Shown here piece by piece: positions 1 to 64,000 of a stretch of DNA of 64,000 bases (position 1 is its first letter; the number at the start of each line of letters is the position of its first letter). The position numbers and the translations under genes are program-made. The notes under the pieces are model-generated. The model was not told the DNA's origin and ran no database searches. It worked only from the letters and a program-made list of their open reading frames with translations. Source of the DNA: Firmicutes bacterium HGW-Firmicutes-11 (lineage in GTDB: Bacteria > Bacillota > Clostridia > Peptostreptococcales > Anaerovoracaceae); contig PHAE01000001.1 in assembly GCA_002840285.1 (NCBI GenBank), forward strand, positions 1 to 64,000, read 5' to 3'.

Positions 1-107
1 ATCTATTCCTTAAATAATCATTTTCGGAGTTGATATAGCTCACAATTCCACTACCTATGGATTCAGCATCTCTTCAAACCCTTGCGTTGCAACTCTTCCT
101 GGGCCAA

Positions 108-142
108 TAAAAAAATCGCCGATTACAGCGACTTTTTTTGTT
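108..142 (-). terminator. Rho-independent terminator, possibly bidirectional, downstream of the LysM gene
   Basis: AAAAAAATCGC-cgattaca-GCGActTTTTTT: short GC stem flanked by A-tract and T-tract. Confidence 0.6.
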
Positions 143-168
143 TGGGTCTTACATCGGTACCTTTTTTA

Positions 169-471
169 TTAGAGCTGGTTTGGTATTTTTATCTTCTGTC
201 CCGGCATAAGTCCTTCCGGGACGATTCCATTGATGTTGCAGATCCGTTTTACAACTTTTCGGACATCTTCGTCCGACGGTCCATATTCTTTTGCCAGATC
301 CCATAACGTATCTCCGGATTGGATCCTTATTTCAGTGTATGTCGATTCGTCGGATCCATATCCCCGGTCAGATCCGTTTACAATGATCGTTGCCGAAATT
401 ACCAACAGCATGGCGATCAGCAAGAACGCCACAAAACGAATCGGTGATGTGATTTGATATCGTCGGTTCAT
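169..471 (-). CDS. LysM-domain membrane protein resembling YneA (SOS cell-division suppressor)
   Basis: N-terminal TM segment, then LysM (IRIQSGDTLWDLAKEYG...MPGQKIKIP); internal ATG at 471 has an AGGGGCGGGG-type RBS; LexA-like boxes upstream. Confidence 0.7.
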   Translation of the reverse strand: MNRRYQITSPIRFVAFLLIAMLLVISATIIVNGSDRGYGSDESTYTEIRIQSGDTLWDLAKEYGPSDEDVRKVVKRICNINGIVPEGLMPGQKIKIPNQL

Positions 472-502
472 GTTCCCCGCCCCTTTCGCTTTCGTGCGTC
501 GC

Positions 503-572
503 AAACGCATGTTCTTAAATGCAATATATCAGAATACACGTTCTTTGTAAAGAGTTTTTGGAACATTTGTTC
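503..572 (-). promoter_or_regulatory. Three LexA/SOS-box-like sites at 29-bp spacing around a sigma-A promoter
   Basis: GAACATTTGTTC (561-572, perfect GAAC-N4-GTTC), GAATACACGTTC (532-543), AAACGCATGTTC (503-514); minus-strand TTTACA-N17-TATATT overlaps the middle site. Confidence 0.65.
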
Positions 573-1030
573 TTTTTTATTTTCTATAAAGCAAGGGCGC
601 ACGTTCTGGAGTTCGTCCTCATCTCGTTTGAAATCGATTTTCGCTTCAATCTATCCTAGCGACACATGTTTTGTACTGTGGGATAAAATATCCTGGATCT
701 GCATGGCTTTATGGACGGATCCAGGCACATTTATGCCCTAACTCGCTGCGATTTATCTTTCTGACACATTAATTAATGCCTGGGATAAAAATTTGATGGA
801 TCTCGGTCATCCCTTTATCCCAGCGATCGGGAAATGTGTTTCAAAGATAGATCGAGCTGAAATGCAGACCGCGCCAGCCGGCGCGCACCGATCAAATCAA
901 AAAAAAGAGCTGGTTTTTTATCCCAGCGTTTTATTGTTGTGTTGAAAAGATAGAACTCACCAAAATAAAGTTTTCCGTACGTCCGAGCACAATCCTGCAG
1001 AAGAGCTTGCTCAAGAAACATCTCATGTTA

Positions 1031-1069
1031 GATAGCCTCGCTTGATCGAATGTGGCTATCTATTTTTTT
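1031..1069 (+). terminator. Plus-strand terminator-like hairpin
   Basis: GATAGCC-N16-GGCTATC followed by TATTTTTTTGG; overlaps the 3' end of the convergent TVP38 gene. Confidence 0.5.
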
Positions 1070-1773
1070 GGATGTGGCGGAGCGGAAAGTTTGACGTAAA
1101 TTTTATCGATATAAGTAGTCAACCAATGTCGGCGGATCAACAGGAAAACAAACAGTCCTGTGGCGATAACGCCCAGGACTATCATGCCAAAGTAGCTTTC
1201 TTTATGGAGCATGCTGCCCATCATGATCGTGCCCATCAAAGCCGGTGTCCTTCCGGCAAGGGATAAAATAAGAAAGGTTCGATATCTGAATTCAGAAACC
1301 CCAGCAGCGTAAGAAATTAGATCTTTGGGGAATCCCGGAATCAAAAACAAGGCAAACATGATCGCAAAGCCTTTTTTACTGTTCAGCTGTTTCACAAAAC
1401 GGGTGATTTTTTCTTCACCGAAGAGCACGTGCACACCGTCCCGGCCTAGGGCTCTTGCAAGATAAAAGGCACAGGTCGTTCCGATCGCTATACCAATGAT
1501 GGAAAACAAATAGCCGAGCCAGAATCCATAGGCATAGCCCGCCGCAAATTGTATGAACTGGCCGGGAATCACTGATATGATGATCTGTGCGACCTGCAAA
1601 CCGATATAGACAAATATACTTGCCGCCTTGTATTGCTGCAGAAAGTCATTGACCCCCTCCATCGTTTTGAATTGATCGAACAGATGGGGTGAAAAGAAAT
1701 AAACATAAGCCAGTGGTCCAAGGATGATCACTAGCAAAAGGATCAGTTTCAGGATAGGGCGCAAACGGTTCAA
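1060..1773 (-). CDS. TVP38/TMEM64 (DedA-like) family membrane protein
   Basis: Multi-TM protein with family core (IPGQFIQFAAGYAYGFWLGYLFSIIGIAIGTTCAFYLARALGRDGV); stop is TAG. Confidence 0.8.
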   Translation of the reverse strand: MNRLRPILKLILLLVIILGPLAYVYFFSPHLFDQFKTMEGVNDFLQQYKAASIFVYIGLQVAQIIISVIPGQFIQFAAGYAYGFWLGYLFSIIGIAIGTTCAFYLARALGRDGVHVLFGEEKITRFVKQLNSKKGFAIMFALFLIPGFPKDLISYAAGVSEFRYRTFLILSLAGRTPALMGTIMMGSMLHKESYFGMIVLGVIATGLFVFLLIRRHWLTTYIDKIYVKLSAPPHPKK

Positions 1774-3056
1774 AGAATCCCCTTCTCTCTCATGGTCTGC
1801 AATGCCTTCAGCACGCCAAACCTGGAATGTTCATAGGTAAGACCGCCTTGGAAATATGCAATATAGGGCGGTCGGATCGGCGCGTCTGCCGACAATTCGA
1901 TGGAGGAGCCTTGTACGAAGGCGCCGGCTGCCATGATGACCGGGTCGGCGTAGCCAGGCATGTCCCAGGGAACCGGTCTGACATGGGAATCCACAGGAGC
2001 TGCCGCCTGGATCCCTTCACAAAAGGCGATCACCGCCTCGGCGGAGCCGAGTTTGATCGATTGTATGATATCACTCCTTGCATCAGTGGGAGCGGGACAA
2101 ACGTCATAGCCGAGATCCGCAAACACTTTCGCGCACAACATCGCCCCTTTGACTGCGCCGTTTACGACTTTTGGCGCAATAAAAAAGCCTTGGAACATGG
2201 TTCTTGACTGGCCGAAAGTAAGACCACATTCTCCGCCGATCCCGGGAGACGTCATCCGCCAGGAGATCTGTTCGATCAGATCCGACCGGCCGGCAATATA
2301 GCCACCGGTCAAGGCGAGCCCGCCACCTGGATTTTTGATCAGAGATCCTGCCATGACATCGACGCCCACGTCTGTGGGTTCACAGGTGTCCAGAAATTCG
2401 CCGTAGCAGTTGTCAACCATACAAATGATGTTCTCGTTCTCTGATTTGACAAACTCCACCCATTTGGCGATTTGAGGGATCGTGATCGCTTTGCGCCAGC
2501 CGTAGCCGGTAGCTCGCTGAAGGGTGATCATCCGCGTTTTCGAAGTGATCGCCTGCTGCAACGACGGTAGATCGATCTCCCCTTCTATTGTCAGCTCGAT
2601 CTGTCGATACGTGATGCCAAAATCCTTTAAAGACCCCTTCCCTTCTCCGCGGAGGCCGATCACCTCTTCCAATGTGTCATAGGGAGCTCCGGTGCAGTAG
2701 ATCAGTTCATCACCGGGTCGCAGTATGCCGCTGAGGGTCAAGGTAAGGGCGTGTGTGCCGTTTACGATGGTCGGACGCACCAAGGCGGCCTCAGTGTGAA
2801 ACGCCATGGCATAAACCGTTTCCAGGGCTGCACGCCCCGGGTCGTCGTAACCGTAGCCGGTGTTCCATCCGAAATGCATGTCCGAGATCCTGCATTTTTG
2901 GAAAACATCCAGTACTTTATATTGGTTGTAGGCCATGATATCATCCAGTACAGCGAAGGATTCCACCAGACTTTCCTCGGCCTGATGGATCCGCTCGATC
3001 AGATCCGGTGAAATAGACATATGCTCCCGTAAAAATGCAGTCGTTTTATCTTTCAT
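1770..3056 (-). CDS. PLP-dependent methionine gamma-lyase family / aluminium-resistance (YnbB) protein
   Basis: 428 aa; RPTIVNGTHALTLTLSGILRPGDELIY...; location beside miaA-mutL-mutS. Confidence 0.85.
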   Translation of the reverse strand: MKDKTTAFLREHMSISPDLIERIHQAEESLVESFAVLDDIMAYNQYKVLDVFQKCRISDMHFGWNTGYGYDDPGRAALETVYAMAFHTEAALVRPTIVNGTHALTLTLSGILRPGDELIYCTGAPYDTLEEVIGLRGEGKGSLKDFGITYRQIELTIEGEIDLPSLQQAITSKTRMITLQRATGYGWRKAITIPQIAKWVEFVKSENENIICMVDNCYGEFLDTCEPTDVGVDVMAGSLIKNPGGGLALTGGYIAGRSDLIEQISWRMTSPGIGGECGLTFGQSRTMFQGFFIAPKVVNGAVKGAMLCAKVFADLGYDVCPAPTDARSDIIQSIKLGSAEAVIAFCEGIQAAAPVDSHVRPVPWDMPGYADPVIMAAGAFVQGSSIELSADAPIRPPYIAYFQGGLTYEHSRFGVLKALQTMREKGIL

Positions 3057-4171
3057 TTTTCTTCATCCCATTCGAAATTCTTTACCAGATCCCGCTTCAC
3101 GTTCTTCTTGTGTGCGGCATAAAGCTGTGTCGTCGTTACGTTTTCATGATCCAGAAGAGCTTGCACATCGTAGATGGAATTTCCCCTTCCGATGAGAGAT
3201 GTGGCGGCGGTCGCCCTGAGTTTGTGGGGGCTGTACCCTTCCCTTCTGGACGTCGCAAGTCCGATCGAGGTATATTTTTTTACCATTTCCCGGATCTGAC
3301 GCTCTGTCATCCGTTTGCCCTGTAAAGACAAAAAGAGCGCATCTTTATGTTCCGCAGGAAGATGATCGCTGTCAGGTCGTTCCAGCTCCATATAGGCGTG
3401 CACCGCCTTTGTGGCTGTATTGTTCAATGGCATGATCGATTCCTTCGCGCGCTTCCGGTAGATTTTAAACTCACCGCGGCTGAAGTTGAAGGAAGAAAGA
3501 TTCAACTGCTGCAATTCCGAGATCCGCAGGCCATAGGTCAGAAAGAGGATCAGGATCGCCCGGTCCCTATGTTTCGTCTTTTCCCAGAACTGCCGTTCTT
3601 TTTTTGTCAGATGCGTTCCTGTTGTGACTGCATCCAGCATGCGCATGACTTCATCGTCTTCCAACGCTTTGATTTCACGTTCTCCCGGCTTAGGGACCCG
3701 GATGGGGTCGAAGGCATCGGTGATATTGGTTTCCATCAGTCCTTCCCGGTACAGGTACTTGAAGATGACCGAAAGAGAAGAGCGTTTTCTTGCCAGAGAT
3801 CGCTTGTCGTTTTCATAAATGCTGACGGTATGCTGTGTTTCCACGCGGTAATGCCTGCAGTAGTCGAGAAACAAGTTGATATCATGGGCTTTGATCGTTT
3901 TGAATTCCTCCGGATCGATCTCTTTGGTTTCCGTCGCCTTTGAGATTCCTGTTTCCGCGAGAAGATACCTAAGAAAAAAACGGGTATCCCGAAGATAGGC
4001 CAGCCGTGTCATAGGAAGCACGTTTCCTCTCAGATAACGGAAAAATCCCGAGAGAAACCTCGGAAGCTCCTGTTCGATCCTTCGACACTCTTCCAGGATA
4101 TCGCTTTCTTTTTTGATGATATTGTCCGGTTTATCGCTTTTGTTGTGAATGCGAAGGGTCTTCTTTTCCAT
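3053..4171 (-). CDS. Tyrosine recombinase, XerC/D/S-like
   Basis: Catalytic motifs GLRISEL, SPHKLRATAAT, LLDHENVTTTQLY; overlaps the miaA 3' end. Confidence 0.85.
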   Translation of the reverse strand: MEKKTLRIHNKSDKPDNIIKKESDILEECRRIEQELPRFLSGFFRYLRGNVLPMTRLAYLRDTRFFLRYLLAETGISKATETKEIDPEEFKTIKAHDINLFLDYCRHYRVETQHTVSIYENDKRSLARKRSSLSVIFKYLYREGLMETNITDAFDPIRVPKPGEREIKALEDDEVMRMLDAVTTGTHLTKKERQFWEKTKHRDRAILILFLTYGLRISELQQLNLSSFNFSRGEFKIYRKRAKESIMPLNNTATKAVHAYMELERPDSDHLPAEHKDALFLSLQGKRMTERQIREMVKKYTSIGLATSRREGYSPHKLRATAATSLIGRGNSIYDVQALLDHENVTTTQLYAAHKKNVKRDLVKNFEWDEEK

Positions 4172-5123
4172 AGGTGGATTCCTTCTTTTCATTGTAAACA
4201 GTATCGATGTGCGCCAGCATCTGATTTAGTACCGAGTTGGCAGAGACACCGCCAGACAAATCGAACCATCGGACCTCTTGATATCTTCGAAACCAGGTGT
4301 ATTGGCGCTTTGCATAGTTTCTCGAATGTTGTTTGATGAGCCGTACTGCTTCTTCTTCGTTATAGTCTCCGGCCAGAAAGCCGACGATCTCCTTGTAGCC
4401 GATCCCTTGCATCGCAATCGATTCGGCAGACAGACCCATGGTTAGAAGTCCTTTCACTTCTTCGACCAGTCCATACCGCATCAGTGAGTCCACTCTTTTG
4501 TCGATCCTTTCATAGAGCTCTATTCTGTCTCGCTCTAACCCGATGAAAACCGGATCGTAAGCATCGTTTGGCTGTAAGGAATTGTGGAATTCTGTGACCT
4601 TGTCTCCGGCTGAAGCGATTTCGATCGCGCGTATCACTTTTTTTAAATTGTTTGGATGGATTCGCGCTGCCGCTTCTTCATCAATCGCACTCAGCTTCTG
4701 ATGAATATATTCTTTTCCAAAAGTTTCTGCCTCCCGATACAGTTTTGAACGCAATTCTTCGTTCTCGGGAGTATTGGAGAAATCCATGGTAAAGAGTAGC
4801 GAGTGAACATATAGACCGGTTCCTCCCGACAATATGGGAAGTTTCCCTCTGGATGTGACGTCCTTGATGGCTGCTTGCGCTTCTCTTTGGTAATCGGCCA
4901 CTGTCCACGGTTCCCATGGATCGACAAGATCCACCATGTGATGCGGAACGGCAGCTTGCTGCTCTACTGTCGGTTTTGCGCTGCCGATGGTCATATGACG
5001 GTAGATCTGCATCGAGTCGGCAGAAACGATCTCGCCATCGAGTTTTTTGGCTAATTCGATGGCGTATTCGGTTTTTCCGACTCCCGTCGGACCGATGACC
5101 GCTATGATTCTTATCCTATCCAT
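4131..5123 (-). CDS. miaA: tRNA dimethylallyltransferase
   Basis: GPTGVGKTEYAIELAKKLDGEIVSADSMQIYRHMTIGSAKP. Confidence 0.95.
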   Translation of the reverse strand: MDRIRIIAVIGPTGVGKTEYAIELAKKLDGEIVSADSMQIYRHMTIGSAKPTVEQQAAVPHHMVDLVDPWEPWTVADYQREAQAAIKDVTSRGKLPILSGGTGLYVHSLLFTMDFSNTPENEELRSKLYREAETFGKEYIHQKLSAIDEEAAARIHPNNLKKVIRAIEIASAGDKVTEFHNSLQPNDAYDPVFIGLERDRIELYERIDKRVDSLMRYGLVEEVKGLLTMGLSAESIAMQGIGYKEIVGFLAGDYNEEEAVRLIKQHSRNYAKRQYTWFRRYQEVRWFDLSGGVSANSVLNQMLAHIDTVYNEKKESTYGKEDPSHSQQKR

Positions 5124-5124
5124 T

Positions 5125-6900
5125 TTATACCCGCCGAAACAGTCGTTCGATCTCGTGTTTTTTTAATTGTATGTAGGTTGGTCTACCGTGGGGGCAAGAG
5201 AGAGGATTTTCCGTCTGATCCAGATCTTCCAACAGTCTTCGTATTTCCAGAAGGTCCAGATGATCATTGGCCTTCACCGCCTGTCGGCACGCGTGTAGTA
5301 TCAACTTTTCAATTGTATGGCTGTCCTCGCTGGCAACTTCATCTGCCTTTTGATCGAAAAAATCTTCCAAAAATGCCGATGCTACCGGGATGTCCGTGAA
5401 GGAGGGTATCGCCGAGACCCGATACGTCCTCGGTCCGAATTCCTCCAGCGTAAAGCCCAATAGCTGCAATTCTGACTGCCATACGGGCTCCAAAGCAGTC
5501 ATTGCCGAGGTCAATTCAAAGAGAAACGGTGCCATCAAACCTTGACTCGATGGTTGTCGTTCCCTGACCATGGACAGAAACCGTTCATACAGGATCCGTT
5601 CGTGGGCTGCATGCTGATCGATGAAGTATAAACTGTCGTCTCGTTGGGCAACGACGTAGGTGCCGAACACGGTGCTAACGACGTTCAAGTCTGAAAACCG
5701 CTCTCTTTGAGGGGTTGAAATCACTTCCGGTCGTTGCTCTTCGCTTATCAGGAATCCCGACGAGTCCCCAGCGGCCTCTTCATAGTTGATTTGCCTCGTT
5801 CGTTCGGTTGACAATAATTGTTTAATGTCAACTTTAGTATTTTGCTCTTCTTGTCTCGTAAATAATCGGGGTGCCAGGGATTCGCCACGTGTTACAGGGC
5901 TTCCTCCAGCAAGAAGTCCCTTCTGAACCGCGACAGTTATAAATTCTCCCATTTCCTCCGGCCGGTCAAATCGAACTTCTTTCTTGTTCGGGTGGATATT
6001 GACGTCCAGTTTGGCGGGATCAACATGTAAAAACAAAAACACCACAGGAAATCTACCCTCTGGTATGCGTTCCCGATACGCTTTTGTTAGTGCGCGGTCG
6101 ATGATCTGGCTCTCCACGTGACGGCCGTTGATAAAATAGACCTGGTGTCTGCGACTCTTCCGTGTCGTATCGATGGGAGAATGCAATAACAGCACAGAAA
6201 GCCCACTGTCGGCTGCTTCTGTACGGATCAGACGATCGCCGATGTCCTTGCTGTAGATCGTTGCTATGTTTGTTTCAATGTTGCCTTTTCCATTTGTGGC
6301 GAAAAGCATCGTTTCGTTGCTGATCATTCGTATGCGGATCAGGGGATACGCAAGAGCCATCCGTGACACGAAATCGATGACAGCAGTGCTCTCGCTTCCC
6401 TCGGATTTAAGGAACTTCAATCGTGCCGGTGTGTTGAAAAACAGATCTTCAACAAGTACCGTGGTGCCTTCCGGGCAACCGATTCCCTCTTGTTGCACCA
6501 GGTTGCCGCCATCCATTCGCAAGCGGTTTCCAACGACTTCCGTTCTTGTTCTTGTAATGATCGTGACCCGGGACACTGCAGCAATGCTGGCCAGTGCTTC
6601 TCCTCGAAACCCAAGAGTTTCAATGGACTCCAGATCTTTTTCCACTCGGATTTTGCTGGTGGCATGACGAAGGAAGGCCAAAGGCAGCTGCTCAGCAGGA
6701 ATACCACACCCGTTGTCCGAGACGCGGATGTATGTTTTCCCGCCATTTTTGATTTCAACGACGATCTGATCGGAGCCGGCATCAATGGCGTTCTCCAGCA
6801 GTTCTTTTACCACAGAAAGTGGTCGGTCGACTACTTCTCCTGCAGCTATTTTATCGGCGACTTCTTTTGGAAGAACTCGAATCTCATCTCTTTGCTGCAT
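5125..6900 (-). CDS. mutL: DNA mismatch repair protein MutL
   Basis: VADKIAAGEVVDRPLSVVKELLENAIDAG, GFRGEAL, C-terminal dimerisation domain. Confidence 0.96.
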   Translation of the reverse strand: MQQRDEIRVLPKEVADKIAAGEVVDRPLSVVKELLENAIDAGSDQIVVEIKNGGKTYIRVSDNGCGIPAEQLPLAFLRHATSKIRVEKDLESIETLGFRGEALASIAAVSRVTIITRTRTEVVGNRLRMDGGNLVQQEGIGCPEGTTVLVEDLFFNTPARLKFLKSEGSESTAVIDFVSRMALAYPLIRIRMISNETMLFATNGKGNIETNIATIYSKDIGDRLIRTEAADSGLSVLLLHSPIDTTRKSRRHQVYFINGRHVESQIIDRALTKAYRERIPEGRFPVVFLFLHVDPAKLDVNIHPNKKEVRFDRPEEMGEFITVAVQKGLLAGGSPVTRGESLAPRLFTRQEEQNTKVDIKQLLSTERTRQINYEEAAGDSSGFLISEEQRPEVISTPQRERFSDLNVVSTVFGTYVVAQRDDSLYFIDQHAAHERILYERFLSMVRERQPSSQGLMAPFLFELTSAMTALEPVWQSELQLLGFTLEEFGPRTYRVSAIPSFTDIPVASAFLEDFFDQKADEVASEDSHTIEKLILHACRQAVKANDHLDLLEIRRLLEDLDQTENPLSCPHGRPTYIQLKKHEIERLFRRV

Positions 6901-9472
6901 CGATCAGTTCCTCCAAAAGCACGATCGCTTTCCCCGGTGTGATTTCCATTATATCAAGCTCCTTCAGCCGTTCCACCAGTGGATTCGGTTGTTCGATCCG
7001 GTCGAACATCGAAATCTGCTCTCTGACTTCTCCAACGACCGGCTGGTTGGCTCCCCACTCCAGTTCTTTGAGTTTATCGGTCGCCTTTTCCAAAACTTCC
7101 AACGGAACACCTGCCAGTTCCGCTACGTGGATCCCATAGCTTCGACTGGTGCTTCCATCGACGATTTTATGAAGAAATACGATGGTGCCATCGGCTTCCC
7201 GAACATCGACGTTACGATTGACCACACCGGTCACTCTATCTTCTAGTACGGTGAGCTCGTGATAGTGAGTCGCAAACAGAGTGCGTACTCTTCTATGTGG
7301 TTCGCAAAGATACTCCACGGCAGCCCAGGCAATGGATAGTCCGTCATAGGTGCTAGTCCCTCGTCCGATCTCATCAAGGATCACAAGGCTTTTATCCGTT
7401 GCTGTATTGAGTATGTGTGCCAGTTCGCTCATCTCAACATAAAAAGTGCTCTGTCCCTGTGAAAGGTTGTCCGAGGCGCCTATCCTGGTATAGATGCGAT
7501 CTACAAGGCCTATTTTTGCCTCTTCCGCAGGTACAAAACAGCCGATCTGCGCCATGAGTACGATCAGGGCAGTTTGCCTCATATACGTCGATTTTCCTGA
7601 CATGTTTGGGCCTGTGATCAGCAGCATCGTTGCTTGATCCCGGTCAAGATATACGTCGTTCGGTACGAATACGATTTCTTTCGATGATCGTTCCAATACC
7701 GGATGTCGCCCTTTTTCGATCACGATCCGATCGGACTCGTCGACCAATGGTTTGACGTAAGCGTAGCGGTTGCTGACTTCAGCAAAAGACAGCAACACGT
7801 CCAAGACCGAGAGCGCAAATGCGGTTTTTTGGATCCTGGGGATCTGTGACTGGATCTTGTCTCGCAGTTCCTGGAACAGTTGGTATTCCATCTGGTTGAT
7901 GATCGCTTCTGCATTCAGGACGACGCTTTCCACTTCTTTTAGTTCCGGTGTGATGAAGCGCTCTCCATTGACCAATGTCTGTTTGCGGATGTAGTTTTCC
8001 GGTATAGCATCATAGTATGACTTCGTGATTTCAATATAATACCCAAAGACCTTGTTGTAACCAACTTTCAGGTTTTTGATCCCGGTTCGTTTCCGTTCTT
8101 CCTCTTCCAGAGAGGCGATCCACTTCTGGCCGTCCCGAATGGACTCCTTTTGTGCATCCAGTTCCGCAGAGTATCCTTTCTGAAACAGACCGCCTTCTCT
8201 TACCGTGAATGGCGGTTCCTCCACGATGGCTTTGCTGATCATCTCATAGATATCGGCTAGGGAGTCGATCTCCGATCCCAGGCGAGACAACAGTGGATCT
8301 TCTCTTTGGACGAGTTCGGACTGTACTTCAGGAATATGCAATATGGAATCCCGCAAAGCGATCATATCTCTTCCGTTGGCCGTACCTGCGGCGATCCTGC
8401 CGCTGAGTCGCTCCAGATCATACACATGTTGCATGGCTGCTCGCAGATCGTTTCGCAGAAGAACCTCATCCAGAAGGACTTCGACCGCATCCAGGCGTTC
8501 CTGAATTTGCGGCGCCCGGTTCAAGGGCTCACGGATCCATTGTTTGAGTCTGCGTGAACCCATTGCTGTCTTTGTTTTGTCCAGGATCCCCAGAAGTGAA
8601 CCGGCATTATTTTTTTCATAGAGCGTCTCGGTCAACTCCAGATTCCGGATCGTCGCTTTATCAAGAGACATATGCCCTTCGGTATCTGCGATCTTCAGCG
8701 TTCTGATGTGGGAAAGGTTTTGTTTCTGGGTGTCCATCAAATACGTCAAAAGTGCGCCAAGCGCACGTTTGCTACAGTCCCGATCCTCCAGACCCAGTCC
8801 ATTCACTGCATGTACGTGAAATTGGGCGCAAATACGGAGCTCCCCCGCTTTCAAATCGAAGCTTTGGGACGGCAGGACAGTAAGAAATGCACCGGTGTCT
8901 TCCAGCAATGCCCGGACATCATCAAGTTCTGCAACCGCATTATCGATCAATAGTTCTCTTGAACCAACTTTTGCAAGCTCATCCTGTAAACGATCGGTGG
9001 AATCCCTGCCGGTCAGTTCTACCGCTGTGATCTCACCGGTAGAGATATCGCAATACGCCAAACCGGCTCCCTTGTCTCCAATAAATAAAGCCGCAAGAAA
9101 ATTGTTGTCATTTTCTCGCAGCATCGTTTGGCTGATCAGGGTTCCCGGTGTTATGATGCGCACGACTTCCCTTCGGACAAGACCCTTTGCGGCCGATGCG
9201 TCTTCCGTCTGTTCGCAGATCGCTACTTTGAATCCCTTTTCGATCAGTTTTGCAATGTAGACTTCAGCCGCATGATACGGCACACCGCACATGGGAGCTC
9301 GCTCCGGTAGGCCGCAGCTCTTTCCGGTCAGGGTGATCTCCATAGCTTTGGAAGCAACGAGAGCATCCTCGAAGAACATCTCGTAAAAATCCCCGAGACG
9401 AAAGAACAGGATCGCATCTTTGTGCTGCTCCTTGATCGCAAGGTATTGCTCCATCATAGGTGTCATCGCCAT
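6884..9472 (-). CDS. mutS: DNA mismatch repair protein MutS
   Basis: FFRLGDFYEMF, ITGPNMSGKSTYMRQTALIVLMAQ; start taken at MAMTPMMEQYLAIK. Confidence 0.96.
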   Translation of the reverse strand: MAMTPMMEQYLAIKEQHKDAILFFRLGDFYEMFFEDALVASKAMEITLTGKSCGLPERAPMCGVPYHAAEVYIAKLIEKGFKVAICEQTEDASAAKGLVRREVVRIITPGTLISQTMLRENDNNFLAALFIGDKGAGLAYCDISTGEITAVELTGRDSTDRLQDELAKVGSRELLIDNAVAELDDVRALLEDTGAFLTVLPSQSFDLKAGELRICAQFHVHAVNGLGLEDRDCSKRALGALLTYLMDTQKQNLSHIRTLKIADTEGHMSLDKATIRNLELTETLYEKNNAGSLLGILDKTKTAMGSRRLKQWIREPLNRAPQIQERLDAVEVLLDEVLLRNDLRAAMQHVYDLERLSGRIAAGTANGRDMIALRDSILHIPEVQSELVQREDPLLSRLGSEIDSLADIYEMISKAIVEEPPFTVREGGLFQKGYSAELDAQKESIRDGQKWIASLEEEERKRTGIKNLKVGYNKVFGYYIEITKSYYDAIPENYIRKQTLVNGERFITPELKEVESVVLNAEAIINQMEYQLFQELRDKIQSQIPRIQKTAFALSVLDVLLSFAEVSNRYAYVKPLVDESDRIVIEKGRHPVLERSSKEIVFVPNDVYLDRDQATMLLITGPNMSGKSTYMRQTALIVLMAQIGCFVPAEEAKIGLVDRIYTRIGASDNLSQGQSTFYVEMSELAHILNTATDKSLVILDEIGRGTSTYDGLSIAWAAVEYLCEPHRRVRTLFATHYHELTVLEDRVTGVVNRNVDVREADGTIVFLHKIVDGSTSRSYGIHVAELAGVPLEVLEKATDKLKELEWGANQPVVGEVREQISMFDRIEQPNPLVERLKELDIMEITPGKAIVLLEELIDAAKR

Positions 9473-9476
9473 GTTT

Positions 9477-10283
9477 CTATCCTCGTCGGTCCAATCGGCT
9501 GTGAGCTTCTGCCACGACAACATCCACCGGAATTTCTACGGCTTCATCTTTGGACTCTTTGTGCAGAAGCAGAAGATATTCTATGTTTCCTTTCGCCCCG
9601 GTGATCGGCGAGTAAGAGAGCGCTACCGGCCGCAACCCTGCATCTCCCCCGTAGGACATTACTTTTCGTATCACATCGATGTGTACGTCAGGATCCTTCA
9701 CCAGGCCATGCTTGCCAACCAATTCCCTACCGGCCTCAAATTGGGGTTTTACAAGGCAAACGACGTTTCCTCCGTCACGCAGTACCGATGCCACCACCGG
9801 CAGGATAAGGGAAAGCGAGATGAATGAAACATCGACAGTGATGAAATCCAGCGGTTCTGGGATTGCATCCGGCTCCATATAGCGTATGTTACACCGTTCC
9901 CTGTTGATCACACGGTCGTCGTTTCTAAGTCGGTAGTCAAGTTGTCCATAGCCCACATCGATCGCATAAACACGTTTGGCCCCTTCTTGGAGCATACAAT
10001 CGGTGAAGCCTCCGGTGGAAGCGCCGAAGTCGGCGGCGACTACGCCAGTAAGATCCAGGTCGAACACTTCGATCGCTTGCTTCAGTTTCAGTCCGCCCCG
10101 TCCAACGTAGGGACAGCCTAAATGACGGATCTCGATCTCGGCAGACTCATCGACCGGACTTCCCGGTTTATCGGAAATCTGTTTATTTACATAAATGTGT
10201 CCTGCCATAATGGCAGTTTTCGCCTTTTCTCTGGTGGGATAGAGTCCACGTTGTACCAGGATCAGGTCAAGACGTTCCTTCAA
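9477..10283 (-). CDS. TlyA family rRNA (cytidine-2'-O)-methyltransferase
   Basis: S4 domain plus GASTGGFTDCMLQEGAKRVYAIDVGYGQLDYRLR; likely TTG start at 10283 overlapping the dxs end; TAG stop. Confidence 0.88.
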   Translation of the reverse strand: MKERLDLILVQRGLYPTREKAKTAIMAGHIYVNKQISDKPGSPVDESAEIEIRHLGCPYVGRGGLKLKQAIEVFDLDLTGVVAADFGASTGGFTDCMLQEGAKRVYAIDVGYGQLDYRLRNDDRVINRERCNIRYMEPDAIPEPLDFITVDVSFISLSLILPVVASVLRDGGNVVCLVKPQFEAGRELVGKHGLVKDPDVHIDVIRKVMSYGGDAGLRPVALSYSPITGAKGNIEYLLLLHKESKDEAVEIPVDVVVAEAHSRLDRRG

Positions 10284-12144
10284 TGAATCCACGCACCCTT
10301 TCGCTGATCGACTTCGCATCCATGCCAAAGGCTCGGAATAGAACGTCCGTATCTCCGTGGGGTATGAATTTGTCCGGCCATCCTATGCATAGAGTCCGAT
10401 ATTCCCACAAACCTTCACTAGCAAGAATCGTCAGTATCTCGGCACCGAATCCGCCGAGAATGACATTGTCCTCCATTGTAACGATCCTGCCGGTCTTTCT
10501 CCCGGAAGCAATGATCGTTTCTCTGTCCATTGGCCTTAAAAATCTGGCGTTGATCACATCGGCACGGAACCCCATCTGCCGGAGCCGTTCCGCCGTATCG
10601 AGGGCGATAGCCACCATCTTTCCGATGGCGATCAAACTGACGTCGCTTCCTTCTTGCAGGACCTCGCAGCGTCCATCGATGGGAACCACTGCACGGTCAA
10701 GAGAAAGGTCCTCCACTGTGCCCCTGGGATAACGGATCGCACAAGGACGGTTTGTTGATAGCGCATACTCCATCATGGCCACTAACTCATCACCGTCTTT
10801 GGGAGCCATCACCGTCAACTCCGGTATGTGTGACAGATAGGACAAGTCAAATATCCCATGGTGAGTTTCCCCGTCATTTCCAACGTTACCAGCACGATCG
10901 ATCAAAAATGTCACCGGTAAATTCTGCTGACAGATGTCTTCAATGATTTGATCGTAAGCTCTCTGCAAAAAAGTAGAATAAATTGCAACAACAGGACGGT
11001 ATCCGTTCAAAGCCAATCCTGCGGCAAAAGATACGGCATGTTGCTCCGCAATGCCGACATCATAGGTTCGTTCGGGATACATGCGCTGAAAATGGCTGAG
11101 ACCGGTACCGTCGATCATGGCGGCACTGATCGCAACGATTTTATCATCGGTCGCCGCCAGCGTTGTCAAGGTTTTTCCTGCAAGATCCGAGTAGCTGATA
11201 CCTTCATTGCTTCCTTGTGTTTTGCCCGTCTCCGGATCAAAGCAGCCGATCCCATGGTATTTGGACGGATCGGATTCCGCATTGCGGTACCCTTTTCCTT
11301 TTTTTGTTACAACGTGGACCAATACCGGACCGTCCATCTCTTTGGCAAGGGTCAACACTTCACGGAGATCGTGAATGCTGTGGCCGTCGATCGGTCCGAA
11401 ATAGGTAAACCCGAATTCTTCAAAGATCGCGCCTGGAACGATGGCATATTTCACTGCGTCTCTTATGTGGCCGAATCCGGAACGCAGACCTTCTCCTACG
11501 ATGGGGATCCCTTCCAGAGTTTTTTTCATCTGACGCTTGAACCCCAGATACGTCTGGGAAGCGCGTAGCTTACCAAGGTGCTGGGACAATCCTCCATGAT
11601 TCTTGTTGATCGACATCTCGTTATCATTGAGGATCACGATCAGGTTTGATTTCCAACTACCAGCGTTGTTCAGCGCTTCGAAGGCGACGCCGCCGGTCAT
11701 TGCCCCGTCTCCGATCACGGAGACCACCGAATAGTCTTCACCGTTCAGATCCCGGGCAGCGGCATAACCCATCCCCACAGAGATCGATGTGCTAGCATGT
11801 CCGGCATCATAGGCATCGTGAGGACTTTCCTTTCGTTTGGGAAATCCGGAAAGTCCGTCGAAACAACGAAGCGAATCAAACGCTTCTGCCCGGCCGGTCA
11901 ATATTTTATGCACATAGGACTGGTGGCCTACGTCCCAAAGGATCTTGTCAACAGGACTGTTAAAAATAGAATGCAATGCAATAGTCAATTCCACCGTCCC
12001 CAGATTGGAGGCGATGTGACCGCCGGTCTTTGATACTTTGTCGATTAGAAAATCTCTGATTTCAAACGAAAGGAGCCCCAGCTCCCGTTCCGTCATGGTT
12101 TTCAGTTCTGCCGGAAAATCATAGTCCGACAACCGGTGTTTCAT
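10267..12144 (-). CDS. dxs: 1-deoxy-D-xylulose-5-phosphate synthase
   Basis: GHQSYVHKILTGR, VIGDGAMTGGVAFEALNNAG, GIAEQHAVSFAAGLA. Confidence 0.96.
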   Translation of the reverse strand: MKHRLSDYDFPAELKTMTERELGLLSFEIRDFLIDKVSKTGGHIASNLGTVELTIALHSIFNSPVDKILWDVGHQSYVHKILTGRAEAFDSLRCFDGLSGFPKRKESPHDAYDAGHASTSISVGMGYAAARDLNGEDYSVVSVIGDGAMTGGVAFEALNNAGSWKSNLIVILNDNEMSINKNHGGLSQHLGKLRASQTYLGFKRQMKKTLEGIPIVGEGLRSGFGHIRDAVKYAIVPGAIFEEFGFTYFGPIDGHSIHDLREVLTLAKEMDGPVLVHVVTKKGKGYRNAESDPSKYHGIGCFDPETGKTQGSNEGISYSDLAGKTLTTLAATDDKIVAISAAMIDGTGLSHFQRMYPERTYDVGIAEQHAVSFAAGLALNGYRPVVAIYSTFLQRAYDQIIEDICQQNLPVTFLIDRAGNVGNDGETHHGIFDLSYLSHIPELTVMAPKDGDELVAMMEYALSTNRPCAIRYPRGTVEDLSLDRAVVPIDGRCEVLQEGSDVSLIAIGKMVAIALDTAERLRQMGFRADVINARFLRPMDRETIIASGRKTGRIVTMEDNVILGGFGAEILTILASEGLWEYRTLCIGWPDKFIPHGDTDVLFRAFGMDAKSISERVRGFIEGTS

Positions 12145-12155
12145 CTAGTGTCTCC

Positions 12156-13052
12156 TTATTTGACCCGGACGGCCAGTTCCTCAGCGAGATGAACGAAAAA
12201 TTCAGCTTCGTCGTAATAGGGCGCCAGCACTTCCATGGCTTTGTCTGTCAGTTCATGAAGACGATCTCTCGCTTGCTCCTCTCCATAGACAGAAGGAAAT
12301 GTACACTTCCTGTGTCCCGCGTCCTTTCCTGTTTTTTTACCTACGATCGCTTCCTGTCCATCGAGATCCAGGAGGTCATCCGCGATTTGATAAGCAAGTC
12401 CAAGACATTCGGCATAAACCGTCAGATCTGTCAGCTTTTGCTTGTCAGCACATCCGATGAATGCGCCAGCACGAACCGCAGCGACCAACAAGGAAGCGGT
12501 TTTATTCAAATGGATGTAATCCAAGTATTCTCTCGAACACTGTCGGCCCTCGGATTCGATATCTGCCATCTGACCGGCAACCATTCCTCTACATCCGGAT
12601 CCTTTGGCGATCTCGTACGCTGCCTGAATGCGGCATTTCAACTTTTGAGGGTCGTCGAAATACAACAGCATATCTTTCATCATGGCTTCGAACGCTGTAG
12701 ACAACAATCCGTCGCCTGCCAGGATCGCTGTCGCTTCACCAAACACCTTGTGATTCGACTCTTGCCCTCGCCGCAGATCGTCATCATCCATCGCCGGAAG
12801 GTCATCATGAATGAGGGAGTAGGTATGGATATACTCGATAGCGCAAGCATAGGGCAGCGCAAGCTTGCTGTCTTTGCCACAGAATTCGCAGCTTGCCATC
12901 AGAAGCACCGGACGCAGTCGTTTTCCTCCCACAGTCAGGCTATATCGCATAGCTTCGCTGAGCGTATTGCTCTTGTTGTCTATTTCCGGCAGAAAATCCA
13001 ACAGGTGGTCGTCGATTGTAGCTTTCAATCGCAGGTATTCGTCATTATACAT
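12156..13052 (-). CDS. ispA: Polyprenyl (farnesyl) diphosphate synthase
   Basis: GGKRLRPVL, IHTYSLIHDDLPAMDDDDLRRG, QIADDLLD. Confidence 0.93.
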   Translation of the reverse strand: MYNDEYLRLKATIDDHLLDFLPEIDNKSNTLSEAMRYSLTVGGKRLRPVLLMASCEFCGKDSKLALPYACAIEYIHTYSLIHDDLPAMDDDDLRRGQESNHKVFGEATAILAGDGLLSTAFEAMMKDMLLYFDDPQKLKCRIQAAYEIAKGSGCRGMVAGQMADIESEGRQCSREYLDYIHLNKTASLLVAAVRAGAFIGCADKQKLTDLTVYAECLGLAYQIADDLLDLDGQEAIVGKKTGKDAGHRKCTFPSVYGEEQARDRLHELTDKAMEVLAPYYDEAEFFVHLAEELAVRVK

Positions 13053-13069
13053 TCGTATCCCCACATATT

Positions 13070-13300
13070 CTATTGCTGATCAAAATCGATTACAGTATCC
13101 TGCTTGCGGTCGTAGATCAAAATGCGTTGTTTGGCTTCCGAAAGCAGTTCGGCGCATCGGGCATGGTAAGCCATTCCTTCTTCAAAAGAATGCATTGCAT
13201 CTTCTAGCGTTGTCCCCTCTTTTTTGAGCGTCTCCGCGGAACGTGCCAGACCGGTCAGTGCTTCCTCGAAGCTCATTTGGTTCTTAGTTTTCTTTTCCAT
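13070..13300 (-). CDS. xseB: Exodeoxyribonuclease VII small subunit
   Basis: SFEEALTGLARSAETLKKEGTTLEDAMHSFEEGM; next to xseA; TAG stop. Confidence 0.9.
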   Translation of the reverse strand: MEKKTKNQMSFEEALTGLARSAETLKKEGTTLEDAMHSFEEGMAYHARCAELLSEAKQRILIYDRKQDTVIDFDQQ

Positions 13301-14438
13301 TGGAACGCCTCCGGACTTCTTCTACAGAACAATTTATTTTACCATCTTTGAAAATGACCGTCAAGGAATCCCCCGCCTTGAAGGTGTCGACACCTTTGGC
13401 AAAACGACCTTCCTTGTCGACCACAGCTGCGTAACCGCGATCCATGATCGAATACGGATTGTACGCTTCAAGTTCGGCAGCCTGGTGTTTACACTCCAAT
13501 TCCAGATAGCTGATTCTATCGTTGAGTCTTTGTCGAAGTCCTTCGATGTCATGCTGACGGAGTTTCAACGACAATATCTCAAAATACCCCTCCATCCGCT
13601 GATGAAGTTGTTGCTTCCATTCCATCATGTTTTTTCTCAGCATCACTGTCTCCGGTACGGCCAATCTGGCTGCTTCTGACGGAGTTGCGGCGCGAAGATC
13701 CGCCACGAAGTCAGCGATCGTTACGTCGGTTTCGTGGCCAACCGCTGCAATCACGGGAATTTCTGACAAGAAGATGCTGCGCGCGACGATCTCTTCATTG
13801 AAAGCCCATAGCTCTTCCGTCGACCCCCCGCCTCTTCCAAGAAGGATCACATCTCCGTCCCGAAACTTTCGGTTCGCCACGTCCAACGCTTTGCTGATGT
13901 CGGAAGCGGCGTCAGGGCCTTGAACCAGACAGGGAATGACGACGATATCCACCTGATCGTTGCGTTCCGTGATGATCTTGATCATGTCTCTGACAGCGGC
14001 TCCCGTGCCTGAAGTGATCAACAGAATCTTTTTCGGGTGCAACGGAATTGGCTTTTTGTATTTCTCATCGAACAATCCTTCTTTTGAAAGCTTCGCCTTC
14101 AACTTTTCGAAGGCGATCGCCAGATTCCCGGTACCCTCCACTTCGATCTCCCGAACGTTGAGTGAATAGGTGCCGCCACGTTCGAACACTGAGATATATC
14201 CGGAAGCGGTGATCTCCATCCCTTCCGCCAACTCGAAATGCAGCGCGACTGCCTGCTCATAGGGGAGAAAACAATTCAGTTTGCTGGTACTGTCCTTCAT
14301 GGTGAAATAGACGTGGCCGGAACTATGATATTTCAGGTTCGAGACCTCACCCACGACGGAAACGTTACCCAGCAACGGATCGGTCTGGAGGATTCTCTTG
14401 ATATAGCTGTTCAACTGCGATACTTGAATCGGTTTCAT
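13284..14438 (-). CDS. xseA: Exodeoxyribonuclease VII large subunit
   Basis: LNSYIKRILQTDPLLGNVSVVGEVSNLKYHSSGHVYFTMKD; ATPSEAARLAVP. Confidence 0.95.
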   Translation of the reverse strand: MKPIQVSQLNSYIKRILQTDPLLGNVSVVGEVSNLKYHSSGHVYFTMKDSTSKLNCFLPYEQAVALHFELAEGMEITASGYISVFERGGTYSLNVREIEVEGTGNLAIAFEKLKAKLSKEGLFDEKYKKPIPLHPKKILLITSGTGAAVRDMIKIITERNDQVDIVVIPCLVQGPDAASDISKALDVANRKFRDGDVILLGRGGGSTEELWAFNEEIVARSIFLSEIPVIAAVGHETDVTIADFVADLRAATPSEAARLAVPETVMLRKNMMEWKQQLHQRMEGYFEILSLKLRQHDIEGLRQRLNDRISYLELECKHQAAELEAYNPYSIMDRGYAAVVDKEGRFAKGVDTFKAGDSLTVIFKDGKINCSVEEVRRRSNGKEN

Positions 14439-15388
14439 CGCCATCGCTGTCTCCCTCCCAGAATGCCGATACCGATCCCGTTGTCTGAAGATCGTCCTGC
14501 GGCTGCAAAGGATGCTTTTATCTGCGTTGTTTTCATATGCTCCATCAGACCTTCCTGAAGGACCCGGCTTTCCGCAACACCGCCGGTGTATAAAATATGC
14601 TCACAATTCAGCTGCGTAGATGCTCGTTCGCTCCATTTTGCAAGGCCTCGCACCATCGTGGAAAAAACTTGGGAGGCCAACTGCTCTTTCTTTATGGAAC
14701 CCGTATCCCACAGCTTTGCGGCCTGTGTTTCAAAGCCGGACAGATTCGTGTCGAGTCCGTGGAACGGAATGTCTTTCAAAAGCGGCTTCTGACAGATCTC
14801 CACCGATGCCATCTCATCCAGTTCTTTTCCTGCAGGAAATGGCAAGCCCATGGCAACACCGATCCGGTCGATGACCTGACCAAAGGAGATGTCTTTCGAT
14901 ACTCCGACGCATTCTATGATCCCGTTGTCCACCAGCAGAAGTTCACAAGTTCCTCCCGAAAGATGAAATGCGAGATAACGATCCAGTGTTTCGATTTCCG
15001 TTCCCAATGCGGCGGAAGCTAGATGGCCTTCCTGATGAGAAAAGGAAAAGAACGGCACAGCCAACGTAGAGGCCACGGCCTTGCCGAAGGACGTGCCGGC
15101 ACGAAATACAGGCATATATGAACCTTCCACCGGTCTTGGCCGGTCACTGGCCGCGACTCCCTTGATGCAAGACGGATCGACTTGTTGAAAAACGCTATCG
15201 ATCAAACCCGGCAATCGGTCCATATGTTGAAAAAGGGCGTGGGATTGTCGCAATCCCCGTTCGCCCTTGGCCACTTGCAAGCATGCTCGCTCATCGATCT
15301 CAATTTTGTTTTCTCTCGTCACCACAGCGATGGAAGTGGTGTAATTGCTGGTATCAAACGCCAGGATCGCCTCACATTGTCGTTTCAT
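14435..15388 (-). CDS. TsaD/O-sialoglycoprotein endopeptidase-like protein (clostridial paralogue)
   Basis: LAFDTSNYTTSIAVV, SHQEGHLASA (HxxxH), LSGGTCELLLV; between nusB and xseA. Confidence 0.8.
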   Translation of the reverse strand: MKRQCEAILAFDTSNYTTSIAVVTRENKIEIDERACLQVAKGERGLRQSHALFQHMDRLPGLIDSVFQQVDPSCIKGVAASDRPRPVEGSYMPVFRAGTSFGKAVASTLAVPFFSFSHQEGHLASAALGTEIETLDRYLAFHLSGGTCELLLVDNGIIECVGVSKDISFGQVIDRIGVAMGLPFPAGKELDEMASVEICQKPLLKDIPFHGLDTNLSGFETQAAKLWDTGSIKKEQLASQVFSTMVRGLAKWSERASTQLNCEHILYTGGVAESRVLQEGLMEHMKTTQIKASFAAAGRSSDNGIGIGILGGRQRWR

Positions 15389-15845
15389 CCCGACCTCTGA
15401 CCACATTCCCCAGAATGCCGTTTACGAATTTCCCCGAATCTTCACTGCCGAATTTTTTTGCCAACTCTACGGCTTCATTGATCGAGACCGAGTCGGGTAT
15501 GTCTTCAACATAAATCAGTTCTGCGACTGCAAGTCGGAGGATCGCCAGGTCCACCCGGCTGATTCGTTCCAGTTTCCAGTTGTCGCTGGCGCCTGCAAGG
15601 ACGCGGTCGATTTTCTCCATGTTCACAGTGACGATCTCATACATGTTGTCGAAGTACTTTTTTTCCGGGGACGGACCTTTTTTTTCAACGACGGTGATTT
15701 CGTTGTCCTTGTAATTCCTGAGTCCTTCCAACCGAGACCAGAACAAGTCCCTTCGGGAAATCGTAAAATCCCTCTGTATGTCCATTTCATACAAAAGTTG
15801 CATAAAGCATTCTCTGGTTTCTTTTCTGGCGTCTCGTTTGCCCAT
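15372..15845 (-). CDS. nusB: Transcription antitermination protein NusB
   Basis: RKETRECFMQLLYEMD...VNEAVELAKKFGSEDSGKFVNGILG-type C-terminus. Confidence 0.92.
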   Translation of the reverse strand: MGKRDARKETRECFMQLLYEMDIQRDFTISRRDLFWSRLEGLRNYKDNEITVVEKKGPSPEKKYFDNMYEIVTVNMEKIDRVLAGASDNWKLERISRVDLAILRLAVAELIYVEDIPDSVSINEAVELAKKFGSEDSGKFVNGILGNVVRGRDETTM

Positions 15846-15855
15846 GTTATCCTCC

Positions 15856-16230
15856 TCAGCCGGCTGTTGAATCGTCTTTGAAATGGACGCCGGCTACGTG
15901 GATGTTCACAGCGATGACCGGAATGTCGATAATTTCCTCTACTTCATTTTTTACATTTTCCTGCACGTCCCATGCGACCGCTGGAATCTTTACCCCATAC
16001 TCGACGATCACTGAGATGTCGATGACGACACCGTCATCACCCTGATTGATTTTGATCCCTTTATATACTGGTTCCTTTCCCAGTAAGTTACGGGAAAGGC
16101 TGTCTGTGAGGCCTCCGCTGAGAGCTGAAACGCCGGCTGTTTTAAGAGTGGCGTTCAGCACACAGACTGCGATCACATCATCTGCGATCTTCACTGTGCC
16201 GACTTTGTCCTCATTGTTGTTCGTTGCCAT
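15856..16230 (-). CDS. Asp23/Gls24 family protein
   Basis: GTVKIADDVIAVCVLNATLKTAGVSALSGG; beside nusB. Confidence 0.88.
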   Translation of the reverse strand: MATNNNEDKVGTVKIADDVIAVCVLNATLKTAGVSALSGGLTDSLSRNLLGKEPVYKGIKINQGDDGVVIDISVIVEYGVKIPAVAWDVQENVKNEVEEIIDIPVIAVNIHVAGVHFKDDSTAG

Positions 16231-16247
16231 GTTTCCCTTCTCCTGCA

Positions 16248-17588
16248 CTAAAGTTCGGGACTTTCATTCACGTTGATCGTCAGGCGGACTTTCTCGATCC
16301 TGCGTTCGGACACTTCTTCGATTTGAAAGATGTAGTTCTCAAATTCGATCGTAGGGTATTCGCTTTTGTCTTCGTCCGGGATCTCTCCGAGGATCTCCAG
16401 GAGAAAACCGCCGAGAGTTTCACTGTTTTCCGACTGAAGGTCCATATCCAGTTCATCGTTCAGATCACTCAAAGAGATCACACCCTCCAGGAGGTACGTG
16501 TTCTCGTCGATTTTCTGGATGTCCGGTTCTTCTTCATCAAATTCATCGTCGATCTCTCCAACGATCTCCTCGATCAGGTCTTCCATCGTTACGATGCCGG
16601 AGAATCCTCCATATTCGTCGATCAGGATCGCGATGTGTTGCTTTGCTGTCTGCAGTTCACGAAACAGATCATCTATCTTCTTGCTTTCCGGTATGAAATA
16701 TGGTTTTCTCAGTATCTTGCGAATATCGATGTTTTCAAATCCGATCGCTTTCGCCTGGATGAGATAATCTTTGATGTTGAGGATGCCGATGATGTTGTCC
16801 ATATCGTCCTCGTACACGGGGATACGGGAATAGCGGAGCTCCATCAGTTCATCCACATATTCTTCTTGCGGGTCGTCGATGTCTATCGTAAACACATCGG
16901 TTCTGGCGGTCATGACCTCGTAGGCAAGTTTGTCGTCGAAAGCAAAGATACTGCTGATCATCCTTGCGCCTTCCTCTTTCAGAAAACCAGTTTCCTGGCC
17001 GACCTCGACCATCGACATGACATCATCTTCGGAAAACTCATCCTCAGTGGTTGTCGTTTTCTGCCTGGTGATCTTTAATAGCACCGTCACGGACCAGGAG
17101 AGCAAAAATACAAATGGTGCCATGACCTTCGACAGGAAAAGAACGATCCTCACCGTCGCCAGCGAGATTTTTAACGCATGCTGCAGTGCCATCCGCTTTG
17201 GATACAATTCTCCGAACACAAGAGAGAAATAGGACAGGATGAGAGTGACGATCACAACGGCAAACTGAGTTCCATACGGGATACCGAGACGAGTGATATA
17301 CATGCCAAGATCATCCGCCATACCGATCGCTGCAACCGCACTGGCCAAGAATCCTGCCAATGTGATAGCGACCTGAATCGTGGAAAGAAAGCGATTCGGT
17401 TCCTCGATCAAGTCAAGCAATAGTTTTGCTTTGACATTTCCTTCCTGACTGAGAATTTTGATTTTATTCTTGTTGACCGAAACGATCGCCATTTCTGAGG
17501 CGGAAAAAAAAGCGTTCAATAAAACCAATAATACCAGAAATACAACTTGTGATCCAATGGGCATACTAGGGTCGGGGCTTGGGTCCAT
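16248..17588 (-). CDS. Hemolysin/CorC family CNNM + CBS + CorC_HlyC transporter-like protein
   Basis: LLVLLNAFFSASEMAIVSVNKNKI, CBS pair, VTMEDLIEEIVGEIDDEFDEE; TAG stop. Confidence 0.92.
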   Translation of the reverse strand: MDPSPDPSMPIGSQVVFLVLLVLLNAFFSASEMAIVSVNKNKIKILSQEGNVKAKLLLDLIEEPNRFLSTIQVAITLAGFLASAVAAIGMADDLGMYITRLGIPYGTQFAVVIVTLILSYFSLVFGELYPKRMALQHALKISLATVRIVLFLSKVMAPFVFLLSWSVTVLLKITRQKTTTTEDEFSEDDVMSMVEVGQETGFLKEEGARMISSIFAFDDKLAYEVMTARTDVFTIDIDDPQEEYVDELMELRYSRIPVYEDDMDNIIGILNIKDYLIQAKAIGFENIDIRKILRKPYFIPESKKIDDLFRELQTAKQHIAILIDEYGGFSGIVTMEDLIEEIVGEIDDEFDEEEPDIQKIDENTYLLEGVISLSDLNDELDMDLQSENSETLGGFLLEILGEIPDEDKSEYPTIEFENYIFQIEEVSERRIEKVRLTINVNESPEL

Positions 17589-17626
17589 GCGTAGTTCCTC
17601 CTTCTTATTGCGGTTTTATTATACCA

Positions 17627-18850
17627 TCAATTCTTTTTGCATACTATAAAATTTTCGTATGCCGGTTCTGCCAGTGGCAGTCGGATCATCTGCTTCGGAT
17701 GAGGCGCTGCGACGAGCAGATTTCCTTCCACATCCGTCATTCCCTCCACCTGCTGAACAAAGCTGACATCGCCCGGACCGAAGACTTCGATCGTGTCGCC
17801 GGTGACGATCTTGTTTCTCTGTTGGATCAGGGCAGTCCTTGTGACTGGATCATAGTCTTTCACCAACCCCAAAAATGTGGATTCCCTCACATACTGACTG
17901 GTTTCATAATTTTGGCCGCCCTCATCCGGTCTTCCGTAGAAAAAACCTGTCGAATAGAGTCGATGGCTTGCCCGGTTCAGATCCTGCAACCAGGATTCTT
18001 CCACCCGATAGGTTTCCGGCGAACTGTAATAAGCATCGATCGCCTTGCGATAGGCGCCGACGACCGATGCCACATAATAAAGACTTTTAGATCTTCCTTC
18101 GATCTTCAGCGAGTCCAAACCGGAACGTATCAGATCCGGAATGTGCTCGATCATGCACAGGTCCTTTGCATTCATGATGTAGGCGCCCCGTTCATTCTCT
18201 TCGATCGGGTAGAACTCTCCGGGACGCTGCTCCTCCACCAGTTGGTACTTCCAACGGCAAGGATGGGTACACTCCCCTTGATTGGCATCTCTTCCGGTCA
18301 TCGCATTGGACAAAAGGCATCGTCCGGAGTAAGAAATGCACATGGCACCATGGACGAAGGCTTCCAGCTCAACATCATCCCCAGATTTTTCTCTTATTTC
18401 TCGTATTTCGTTCAACGATAATTCTCTGGCTAAAACGATCCTCCGGATCCCTGCTTGTTTCCAGAAAGCGACTGACATGTGGTTTGTCGTGTTCGATTGG
18501 GTGCTTAGATGAAGTGTCGCCTCTGGCATTCTCTTTCGGATGAGATGGATGACGCCTGGATCAGAAACGATGTAACCATCCATGGGGATATGGGAAATGG
18601 CGTCTATATACGCGGAAATGCCGTCGATATCTTCATTGTGGGCGAAGACATTCAACGTCAAATAGATCCGCTTTCCACTCTTATGCACAAAAGCTGATGC
18701 TTCCTTTAGTTGTTCCGGATCAAAGTTTCCGGCACTGGCGCGCAGACCGAAGGCTTCGCCTCCCACATACACCGCATCCGCGCCGTATGCAATGGCTATC
18801 CGCAGTTTTTCCGGATCACCTGCCGGCGCCAGCAATTCGATTTGTTTCAT
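17627..18850 (-). CDS. Peptidase U32 family protein
   Basis: ELLAPAGDPEKLRIAIAYGADAVYVGGEAFGLRA; EAFVHGAMCISYSGRCLLSN. Confidence 0.92.
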   Translation of the reverse strand: MKQIELLAPAGDPEKLRIAIAYGADAVYVGGEAFGLRASAGNFDPEQLKEASAFVHKSGKRIYLTLNVFAHNEDIDGISAYIDAISHIPMDGYIVSDPGVIHLIRKRMPEATLHLSTQSNTTNHMSVAFWKQAGIRRIVLARELSLNEIREIREKSGDDVELEAFVHGAMCISYSGRCLLSNAMTGRDANQGECTHPCRWKYQLVEEQRPGEFYPIEENERGAYIMNAKDLCMIEHIPDLIRSGLDSLKIEGRSKSLYYVASVVGAYRKAIDAYYSSPETYRVEESWLQDLNRASHRLYSTGFFYGRPDEGGQNYETSQYVRESTFLGLVKDYDPVTRTALIQQRNKIVTGDTIEVFGPGDVSFVQQVEGMTDVEGNLLVAAPHPKQMIRLPLAEPAYENFIVCKKN

Positions 18851-18864
18851 AGTATCCTCTTTTT

Positions 18865-19908
18865 TCAATTGTCGATGTAGATCGCCTTGTTTCTCAAATG
18901 CTCATCAAAAGTGATCGAGAAAACATGGGAACCGTCTCCTTTGGCCAAAAAGTAAAGATAATCGCTCTCGGTCGGCCAAAGAGCAGCATCGATGGATTCA
19001 ATGCCGGGAGAACAGATCGGTGTCGGAGGAAGACCGGAAACGATATAGGTATTGTATGGGGAGTCGATCTGCGTATCTTTGATGCTTAAAACCGGCTTCT
19101 GTTCCCCTAAAATATACTGAACTGTAGCGCAGGACTGGAGGGGCATTGCGATCGCCAGCCGGTTATGGAACACACCGGAGATGATCGGCCTGTCTTCTGA
19201 GACCACGGCTTCCCTCTCGATGACGGATGCTAAGGTGATGACTTCACGGACGCTCATCCCCAGCTCTTCTGCTCTGGCATAGTGTTCGTCTGAAAATACG
19301 GTTTCGAATTGACGGAGCATACGGTCTATGATCTCTCTCTCCGTTGCGCCGGAAAAAACTTCATAGGTTTCCGGGTAGAGGAACCCTTCCAATTGGTTTT
19401 CATCCGCCGGGATCCCCTCCAGAAAACGATAGTCAAAGTTGCCTGATTTTAGTTCCTTCAAGAAGTTTTCTGGCTCGATCAATCCCTTTTCCTGCAACGC
19501 TGCCAACGTTCTTCGGATGTCGTACCCTTCCGGAATGGTGAACCGAACTGTCTCATCCTGTCCTATCAGCAGCTTGTCAAAAATATCGTTCAAACTCATG
19601 CTGGCAGAGAGTGTGTATTTTCCTGCTCTGTATTTGCCATCGTTTCCTTTGATCCTGGATGCGATCGCAAAAAAATCAGAATCCCGAATGACGCCATTCG
19701 CTTCCAATATCCCTCCGATCCCCTTCGTTCCGGTGCCCTGCGGCACAGTAACTTCAATGGTTTCTGTGGCTGCTGGATCAAATGCGGCCAAACCTTGCGT
19801 CCAGTAGGAACGCAAGACAAAACCGCCAACCAAAACCAGCAGGATAATGATTGACAATAATGTTATTATGTAAATTCGTACATTGCTTTTACGTTTTCGT
19901 TTTACCAT
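18865..19908 (-). CDS. mltG: Endolytic transglycosylase MltG
   Basis: VTLASVIEREA-type motif (ITLASVIEREAV), YNTYIVSGLPPTPICSPG. Confidence 0.94.
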   Translation of the reverse strand: MVKRKRKSNVRIYIITLLSIIILLVLVGGFVLRSYWTQGLAAFDPAATETIEVTVPQGTGTKGIGGILEANGVIRDSDFFAIASRIKGNDGKYRAGKYTLSASMSLNDIFDKLLIGQDETVRFTIPEGYDIRRTLAALQEKGLIEPENFLKELKSGNFDYRFLEGIPADENQLEGFLYPETYEVFSGATEREIIDRMLRQFETVFSDEHYARAEELGMSVREVITLASVIEREAVVSEDRPIISGVFHNRLAIAMPLQSCATVQYILGEQKPVLSIKDTQIDSPYNTYIVSGLPPTPICSPGIESIDAALWPTESDYLYFLAKGDGSHVFSITFDEHLRNKAIYIDN

Positions 19909-19926
19909 GGTGTCCTCAATTGATAG

Positions 19927-19953
19927 AAACGGGGCGTTGGATCCGCCCCGTTT
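19927..19953 (-). terminator. Terminator-like hairpin downstream of efp
   Basis: AAACGGGGCG-ttggatc-CGCCCCGTTT. Confidence 0.5.
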
Positions 19954-19956
19954 GCT

Positions 19957-20517
19957 TTATTTCGATCGTGAGAGATAGTCGCCCGTACGGGTGTCGATCA
20001 ATATAGTTTCTCCCTCTTCAATGAAGATCGGAACGTGGACGACAGCTCCAGTTTCAACAGTGGCTGCCTTCGTTACATTAGTTGCCGTATCCCCTTTGAC
20101 GCCGGGCTCCGTTTCGATGACTTTGAGATTTACGAAGTTTGGCGGTTCTACCAGAAATGCCTTGTCCTTGTAGAATTTTATAGTAGCTATGTCGTTTTCT
20201 CTCAGGTACATTATGGCATCTTCCACCTGGTCTGCCATCAGCGGCACCTGGTCGTAGGTTTCCGCATCCATGAAGTAATACAGTTCCCCGTCAGAATAAA
20301 GGTACTGCATCTGCTTCGTTTCGATGTGGGCTTTGGGAAATTTGTCGTTGGGGTTGAATGCTTCATCACGGATCGCACCAGTCAGAATGTTCTTGTATTT
20401 TGTACGAACAAAAGCAGCGCCCTTTCCTGGTTTCACGTGCTGGAAATCGATGATGACATGAGGCTCGCCGTTGATTTCGAACGTGTTGCCTTTTCTAAAT
20501 TCGCTTGCGTAGATCAT
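19957..20517 (-). CDS. efp: Elongation factor P
   Basis: [38 protein letters not shown]. Confidence 0.97.
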
Positions 20518-20548
20518 GGGTGCTTCCTCCGTTTTCTTCGTCTCTTTT

Positions 20549-21616
20549 CTAGAGTACGATCAATTCCTTTTCTGACTTTGTCTTATTTATTATAGTGGAA
20601 TCCGTCACAAATGCCAAGTCCTCAATTCGTACCCCGAATTTGCCCGGCAAATAGATTCCAGGCTCTATAGTGACCACCATGTTTTCCACTAACAGCTCTT
20701 CGCTTTTTTTGTTGAGAGTCGGAGCTTCGTGGATCTCCAAGCCGACGCCATGCCCTGTCCCGTGACCAAACGCCGCTCCAAAGCCGGCCTCTTCGATCAC
20801 ATCCCTTGCTGCACGATCCGCTTCTTTGCCGCTCATGTTGGCTCTGATTGCATTGCATGCGGCTTTCTGTGCCTGCAGTACAATGTCATACACCTGTCGC
20901 TGCTCATCGGATGGTTTCCCGATGACCACGGTTCTGGTCATATCAGAGCAGTACCCGTCAACGATGCACCCAAAGTCCAAAGTCACAAAATCACCGGTTT
21001 CGATCCCTCTGCTCGTTGGTCCCCCATGAGGAAGCGAAGTCCGCGGTCCAGAAACACAGATCGTCTCAAACGAAAGTGCTTCCGCTCCCTGTTCCCGCAA
21101 GAAACGTTCGATCTCCCAGGCAAGTTCCAGTTCGGTTCGCCCGGGCCGGATCCTCGTCAGCATATGTGAAAAGCAAAGATCGGTCAGTTCTTGCGCTCTG
21201 CTGATCGACTTGCGTTCAGAAGCATCCTTGATCATCCGAAGCGCTTCCGGTATTCCGTCGCCAGGAACCAAAGGAAGCTTTGTCTTATCCACAAGTTCCC
21301 GGTAATATCCATGAGAAATCGTCTTTTCTTCCACGGCCAACGTACTTGGCTGCAATTCGGTCAGAAAGGAAAAGAGACTTACCGAGTCTCCGGTCACGAC
21401 GACCTGAGCTTCTGGGACGGTTTCCCTGGCTGCTTCCTCGTATCGGAAGTCGGTCACAAGAAAAAAATCTTGTTCCGTGACGACGCATTGACACTCAGTG
21501 GAGCGAAACCCAGTAAAGTAGAAAAGGTTTTCGCTCTTGGAGATCAAAAGCGCATCGATCTGACGTTCCAGAAGTGTTTTTCTGAGTTGCTTTAAACGAT
21601 CACTCTTGTGGTCCAA
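20549..21616 (-). CDS. M24 Xaa-Pro aminopeptidase/dipeptidase
   Basis: [37 protein letters not shown]; upstream of efp; TAG stop. Confidence 0.93.
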
Positions 21617-21938
21617 GGCGAATCACCTCTCCCAGGATGCCATAAACATCAGAAACCAGGCGGGTAAATGCAAACTCGGCCTGCAGATACTGGGCCGCCA
21701 GCGGATCTTTGAGCAGGATCTGATATAGATTCTGGATCTGCTCCATCATGTCGGACCCCATCTCCCCGCCAAGGACCTGCTGGGCCTGGAGTTGAAATTG
21801 TTTTGCTTGAAAATCGTTGATGCTGGCTGACAAGTCATCGTTTTCCGAGACTTTTTCTTTCAACGCAAGATAGGTCGTATATTCCGGAGACTCTTTCAGT
21901 GCTCTGGCCAGTGCGTGGGCTTCATCGTAAACATTCAT
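21600..21938 (-). CDS. YlbF/YmcA family regulator
   Basis: ALARALKESPEYTTYLALKEKVSENDDL. Confidence 0.8.
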   Translation of the reverse strand: MNVYDEAHALARALKESPEYTTYLALKEKVSENDDLSASINDFQAKQFQLQAQQVLGGEMGSDMMEQIQNLYQILLKDPLAAQYLQAEFAFTRLVSDVYGILGEVIRLGPQE

Positions 21939-21940
21939 TG

Positions 21941-23620
21941 CTACACCTCCAAAAAGATTGGCAGAATCACCGGATTCCGCTTCGTGGTCTGATAGATATG
22001 GTTCTGTAAATCGTTGCGCACCGCGTTTTTCATGGCTGGCCAGTCCTTTTTACGGTCTTTCTTGAAACGGTTCAAAGTGGCTTCCACAACGTTGCGGGCA
22101 GAGGCGATCATCTCCTCTGATTCTCTGACATAAACGAACCCTCTGGAAATGATGTCCGGACCGGACACCACTTCTCCGGTGGCTTTGTCGATGGCGGCGA
22201 CGACCATGATCAGTCCCCCCTCAGAAAGCAGCTTACGGTCGCGCAGAACGATGTTTCCTACATCCCCCACGCCCAAACCGTCAACGTACACCGCGCCTCC
22301 CGGAACCGACTCTTTTGCTTTGACGACCTGATTTTTCCGAATGTTCAACACCTCACCGTTTTCCATCACAAAGATGTTGCTCTTTGGCATTCCCAAAGAT
22401 TCGGCAATCAATCCATGCTGACGCAGATGTCTGTATTCCCCGTGGACCGGCATGAAGAACTTGGGTTTGATCAACGTATGGATCAGTTTCAATTCTTCGG
22501 CACAGGCGTGGCCGGATACATGGATGTCTGCGATATCGGAATAAATCACCTCTGCACCTTTTGCAAACAGACGGTTGACGATGTTGGATACCGTTTTTTC
22601 ATTGCCTGGAATCGGTGAAGAAGAAAGAATGACCACATCGCCTCGTTTGATCTGCAGCATTTTATGCTCGTTGGTGGCCATTCGCGACAGAGCTGACATG
22701 GGTTCCCCCTGGCTTCCGGTCGTTATGATCACGATCTCCGAGTCTTTCATACCTTTCGTCTTGTTGATGTCGACGATGACATTGGGCGGTATGTTGAGAT
22801 ATCCCAGTTCTGTTGCGATGTTGACGACGTTCACCATGCTCCTGCCGGAGATGGCGACCTTTCGATTGAACATGACGGCGGTATCGATGATTCGCTGTAC
22901 ACGATAGACATTGGACGAAAAGGTCGCTACCAAGATCCGATTTTCACAGGTCCTGAAAATGTTTTCCAATGCTGTACCGACGGTCCTCTCGGAAGGAGTA
23001 TATCCTTTGCGTTCCGAATTGGTGCTGTCACCCAACATAAGCAACACGCCACGCTCTCCCAGCTTTGCCAGCCGGAGAAAATCCATCGGTTCGCCTTCCA
23101 GCGGGGTATAATCGATTTTGAAATCCCCTGTGTGGAAAATCAAACCCGCCGGTGTGTCGATGGCCAGAGCGAGGGAGTCGGCGATGGAATGGGTGTTTCG
23201 TATCGTTTCGATCTTGAATTCCCCGATTTTCAGTGTTTGTCCTGCCTTGATGGGGTTAAGTTTGGCTTTGATGCCATGCTCCTTCAATTTGTTTGCGACC
23301 AGACCGATGGCAAGCCGGGTGCCGTAGATCGGCACATCGATCTCCTTCAGAAGATACGGGATCCCGCCGATGTGGTCCTCATGTCCATGGGTCAGGATCA
23401 TGCCCTTGATTTTTTCCTTGTTTTTGATGAGATAGCTGAAATCCGGTATCACGATATCGATGCCGAACATCTCATCATCGGGAAAGGACAGGCCGCAGTC
23501 GATGATCAGGATGTCATTTTTGTGTTCCAGAACCGTCAGGTTCTTCCCTACCTCGTTCAGCCCACCCAAAGGTATCAGCTTCACAGCTGAGTTGTCCTTG
23601 AAGGTCTCTGTCAATTTCAA
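21941..23620 (-). CDS. Ribonuclease J
   Basis: IPLGGLNEVGKNLTVLEH, LTHGHEDHIGGIPYLL; stop is TAG followed by CAA TGA. Confidence 0.95.
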   Translation of the reverse strand: MKLTETFKDNSAVKLIPLGGLNEVGKNLTVLEHKNDILIIDCGLSFPDDEMFGIDIVIPDFSYLIKNKEKIKGMILTHGHEDHIGGIPYLLKEIDVPIYGTRLAIGLVANKLKEHGIKAKLNPIKAGQTLKIGEFKIETIRNTHSIADSLALAIDTPAGLIFHTGDFKIDYTPLEGEPMDFLRLAKLGERGVLLMLGDSTNSERKGYTPSERTVGTALENIFRTCENRILVATFSSNVYRVQRIIDTAVMFNRKVAISGRSMVNVVNIATELGYLNIPPNVIVDINKTKGMKDSEIVIITTGSQGEPMSALSRMATNEHKMLQIKRGDVVILSSSPIPGNEKTVSNIVNRLFAKGAEVIYSDIADIHVSGHACAEELKLIHTLIKPKFFMPVHGEYRHLRQHGLIAESLGMPKSNIFVMENGEVLNIRKNQVVKAKESVPGGAVYVDGLGVGDVGNIVLRDRKLLSEGGLIMVVAAIDKATGEVVSGPDIISRGFVYVRESEEMIASARNVVEATLNRFKKDRKKDWPAMKNAVRNDLQNHIYQTTKRNPVILPIFLEV

Positions 23621-23636
23621 TGTTATGTTCCTTTCT

Positions 23637-26108
23637 CTATTTTACGACAATATTCAGGAGCTTGCCTGGAACAGGTATCATCTTCACGACTTGCCTACCT
23701 TCCAGTAACGCTCCTACTTTTGGGTTTGCAAGGGTCTCTTCCAAAAACGCTTCTTTGGACAGCCCGCTTGCTACGTATATTTTTTCTTTTCCTTTTCCAT
23801 TGATTTGAACGACGATTTCCACTTCGTCTTTTATAGTTGCCTTTTCATCATAGGTCGGCCACGGTTCCTTATAGAGTGAACCGGCGTGACCTAGCTGCTC
23901 CCACATTTCTTCACAGATATGAGGTGTGAATGGTGCAAGGACCAAAACCAGCGACTCCACTGCATGGCGCAACAATCCTTCGTTTCTCTCTCTTACCGTC
24001 TTGTATCGGTAAAGTTCGTTGACCAGGATCATGACAGCAGACAAGGCGGTATTGAAATTGAAGCGATTCCCCAGATCTTCTGTTACCTTTTTGATCGCGC
24101 TGTGCAGGTGGTAAGCCAGTTCCTTGTCATCTTCAGTGGCAACCGTATATTCCTTTGGCGCATCCTTCAGTTCATCACGTAGTTCGAAAACCAAACGGTA
24201 GACACGGTTCAGGAAGCGGAAGCTTCCTTCCACACCAGCATCGGACCATTCCAGCTCTTTTTCCGGCGGCGCCGCAAAAAGAATGAACAATCTGGCCGTG
24301 TCCGCTCCGTATTTCTGGATGATCTCCTCCGGGCTTACCACGTTTCCTTTCGACTTGGACATTTTCGTACCGTCTTTTAGCACCATTCCCTGTGTCAACA
24401 GGTTGGTAAAAGGCTCAACCGATGGCGCGTATCCGATGTCATATAGGAATTTATTGAAAAATCTTGCGTATAAAAGGTGCAGGATCGCATGTTCTACTCC
24501 ACCGATGTATTGATCTACCGGCATCCAATACTTTGCCTTGTCTTTGTCCCAGATCTCCATTTCGTTCTTCGCATCGGTATACCGCAGAAAATACCAGGAG
24601 GAATCCAGGAAGGTGTCCATGGTATCGATCTCTCTGGTCGCCTTACCTCCGCAGGTCGGGCATTCGGCTTCCAGGAAGGTCTTGCTTGTGGTCAGCGGCG
24701 ACTCTCCCTTGCCAGTGAATTCCACATCGGTCGGGAGAAGAACCGGTAGGTTTTCCAGCCGCTCCGGGACCCAGCCGCAGTGATCGCAGTGAAGCATAGG
24801 AATCGGCGCGCCCCAATAGCGCTGCCTTGAGATCAGCCAATCCCGCAATCTGAAGTTCACCGTCTTTTTCCCGATGTTCTCTTTCTCCAGATATTGATTG
24901 ATCTGTTCGATAGCGGTCTCGCTGTCCAAACCGTCAAAAGGCCCTGAATTGATCAGCTTTCCTTCGGAAACAAATGCCTCTTTTAAATCATAAAGATCGA
25001 TCGTATCGTCGCAAGGGTCAATGACCGGAACGATGGGGATCTCATACTTGACGGCAAAGTCAAAATCTCTCTGGTCATGGGCCGGAACCGCCATGATGGC
25101 GCCGGTGCCGTAGTCCATCAAAACATAGTTCGCAATGTAGATCGGAACTTCTTTTCCATTCATCGGATTGACCGCATACCTGCCGATGAAAAGACCTTCC
25201 TTTTCCAGCGTGGTTGAAGTACGATCGATATCAGACAGATATTGAACCTTTTTTCGGAAGTCTGCGACTTGATTCTGATACTCTGTTCCCGCTACGAGCT
25301 TCTCGACATAAGGATGTTCGGGAGAAAGAACCATATAAGTCACGCCAAACAGCGTGTCCGGACGCGTGGTGAATATGCGCATCGTTTCTGCGAAGCCGGA
25401 AATAGGGAAGTCAACTTCTGCGCCGATGCTTTTTCCGATCCAGTTCCGCTGCATCGTCTTTACTTTCGTTGGCCACCCGTCCAGGCCGTCCATGTCATTA
25501 AGCAGTCGTTCTGCGTAATCAGTGATCTTGAGATACCATTGCTCCAGATCTTTTTTCCCTACCGGGGTATGGCAACGTTCGCAGCCACCCTCGACGACCT
25601 GCTCGTTGGCAAGCACTGTCTGGCAGGACGGACACCAGTTGACAGGATTTTTCTTTTTATACGCCAAGCCATGATTGAAAAATTGAATGAAGATCCACTG
25701 CATCCACTTGTAGTAATCCGGATGACAGGTTGCCACTTCTCTCTCCCAATCATAACTAAAACCCAAAGTTTTCAGCTGTTCGCGCATTTCGGTGATATTG
25801 TCCCATGTCCAGACGTTCGGATGTATCCCATTTTTGATCGCTGCGTTTTCTGCCGGCAAGCCAAAGGAGTCCCATCCCATGGGATGGAGAACGTTTTTAC
25901 CTTTCATCGTAAGGTGTCTTGCGATCACGTCTCCAATGGAATAATTGCGGACGTGACCCATGTGAAGCTTTCCTGAGGGATATGGAAACATTTCCAGGAG
26001 ATAGAATTTGTCTCTTCCGGGCTCTTCTGTCGTTTGGAACTGTTGGGTCTTTTCCCAATGGGTCTGCCACTTTTTTTCGATCTCAGTAAAATTGTAATTG
26101 GCCTGCAT
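23637..26108 (-). CDS. leuS: Leucyl-tRNA synthetase
   Basis: [36 protein letters not shown] stop. Confidence 0.97.
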
Positions 26109-26131
26109 CTTTGGATCCTCCCGATCGTTGT

Positions 26132-26476
26132 CTATTCTTCAAGAGCCAGGAAGTTTCCATCGCCCCATATTTTTTCGATGTTGTAACGGCTGCGTTGCTC
26201 CGCCGAGAAAATGTTGACCAAAATATCGCCGTAGTCAAGCAGGATCCATCCGGATCCACGCCGACCCTCTGTATTTTTTGCGACGATTCCCTCCTTGGCA
26301 AACTGATCGATGATCTCGCCGGACAAAGTCCCGATCTGACGCTCAGATCCTCCGGTGGCGATCACCAGATAGTCGGCGAAGGAAGACTTCTCCTGAATAT
26401 CGATCACGACAAGATCGGTGGCCTTCTTATCCGATAGTATCTTTGCTGCTTTCAGTGCGATTTCTTTGTTGTTCAT
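26132..26476 (-). CDS. rsfS: Ribosome silencing factor RsfS
   Basis: [41 protein letters not shown] stop. Confidence 0.93.
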
Positions 26477-27063
26477 AAACAATCCTTTCTTGATTCGGTG
26501 ATAATAGTATGGATCCAAGCCATTGCGGCTTCTGTATCTTGGTCCAGCTGTTTTCCTCTGTCTTTGACATAGCGTATGGTCGATTCCATTGCCATAAGAC
26601 AGGCGCGGTCCAGGTCCTCGTCGGCAGTTCTCCGGATCTCTTCCACCCCGGGATAATTCCTGGATGGCTCGATGGCGTCTGCTACATAGATGATCTTTTC
26701 CAGCAATGACATGCCTTTACGTCCCGTGGTGTGGAAGGAAACCGCGTTGAGCACTTCTTTGTCCTGAATACCAAACTCTTTTTGCAGCATTGCTGCTGCT
26801 ATTTTCCCATGAGAGAGATCGGGAGCATCCCGATACCGTTCCGGCAAATCGTACGCAACCAAAAATTGGTTCAACTCTTCGTTCGTGTACTCCCTTGCCA
26901 TGTCATGACATCGTGCGGCGAGGACGGCTTTTTCGCTATCTTCTTTATATCGTTCGGCGAGCCGGATCGCTTCGGCAACGACCCCTGTCGTGTGGACCCG
27001 CCTTTTATTCGTTACGTGATGATCGAGAAAAATCTCAATTTCCTTTGCAATTTGGTTTTGCAT
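26473..27063 (-). CDS. yqeK: HD-domain phosphohydrolase YqeK-like
   Basis: HTTGVVAEAIRLAERYKEDSEKAVLAARCHDMAR; between nadD and rsfS. Confidence 0.9.
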   Translation of the reverse strand: MQNQIAKEIEIFLDHHVTNKRRVHTTGVVAEAIRLAERYKEDSEKAVLAARCHDMAREYTNEELNQFLVAYDLPERYRDAPDLSHGKIAAAMLQKEFGIQDKEVLNAVSFHTTGRKGMSLLEKIIYVADAIEPSRNYPGVEEIRRTADEDLDRACLMAMESTIRYVKDRGKQLDQDTEAAMAWIHTIITESRKDCL

Positions 27064-27093
27064 AACTTATATATTATACCATATTTTGCTGTT

Positions 27094-27708
27094 TCAAACA
27101 AGAGAACGGTATAATCCTTCCTCTCGTATCCATTCTTCCACTTTACTTGGAACAAGATAACGGATGCTGCGGCCAGTGCGGATCCGTTCCTTGATGTCGC
27201 TGGAAGAGATGTCGATTTTCGGCATTTGGACTTTTGTTACCGACGTTCCATACAGCACGTTGAGTTCTTCTATCATGAGATCTCTGGATTTGTCCTTATA
27301 TCGGGGCCTGGCACCGACGATCAGAGAAAATTCCTTCAATATCTCATCCGCACGATTCCAACGCTTCATGCTTAAAAATGCATCGGTTCCGCAGATGAAA
27401 TGAATCACAGCTTCCCCTTTCCATCGTTCTTTGAATTCCTGCAACGTGGTGATCGTATAGGAGACGTCGGGACCGTTCAGTTCATAATCAGAAGCCGAAA
27501 AAAACGGGTTGTCTTCGATGGCCAATTTCACCAGTTTCATGCGTTCTTGGCCACTTGCCGGCTTCTGATCCACTTTGAACGGTGATGTTTTGGCCGGAAT
27601 AAAGATCACCTGATCCAGACCTGCGCCATCTCTGGCCTGCTCCGCAAGAATCAGATGCCCATTGTGGATTGGGTCGAAGGATCCTCCGATGATACCGATC
27701 TGTTTCAT
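27094..27708 (-). CDS. nadD: Nicotinate-nucleotide adenylyltransferase
   Basis: IGIIGGSFDPIHNGHLILAEQA; SSDIKERIRTGRSIRYLVP. Confidence 0.95.
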   Translation of the reverse strand: MKQIGIIGGSFDPIHNGHLILAEQARDGAGLDQVIFIPAKTSPFKVDQKPASGQERMKLVKLAIEDNPFFSASDYELNGPDVSYTITTLQEFKERWKGEAVIHFICGTDAFLSMKRWNRADEILKEFSLIVGARPRYKDKSRDLMIEELNVLYGTSVTKVQMPKIDISSSDIKERIRTGRSIRYLVPSKVEEWIREEGLYRSLV

Positions 27709-27718
27709 GGCAGCGCCC

Positions 27719-29488
27719 CTATTCTTTTACCAGTTCGATTCCCAATTCCTTCAATTGATCGTCTCCTGCCGGCGATGGCGCCTCAGAGAGCAGGCAGGCC
27801 GCTGCCTGATTTTTCGGAAAAGCGATCACCTCGCGGATGCTCTTTTCACCACGCAGCAGCATGATCATGCGGTCCAAACCGTACGCCAACCCTCCGTGAG
27901 GAGGTACCCCATAGCGGAAGGCCTCTAAAAGGAATCCAAATTTGTTTGCCGCTTCTTCGTCTGACAGTCCCAGGGCGCGGAACATCGTTTTCTGGAGTTC
28001 TCTGTCGTGGATACGTATACTGCCGCCGCCGATCTCCACACCGTTAAGTACGATATCATACGCTTTGGCTCTCACCTTGCCAGGATCCGTTGCAAGCAGA
28101 GGAATGTCATCCAGATGTGGTGAAGTGAACGGATGATGCATTGCTGTGAATCGTCCTGCTTCTTCGTTGTACTCCAAAAGCGGGAAGTCTACGACCCAAA
28201 GGAGATCGAATCTTTTTTCGTCCAACAAGCCCAACCGGCCTGCAAGTTCTCTGCGGAGGAAGCCCAGACTGTCAAATACAACTTTTTCCGGGCCGGCGAC
28301 GATCAGGATCAAATCGTTGCTGGTCGCATCAAAGACCGATGCCAGGTTTTTTAGTCCTTCCGGATCATAAAACTTGTTAAAGGAGGATGTGATCTCGGCA
28401 TCGCTGACGCGGATCCAAAACAGCCCTTTTGCGCCAAAGGTTTTGATATCATCCTGTAGCTTATCGATGTCTTTGCGGCTGAAACGATCACTGTATCCAT
28501 TGAGGTTGATCCCACGAACAGTTCCTCCGTCTGAAACGGCATCGGCGAACAACGGGAAGGCAGAGTCTGCAACCAGTTCTGAAAGTGATTTCAATTCAAA
28601 TCCAAACCGAGTATCCGGTTTGTCGCTTCCATATCTCTCCATGGCTTCCTCGTAAGGGATCCTTGGGAGCGGAAGATTCACTTCCACGTTCATTATCTCG
28701 CGAAACAGACGCTGCAGATAGCGTTCCTGAACCTCCAGGACATCATCGACATCGACGAATGACATTTCCAGATCGATCTGGGTGAATTCCGGCTGCCGGT
28801 CTGCCCGAAGGTCCTCATCTCTGAAGCACTTGACGATCTGCATGTAGCGATCGGTCCCTCCTGCCATCAAAATCTGCTTGAACATTTGGGGGGATTGGGG
28901 AAGCGCATAAAACGAGCCCTGGTTGACCCTGCTGGGAACCAAGTAGTCTCTTGCTCCCTCAGGGGTCGGTTTGATCAGCATCGGTGTTTCCACTTCAGTA
29001 AAGCCTTCTCCGTCGAAGAAGTCTCTCGTCAGTTTGGCCACCTTGTGGCGAAAGGTAAGGTTCGCCTGCATCTTGTGTTTTCTGAGATCCAGATAACGAT
29101 ATTTCATACGAAGATTTTCTGATACCTCGTCATCGTCCTTGATGTAGATCGGCGGCGTTTCTGCTTCCGAATAAACGACAAGCTCTTCTGCGATCACTTC
29201 CACGTCACCGTTTTTCAGGTCAGGATTGATGGATTCTCTCTCCTTGACACGACCGATCACACCCACGACATATTCACTTCGCAACGCATCGCCCCGTTGA
29301 AATAGTTCTTCTGGAACATCCTGGTTAAATACTATCTGAACGATCCCGCTTTTGTCCCTTAAATCGCAGAATATCAACCCTCCCAGGTTTCTGCTTCTTT
29401 GGATCCAGCCATTCATAGCCACCGTGGAACCGATCAGGGACCGATCCACTTCTCCGCACATATGGGTGCGTTTGATCAGATTTGACAC
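27719..29488 (-). CDS. aspS: Aspartyl-tRNA synthetase
   Basis: GWIQRSRNLGGLIFCDLRDKSGIVQIVF, FRDEDLRADRQPEFTQIDLEMSF; TAG stop. Confidence 0.97.
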   Translation of the reverse strand: MSNLIKRTHMCGEVDRSLIGSTVAMNGWIQRSRNLGGLIFCDLRDKSGIVQIVFNQDVPEELFQRGDALRSEYVVGVIGRVKERESINPDLKNGDVEVIAEELVVYSEAETPPIYIKDDDEVSENLRMKYRYLDLRKHKMQANLTFRHKVAKLTRDFFDGEGFTEVETPMLIKPTPEGARDYLVPSRVNQGSFYALPQSPQMFKQILMAGGTDRYMQIVKCFRDEDLRADRQPEFTQIDLEMSFVDVDDVLEVQERYLQRLFREIMNVEVNLPLPRIPYEEAMERYGSDKPDTRFGFELKSLSELVADSAFPLFADAVSDGGTVRGINLNGYSDRFSRKDIDKLQDDIKTFGAKGLFWIRVSDAEITSSFNKFYDPEGLKNLASVFDATSNDLILIVAGPEKVVFDSLGFLRRELAGRLGLLDEKRFDLLWVVDFPLLEYNEEAGRFTAMHHPFTSPHLDDIPLLATDPGKVRAKAYDIVLNGVEIGGGSIRIHDRELQKTMFRALGLSDEEAANKFGFLLEAFRYGVPPHGGLAYGLDRMIMLLRGEKSIREVIAFPKNQAAACLLSEAPSPAGDDQLKELGIELVKE

Positions 29489-30924
29489 GTTGTTTCCTCC
29501 CGGTCATCAAAAATTCCCGCTTCTTTTCGCAATAGCATTTCGTTGATCCTATCGATGTAGATCTGGTAATTGGAAACGTTGAACACCCGTTCCAAACGTT
29601 TGTCTTTCTGCTTATATACTTTGCTGCCTCCGCCGGCTCCCAGCGCGATCACCGTCTGGTTTTCCTCCATGATGCGCATATTGTACAAGCTTTCGGCTCC
29701 CGGTTTCGCATATCCTATGTTTTCATGATTTCCCGTGGTTTGTTTCTGCCGGTACAGATAATAAGGCCGGTATCCTTTGGAGATCAGGCACTGATATGCA
29801 TCTGCCACCATAGATCCCACCTGTGTTCCCGTCCGATAGGAATACTTATCATCGATTTCTGCCAACTGTGATCCTCGTTTGACGGAAAGCGTATGTACAG
29901 TAATGTTTTCCGGACCCTGTTCCAGCAGTTCGTTCAAGCTGTCGGAAAATTCCTCTTGGGTTTCGTCCAGCAGTCCGGCGATCACATCCGCATTGATCAC
30001 GGAAAAGTCAACTGCTCTCGCCAGACGGAATGCCCCGATCACCTGTTCTGGCGTATGGGCTCTGCCGATTCGCTTCAGCGTTTCTGGATTCATGGATTGT
30101 GGGTTGATGCTGATGCGATCGGCACCACTCCTTCGGATCGCGATCAATTTCTCTTCCGTGATGGTGTCCGGTCTGCCAGCTTCTACCGTATACTCTTTGC
30201 AGTCTTTGAGATCAAAGGAGGAACGAATGACATCCATCAAGTCTGAGAGTTCTTCAGACGTCAACGAGGTTGGCGTTCCTCCGCCGATGTAGACCGATTC
30301 CGGTCTCCAGCCCTTCTCTCTCATTTTTTCTCCGGTGAAGCGTATTTCCTTTTTTAAAGCTTCTATGTACGCCCCTACTGCTGCTCCCTGTATGGAATAC
30401 GAAGGAAAAGAGCAGTAAAGACAACGGGTCGGACAGAACGGAATGCCGATATAGAGTCCGACAAGCGAGGGGCCCGTTTCCGGCATTGCAATTTTTTGTG
30501 TCTGCAATGTGGAAATAATAAGATTCGCCTTTGCCTCACTCACATAGTATTCGTTTTGCAATCTCTCTTTGACTGCTTCCAGAGACCCTGCAGCAGCCAG
30601 CATGTCGCCTGCCAGTTTGACTGGTCGAACCCCTGTCAGTATGCCCCAATCCGGGCTTTGGCCGGTCAACGCGGAAAGCTGTTGGAAGAGGTAGCTCTTA
30701 GCCTCATTTTTGTCCGTTATGTCGTCGGGGATCCGTATCATCTTTTCAGGCAGCGGTTTCGTCCCTTCCGTCAAAGGGTCCACATCCAGGATACGGAATT
30801 CCGATGAAGGAAGAAACATTCGCGCCATTTCCTGCAAATTGTAGGTCCCCGGCGCTCGATTGAAATACAACTCATACAAATGGATTGTGCTCCTTTTCGT
30901 GACCGATCGTTGTAAATCCTTCAT
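29476..30924 (-). CDS. hemZ: HemZ-type radical SAM coproporphyrinogen III dehydrogenase-like protein
   Basis: IGIPFCPTRCLYCSFPSYSI (CxxxCxxC), VYIGGGTPTSL; start codon uncertain. Confidence 0.85.
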   Translation of the reverse strand: MKDLQRSVTKRSTIHLYELYFNRAPGTYNLQEMARMFLPSSEFRILDVDPLTEGTKPLPEKMIRIPDDITDKNEAKSYLFQQLSALTGQSPDWGILTGVRPVKLAGDMLAAAGSLEAVKERLQNEYYVSEAKANLIISTLQTQKIAMPETGPSLVGLYIGIPFCPTRCLYCSFPSYSIQGAAVGAYIEALKKEIRFTGEKMREKGWRPESVYIGGGTPTSLTSEELSDLMDVIRSSFDLKDCKEYTVEAGRPDTITEEKLIAIRRSGADRISINPQSMNPETLKRIGRAHTPEQVIGAFRLARAVDFSVINADVIAGLLDETQEEFSDSLNELLEQGPENITVHTLSVKRGSQLAEIDDKYSYRTGTQVGSMVADAYQCLISKGYRPYYLYRQKQTTGNHENIGYAKPGAESLYNMRIMEENQTVIALGAGGGSKVYKQKDKRLERVFNVSNYQIYIDRINEMLLRKEAGIFDDREETTCQI

Positions 30925-31492
30925 GTCCCGGATAGACTACCGTTTCTGCCGGCAGCACAAAAAGCTTGTCTTTGATCGCGGAACGGATCGCAGGATAGGA
31001 GGAATAAGGAAAATCAGTCCGTCCGATGGAGTTCTGGAACAGCGTATCCCCGCTGAACAACGTTCCATCAAGATAAATGCACATCCCGCCCTTGGTATGC
31101 CCGGGTGTGTGGATGAAAAGAAGCTCAAGGTCGCCGATTTTCATGGTATCCATGTCGCTGACCGTAATATCGGGCTCTACGGATACTGGTTTGCCGCAGT
31201 ACATCGCTGACTGGTTTTTCTTTGCATCCGACAGCATGTCGCATTCTGCTTCATGAGCGACGACCAGGATCTCCGGGAACGTTCTTTGGTAGAAGTCCAG
31301 TCCGCACAAGTGGTCCGGATGACCATGCGTCAGGATCAAATGAGTGACGTTCACGCCCTTCTCTTTGACCGCCTGCACAAGTTTTCCAGACTCACCGCCG
31401 GGATCTACGATGAAGCCGGTCTTCGTGTTTTCGTCTATAACAAGATAGCAATTCACGCCCAATGGGCCGGTGATAAAATGTTGTATCAGCAT
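30872..31492 (-). CDS. MBL-fold metallohydrolase (glyoxalase II-like)
   Basis: LTHGHPDHLCGLDFY; HTPGHTKGGMCIYLDGTLFSGDTLF. Confidence 0.92.
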   Translation of the reverse strand: MLIQHFITGPLGVNCYLVIDENTKTGFIVDPGGESGKLVQAVKEKGVNVTHLILTHGHPDHLCGLDFYQRTFPEILVVAHEAECDMLSDAKKNQSAMYCGKPVSVEPDITVSDMDTMKIGDLELLFIHTPGHTKGGMCIYLDGTLFSGDTLFQNSIGRTDFPYSSYPAIRSAIKDKLFVLPAETVVYPGHEGFTTIGHEKEHNPFV

Positions 31493-31493
31493 A

Positions 31494-31943
31494 TCAGAAC
31501 TCCTTTTTACTGTCGATCATGATCGTAACGGGACCGTCATTCGCGATGTTGACCAGCATTTCTGCCCGAAAGACACCTTCCGCAACGCGGATCCCCTTGC
31601 TTTTGCATTCACTGATAAATTCCTGGTAGAGTACGTCTGCCTGTTCCGGTCGTGCTGCCCGGATAAAACTGGGACGCTTTCCTTTTCTGCAATCACCGAA
31701 CAATGTGAACTGAGAGATCGCAAGTATCTCTCCACCGACGTCCAGCACTGACCGGTTCATCTTTCCTTCTTCGTCTTCAAAGATGCGCAACCCTGTGATT
31801 TTTTCCGCCATATAGGACGCATCAGCGCTGTTGTCGGCCTCTTCTACACCAAGCAGCACGGTAAGTCCCAAACCAATGGATCCGGTGATCGTACCGTCGA
31901 CTGCGACGTTGGATGATTTGACTCTCTGAACGACGGCTCTCAT
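31494..31943 (-). CDS. dtd: D-aminoacyl-tRNA deacylase
   Basis: MRAVVQRVKSSNVAVDG; SQFTLFGDCRKGKRPSF. Confidence 0.96.
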   Translation of the reverse strand: MRAVVQRVKSSNVAVDGTITGSIGLGLTVLLGVEEADNSADASYMAEKITGLRIFEDEEGKMNRSVLDVGGEILAISQFTLFGDCRKGKRPSFIRAARPEQADVLYQEFISECKSKGIRVAEGVFRAEMLVNIANDGPVTIMIDSKKEF

Positions 31944-31968
31944 AAATCAGCTGCTCCTTGTTTAAATA

Positions 31969-34152
31969 CTATAGGCTGGACCGGTACACATCTGCGACGC
32001 CCTGGACGCTTCTGAGCTGTCGCAGCACCTTCTCCAGCTGGCCGGTATTGGTGAGAGACAAGGTCATCGTGATGGTGGCAATGTTTTCTTTGCTGCTTTT
32101 GGCATTTACGCCGGCGATGTGGACATCCATGTCTTCACAGACTCTGGAAATGTCTGAGAACAGACCTTTTCGATCTTCTGCCAGGATCTGGATGTCTGCA
32201 TTGTAAGCGATGTTTTTCTTCGCTTGATTCCATTCCACCGGGATCAGTCTCGGCTTTTCCGATTCCGGCAGGGAAATGATGTTGAAGCAGTCGACCCGGT
32301 GGACTGAAATGCCTCGTCCTTTGGTTATAAATCCGATGATCTCGTCTCCGGGAACCGGGTTGCAGCATTTGGAAAATCGAACCAGGAGGTCATCCATCCC
32401 CTCCACAGTGATACCGTTAGTAGGAGTTTCATGAACACGTTTCCGCTCTTCGATCGCTTTGATCTCTTTTTCCTTGCCTTTCAGCTCAAGCTGTTTGTCT
32501 TCGTGATAGAACCCAAGCAACAGAGTGGAGACTTTGGACAGCATGACACCGCCATAGCTGATCTGGCTGTAAAGATCATCGGAAGAAGAGATGTTCAGAT
32601 TCTTTGCAACTTTGTTGATCCACTGGGTCCGGATGATCAGTTGCGGATCGTACCCCTTTCTGCGGATGTACTTTTCCAGCATCTCCTTGCCCTTGCTGAT
32701 ATCTTCGCCCTTGTTCTCTTTTTTCAGGTATTGCCTAATTTTATTTCGCGCCGCATTGCTCTTGACGATCTTGAGCCAGTCGATGCTCGGACCTTTGCTG
32801 TTGGAAGACGTGACGATATCGACGATTTCTCCGTTGCGCAGCGTGTAGTCGATTGGTACCATTTTCCCATTGACCTTGGCTCCGACACATTTGGCGCCGA
32901 TGGCAGAGTGGATCTTGAATGCGAAATCCAATGGAGTGGAACCGGCTGGTAGTTCGATCACATCGCCTTTTGGAGTAAAAACGAACACCTGGTTGGAAAA
33001 CAAATCGACTTTCAACGTCTCCATAAATTCTCTGGAATCGTTGAGATCCGTCTGCCATTCCAGCGTTTGTCTGAGCCATGCCAGTTTGACTTCTTCCCGG
33101 TCTTCTTCCACCCCTTCTTTGTACTTCCAGTGGGCGGCGATACCATATTCGGCGATCTTGTGCATCTCCGCGGTTCGTATCTGGATCTCAAAGGGGTCGC
33201 CGTTGTCGTCAATGACGGTGGTATGAAGGGACTGGTATCGATTGGGCTTCGGCATGGCAATGTAGTCTTTGAACCGTCCCGGGATCGGCTTCCAACGGGT
33301 GTGAACGATACCGAGGACTGCGTAGCAATCCTTTACCGATTCCACGATCACACGAACTGCGGTCAAGTCAAAAATTTCATCCAGTTGCTTGCCCTGGTAT
33401 TTCATTTTTCGGTAGATGCTATAGAAATGCTTGTTTCTGCCTTTGATCTCGTAGGCAATGTTCAGATTGTCCAAGCTCTCTTTGATGACGTCGATCACTT
33501 TATTGATGTGATCGATCCGCAATTCCTTTTTCATGCTGACCTGTTTCACAAGGTCATAATAAACATCCGGATCCAGTTCCTTGAGGGCAATGTCTTCCAG
33601 CTCGAACTTCATCGCATAGATGCCCAGTCGACTGGCAAGCGGAGCGTAGATTTCCAGAGTCTCTTTGCACTTCTCTTTGATCTGGCTTTCGTTCATGTAG
33701 TTTATGGTTCTCAGGTTGTGAAGACGGTCCGCCAGCTTTATGATCAGGACACGAATATCCTTGGACATCGCCAAAAACATCTTTCGCAGATTTTCTGCCT
33801 GTCGCTCTTCCTTGCTCTCATAGACGAGAGATCCCAGTTTGGTGACCCCATCTACCAAAACGGCGATTTCGTCGCCAAAATCCTTTTTCAGATCCTCCTG
33901 GGAATAGGGAGTATCTTCCACTGCGTCGTGGAGAAGCCCGGCGATGATCGTGTTCTCATCCATACCCAAGTCTGCCAGGATCTGAGCGACAGCCATGGGA
34001 TGGGTAAGATAATCCTCACCGGATTTTCGCATTTGTCCCTCGTGGATCTCTTCTGCTTTCCGATACGCCCGCTCGATTCGTTCGATGTCGTAATTCGAAT
34101 TTTTTTGCAGAAGCTCTTCGAGGAAGATCTCCATACGTTCCGTGTTTTCCAT
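31969..34152 (-). CDS. relA: RelA/SpoT family bifunctional (p)ppGpp synthetase/hydrolase
   Basis: HD domain, RelA synthetase, TGS and ACT domains; TAG stop. Confidence 0.97.
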   Translation of the reverse strand: MENTERMEIFLEELLQKNSNYDIERIERAYRKAEEIHEGQMRKSGEDYLTHPMAVAQILADLGMDENTIIAGLLHDAVEDTPYSQEDLKKDFGDEIAVLVDGVTKLGSLVYESKEERQAENLRKMFLAMSKDIRVLIIKLADRLHNLRTINYMNESQIKEKCKETLEIYAPLASRLGIYAMKFELEDIALKELDPDVYYDLVKQVSMKKELRIDHINKVIDVIKESLDNLNIAYEIKGRNKHFYSIYRKMKYQGKQLDEIFDLTAVRVIVESVKDCYAVLGIVHTRWKPIPGRFKDYIAMPKPNRYQSLHTTVIDDNGDPFEIQIRTAEMHKIAEYGIAAHWKYKEGVEEDREEVKLAWLRQTLEWQTDLNDSREFMETLKVDLFSNQVFVFTPKGDVIELPAGSTPLDFAFKIHSAIGAKCVGAKVNGKMVPIDYTLRNGEIVDIVTSSNSKGPSIDWLKIVKSNAARNKIRQYLKKENKGEDISKGKEMLEKYIRRKGYDPQLIIRTQWINKVAKNLNISSSDDLYSQISYGGVMLSKVSTLLLGFYHEDKQLELKGKEKEIKAIEERKRVHETPTNGITVEGMDDLLVRFSKCCNPVPGDEIIGFITKGRGISVHRVDCFNIISLPESEKPRLIPVEWNQAKKNIAYNADIQILAEDRKGLFSDISRVCEDMDVHIAGVNAKSSKENIATITMTLSLTNTGQLEKVLRQLRSVQGVADVYRSSL

Positions 34153-34161
34153 AGATGGACC

Positions 34162-36312
34162 CTATTTCCCCTGATAGCGCGGACGGTTGACCAGCCGTTC
34201 CAGCTGGTAATAGACGGGACTTGCGATCGTGATGGAAGATACTGCTCCTGCGAGGATACCGATCATCAAAGGAAGTACAAACTCCCGTATCGATCCACCG
34301 CCAAGCATCAAAAGAGGAACGATAGCGACGACGGTAGTGATCGAAGTCATTAGGGAGCGAACGATAGTTTGATTGATGCTTTTATCGATCAGATCCTCGA
34401 TCCGGTTTTTCTTGAATATCCTCCGATTTTCCCGGATACGATCGAATACCACGATCGTGTCGTTGATCGAGTATCCGACAACGATCAAAACTGCCGCAAT
34501 AAACGGGTTGTTGATCGGTATCTGGAACAGACCATAAAAGGCGACCATGATCAAGACATCATGGATTAGGGCTGCCACAGCTGCCAACCCGAACTTCCAT
34601 TCAAACCGTATGATGATATAAACCAACATGCAGGCGGCGGCGATCAGGATCGCCCGTATCGCGTTGGTCTTCAACAGCGTTCCAACCGAAGGACTGAACT
34701 GTTCCACCGCCAGGACATTGCTTTCATCGATCGAAAAAGCAGTGTAGATATCTGCAAGGACGCTTTGCCGCTGGCTCGTATCCAATGCCTGGGTGGTTCG
34801 GATGATCACTTCTTCGTTTCCATCTCCCGCATGAACGATCGATGCGTCAAGATCATGTGAGCGAAGCACGTCTTGCACTTCATCCAATGTAACGACTTGT
34901 TCCATGTCGATCTGGATCATCGTTCCACCGGTGAAATCGATGCCCCAATTGAAGCCACGGATCACGCCGGAGCTAACACCAATAATAATGACGACAGCTG
35001 CTATGATATAGAAGTACTTACGATGCTTCAGATAAGAAAGCTCTCGCTTCATCTCCATGCGTTTGTTCGTCACCCCGAACATGCCCGGTTTTGCCAGGGA
35101 TTTGGTCTCCACCGCTGTCTTCAAAAGGAATTGTGTAACCAAAACAGCAGTCAAAACACTGACGATGATACCGATCATCAATGTCATCGCAAACCCACGG
35201 ACCGGACCTGTTCCAAATTGATACAGAACCACACCGGCGATCATGGTCGTCAACTGGGAGTCGATAATGGTGCCCATCGCTCTTCGAAAGCCCGTATCAA
35301 CGGCAACACGTAGGGTTTTGCCTTCTGCATATTCTTCTTTGATCCTTGCGAATATGATCACGTTGGAGTCGACTGCCATTCCAACGGACAAGATCAATCC
35401 AGCGATTCCCGGCAGGTTTAAAACGGCAGATAATATAGCGAGCACCCAAAATACGACCAAGATGTAAAGTGCAAGTCCGATATTGGCGACCAATCCCATG
35501 ATCCGATACATCAAAAGCATCAGAATCAAAATCAGACCAACCCCGATCACTCCGGCAACCAAACTATTTTGTAGCGAATCAATGCCCAAACTTGGTCCGA
35601 CCAGAGATGTCTGGACTTCTAAAAGTCCTACAGGAAGTGCGCCAGCCCGAATCAGCAAAGCAAGCTCCGTCATTTCATCGTCGGTAAAAGATCCGGTGAT
35701 CTGGGCTCTCCCTCCGGAAATCACGGAACTGACTTGTGGAAACGATATGACATTTTCGTCTAGAATGATATAGATGACTCGATCCACTTCGCCGGTTTCC
35801 GCATTTATGACCTCGCCGTTGAATGCTTTCCTCGTGGCCTCTTCAAAAGCTGCTGCGCCGGACGCGTCAAACTCCAGATTTACGGCATTGAATCCTTGTT
35901 CATCCTTACCGATCCCTGCGTTTTTAACTTGGCTACCGTCCACAACGACGGATCCGTCCCCAAGAACGAACTGCAACTGTGCTGTTTTTCCGATGGTTTC
36001 GATCGCTGCTTCGGCATCTTCCGCACCGGGAAGCTCGACTCGAATCTTCTTTTCTCCTTCAATGGTCACGATCGGTTCAGACAAGCCCATCTGGTTGACA
36101 CGACCCTCGATCACAAGCTGAGTCTGTTCCATGAGATCAGCCAACTCCGTTCCGGTCGCTTCCGTTTGCGCTTCCATCACAACATAAACACCGCCCTTCA
36201 AATCGAGACCAAGTTTGATCTCATCTTTGAACGACGGACCGATACCGGAAAGACTGACCGCCCAGCCAACTCCAATCAGCAAAATCAATACAGCGGCAAG
36301 CGCTTTCTTCAT
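34162..36312 (-). CDS. secDF: Fused SecD-SecF protein translocase subunit
   Basis: GLDLKGGVYVVMEAQ (SecD) and GIDFTGGTMIQI (SecF) in one 716-aa ORF; TAG stop in frame with relA. Confidence 0.95.
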   Translation of the reverse strand: MKKALAAVLILLIGVGWAVSLSGIGPSFKDEIKLGLDLKGGVYVVMEAQTEATGTELADLMEQTQLVIEGRVNQMGLSEPIVTIEGEKKIRVELPGAEDAEAAIETIGKTAQLQFVLGDGSVVVDGSQVKNAGIGKDEQGFNAVNLEFDASGAAAFEEATRKAFNGEVINAETGEVDRVIYIILDENVISFPQVSSVISGGRAQITGSFTDDEMTELALLIRAGALPVGLLEVQTSLVGPSLGIDSLQNSLVAGVIGVGLILILMLLMYRIMGLVANIGLALYILVVFWVLAILSAVLNLPGIAGLILSVGMAVDSNVIIFARIKEEYAEGKTLRVAVDTGFRRAMGTIIDSQLTTMIAGVVLYQFGTGPVRGFAMTLMIGIIVSVLTAVLVTQFLLKTAVETKSLAKPGMFGVTNKRMEMKRELSYLKHRKYFYIIAAVVIIIGVSSGVIRGFNWGIDFTGGTMIQIDMEQVVTLDEVQDVLRSHDLDASIVHAGDGNEEVIIRTTQALDTSQRQSVLADIYTAFSIDESNVLAVEQFSPSVGTLLKTNAIRAILIAAACMLVYIIIRFEWKFGLAAVAALIHDVLIMVAFYGLFQIPINNPFIAAVLIVVGYSINDTIVVFDRIRENRRIFKKNRIEDLIDKSINQTIVRSLMTSITTVVAIVPLLMLGGGSIREFVLPLMIGILAGAVSSITIASPVYYQLERLVNRPRYQGK

Positions 36313-36406
36313 TTAATGTACCTTCTCTCGTTAAAATACTTACAAAATATTGTACTACTTTTTCGGTTCCCCGACAAGCAGATATGCAATTATCCGAGTA
36401 TGTAAA

Positions 36407-36436
36407 ATCCCCTGTGCCAAGCTGGTACAGGGGATC
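36407..36436 (-). terminator. Terminator downstream of yajC
   Basis: TCCCCTGT-gccaagctggt-ACAGGGGA; minus-strand stem followed by TTTTA. Confidence 0.6.
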
Positions 36437-36449
36437 GTATACATACGTT

Positions 36450-36920
36450 TTATTCCTTTGCTTCTTCTTCGATCCCTTCGACGGTTTCTTCGACAGGTTC
36501 GATGACCGACTCTTCGACCGATTCTACAGGTGCTCCCGCATCTTCGGCCTTCGCCTTATCAAGTCTTTTAGGCTTCGACTTTTTCTGGGCCTCTTCGGTC
36601 TCTTCCTTGGCTGGCTCGGCATCCTTCTTTGTTTTCGGAGTTCTTGCCGCCATGGGCTCGTCTGTGATGACCTTTGATACCGCCCATCTCGTGATTTCCA
36701 GTTTGGTCTTGTCGGACCCAACCTGAATCACCAGCTGTTCGTCACGCAGACGTACAACCGTTCCATAGATCCCGCCGATCGTGATGATCTGATCGCCGAC
36801 CTTTATACTGCTTCTCATGGCATTGACCTGCTTTTCCCTCTTCTTCTGGGGGCGAATCAGCAGGAAATACATGATGAAAATCAGTAGTAGCAAGGGCATA
36901 AAAGTGTAGAGTGTTTCCAT
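36450..36920 (-). CDS. yajC: Preprotein translocase subunit YajC with long charged C-terminal tail
   Basis: LLLLIFIMYFLLIRPQKKREKQVNAMRSSIKVGDQIITIGGIYGTV; start set at METLYTFMP because upstream ORF extension runs through tRNA genes. Confidence 0.93.
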   Translation of the reverse strand: METLYTFMPLLLLIFIMYFLLIRPQKKREKQVNAMRSSIKVGDQIITIGGIYGTVVRLRDEQLVIQVGSDKTKLEITRWAVSKVITDEPMAARTPKTKKDAEPAKEETEEAQKKSKPKRLDKAKAEDAGAPVESVEESVIEPVEETVEGIEEEAKE

Positions 36921-37027
36921 AAGTATCCTCCTCTCGGTTTCAACAAGCATTATAACTGAGATTGGGGAAAAAGGGAAGGTTTTTTTCTTGATTTCCCCAG
37001 TGGTATGTGCTATTATATCGTTGTTGT

Positions 37028-37114
37028 GCCGGCGTGATGGAATTGGCAGACGTGCGGGACTCAAAATCCCGTGGTGGTAACACCGTATCGGTTCGACCCC
37101 GATCGCCGGCACCA
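37028..37114 (+). tRNA. tRNA-Leu (CAA)
   Basis: Cloverleaf GCCGGCG...GACTCAAAATC...long variable arm...GGTTCGACCCC...CGCCGGC A CCA. Confidence 0.93.
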
Positions 37115-37134
37115 TTTTTATTTGTTTCATATCT

Positions 37135-37211
37135 CGGGGCGTGGCGCAGCTTGGTAGCGCGTTTGACTGGGGGTCAAAAGGCCGCAGGTTCAAATCCTGT
37201 CGCTCCGACCA
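37135..37211 (+). tRNA. tRNA-Pro (GGG)
   Basis: CGGGGCG...TTTGA CTGGGGG TCAAA...GCAGG TTCAAAT CCTGT CGCTCCG A CCA. Confidence 0.93.
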
Positions 37212-37283
37212 TTAAAAAAGTTGGTACCGCATGGTGCCAGCTTTTTTAATGGTCGGATTGTTAGGAAGATTTGAACCTGCGGC
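37181..37283. repeat. Long imperfect palindrome: inverted copy of tRNA-Pro 3' half plus central terminator hairpin
   Basis: Left gccgcaggttcaaatcctgtcgctccgaccattaaaaaag; right cttttttaatggtcggattgttaggaagatttgaacctgcggc; core ttggtaccgcatggtgccag. Confidence 0.75.
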
Positions 37284-37308
37284 AGCGGGGGTATCGGGGG
37301 AGAGCATC

Positions 37309-38064
37309 TTACCATATCGTCCAGCCACCATCGATCACTATGGTCTGACCGGTGATCATGGCTGCTTCCTCCGACGCCAGAAAGGCGAATACAGCCCCGA
37401 CCTCCGAAGGTTCGACCAGGCGGCCAACCGGAATCATTCCCAGAACCATGGAACGATACGACGGATCCTCCAGCCTCGTTTTCGTCAGTTCTGTCATTGC
37501 AAAGCAAGGAGCCACTGCGTTTACGGTAATTCCAAACGCCGCATAGTCATAAGCAAGTGTTCGTAGCATCGCGTCGACAGCTCCTTTGCTGGCGCAGTAT
37601 GGCACTTGGTGTTCGCGAGCGACTAGTCCCGCCACACTGCTTGTGAAAAGGATGCGTCCTTTTTTCTGTTCTTTCATCACCGGTAAAACCGCCTGCGTCA
37701 TAAAAAAGCTTCCCTTCAGATTGACATCCATTACAGAATCCCAAAGCTCCTCCGTGATTTCCTCCGAATGTTTCGGGTGGTTCCGGCCGGCATTGTTGAC
37801 CAGAATGTCGATCCGTCCGTATCTGTGTTTCACATCAGCGACTGCTTTATTGATGGAAGCCGGATCCGTGATATCCAGTTCATGTGCATATACGTCGAAA
37901 GCTCCTGCTTTTTTGCACATTGCCATCGTTTCCTCCAGGGAAACACCCGCGCGATCCGTCGGGACTACGATCGCACCCTGTTTTGCAAACACCTCGGCAA
38001 TTCCCTGTCCCAGACCCTGTGCGGCTCCGGTGATGATGACGATCTTTTCTTTTATTCCAAACAT
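37309..38064 (-). CDS. SDR family oxidoreductase
   Basis: VIITGAAQGLGQGIAEVFAKQG, NNAGRN, YCASKGAVDAM. Confidence 0.93.
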   Translation of the reverse strand: MFGIKEKIVIITGAAQGLGQGIAEVFAKQGAIVVPTDRAGVSLEETMAMCKKAGAFDVYAHELDITDPASINKAVADVKHRYGRIDILVNNAGRNHPKHSEEITEELWDSVMDVNLKGSFFMTQAVLPVMKEQKKGRILFTSSVAGLVAREHQVPYCASKGAVDAMLRTLAYDYAAFGITVNAVAPCFAMTELTKTRLEDPSYRSMVLGMIPVGRLVEPSEVGAVFAFLASEEAAMITGQTIVIDGGWTIW

Positions 38065-38981
38065 TTGGCTACCTTCTGATACATGCGGTCCCGATAAAGG
38101 ACCGCTTCCTTGTCTTTTCCGTCGGAATAGTCATAGAAGCCGCGGCCGGTTTTCACACCGTAGTTGTTCTCCTCAAAAGCCTTGGCAAGCAGGGAAAAGC
38201 TCTTGGTTTCGTTGGATAAATCGGCAAAGAGATAGGAAGCGATATTGTGAAAAATGTCCAATCCGCCGTGATCTGCGATCTCAAAGGGACCGAGACATGC
38301 ATATCGTATGCCGAGAGCATATTTCATCACTCGGTCAATGTCCTCCGGCGATGCGATCCCCTCTTCTGCGATATGCAGGCACTCCCGGAGGATCGCAAAT
38401 TGGATTCGGTTCAACACAAAACCCGGTGCGTCCTTGACCATCACCGGCTTCTTATGGATGACGACGCACAGATCGTAGATCGTCTGCGCTGTTTTTTCGT
38501 CGGTTTGCTCCCCCTTCACCACTTCGATCAATGGGATTATGTGGGGAGGATTGATCCAGTGCATCCCAATGAACCTGCGGGGTTGGACCACTGCGGACGC
38601 CAGATCGGTTATGCTCAGGCCGGAGGTGTTACTGGCCAAAATGGCGGATTCCTTAACGAGAACGGACGCCGCCCGCCAAAATTCCATTTTTGCTTCTCTG
38701 GATTCAATGATGGCTTCCGCCAACAGATCTGCGGAGGAAAAAACAGTTTGATCGCTCGTTGGTTGGATTCGCTTCAAAAGCGCTTCCGATTCCCCGGTGT
38801 TCATTTCTCCATTTTCGATTTCCGCTTGCAGATGTGCCTTGATCCTTTGGAGGCCACGCTTCAGTGCTTCCTCTGAAACATCGTAAAGACCGACCTCATA
38901 TCCATGTCTGGCAAAGGTCTCCGCCATTGACGCCCCCATCGTTCCGGCACCTGCCACGACGATTGTCCGAATCGTTTTCAT
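38052..38981 (-). CDS. 3-hydroxyacyl-CoA dehydrogenase family protein
   Basis: VVAGAGTMGASMAETFARHGYEVGLYD; ASNTSGLSITDLA; start at MKTIRTIVVAG, longer ORF start rejected. Confidence 0.9.
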   Translation of the reverse strand: MKTIRTIVVAGAGTMGASMAETFARHGYEVGLYDVSEEALKRGLQRIKAHLQAEIENGEMNTGESEALLKRIQPTSDQTVFSSADLLAEAIIESREAKMEFWRAASVLVKESAILASNTSGLSITDLASAVVQPRRFIGMHWINPPHIIPLIEVVKGEQTDEKTAQTIYDLCVVIHKKPVMVKDAPGFVLNRIQFAILRECLHIAEEGIASPEDIDRVMKYALGIRYACLGPFEIADHGGLDIFHNIASYLFADLSNETKSFSLLAKAFEENNYGVKTGRGFYDYSDGKDKEAVLYRDRMYQKVAKCLE

Positions 38982-39025
38982 TCCATTTTCTCCTTTCCTG
39001 TCATCAGGCCTTCCTCTCAATGAAA

Positions 39026-40090
39026 TCATTTTGAAATCCAGCTTAGAAACGCAGTGCTGTACCGAAGTGTTTTCGTTGGGCAGGCATCCACACAGTGTCC
39101 GCAACCAACACAGCGAAGCGAAGTTACAGGCTCTCCCTTTATGGACCGGCTGTTGATATCGATTGCCATCGGGCAAGTCTGATTGCATTGCTTGCAGTCG
39201 ATACATTCTGTGCGGTTGGTTACTATTTTTTGTCCCGCAACTTTTCCCAACAATGCTAACGTAGTTCCTAAGGGGCAATAATAGCAATATCCTCTGCCGA
39301 TAAAAACGACCCAGAAAAACATCATCATCAATAGTTCGGCGCTCAAGTATTTGTATATTTCCAGTCTGCCGACCAGTTCATAGTTTTCGAATACCGTCAC
39401 ATCACTGAGCAGAAAAATCCAATACAACGTGAATAACATAGCAAGAACGAAAAACGTCCACTTGAGAATGGTCAATGCTCGGATCTTGTTTGGGAGGGCT
39501 TGTTTCCGCTTCCCGATCAAGGGAAACGCCGGCGCGAAGACTTCAGATGCGAACCCGTTAAAAAGGCATATAGTGGAGCATTGCCAACGCCTGCCTAATA
39601 ACAGAGTACCAAAGAACACGACTCCACACACGAACAAATAAAAGATCAGAGCCATTGTAATTCCGGTCGCTCCCCAAATTGGGAATCGGTCGATATAGAA
39701 CGAAGAATTCTCTGACAGCAACTGCAACGGCACCGTCGTCCAAGGCAATGGCATCGCAAAAAAATATAACTCATTGTTGTTAAGAATCAAAGGAGAAGCG
39801 ATATGGACAACCAAAGCTGCAACGATAAAACCTTTCAGATTCTTTTTCCTCATTGTGGTTCGTTCCGTTTTATTCAGCAGTCGGATCGTCAGAATGCTAG
39901 CTACAATTATAAAACCTGTTTTCAGCCAGTTTTCGTAAAAGTGCCAAGCCCATGCAATCAATTTTGCCGTGGCTTCCGGCGCGTTCGTAGCATAGCCATA
40001 GTTCAGTCCCGCAATTAGAATGCATAAAGCAATATACGTCCAAAGAAGGCCCTTCAGGATCTTTCGTTCGCTCTCTGTTTCTTTCATCAT
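39026..40090 (-). CDS. NapH/NosR-like membrane 4Fe-4S ferredoxin protein
   Basis: Multi-TM plus RGYCYYCPLG and two clusters CIDCKQCNQTCP / CVGCGHCVDACP. Confidence 0.85.
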   Translation of the reverse strand: MMKETESERKILKGLLWTYIALCILIAGLNYGYATNAPEATAKLIAWAWHFYENWLKTGFIIVASILTIRLLNKTERTTMRKKNLKGFIVAALVVHIASPLILNNNELYFFAMPLPWTTVPLQLLSENSSFYIDRFPIWGATGITMALIFYLFVCGVVFFGTLLLGRRWQCSTICLFNGFASEVFAPAFPLIGKRKQALPNKIRALTILKWTFFVLAMLFTLYWIFLLSDVTVFENYELVGRLEIYKYLSAELLMMMFFWVVFIGRGYCYYCPLGTTLALLGKVAGQKIVTNRTECIDCKQCNQTCPMAIDINSRSIKGEPVTSLRCVGCGHCVDACPTKTLRYSTAFLSWISK

Positions 40091-40257
40091 GAAAACATTC
40101 CCCGGTAGCTATATATTGAGCTTTTGCGTTACATGTTGTAGTCCATTCTATCAAAAAAACGGACCTTAGTGTTATATTTCCGTTTGGATTGATAAATTTG
40201 TGGCTATATACAATCAATAGTTCGAATATTCATACTTTTTGAGAGAGGGTGACTATA

Positions 40258-40713
40258 ATGAAGAAAATATTGATTCCGGTAGACTTTTCTGAGCCATCAT
40301 CCAGGGCTGTTGCGTATGGTAAAAAAATGGCCTTGGCTTTTGACGGCAAAGTAACGCTTCTCCATGTCGTTCACGACAAGATGATGTACAATGACTCCGG
40401 AGGGCTGACTGCCGCTTCCAGAGCGCCAACTGTCACATATCTTGGCGAAATGCTGGAGAAAGATCGCGCTGATGCTATGGAAATGATGGAAAAGTACAAA
40501 GAGGTCTTTCAGGGCACCGGCGTCGAAGTAGAGTGCATCGTAGTTGAGGGTAGTCCTGCAGACAAAATCGTTGATTACGTAGAAGAAAACCTGATGGATA
40601 TGGTCATAATCGGTTCAGAAGGGATCGGTTCTGCCCTTCGGAGGGTCTTCCTCGGTAGCGTTGCAAACCGTGTGTTGCATCATGTAAAAGTTCCTGTGCT
40701 ATTGGTCCAATAA
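40258..40713 (+). CDS. Universal stress protein (UspA family)
   Basis: KKILIPVDFSEPSSRAVAYG; MVIIGSEGIGSALRRVFLGSVANRVLHHVKVPVLLV. Confidence 0.94.
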   Translation: MKKILIPVDFSEPSSRAVAYGKKMALAFDGKVTLLHVVHDKMMYNDSGGLTAASRAPTVTYLGEMLEKDRADAMEMMEKYKEVFQGTGVEVECIVVEGSPADKIVDYVEENLMDMVIIGSEGIGSALRRVFLGSVANRVLHHVKVPVLLVQ

Positions 40714-40723
40714 CTCAAAAAAT

Positions 40724-40764
40724 AAAGGGCTGTCTCAAATGAAAATTGAGACAGCCCTTTTTCA
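40724..40764. terminator. Strong hairpin terminator (bidirectional appearance)
   Basis: AAAGGGCTGTCTCAA-atgaaaa-TTGAGACAGCCCTTT followed by TT. Confidence 0.75.
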
Positions 40765-40774
40765 TTGCCCGTGT

Positions 40775-41007
40775 TTAGGACGTGATAAAGGGTAGAAACA
40801 GCTTCTAAAAGAATTGCTCTACCCTTTACCCGAGGTTGTACCACAATGGCGTACGCCCTCCTTTCATTTCTACTCCTGATCCGATCATCTGATATTTGGA
40901 CATTCAGACATTACTATCATTGTCTCGGATGCTGGAGCGACTCACTTACTCAGGTTACCCTTTTCTTTGAGTTTCTTCATGATAGCACCATCTTTCATTG
41001 TTGTCAA
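40775..41007 (-). other. Candidate independent small transcript: promoter, 13-codon peptide, hairpin
   Basis: Minus-strand TTGACA-N17-TATCAT (41007-40979), GGATCAGGAG RBS then ATGAAAGGAGGGCGTACGCCATTGTGGTACAACCTCGGGTAA (40867-40826), then AAAGGGTAGA...TCTACCCTTT hairpin. Confidence 0.4.
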
Positions 41008-41033
41008 TAGCGTAATCTGAAATTTCTGATTAT

Positions 41034-48706: not shown

Positions 48707-50337
48707 TTCGCCACCGAAAACGACATCTCGTTGAGAAATATCGTCTGAAATTGTGAATGGGAGGCTAAGTCGATGTGCTCTGTTTCCCCGGCCAACCGAA
48801 CAGCAGATTCCCACATCTTCGGAGACAGTAAAGCCATACTCGCACCAGTTCCGGCGCCATTTCCGATGGATCTGACTTTAGAAGGTTCCACTTCAGGCAG
48901 AAGCCCGATGGTCAGAGCGCTGAGCTTATCGATATAGTTGCCAAATGCGCCGGCGATCAGCACCCTGGTCAAGTCTCCTGCCACAATGTCCAATTCCTTC
49001 ATCATGATCCGTATCCCTGCGGCAACAGCGCCCTTGGCCAACTGGACCTCGCGGATGTCTTTCTGGTAGAGTGATATCTCCTTACCATCGATTCGTCGAG
49101 AAAGCAAAAATGCGTCTCCGTACTCATCCCGCTTCAGTCGGTCAAGCAATCGTTTTGGAACATTGGAGGTCTCTCCCGCTTCTTTCGTCATCAACCTTCC
49201 TGTCGGCGAAATCAGACCGGCAGACAGGAGTTCTGCAACCACATCGATCAGACCGGATCCGCAGATCCCGGTCGGTTCCGTCTCTCCTATGACCGTCAGA
49301 TCCACATCATCATTTACGATCCGTACTTTTTCGATGGCTCCGGTAGAAGCCCTCATCCCATGGCGGATCGAAGCTCCTTCAAATGCAGGTCCGGCTGCGG
49401 TTGAACAGGTCAGGATCCGTCCGTCCTTTGCCAGCAAAATCTCGCCGTTGGTTCCAATATCGATGGCCAGGTTTGCGCCATCCAGATGTTTCAAATCGGA
49501 GGCGATCAGAACGCCAACGATGTCAGCTCCCACGTGCCCTGCGATATTGGGAAGGATCTGTAGATCGGCGTCTTCAGCCATCGTCAGACCCATCTCTTTT
49601 GCCGAAACTACGACTGGTCCTTCGTAACCGGGAAGGTAAGGTGCAGAAGCAAGGGAAGATGCATCCACACCCAGTAACAAATGGGTCATTGTCGTATTTC
49701 CTACGACGGTTCCTGCGACAATGTTGTCACCGGATATTTGATTTGCAGCAATGAACTGGCATAGAATCTCTTCTATGCAATCGATCACGATCTTTTGCAG
49801 CAATGCAGGGTTTTCCTCTTCCTGCATGGAAAACAGGATCCTTGAAATCACATCGGAACCATAAGGACTCTGCGGATTGGTTCGTGCGGCGGTATCCACC
49901 ATCTCTCCTGTCGTTAGGTTCCATAACACCCCCACGATCGTCGTAGTTCCAATGTCGAAGGCTACTCCGTATCCTTCCGGCAACCCCCTTTCTTCCTCTC
50001 GATTTGAAAGAAAATGTTCCGGAAGCCACAAGAGGTCTTTTTTTCTGTCCGTCTGCTTTTCAATGTCAGGCAGTTCTATTCGCATCCCGTCAGTGCCTGT
50101 GAGTCGGCATGCGAGACGCCAGCCGTCTTCTTGCTCCTCGCGGTTGAAAAAACGTGATTCTTCGATGGTGACCTCCGGATGACTGCCACGGAGGATCTTG
50201 ACTCGGCAACGACCGCAGGTCCCTCTTCCGGAGCAACTTGCCTCAATAGGAATAGAAGCCTTCCTGGCGATATCCAAAATGGTTTCACCTTCGCTGAAGT
50301 CAACGATTCGATTGGCGGGGAAAAATTCGATTTTCAT
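48703..50337 (-). CDS. RamA-like ATP-dependent corrinoid-protein reductive activator (2Fe-2S + ASKHA domain)
   Basis: CSGRGTCGRCRVKI ferredoxin motif; FDIGTTTIVGVLWNL; LAIDIGTNGEILL; CSTAAGPAFEGA. Confidence 0.92.
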   Translation of the reverse strand: MKIEFFPANRIVDFSEGETILDIARKASIPIEASCSGRGTCGRCRVKILRGSHPEVTIEESRFFNREEQEDGWRLACRLTGTDGMRIELPDIEKQTDRKKDLLWLPEHFLSNREEERGLPEGYGVAFDIGTTTIVGVLWNLTTGEMVDTAARTNPQSPYGSDVISRILFSMQEEENPALLQKIVIDCIEEILCQFIAANQISGDNIVAGTVVGNTTMTHLLLGVDASSLASAPYLPGYEGPVVVSAKEMGLTMAEDADLQILPNIAGHVGADIVGVLIASDLKHLDGANLAIDIGTNGEILLAKDGRILTCSTAAGPAFEGASIRHGMRASTGAIEKVRIVNDDVDLTVIGETEPTGICGSGLIDVVAELLSAGLISPTGRLMTKEAGETSNVPKRLLDRLKRDEYGDAFLLSRRIDGKEISLYQKDIREVQLAKGAVAAGIRIMMKELDIVAGDLTRVLIAGAFGNYIDKLSALTIGLLPEVEPSKVRSIGNGAGTGASMALLSPKMWESAVRLAGETEHIDLASHSQFQTIFLNEMSFSVAK

Positions 50338-50362
50338 CTATATTTACCTTTCCTGCAGTAGT

Positions 50363-51280
50363 TCATAGAGAGAGCAGCTGTACCAGTTCACCTTTTCGTT
50401 CGTTGAGAATGCGGCTCATCATGCGGATGCCGATGGCAGATATGATGACGATCCTGGTATCTAGTATCTCATCCTTCCATGGAGCAAATTCCACTCTGCC
50501 CCGTACACCGCTGATATAAAAGTTTCCTTCCGTTGTCCTAGCAAATCCTTTGATACGATATGCATCCATTGATAGCGCTTCTAAAAAACCGGACAATTCG
50601 GCATGGGGAATCGCTTCCTTACCATGCAGAACAAATGATTTTGGACGGCTTTCGATCGTGTTTGTCGTTTCTTCTCCTGGCAGATCTGCCGGTTTCATAG
50701 ACTTCACCAATGCATCGTAGTCCAATCGACAGTAGGATGTCATTGCCACAGAAGCATTGCTATTGGCCGCTTCTATAGTTTCAACGATCGATTCGAGAGT
50801 CGATTCTGTAATGAGATCGATTTTGTTTACAATAATATTGTTACTGTAAGCTGCCTGTTGGTGGAGTGCAGGGAGCAGATCATAGTAATCCAGGAAAGTT
50901 TCCCCATCAAGAACACAGATCGATCCCCGAAAGCGATACTGTCCTTCTGTCCGGTTTTGGATCGATGTCAGTATCTGAGGAAAATTGGCCGGATCCGCAA
51001 GACCAGATGCTTCAATAAACAACATAGAAATCGGTTCTTTTGCCATAGCGATCAGACTTTCAATAAACTTGTCTTTGATGCAAGCGCAAAAAATCGAGCC
51101 GTTGGACAACTCGTTCATGCGTACCCCATCTCGTTCCACCAATGCCCCATCGATGCCGATCTCACCAAACTCGTTGACGATGATTCCGATACGCTGGTTC
51201 TTGTATTCGTTCAGGAGTTCCTGCAGCAATGTAGTTTTTCCGGTGCCGAGAAAACCGGTGATCAAAATCAGGTCAATCAT
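50363..51280 (-). CDS. CobW/COG0523-type G3E GTPase
   Basis: LITGFLGTGKTTLLQELL (P-loop), FGEIGIDGALVE, NGSIFCACI, VNKIDL. Confidence 0.9.
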   Translation of the reverse strand: MIDLILITGFLGTGKTTLLQELLNEYKNQRIGIIVNEFGEIGIDGALVERDGVRMNELSNGSIFCACIKDKFIESLIAMAKEPISMLFIEASGLADPANFPQILTSIQNRTEGQYRFRGSICVLDGETFLDYYDLLPALHQQAAYSNNIIVNKIDLITESTLESIVETIEAANSNASVAMTSYCRLDYDALVKSMKPADLPGEETTNTIESRPKSFVLHGKEAIPHAELSGFLEALSMDAYRIKGFARTTEGNFYISGVRGRVEFAPWKDEILDTRIVIISAIGIRMMSRILNERKGELVQLLSL

Positions 51281-51348
51281 TGTGTCCTCCACATTTTAGT
51301 ATAATCTATCGAATCAAAAGAGTCCAGTACAAGGGACACCAATAAGGA

Positions 51349-51387
51349 AGCGAAAGGGCAGGCACCCATGGTGTCAGCCCTTTCGCT
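51349..51387. repeat. Long stem-loop in the mtbB-cobW gap
   Basis: AGCGAAAGGGC-a-GGCACC-cat-GGTGTC-a-GCCCTTTCGCT. Confidence 0.7.
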
Positions 51388-51399
51388 CATTTCACTAGC

Positions 51400-51454
51400 A
51401 GCGCGCGTGTAGAACAGAGAACCGTCCCCATGTTCTATTTTATCCCTGCGCGCT
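51400..51454. repeat. REP/BIME-like imperfect palindrome overlapping the mtbB 3' end
   Basis: AGCGCGC-gtg-TAGAACA-gagaaccgtcccca-TGTTCTA-ttttatccct-GCGCGCT. Confidence 0.5.
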
Positions 51455-52838
51455 CTTTGAATCGCTCCACCGAGTTGATCTTGATGTCCAGGAGCTCTGC
51501 GATCCGAAACTTAGCTTCCATACCTATGTTAGCTTCTGCATTCGGTTCCACATGAGCCAGGCCAAGACCTTTTTCTTCACGTACTTCCGACATGGTGACC
51601 ACGTCGCATAATTCCTCGAGGGTGACGCCCAGTTTTCCTGCCACATATTCTTTCGCTTCGTTGATTTTCATCTTGCGAGAGAGCTGCATGCGCATAACCA
51701 GATCTCCGGCTGTGCGTACGCCGCCCATGCTGGCAGCAATTCCGTGAGTGGCTTCGGCCCCGAGGGGATCTCCTACGCCTATCTACAATCCGTCGATTTT
51801 GCCGATTTCGACCAGAGCCTTATCGACGCGGGTGACGATGTCAACCGGTAAGTTTTCACACATCGGTACTCCGCACACTCCCATTCCTGCGTTGGCATGG
51901 ATGGGAATTTCCGCTACTTCTGTACAAGCTTTGATGAAGGTGCATACTCTGGCGATGTTCCACGGGAATGTCATGTTGCAATTGGTGTTGACCACCGGCC
52001 CGAAGATGGAAGCGCCGGCTTTTTCTGCAAGCTTCACTTGTTTATGGGGATACAGCCCGGCAAGTCTGACATCATCATATTTCAGTCTGCCGTGCATGCC
52101 GAGGACGAATTCTCCCGCCATTCCGATTTCCACATGCAGATCCGGAAAACGTTCCCGGATCCGTTCGGTAGCCAGCAATGAGACGAGGAAGTCGGCATCG
52201 CCTGCGGCTCCGCTGGTATCCAGATTGATTCCATCGGCGCCGACGTCATTCATTTGCTCTGCCACATAAACGATGTCTCTGACTGCATGCTCTACTGCTT
52301 CTTCCTGTGCGGCGAGAGCTTCATTGATCTTGCCCTCCGGCAGAAGGACTGCCCAGTTTTCCACAGGGCCATCCGGCTTGGTGTAGAATCCAAGGTTCGG
52401 CATAGCGCCATAGAACAACGGTAGCGTGGTCCGGTTCAATGCGTGCTTCAGAACCGTCGCCTCTCTTTTTGCAACACCTTTTACTGTTTTGTAATTGTAG
52501 TCACTGAAACCGATGTCGACGGAGTCGCATCCCAGGATCCGTTCGTGGATCATGGCGTTGACTGCCCGGTCTGTCGGGATCCCGCATTTCGTATTGATTT
52601 TATCGGATCCGGAATCGCTTGTGGTTACGATCTGCATTCCCGGTTCCACACCGACAACGATTCCCGGCATCGTGATGATGCCATACAGGTGTTCGAACTC
52701 CTCATCGGTCAGCGCCGGAATTTTCCCACGCATAACTGCATCCGCCATGCCGGCTTTCATATCCTCTCGGATCTCCTGCTCGGTCATGTGAACGATGGAG
52801 CCGTCACCCATTCTGGTGAAGTAGGTTTTTTCTCCCAT
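51435..52838 (-). CDS. mtbB: Dimethylamine:corrinoid methyltransferase MtbB with in-frame UAG (pyrrolysine)
   Basis: ORFs 51783-52901 and 51435-51728 are in one frame around TAG at 51785-51783: ...[49 protein letters not shown]...; 467 codons. Confidence 0.95.
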
Positions 52839-52839
52839 G

Positions 52840-54318
52840 TCATCCATCCTTTCTTCTTTCTTTTTCTGCCGCCTCTGCCTCTCCTTCTTCCACGATCGCA
52901 CGGATCTTTTTTCTTACTTCTTCCGGAAGCGGAGTCGGCTGGTAGGTTCTCAATATTTCAAGGGCTTCTTCTCTTGCGACGGCCGCGATGTCTTTACCGC
53001 CGCTGCGTTCCCAATTGTCTCGCATCTTGCGATTGAACAAGCGGGTGGTTGAAAGTTCTTGTCTCATATACTTCAAGGTATGCCGTTCTCCCAGGTAGTT
53101 TCCTGCAGGACCGACTTTCTTGATGACATCCAGTGCGATGGTCTCTTTGTTGACGGCAATTCCTTGCAATATCCTTCGAATCATCCTCACGATCTCCTGA
53201 TCGATCAGAAGCTGCTCATAACTCATTGTCATTCCCATTTCCAGCATGCCCATTCCGTAGATCACATTGCTCCCTGTCAATGCGGGCAACATCGCTGTCA
53301 TTGTTTTTTCATGGCCGAGTTGAGCGTCGATGATTTTACTGTCCCCCTATGTTCCGCCAACGTTGGTAGGAATTCCATAGTAGTGTCCGATCTGACCGAC
53401 TGCCGCGCCAAACATTGCATGTTCCGGGGCGCCCACCGGCGATGTCGCCGATTTCATGTCCATGATCGTCGTCGAGCTTCCATAGAGGATCGGATTGCCT
53501 TTATTGACGATCTGGGACAGTACGATCCCACCAAGGATCTCAGCATTGGTTGTGACGAGAGTTCCTGCAAGTGTGGCGGGTGTCGTTCCTCCACACAGTC
53601 CCATGGACAAGATATCGATGGGAAGGCCGTGGCGCGCGGACAACAGGATGATCTCGGTCTCGTTTTCGTTGATTTCCAGAGGGCTGTTGGGACAAGCTCC
53701 CATGGTTATGATCGGACGTTCCCGGAGCTTGTCATACCCTCCCTGGATCGCGGCAGCCATATCGACGAATCGCTGGGTGTTTTTCTTTCCTTCCAAATCG
53801 TGGGCGAAGTTTTTTGTCAGATTGTTGAAGACAACTTCTGCTTCATGAAGCGATTTGACTCTTTGATCCACGTCTCCCGCTGCCACAGCGATGGAAAATA
53901 CATCGACCCCGTCCATCGAATCGATGAATCGTGCCACGTTTCCAAGATCTTCCTTGGTGGAGTCTCGAATTTCTCCTGTCTCGGGATCCATCATCAAGAC
54001 GCCGGTGCCGAAGTTTTTGAACACTACGTTTTTTCCGCCGACCAGTGCGTCGTTTTTAGGATCTCTTCCACAGAGGGTGAATTCCGGCGGGCAACTTTCA
54101 ATGCTGTCGTTCACCAGATTTGCAGGAAACCGGACCCTGTCAGTCTCGAAGTCCACATCACATCCGGCAGCGCTGAGGATCTCCAACGCTTCCTGCCCAT
54201 GCATCTGAAGCCCATATTCCGACATCAACTCTATTGTAGATCCATGCAAGGCATCCAGGTCTTCATTGCTTAGAATGCAATAGCCCTGAATGTCAGTCTC
54301 ATGAGTGAATTTTCCCAT
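52840..54318 (-). CDS. mttB: Trimethylamine:corrinoid methyltransferase MttB with in-frame UAG (pyrrolysine)
   Basis: ORFs 53347-54342 and 52840-53301 are in one frame around TAG at 53349-53347: ...[46 protein letters not shown]... Confidence 0.95.
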
Positions 54319-54331
54319 GTGAGCTCCTTCC

Positions 54332-54976
54332 TTATTTTTCAAGCCACCCGAGAATTACGTTCACCGCATCGGTTGCATCTTCGCAGTAAGCATCGGCACC
54401 GATCTTTTCTGCCCAACGCTTCGTGACCGGGGCGCCGCCAACCATGGTTTTCACACGGTCTCTCATCCCTTCTTTGACTAAAAGCTCTTCGATCTTCTTT
54501 TGTTCGGTCATCGTCGTTGTAAGAAGTGCGCTGCTTCCAATGAAATCAGCATTGAACTCTTTGGCTTTTTCAATGAATACTTCGGCGGGAACTTCCCTGC
54601 CCAGATCATGAACTTCGATGCCGTTGGTTTTCACTAGAGATGCAACGATTCCTTTACCGATGTCATGCACGTCTCCGGCTACTGTGCCGATGACCAGGAC
54701 ACCTTTTTTTGGTGCATCCGTCGTTTCAAGTGTTGCTTCGATTTTCTCGGTGATCATCTTCATCACTTCTGTGGAGAAAATCAGTTCGGGAAGAAAAATC
54801 TCGCCCATTCCGAACTGGTCTCCCAGTTCTCTCATTCCGGCGCTGAATCCGTCGCTCAGTAGCTCGACCATACTGAGTCCTTCTGTCTGTGCTTGTTCAA
54901 AAGCTTCCAGAGCTTTGTCTTCATCACATTCGATGATGGATTCCTTCGCCGCCAACAAAATTGCTTCTTTACTCAT
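54332..54976 (-). CDS. mttC: Trimethylamine corrinoid protein MttC-like
   Basis: TVAGDVHDIGKGIVASLVKTNGIEVHDLGREVP; immediately upstream of mttB. Confidence 0.92.
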   Translation of the reverse strand: MSKEAILLAAKESIIECDEDKALEAFEQAQTEGLSMVELLSDGFSAGMRELGDQFGMGEIFLPELIFSTEVMKMITEKIEATLETTDAPKKGVLVIGTVAGDVHDIGKGIVASLVKTNGIEVHDLGREVPAEVFIEKAKEFNADFIGSSALLTTTMTEQKKIEELLVKEGMRDRVKTMVGGAPVTKRWAEKIGADAYCEDATDAVNVILGWLEK

Positions 54977-55000
54977 TTTCGTTCCTCCTGAACTTCACTT

Positions 55001-56353
55001 CTATTTCACACGGCTTCTGATTTCGGACAGCAGTTCTTCCTTCGATGGTATGATGGAGATCCACTTTTGCTCTCCATTTATGCACATGGTCGGAAGATTT
55101 GCGATACCCATTTTTCTCGTTCTGGCAATGTCTTCCCTCACATTGTATTTGTAAACTTTATAGTCAGCAATATCCTTGATTTCGTCATAAATATCGACCA
55201 CGCTGTTTACCATGTACGTACAGGCGGCGCACTGCTCCGGATCCAAAGTGAACAGTTCGACCAGAACCTTGTCAAGATTGGCATAATCCGGTATTTCGAT
55301 GTCGATATCATCGATCACAACCGTGTAGTTTTCGATCATTTTCCTTGCTTCTGCCGTGTGCTTGACTGCCTGGGCAGCAGCGACCGTATTTTCGATCGGT
55401 GTGTCGTAAGGCATGTCGCAACCCGGGCTGATGATCAGATTGTGATGATCCAGACTGTCCAGAAGATCGACGACGGCTTTCATGTTATCTTCCTGATTTC
55501 CCAACAACATGGTCGTTGTCAAAGGAATGTTTCCGCCGATGGTGATGTTGTATTTGTCTGTGACTTCTTTTGCAGTCACAAGATTTACATTTTCGTCAAC
55601 AGAAACCCCGTCGGGACCCATTTTGCACATGACTTCGATCTGTTTGGAAGCGTTGCCACAGACGAAGAAGCAAGACAGCGCGCCTTTGCTTCTGATGAAA
55701 TCAAAAACAGCGGTGAACCCATCGGAGAGCATTGCTTCGATGTGCTTCGGGGACACCTGGCTGACCAAAGGATCGACGACGGCAATGACATCCATGCCTG
55801 CCTCGATGTAGAGGTCACTGACCGCGATACAAACTTCGGAGCAAAAATCGATTAGTTCTTTCACGTAGGCAGGCTCTTTGACCATGTCCATAAAGATATT
55901 CGTGCCGCGGAGATGGGAAGCCAGAGTGAATGGACCACAGACCAGACCATACAGAGCGGTCGTCTCGCCAATCGATGCTTTCAAGCGTTCCATTACTTCC
56001 AGGATCATCGGAAGTCTTCCCGACTCTCTCGTTGGGATCATGCACTTGCATGGCAAGCTCTTGTCTTCTGCCAAGGGATGGGAACGGACGGAAGGCGGAT
56101 TATCTCTCGCCCATAGCAGATTGCATCCCAGAATCTCTGCTTCTACCTGAAGGTCGAACAGCACCGGCATTCCGTCGGGCATATACATGCGATTGACTTC
56201 CATCAGGGATTCAAAAAGTTTGTCACTGTCGGTCAGAACCTCCTCCGCCGTATATCCTTTCAGCTTTCCCGCATGGACCCCCGCAAAGGGAACCCAAGGG
56301 ACCGTATCTGTTTTCTCGTGGCGTAGCGCCTGAAACACCAATTCCTTGCCCAT
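55001..56353 (-). CDS. UroD/MtbA-family methyltransferase-like protein with C-terminal thioredoxin-like domain
   Basis: N-terminal ~350 aa UroD-like (GPFTLASHLRG..., FFVCGNASKQIEVMCKMGPDGVSVDENV, LIISPGCDMPYDTP); C-terminal ~100 aa VLVELFTLDPEQCAACTYM...NLPTMCINGE; TAG stop then AAG TGA. Confidence 0.88.
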   Translation of the reverse strand: MGKELVFQALRHEKTDTVPWVPFAGVHAGKLKGYTAEEVLTDSDKLFESLMEVNRMYMPDGMPVLFDLQVEAEILGCNLLWARDNPPSVRSHPLAEDKSLPCKCMIPTRESGRLPMILEVMERLKASIGETTALYGLVCGPFTLASHLRGTNIFMDMVKEPAYVKELIDFCSEVCIAVSDLYIEAGMDVIAVVDPLVSQVSPKHIEAMLSDGFTAVFDFIRSKGALSCFFVCGNASKQIEVMCKMGPDGVSVDENVNLVTAKEVTDKYNITIGGNIPLTTTMLLGNQEDNMKAVVDLLDSLDHHNLIISPGCDMPYDTPIENTVAAAQAVKHTAEARKMIENYTVVIDDIDIEIPDYANLDKVLVELFTLDPEQCAACTYMVNSVVDIYDEIKDIADYKVYKYNVREDIARTRKMGIANLPTMCINGEQKWISIIPSKEELLSEIRSRVK

Positions 56354-56396
56354 ATTTTATCCTCCGTTTTCTCTCAGATATTCACAATGATCCGAT

Positions 56397-56422
56397 GATA
56401 TGATACTACCATTCATCATATC
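56397..56422. promoter_or_regulatory. Inverted repeat in the divergent control region
   Basis: GATATGAT-actaccattc-ATCATATC. Confidence 0.45.
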
Positions 56423-56511
56423 CTAATCGAAGGAGAATAGTTAGTAAGACCTTCGCTACTTTTGGTAATATATTTGGATTCTTTGTAAATCTATTGCATA
56501 TCAACGAAACT

Positions 56512-56543
56512 ATTGGTAAAATTAATTCAGTATTTTTACCAAT
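56512..56543. promoter_or_regulatory. Candidate operator of the PocR-AraC regulator
   Basis: ATTGGTAAAA-ttaattcagta-TTTTTACCAAT, with another TTGGTAA about 51 bp upstream (near 56462). Confidence 0.5.
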
Positions 56544-56576
56544 AAATAGTACTTCTCATCTGAGAAATGGAGCAAT

Positions 56577-57872
56577 ATGAAGTCTAAGATGATCTCACCA
56601 GAGCAAACCCTTCCCATCAGTGGACTTTCCGCTGAACTAGAACGATCCGTTTCCGCTTTTTCCCACATCAGTGATGTGCCGGTCGTCTTCTATGACAACA
56701 ATGGTGATCCGGTCTGGCGAACCAACACGGAACAACGTGTTTGTGACTATTCCATGAGTTATAAGAACACGGAAAGCGGTTGTCGGCGTAATTTGCTATC
56801 CTCGATCAACTATGCCGCGTCTCTGGGCGAGGCCTATGTGTTCGTGTGTCATGGCGGACTTGTCAATATTGCGGTTTCTTATTTGGGAGAAAACGGCCCT
56901 AAAGGTTGCTTCATCGCCGGCCCTGTGCTCATGGGCGAGCTGAGAGAAAGCATCCTGACGAAGATATTGTCGGTCGGGCAGTTCCCTGTGGAGCTTTACT
57001 CCACCCTGCTGCTGCTTCTGAAATCGATGAAATCCCGTTCTCCGGGGGAAGTTTCCTCTTTGGCGCTTCTACTCAACAACAGTGTGGTAAGCGCCATTGG
57101 CGGGAGCGATGCCTATCTGGATACACGTTCACAGCATCAGAAGCAAGTCAAGATCGGTTCGGCTCTTCAAAACCACAAAAAATCCCATCGTCAAATGGAA
57201 TATCCACTTGATCTGGAACGGCGCATGTTTCAGTCGGTAAAAAGCGGCGAATCACGGGAAGCGTCAGACTTCGCCAGACAGTTGGTCAACGAGATCTGCG
57301 TTTTGGAATCCAGTGATATGAATGCGGTTCGCGCGAAGCTCTTTGGTTTGTATGCGCTGTTGGTTCGGGAAGCCGAAAGCGCCTTAGAGAAGGGATCCAC
57401 AGAACCGGATCACGAGTTGCAGGATCTGGGTTCTCTCTATGATTCCAGAGACCCGGAGGAGTTGGAAACAAACTTCAGCGAGATCATTAATGCATTATCG
57501 GAACGTTTTGGAAGAAGTCTCTATCATGGGGATTCAGAAATCATAGAGAAAGTAGTTCGTTATTTGTCCGCAAAACATGCAGACAAGATTTCACTTCACA
57601 AAGTGGCGGATCATTTCCACATCAACCCTTCTTATCTGTCCAGTCTCTTCAAACAGGAAATGGGGCTTGGGTTTACGGAACATCTTTGCCAGATCCGAAT
57701 CAAGGAAGCAAAACGTCTTTTGACCGATACCAACTTGACGATGGTCGACATCGCACAAAAGTGCGGATTCGATGACCAAAGCTATTTCACGAAAGTGTTC
57801 CGGAAATTGGAGGCCACTACGCCGAAGGAGTACCGAAAAATCCATCGCAGAAGCGACATCCTGCAGTATTGA
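56577..57872 (+). CDS. AraC-family regulator with N-terminal PocR sensory domain
   Basis: PocR-type N-terminus (ERSVSAFSHISDVPVVFYDNNGDPVWRTN...CDYSM...CRRNL); C-terminal double HTH (HKVADHFHINPSYLSSLFKQEMGLGFTEHL...VDIAQKCGFDDQSYFTKVFRK). Confidence 0.93.
   Translation: MKSKMISPEQTLPISGLSAELERSVSAFSHISDVPVVFYDNNGDPVWRTNTEQRVCDYSMSYKNTESGCRRNLLSSINYAASLGEAYVFVCHGGLVNIAVSYLGENGPKGCFIAGPVLMGELRESILTKILSVGQFPVELYSTLLLLLKSMKSRSPGEVSSLALLLNNSVVSAIGGSDAYLDTRSQHQKQVKIGSALQNHKKSHRQMEYPLDLERRMFQSVKSGESREASDFARQLVNEICVLESSDMNAVRAKLFGLYALLVREAESALEKGSTEPDHELQDLGSLYDSRDPEELETNFSEIINALSERFGRSLYHGDSEIIEKVVRYLSAKHADKISLHKVADHFHINPSYLSSLFKQEMGLGFTEHLCQIRIKEAKRLLTDTNLTMVDIAQKCGFDDQSYFTKVFRKLEATTPKEYRKIHRRSDILQY

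Positions 57873-64000: not shown

Follow-up and report, generated by a model that had tools for sequence, protein, structure and literature searches.

The window analysed here, the whole stretch of 64,000 nucleotides of a gut-type bacterium, carries on its minus strand a pyrrolysine methylamine operon. Its first gene (55001–56353; ATG at 56353, TAA at 55001–55003) is preceded by a strong Shine-Dalgarno sequence, GGAGG, and encodes a 450-residue UroD-thioredoxin fusion protein, the proposed methyltransferase 2. The initial annotation had placed an MtbA/UroD-family protein at the head of this operon, and the gene order of the methylamine cluster confirms that position. The genes that follow, all on the minus strand, encode an MttC/MtbC-type corrinoid protein (54332–54976; TIGR02370, 221.6 bits, over the cut-off), the trimethylamine methyltransferase MttB (52840–54342) with an in-frame TAG (Pyl) codon at 53347–53349, the dimethylamine methyltransferase MtbB (51435–52847) with an in-frame TAG (Pyl) at 51783–51785, a CobW-family GTPase (50363–51292; PF02492, 2.6e-41), a RamA/AcsV-type corrinoid reductive activase (48703–50337; profile matches), PylSc (47849–48814; TIGR02367, 292 bits), a second corrinoid protein (47170–47838; profile match), PylSn (46842–47165), PylD (46046–46849), tRNA-Pyl with the anticodon CUA (45971–46042; ARAGORN) and PylB (44931–46055). 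PylSn, PylD and PylB were assigned from translation and gene order; related Pyl clusters contain orthologous ORFs of PylSn, homologues of PylD and 57–60% identical homologues of PylB. The MtbB gene terminates at a TAG (51435–51437), the same codon that is read as Pyl inside MtbB, and the next in-frame stop is a TGA about 15 codons on. Neither the window nor the further stretches of the same genome that were examined yielded a pylC homologue; in relatives, pylC lies beside pylB. Besides the Pyl machinery (tRNA-Pyl and Pyl genes at 44931–48814, TAG-containing genes at 51435–54342), the genome encodes SelB with a score over the cut-off (contig C70, 21468–23336). This is a dual code expansion, pyrrolysine plus selenocysteine, in one small Clostridia genome.

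A PocR-sensor AraC-family regulator (56577–57872, plus strand; PF10114, PF12833) is divergently oriented to the fusion gene. The region between the two genes contains a near-perfect inverted repeat at 56511–56544 (TATTGGTAAAA ... TTTTTACCAATA), which is likely to be an operator. Further on, a small protein with a Cys-rich tail (57817–58518, minus strand) resembles the MetH activation domain (weak PF02965 match) and is 32% identical to an E. timonensis protein. FabZ/FabF/FabG-like and acyl-ligase genes occupy positions 60229–63999, directly upstream of the methylamine operon, and the same arrangement is seen in a related locus (L007).

The fusion protein begins with a UroD/MtaA-type barrel at residues 3–331 (55361–56347; Pfam PF01208, E = 5.9e-54); PF00809 and PF02007 were not among its Pfam matches. 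The C-terminal thioredoxin domain extends from approximately residue 361 to residue 448 (55010–55273). It matches NCBIfam TIGR00411 over residues 363–448 (4e-7) with 30 of the 92.75 bits of this MJ0307-family thioredoxin model, which is below the cut-off, the MJ0307-family thioredoxin structure PDB 1fo5 (2e-5) and, under the gathering cut-off, PF13192 (7.6e-4). In the AlphaFold2 model (17 sequences, pLDDT 82.7, pTM 0.75), the barrel is followed by a predicted beta-alpha-beta-alpha-beta-beta-alpha arrangement, the thioredoxin order of strands and helices. Alignment and model secondary structure place a CxxC (C375-A-A-C378, 55220–55231) where helix 1 begins, and cis-Pro 421, within the segment NLPTMCING (55073–55099), ahead of a strand. 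A Foldseek search with the model returned MtaA of Methanosarcina mazei as the top PDB match (4ay8/4ay7; for 4ay8, E = 1e-18 and TM 0.88 on the target), with uroporphyrinogen decarboxylases and MetE ranked behind it; by sequence as well as by fold, MtaA (4ay7, 4ay8) is the best solved relative. PF01208, TIGR00411, 1fo5 and the model thus agree with the earlier claim that a UroD part and a C-terminal thioredoxin-like domain are joined in one protein, and all four motifs quoted for it (DPEQCAACTY, NLPTMCING, FFVC and SPGCDMP) were found.

The fusion is not confined to this genome. A genome scan returned 20 homologues, 69–87% identical, in Emergencia, Sinanaerobacter and related Clostridia, and about 22 of 151 genomes of the same family carry the fusion, with a 41%-identical outlier group. 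A phylum survey of 399 genomes found relatives at E < 1e-60 in 20 besides the window's own. The 59 sequences aligned represent about 14 bacterial families, and 47 of them are fused. D194, C232, E254, C/U312, H92 and H147 are invariant or nearly so throughout the alignment. C375, C378 and P421 are invariant in all 47 fused members, down to about 38–41% identity (C424 of the cis-Pro segment is not), and the thioredoxin motifs noticed at the outset are therefore not due to chance. In divergent, split members (L076–L079, L081–L083, L087), the UroD protein stops before the thioredoxin and a thioredoxin-like gene comes immediately after it. Because the two parts are fused in some lineages and encoded by adjacent genes in others, this arrangement is strong evidence for joint action.

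The active site of the family lacks the zinc-binding His of its relatives. UroD-superfamily S-methyltransferases bind zinc via His-Cys-Cys, according to PMC10418091. The fusion has FFVC (F229–C232, 55658–55669), with Phe230 at the zinc-His position of MtaA/MtbA and Cys232 kept; the corresponding column contains Phe in 57 of the 59 sequences, Leu in two and His in none. The distal Cys312 lies in SPGCDMP (55409–55429). An altered zinc motif with the distal Cys retained had been proposed from the single sequence, and the invariance of F230/L230, C232 and C/U312 in the 59 homologues, down to the same 38–41% identity, bears this out and speaks against chance. His147 (codon at 55913–55915) occurs in 59 of 59 sequences and is a candidate replacement ligand. 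MtaA and 14 H-x-C UroDs, taken from the same genomes and from related ones, all have His at 230 and none has it at 147; a UroD encoded on contig C45 of the same genome also aligns a His at 147, but it has no Cys ligands and is poorly aligned there. Since F/L230 always accompanies H147 in the fusion family and the compared H-x-C UroDs have H230 without H147, the reciprocal swap suggests that the metal ligand may have moved. Both active-site Cys are retained, a feature that PMC10418091 links to UroD enzymes acting on sulfur or selenium substrates.

In seven loci, the codon aligned with Cys312 is UGA in a continuous reading frame (APGUDMPY, APGUDLPY). It lies at 2437 in L066 (plus strand), 2431 in L078, 2434 in L079, 2428 in L081 and 2431 in L082; L083 and L087 have it on the minus strand. 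All the genomes concerned (G291, G427, G403, G386, G457, G342 and G233) encode SelB over the curated cut-off. When the 48 nt after the UGA were folded, only L078 was markedly stable (z = −3.6), and no convincing SECIS was seen in the other loci. The outgroups were too distant for rooting, and the tree was used only for Sec/Cys and fused/split changes; as it requires four Cys/Sec changes, residue 312 appears to switch repeatedly between Cys and Sec. The UGA-for-Cys variants are a predicted selenoprotein family, and the available part of a 2026 review names no UroD-type family among prokaryotic selenoproteins.

Comparison with known systems places the fusion in the UroD/MtaA superfamily and outside its named members. 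It shares with the methanogen methylcobamide:coenzyme M methyltransferases MtaA, MtbA and MtsA the UroD barrel, a methyl-corrinoid partner, the proximal Cys, the distal PGC Cys and Glu254; it differs in having Phe for the zinc His, the invariant His147 and a thioredoxin, and its host is not a methanogen. Its scores are far under the equivalog cut-offs (MtaA, 145 of 400 bits; mtaA_cmuA, 140 of 235 bits). The superfamily part of the initial label therefore stands, and the MtbA identity does not (120 of 600 bits, zinc His missing); identity with the uroporphyrinogen decarboxylase HemE was likewise rejected (53.6 of 303 bits). The Mlp proteins encoded by type 1 mlp clusters (Kountz and Balskus, PMC10418091) are similarly bacterial and MtaA-like, and are associated with a corrinoid protein and Ram, the absence of an H4folate methylase and a link to S/Se methyl metabolism. 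Apart from a few Mlp1 exceptions, their ligands are His-Cys-Cys, and each cluster has two or three of them; the text examined describes no thioredoxin fusion. A type 1 cluster contains at least two Mlps with a corrinoid protein and Ram, whereas the present operon has one UroD protein. The methylcorrinoid:tetrahydrofolate methyltransferases MtgA, MtqA and CmuB are comparable in the proposed methyltransferase 2 role in bacterial corrinoid systems, but have a pterin-binding fold (PF00809 or PF02007), a type absent from this genome. The C-terminal domain shares CxxC and cis-Pro with the MJ0307-family thioredoxin; unlike that protein, it is joined to a methyltransferase, and its motif is CAAC or CPPC. 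The SAO selenoprotein system (SaoT etc.) also combines a thioredoxin-like partner with Sec in organometal-type chemistry, but no Sao partner was identified in the methylamine cluster, and SaoT membership was rejected (score 20, cut-off 65). No description of a UroD-thioredoxin fusion was found in the literature searched. The fusion belongs to a hitherto undescribed enzyme family that probably works like a UroD-type corrinoid methyltransferase; being outside MtaA/MtbA membership by ligand and by score, and adding redox coupling and Cys/Sec exchange, it is a distinct variant of that type.

The partners of the family were surveyed within 9 kb of the UroD-thioredoxin gene in 42 loci. CobW is the most constant neighbour (30 loci), followed by an MttC-like corrinoid protein (27), RamA (21) and the MetH-activation-like protein (16). 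The methyltransferase-1 partners include Pyl MttB, Pyl MtbB, non-Pyl MttB (L054, L058, L062), MtmB homologues without TAG and, in the outlier group, UroD types. This variety fits a methyltransferase 2 serving as the common acceptor side. Among the 151 genomes of the family, MttB-superfamily genes occur in 17 of the 22 with the fusion and in 12 of the 129 others (Fisher p = 7e-11, without correction for phylogeny). Five loci (L006, L094, L101–L103) contain only the UroD-thioredoxin/CobW pair, with no methyltransferase 1 nearby, and two Pyl operons of the same family (L113, L114) have no fusion.

The fate of the methyl group was approached through the folate and acetyl-CoA routes. No pterin-binding methyltransferase had been recognised in the cluster at first, and profiling of the operon genes led to the same result. 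Genome-wide, no conventional pterin methyltransferase was found either: the sole PF00809 protein of the window's own genome is a MetH-like ORF of 832 aa beside MetF, and MtrH (PF02007) is absent, so that a folate route via an MtgA- or MtrH-like protein elsewhere in this genome was rejected. The 19 same-family fusion genomes have no free-standing PF00809 protein of MtgA size and no free-standing MtrH; we read their PF00809 proteins of 286–296 aa as scoring like dihydropteroate synthase, and the weak PF02007 matches of two genomes (G084, G035) fall within MetH-size ORFs. The CdhC domain of acetyl-CoA synthase is absent from the own genome and from these 19, and a Wood-Ljungdahl methyl sink was rejected on this ground. 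Five same-family fusion genomes (G113, G037, G103, G144 and G062) have neither MetF nor MetH or any other pterin-binding protein; two of them belong to one genus and are 94% and 97% complete. Assembly gaps may explain some of these absences, but not easily all five. Three further genomes (G166, G439 and G542; 96–100% complete) contain no PF00809 protein at all. Several fusion genomes do carry MetF and MetH, which leaves some room for a folate route there. An MtrH-type transferase is present in the five split/Sec genomes, and at least in G386 and G457 it is encoded within the same cluster; in such genomes the UroD/thioredoxin pair can thus coexist with folate transfer. Because no MtgA/MtrH-type transferase or acetyl-CoA synthase was found in the own and the 19 other genomes, and five lack MetF and MetH, folate appears unlikely as the methyl acceptor, and a thiol would be likelier.

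We assign a probability of about 0.6 to the reading in which the fusion is the operon's methyltransferase 2, passing the methyl group to a nucleophile, sulfur or selenium, that is held in a remodelled metal site on which the thioredoxin also acts. MttB and MtbB would transfer the methyl groups of tri- and dimethylamine to their corrinoid proteins; methyl-MttC or methyl-MtbC would then dock on the UroD barrel, which would take the methyl. The metal site may consist of Cys232 and Cys312 (or Sec), with His147 probably substituting for the lost His and Glu254 possibly contributing, and the nucleophile bound there, rather than tetrahydrofolate, would be methylated. The thioredoxin domain would most likely deliver or re-reduce a thiol or persulfide acceptor, or resolve a disulfide or selenenylsulfide with Cys/Sec312, and the product could be a small methylated thiol, e.g., methanethiol. 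The sequences themselves show the fold, the exchanged residue, the alternation of Cys with UGA, the thioredoxin pairing, the many methyltransferase-1 types and the lack of detectable folate-type transferases; we infer which way the methyl moves, that a thiol accepts it, how the metal is bound and what exactly the thioredoxin does. The methyltransferase 2 role is quite probable, and a thiol acceptor is slightly favoured; that the thioredoxin takes part in each turnover is a tentative suggestion. It is also doubtful, though conceivable, that these proteins form a redox-coupled methyltransferase 2 class in anaerobic bacteria, in which the methyl group would pass to the Cys/Sec312 site or a (per)sulfide there and the methylated sulfur product would be released at the thioredoxin's expense. 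Such a class would provide non-acetogenic, folate-independent methyl disposal, with the His ligand moved and Sec possible as ligand or nucleophile.

The fusion could instead be an accessory, for example in protecting the corrinoid system or in its redox repair, with an ordinary H-x-C UroD elsewhere as the real methyltransferase 2. The initial annotation had considered that a conventional pterin methyltransferase elsewhere might do the transfer and leave the fusion dispensable; no enzyme of that kind was found genome-wide, but a conventional UroD does, and dispensability is possible. On contig C73 (3.5 kb; L049, 1765–3488), a UroD with H-N-C and the distal Cys lies directly downstream of an MttC paralogue that is 71% identical to the operon MttC, a putative second corrinoid methyl system of the genome. 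Three other genomes (G023, G128, G007) have an H-x-C UroD directly after a non-Pyl MttB. Since two genomes (G072, G137) have Pyl methylamine operons without the fusion and yet contain H-x-C UroDs, the one in G137 just past the Pyl genes and 65% identical to the C73 protein, such UroDs can probably fill the methyltransferase 2 slot, and where a genome has both, the fusion might serve as an alternative or play an accessory part. Nevertheless, in the window's lineage it is the fusion that sits in the operon and the H-x-C protein that lies outside, and Emergencia and many relatives retain the fusion in their Pyl clusters. The Cys, Glu and Asp of its active site are invariant, which, like the Cys/Sec alternation, argues for catalysis rather than a decayed enzyme, and the C73-type protein could be another methyltransferase 1. 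We consider the accessory role unlikely.

It seems rather improbable that the fusion, which has no pterin-binding domain, passes the methyl to tetrahydrofolate and so feeds MetF or methionine synthesis. Tetrahydrofolate is the final acceptor in characterised bacterial systems (PMC8318568, PMC10418091), and MetF and MetH-like genes are adjacent in this genome; the five genomes devoid of both, the sulfur or selenium substrates of UroD enzymes with two active-site Cys and a fusion sequence with nothing suggestive of pterin binding speak against it. It is more improbable still that a lipoyl arm is the methyl acceptor or electron donor, the thioredoxin coupling the UroD site to a lipoylated GcvH-like carrier. 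GcvH or GcvH-like genes do adjoin the pair in five genomes (L098, L099, L108, L109, L110); L108 and L109 additionally encode lipoyl synthase and dihydrolipoamide dehydrogenase, and L108 also has a lipoate ligase. However, no GcvH gene is near the fusion in the window or the Anaerovoracaceae loci, and the lipoyl genes can alternatively be read as a glycine synthase fed by MtrH. The L108 and L109 clusters, which combine MtrH, a corrinoid protein, RamA, an H-x-C UroD, a Sec UroD, a thioredoxin, GcvH-like carriers, lipoyl synthase, dihydrolipoamide dehydrogenase, DGC proteins and a MIP channel, appear to be an uncharacterised lipoyl-linked methyl system.

As of 2021, the second methyltransferase of bacterial trimethylamine use was uncharacterised (PMC8318568), and the mttB genes of Emergencia and relatives are reported to rank among those most actively transcribed in samples from the human gut (PMC10653893). 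The fusion family is a concrete, testable candidate for this enzyme in Emergencia and its relatives and, for bacterial use of methylamines in general, the leading candidate for the second methyltransferase. Should a thiol be the acceptor, trimethylamine, the precursor of a cardiovascular risk factor, would end up in sulfur volatiles or methylthio compounds and not in acetate or methane. The UGA-for-Cys variants would add a selenoprotein family, and the His swap poses a clear structural question on metal-thiol methyl transfer.

Contig C34 of the same genome (L121, 8985–11100) encodes a non-Pyl MttB homologue that is accompanied by a corrinoid protein of its own, with no fusion nearby. Genes for MIP (aquaporin-type) channels recur near UroD-thioredoxin genes (L015, L056, L105, L108, L109) and possibly serve the export of a neutral volatile product; they also raised arsenic or another organometal as acceptor, which the methylamine operon does not support. 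MtmB-family proteins without an in-frame TAG adjoin the UroD-thioredoxin genes in Bacillota at L097 (777–2171), L104 (4764–6167), L107 (8358–8993) and L112 (7966–9390), and the L104 homologue matches PF05369.
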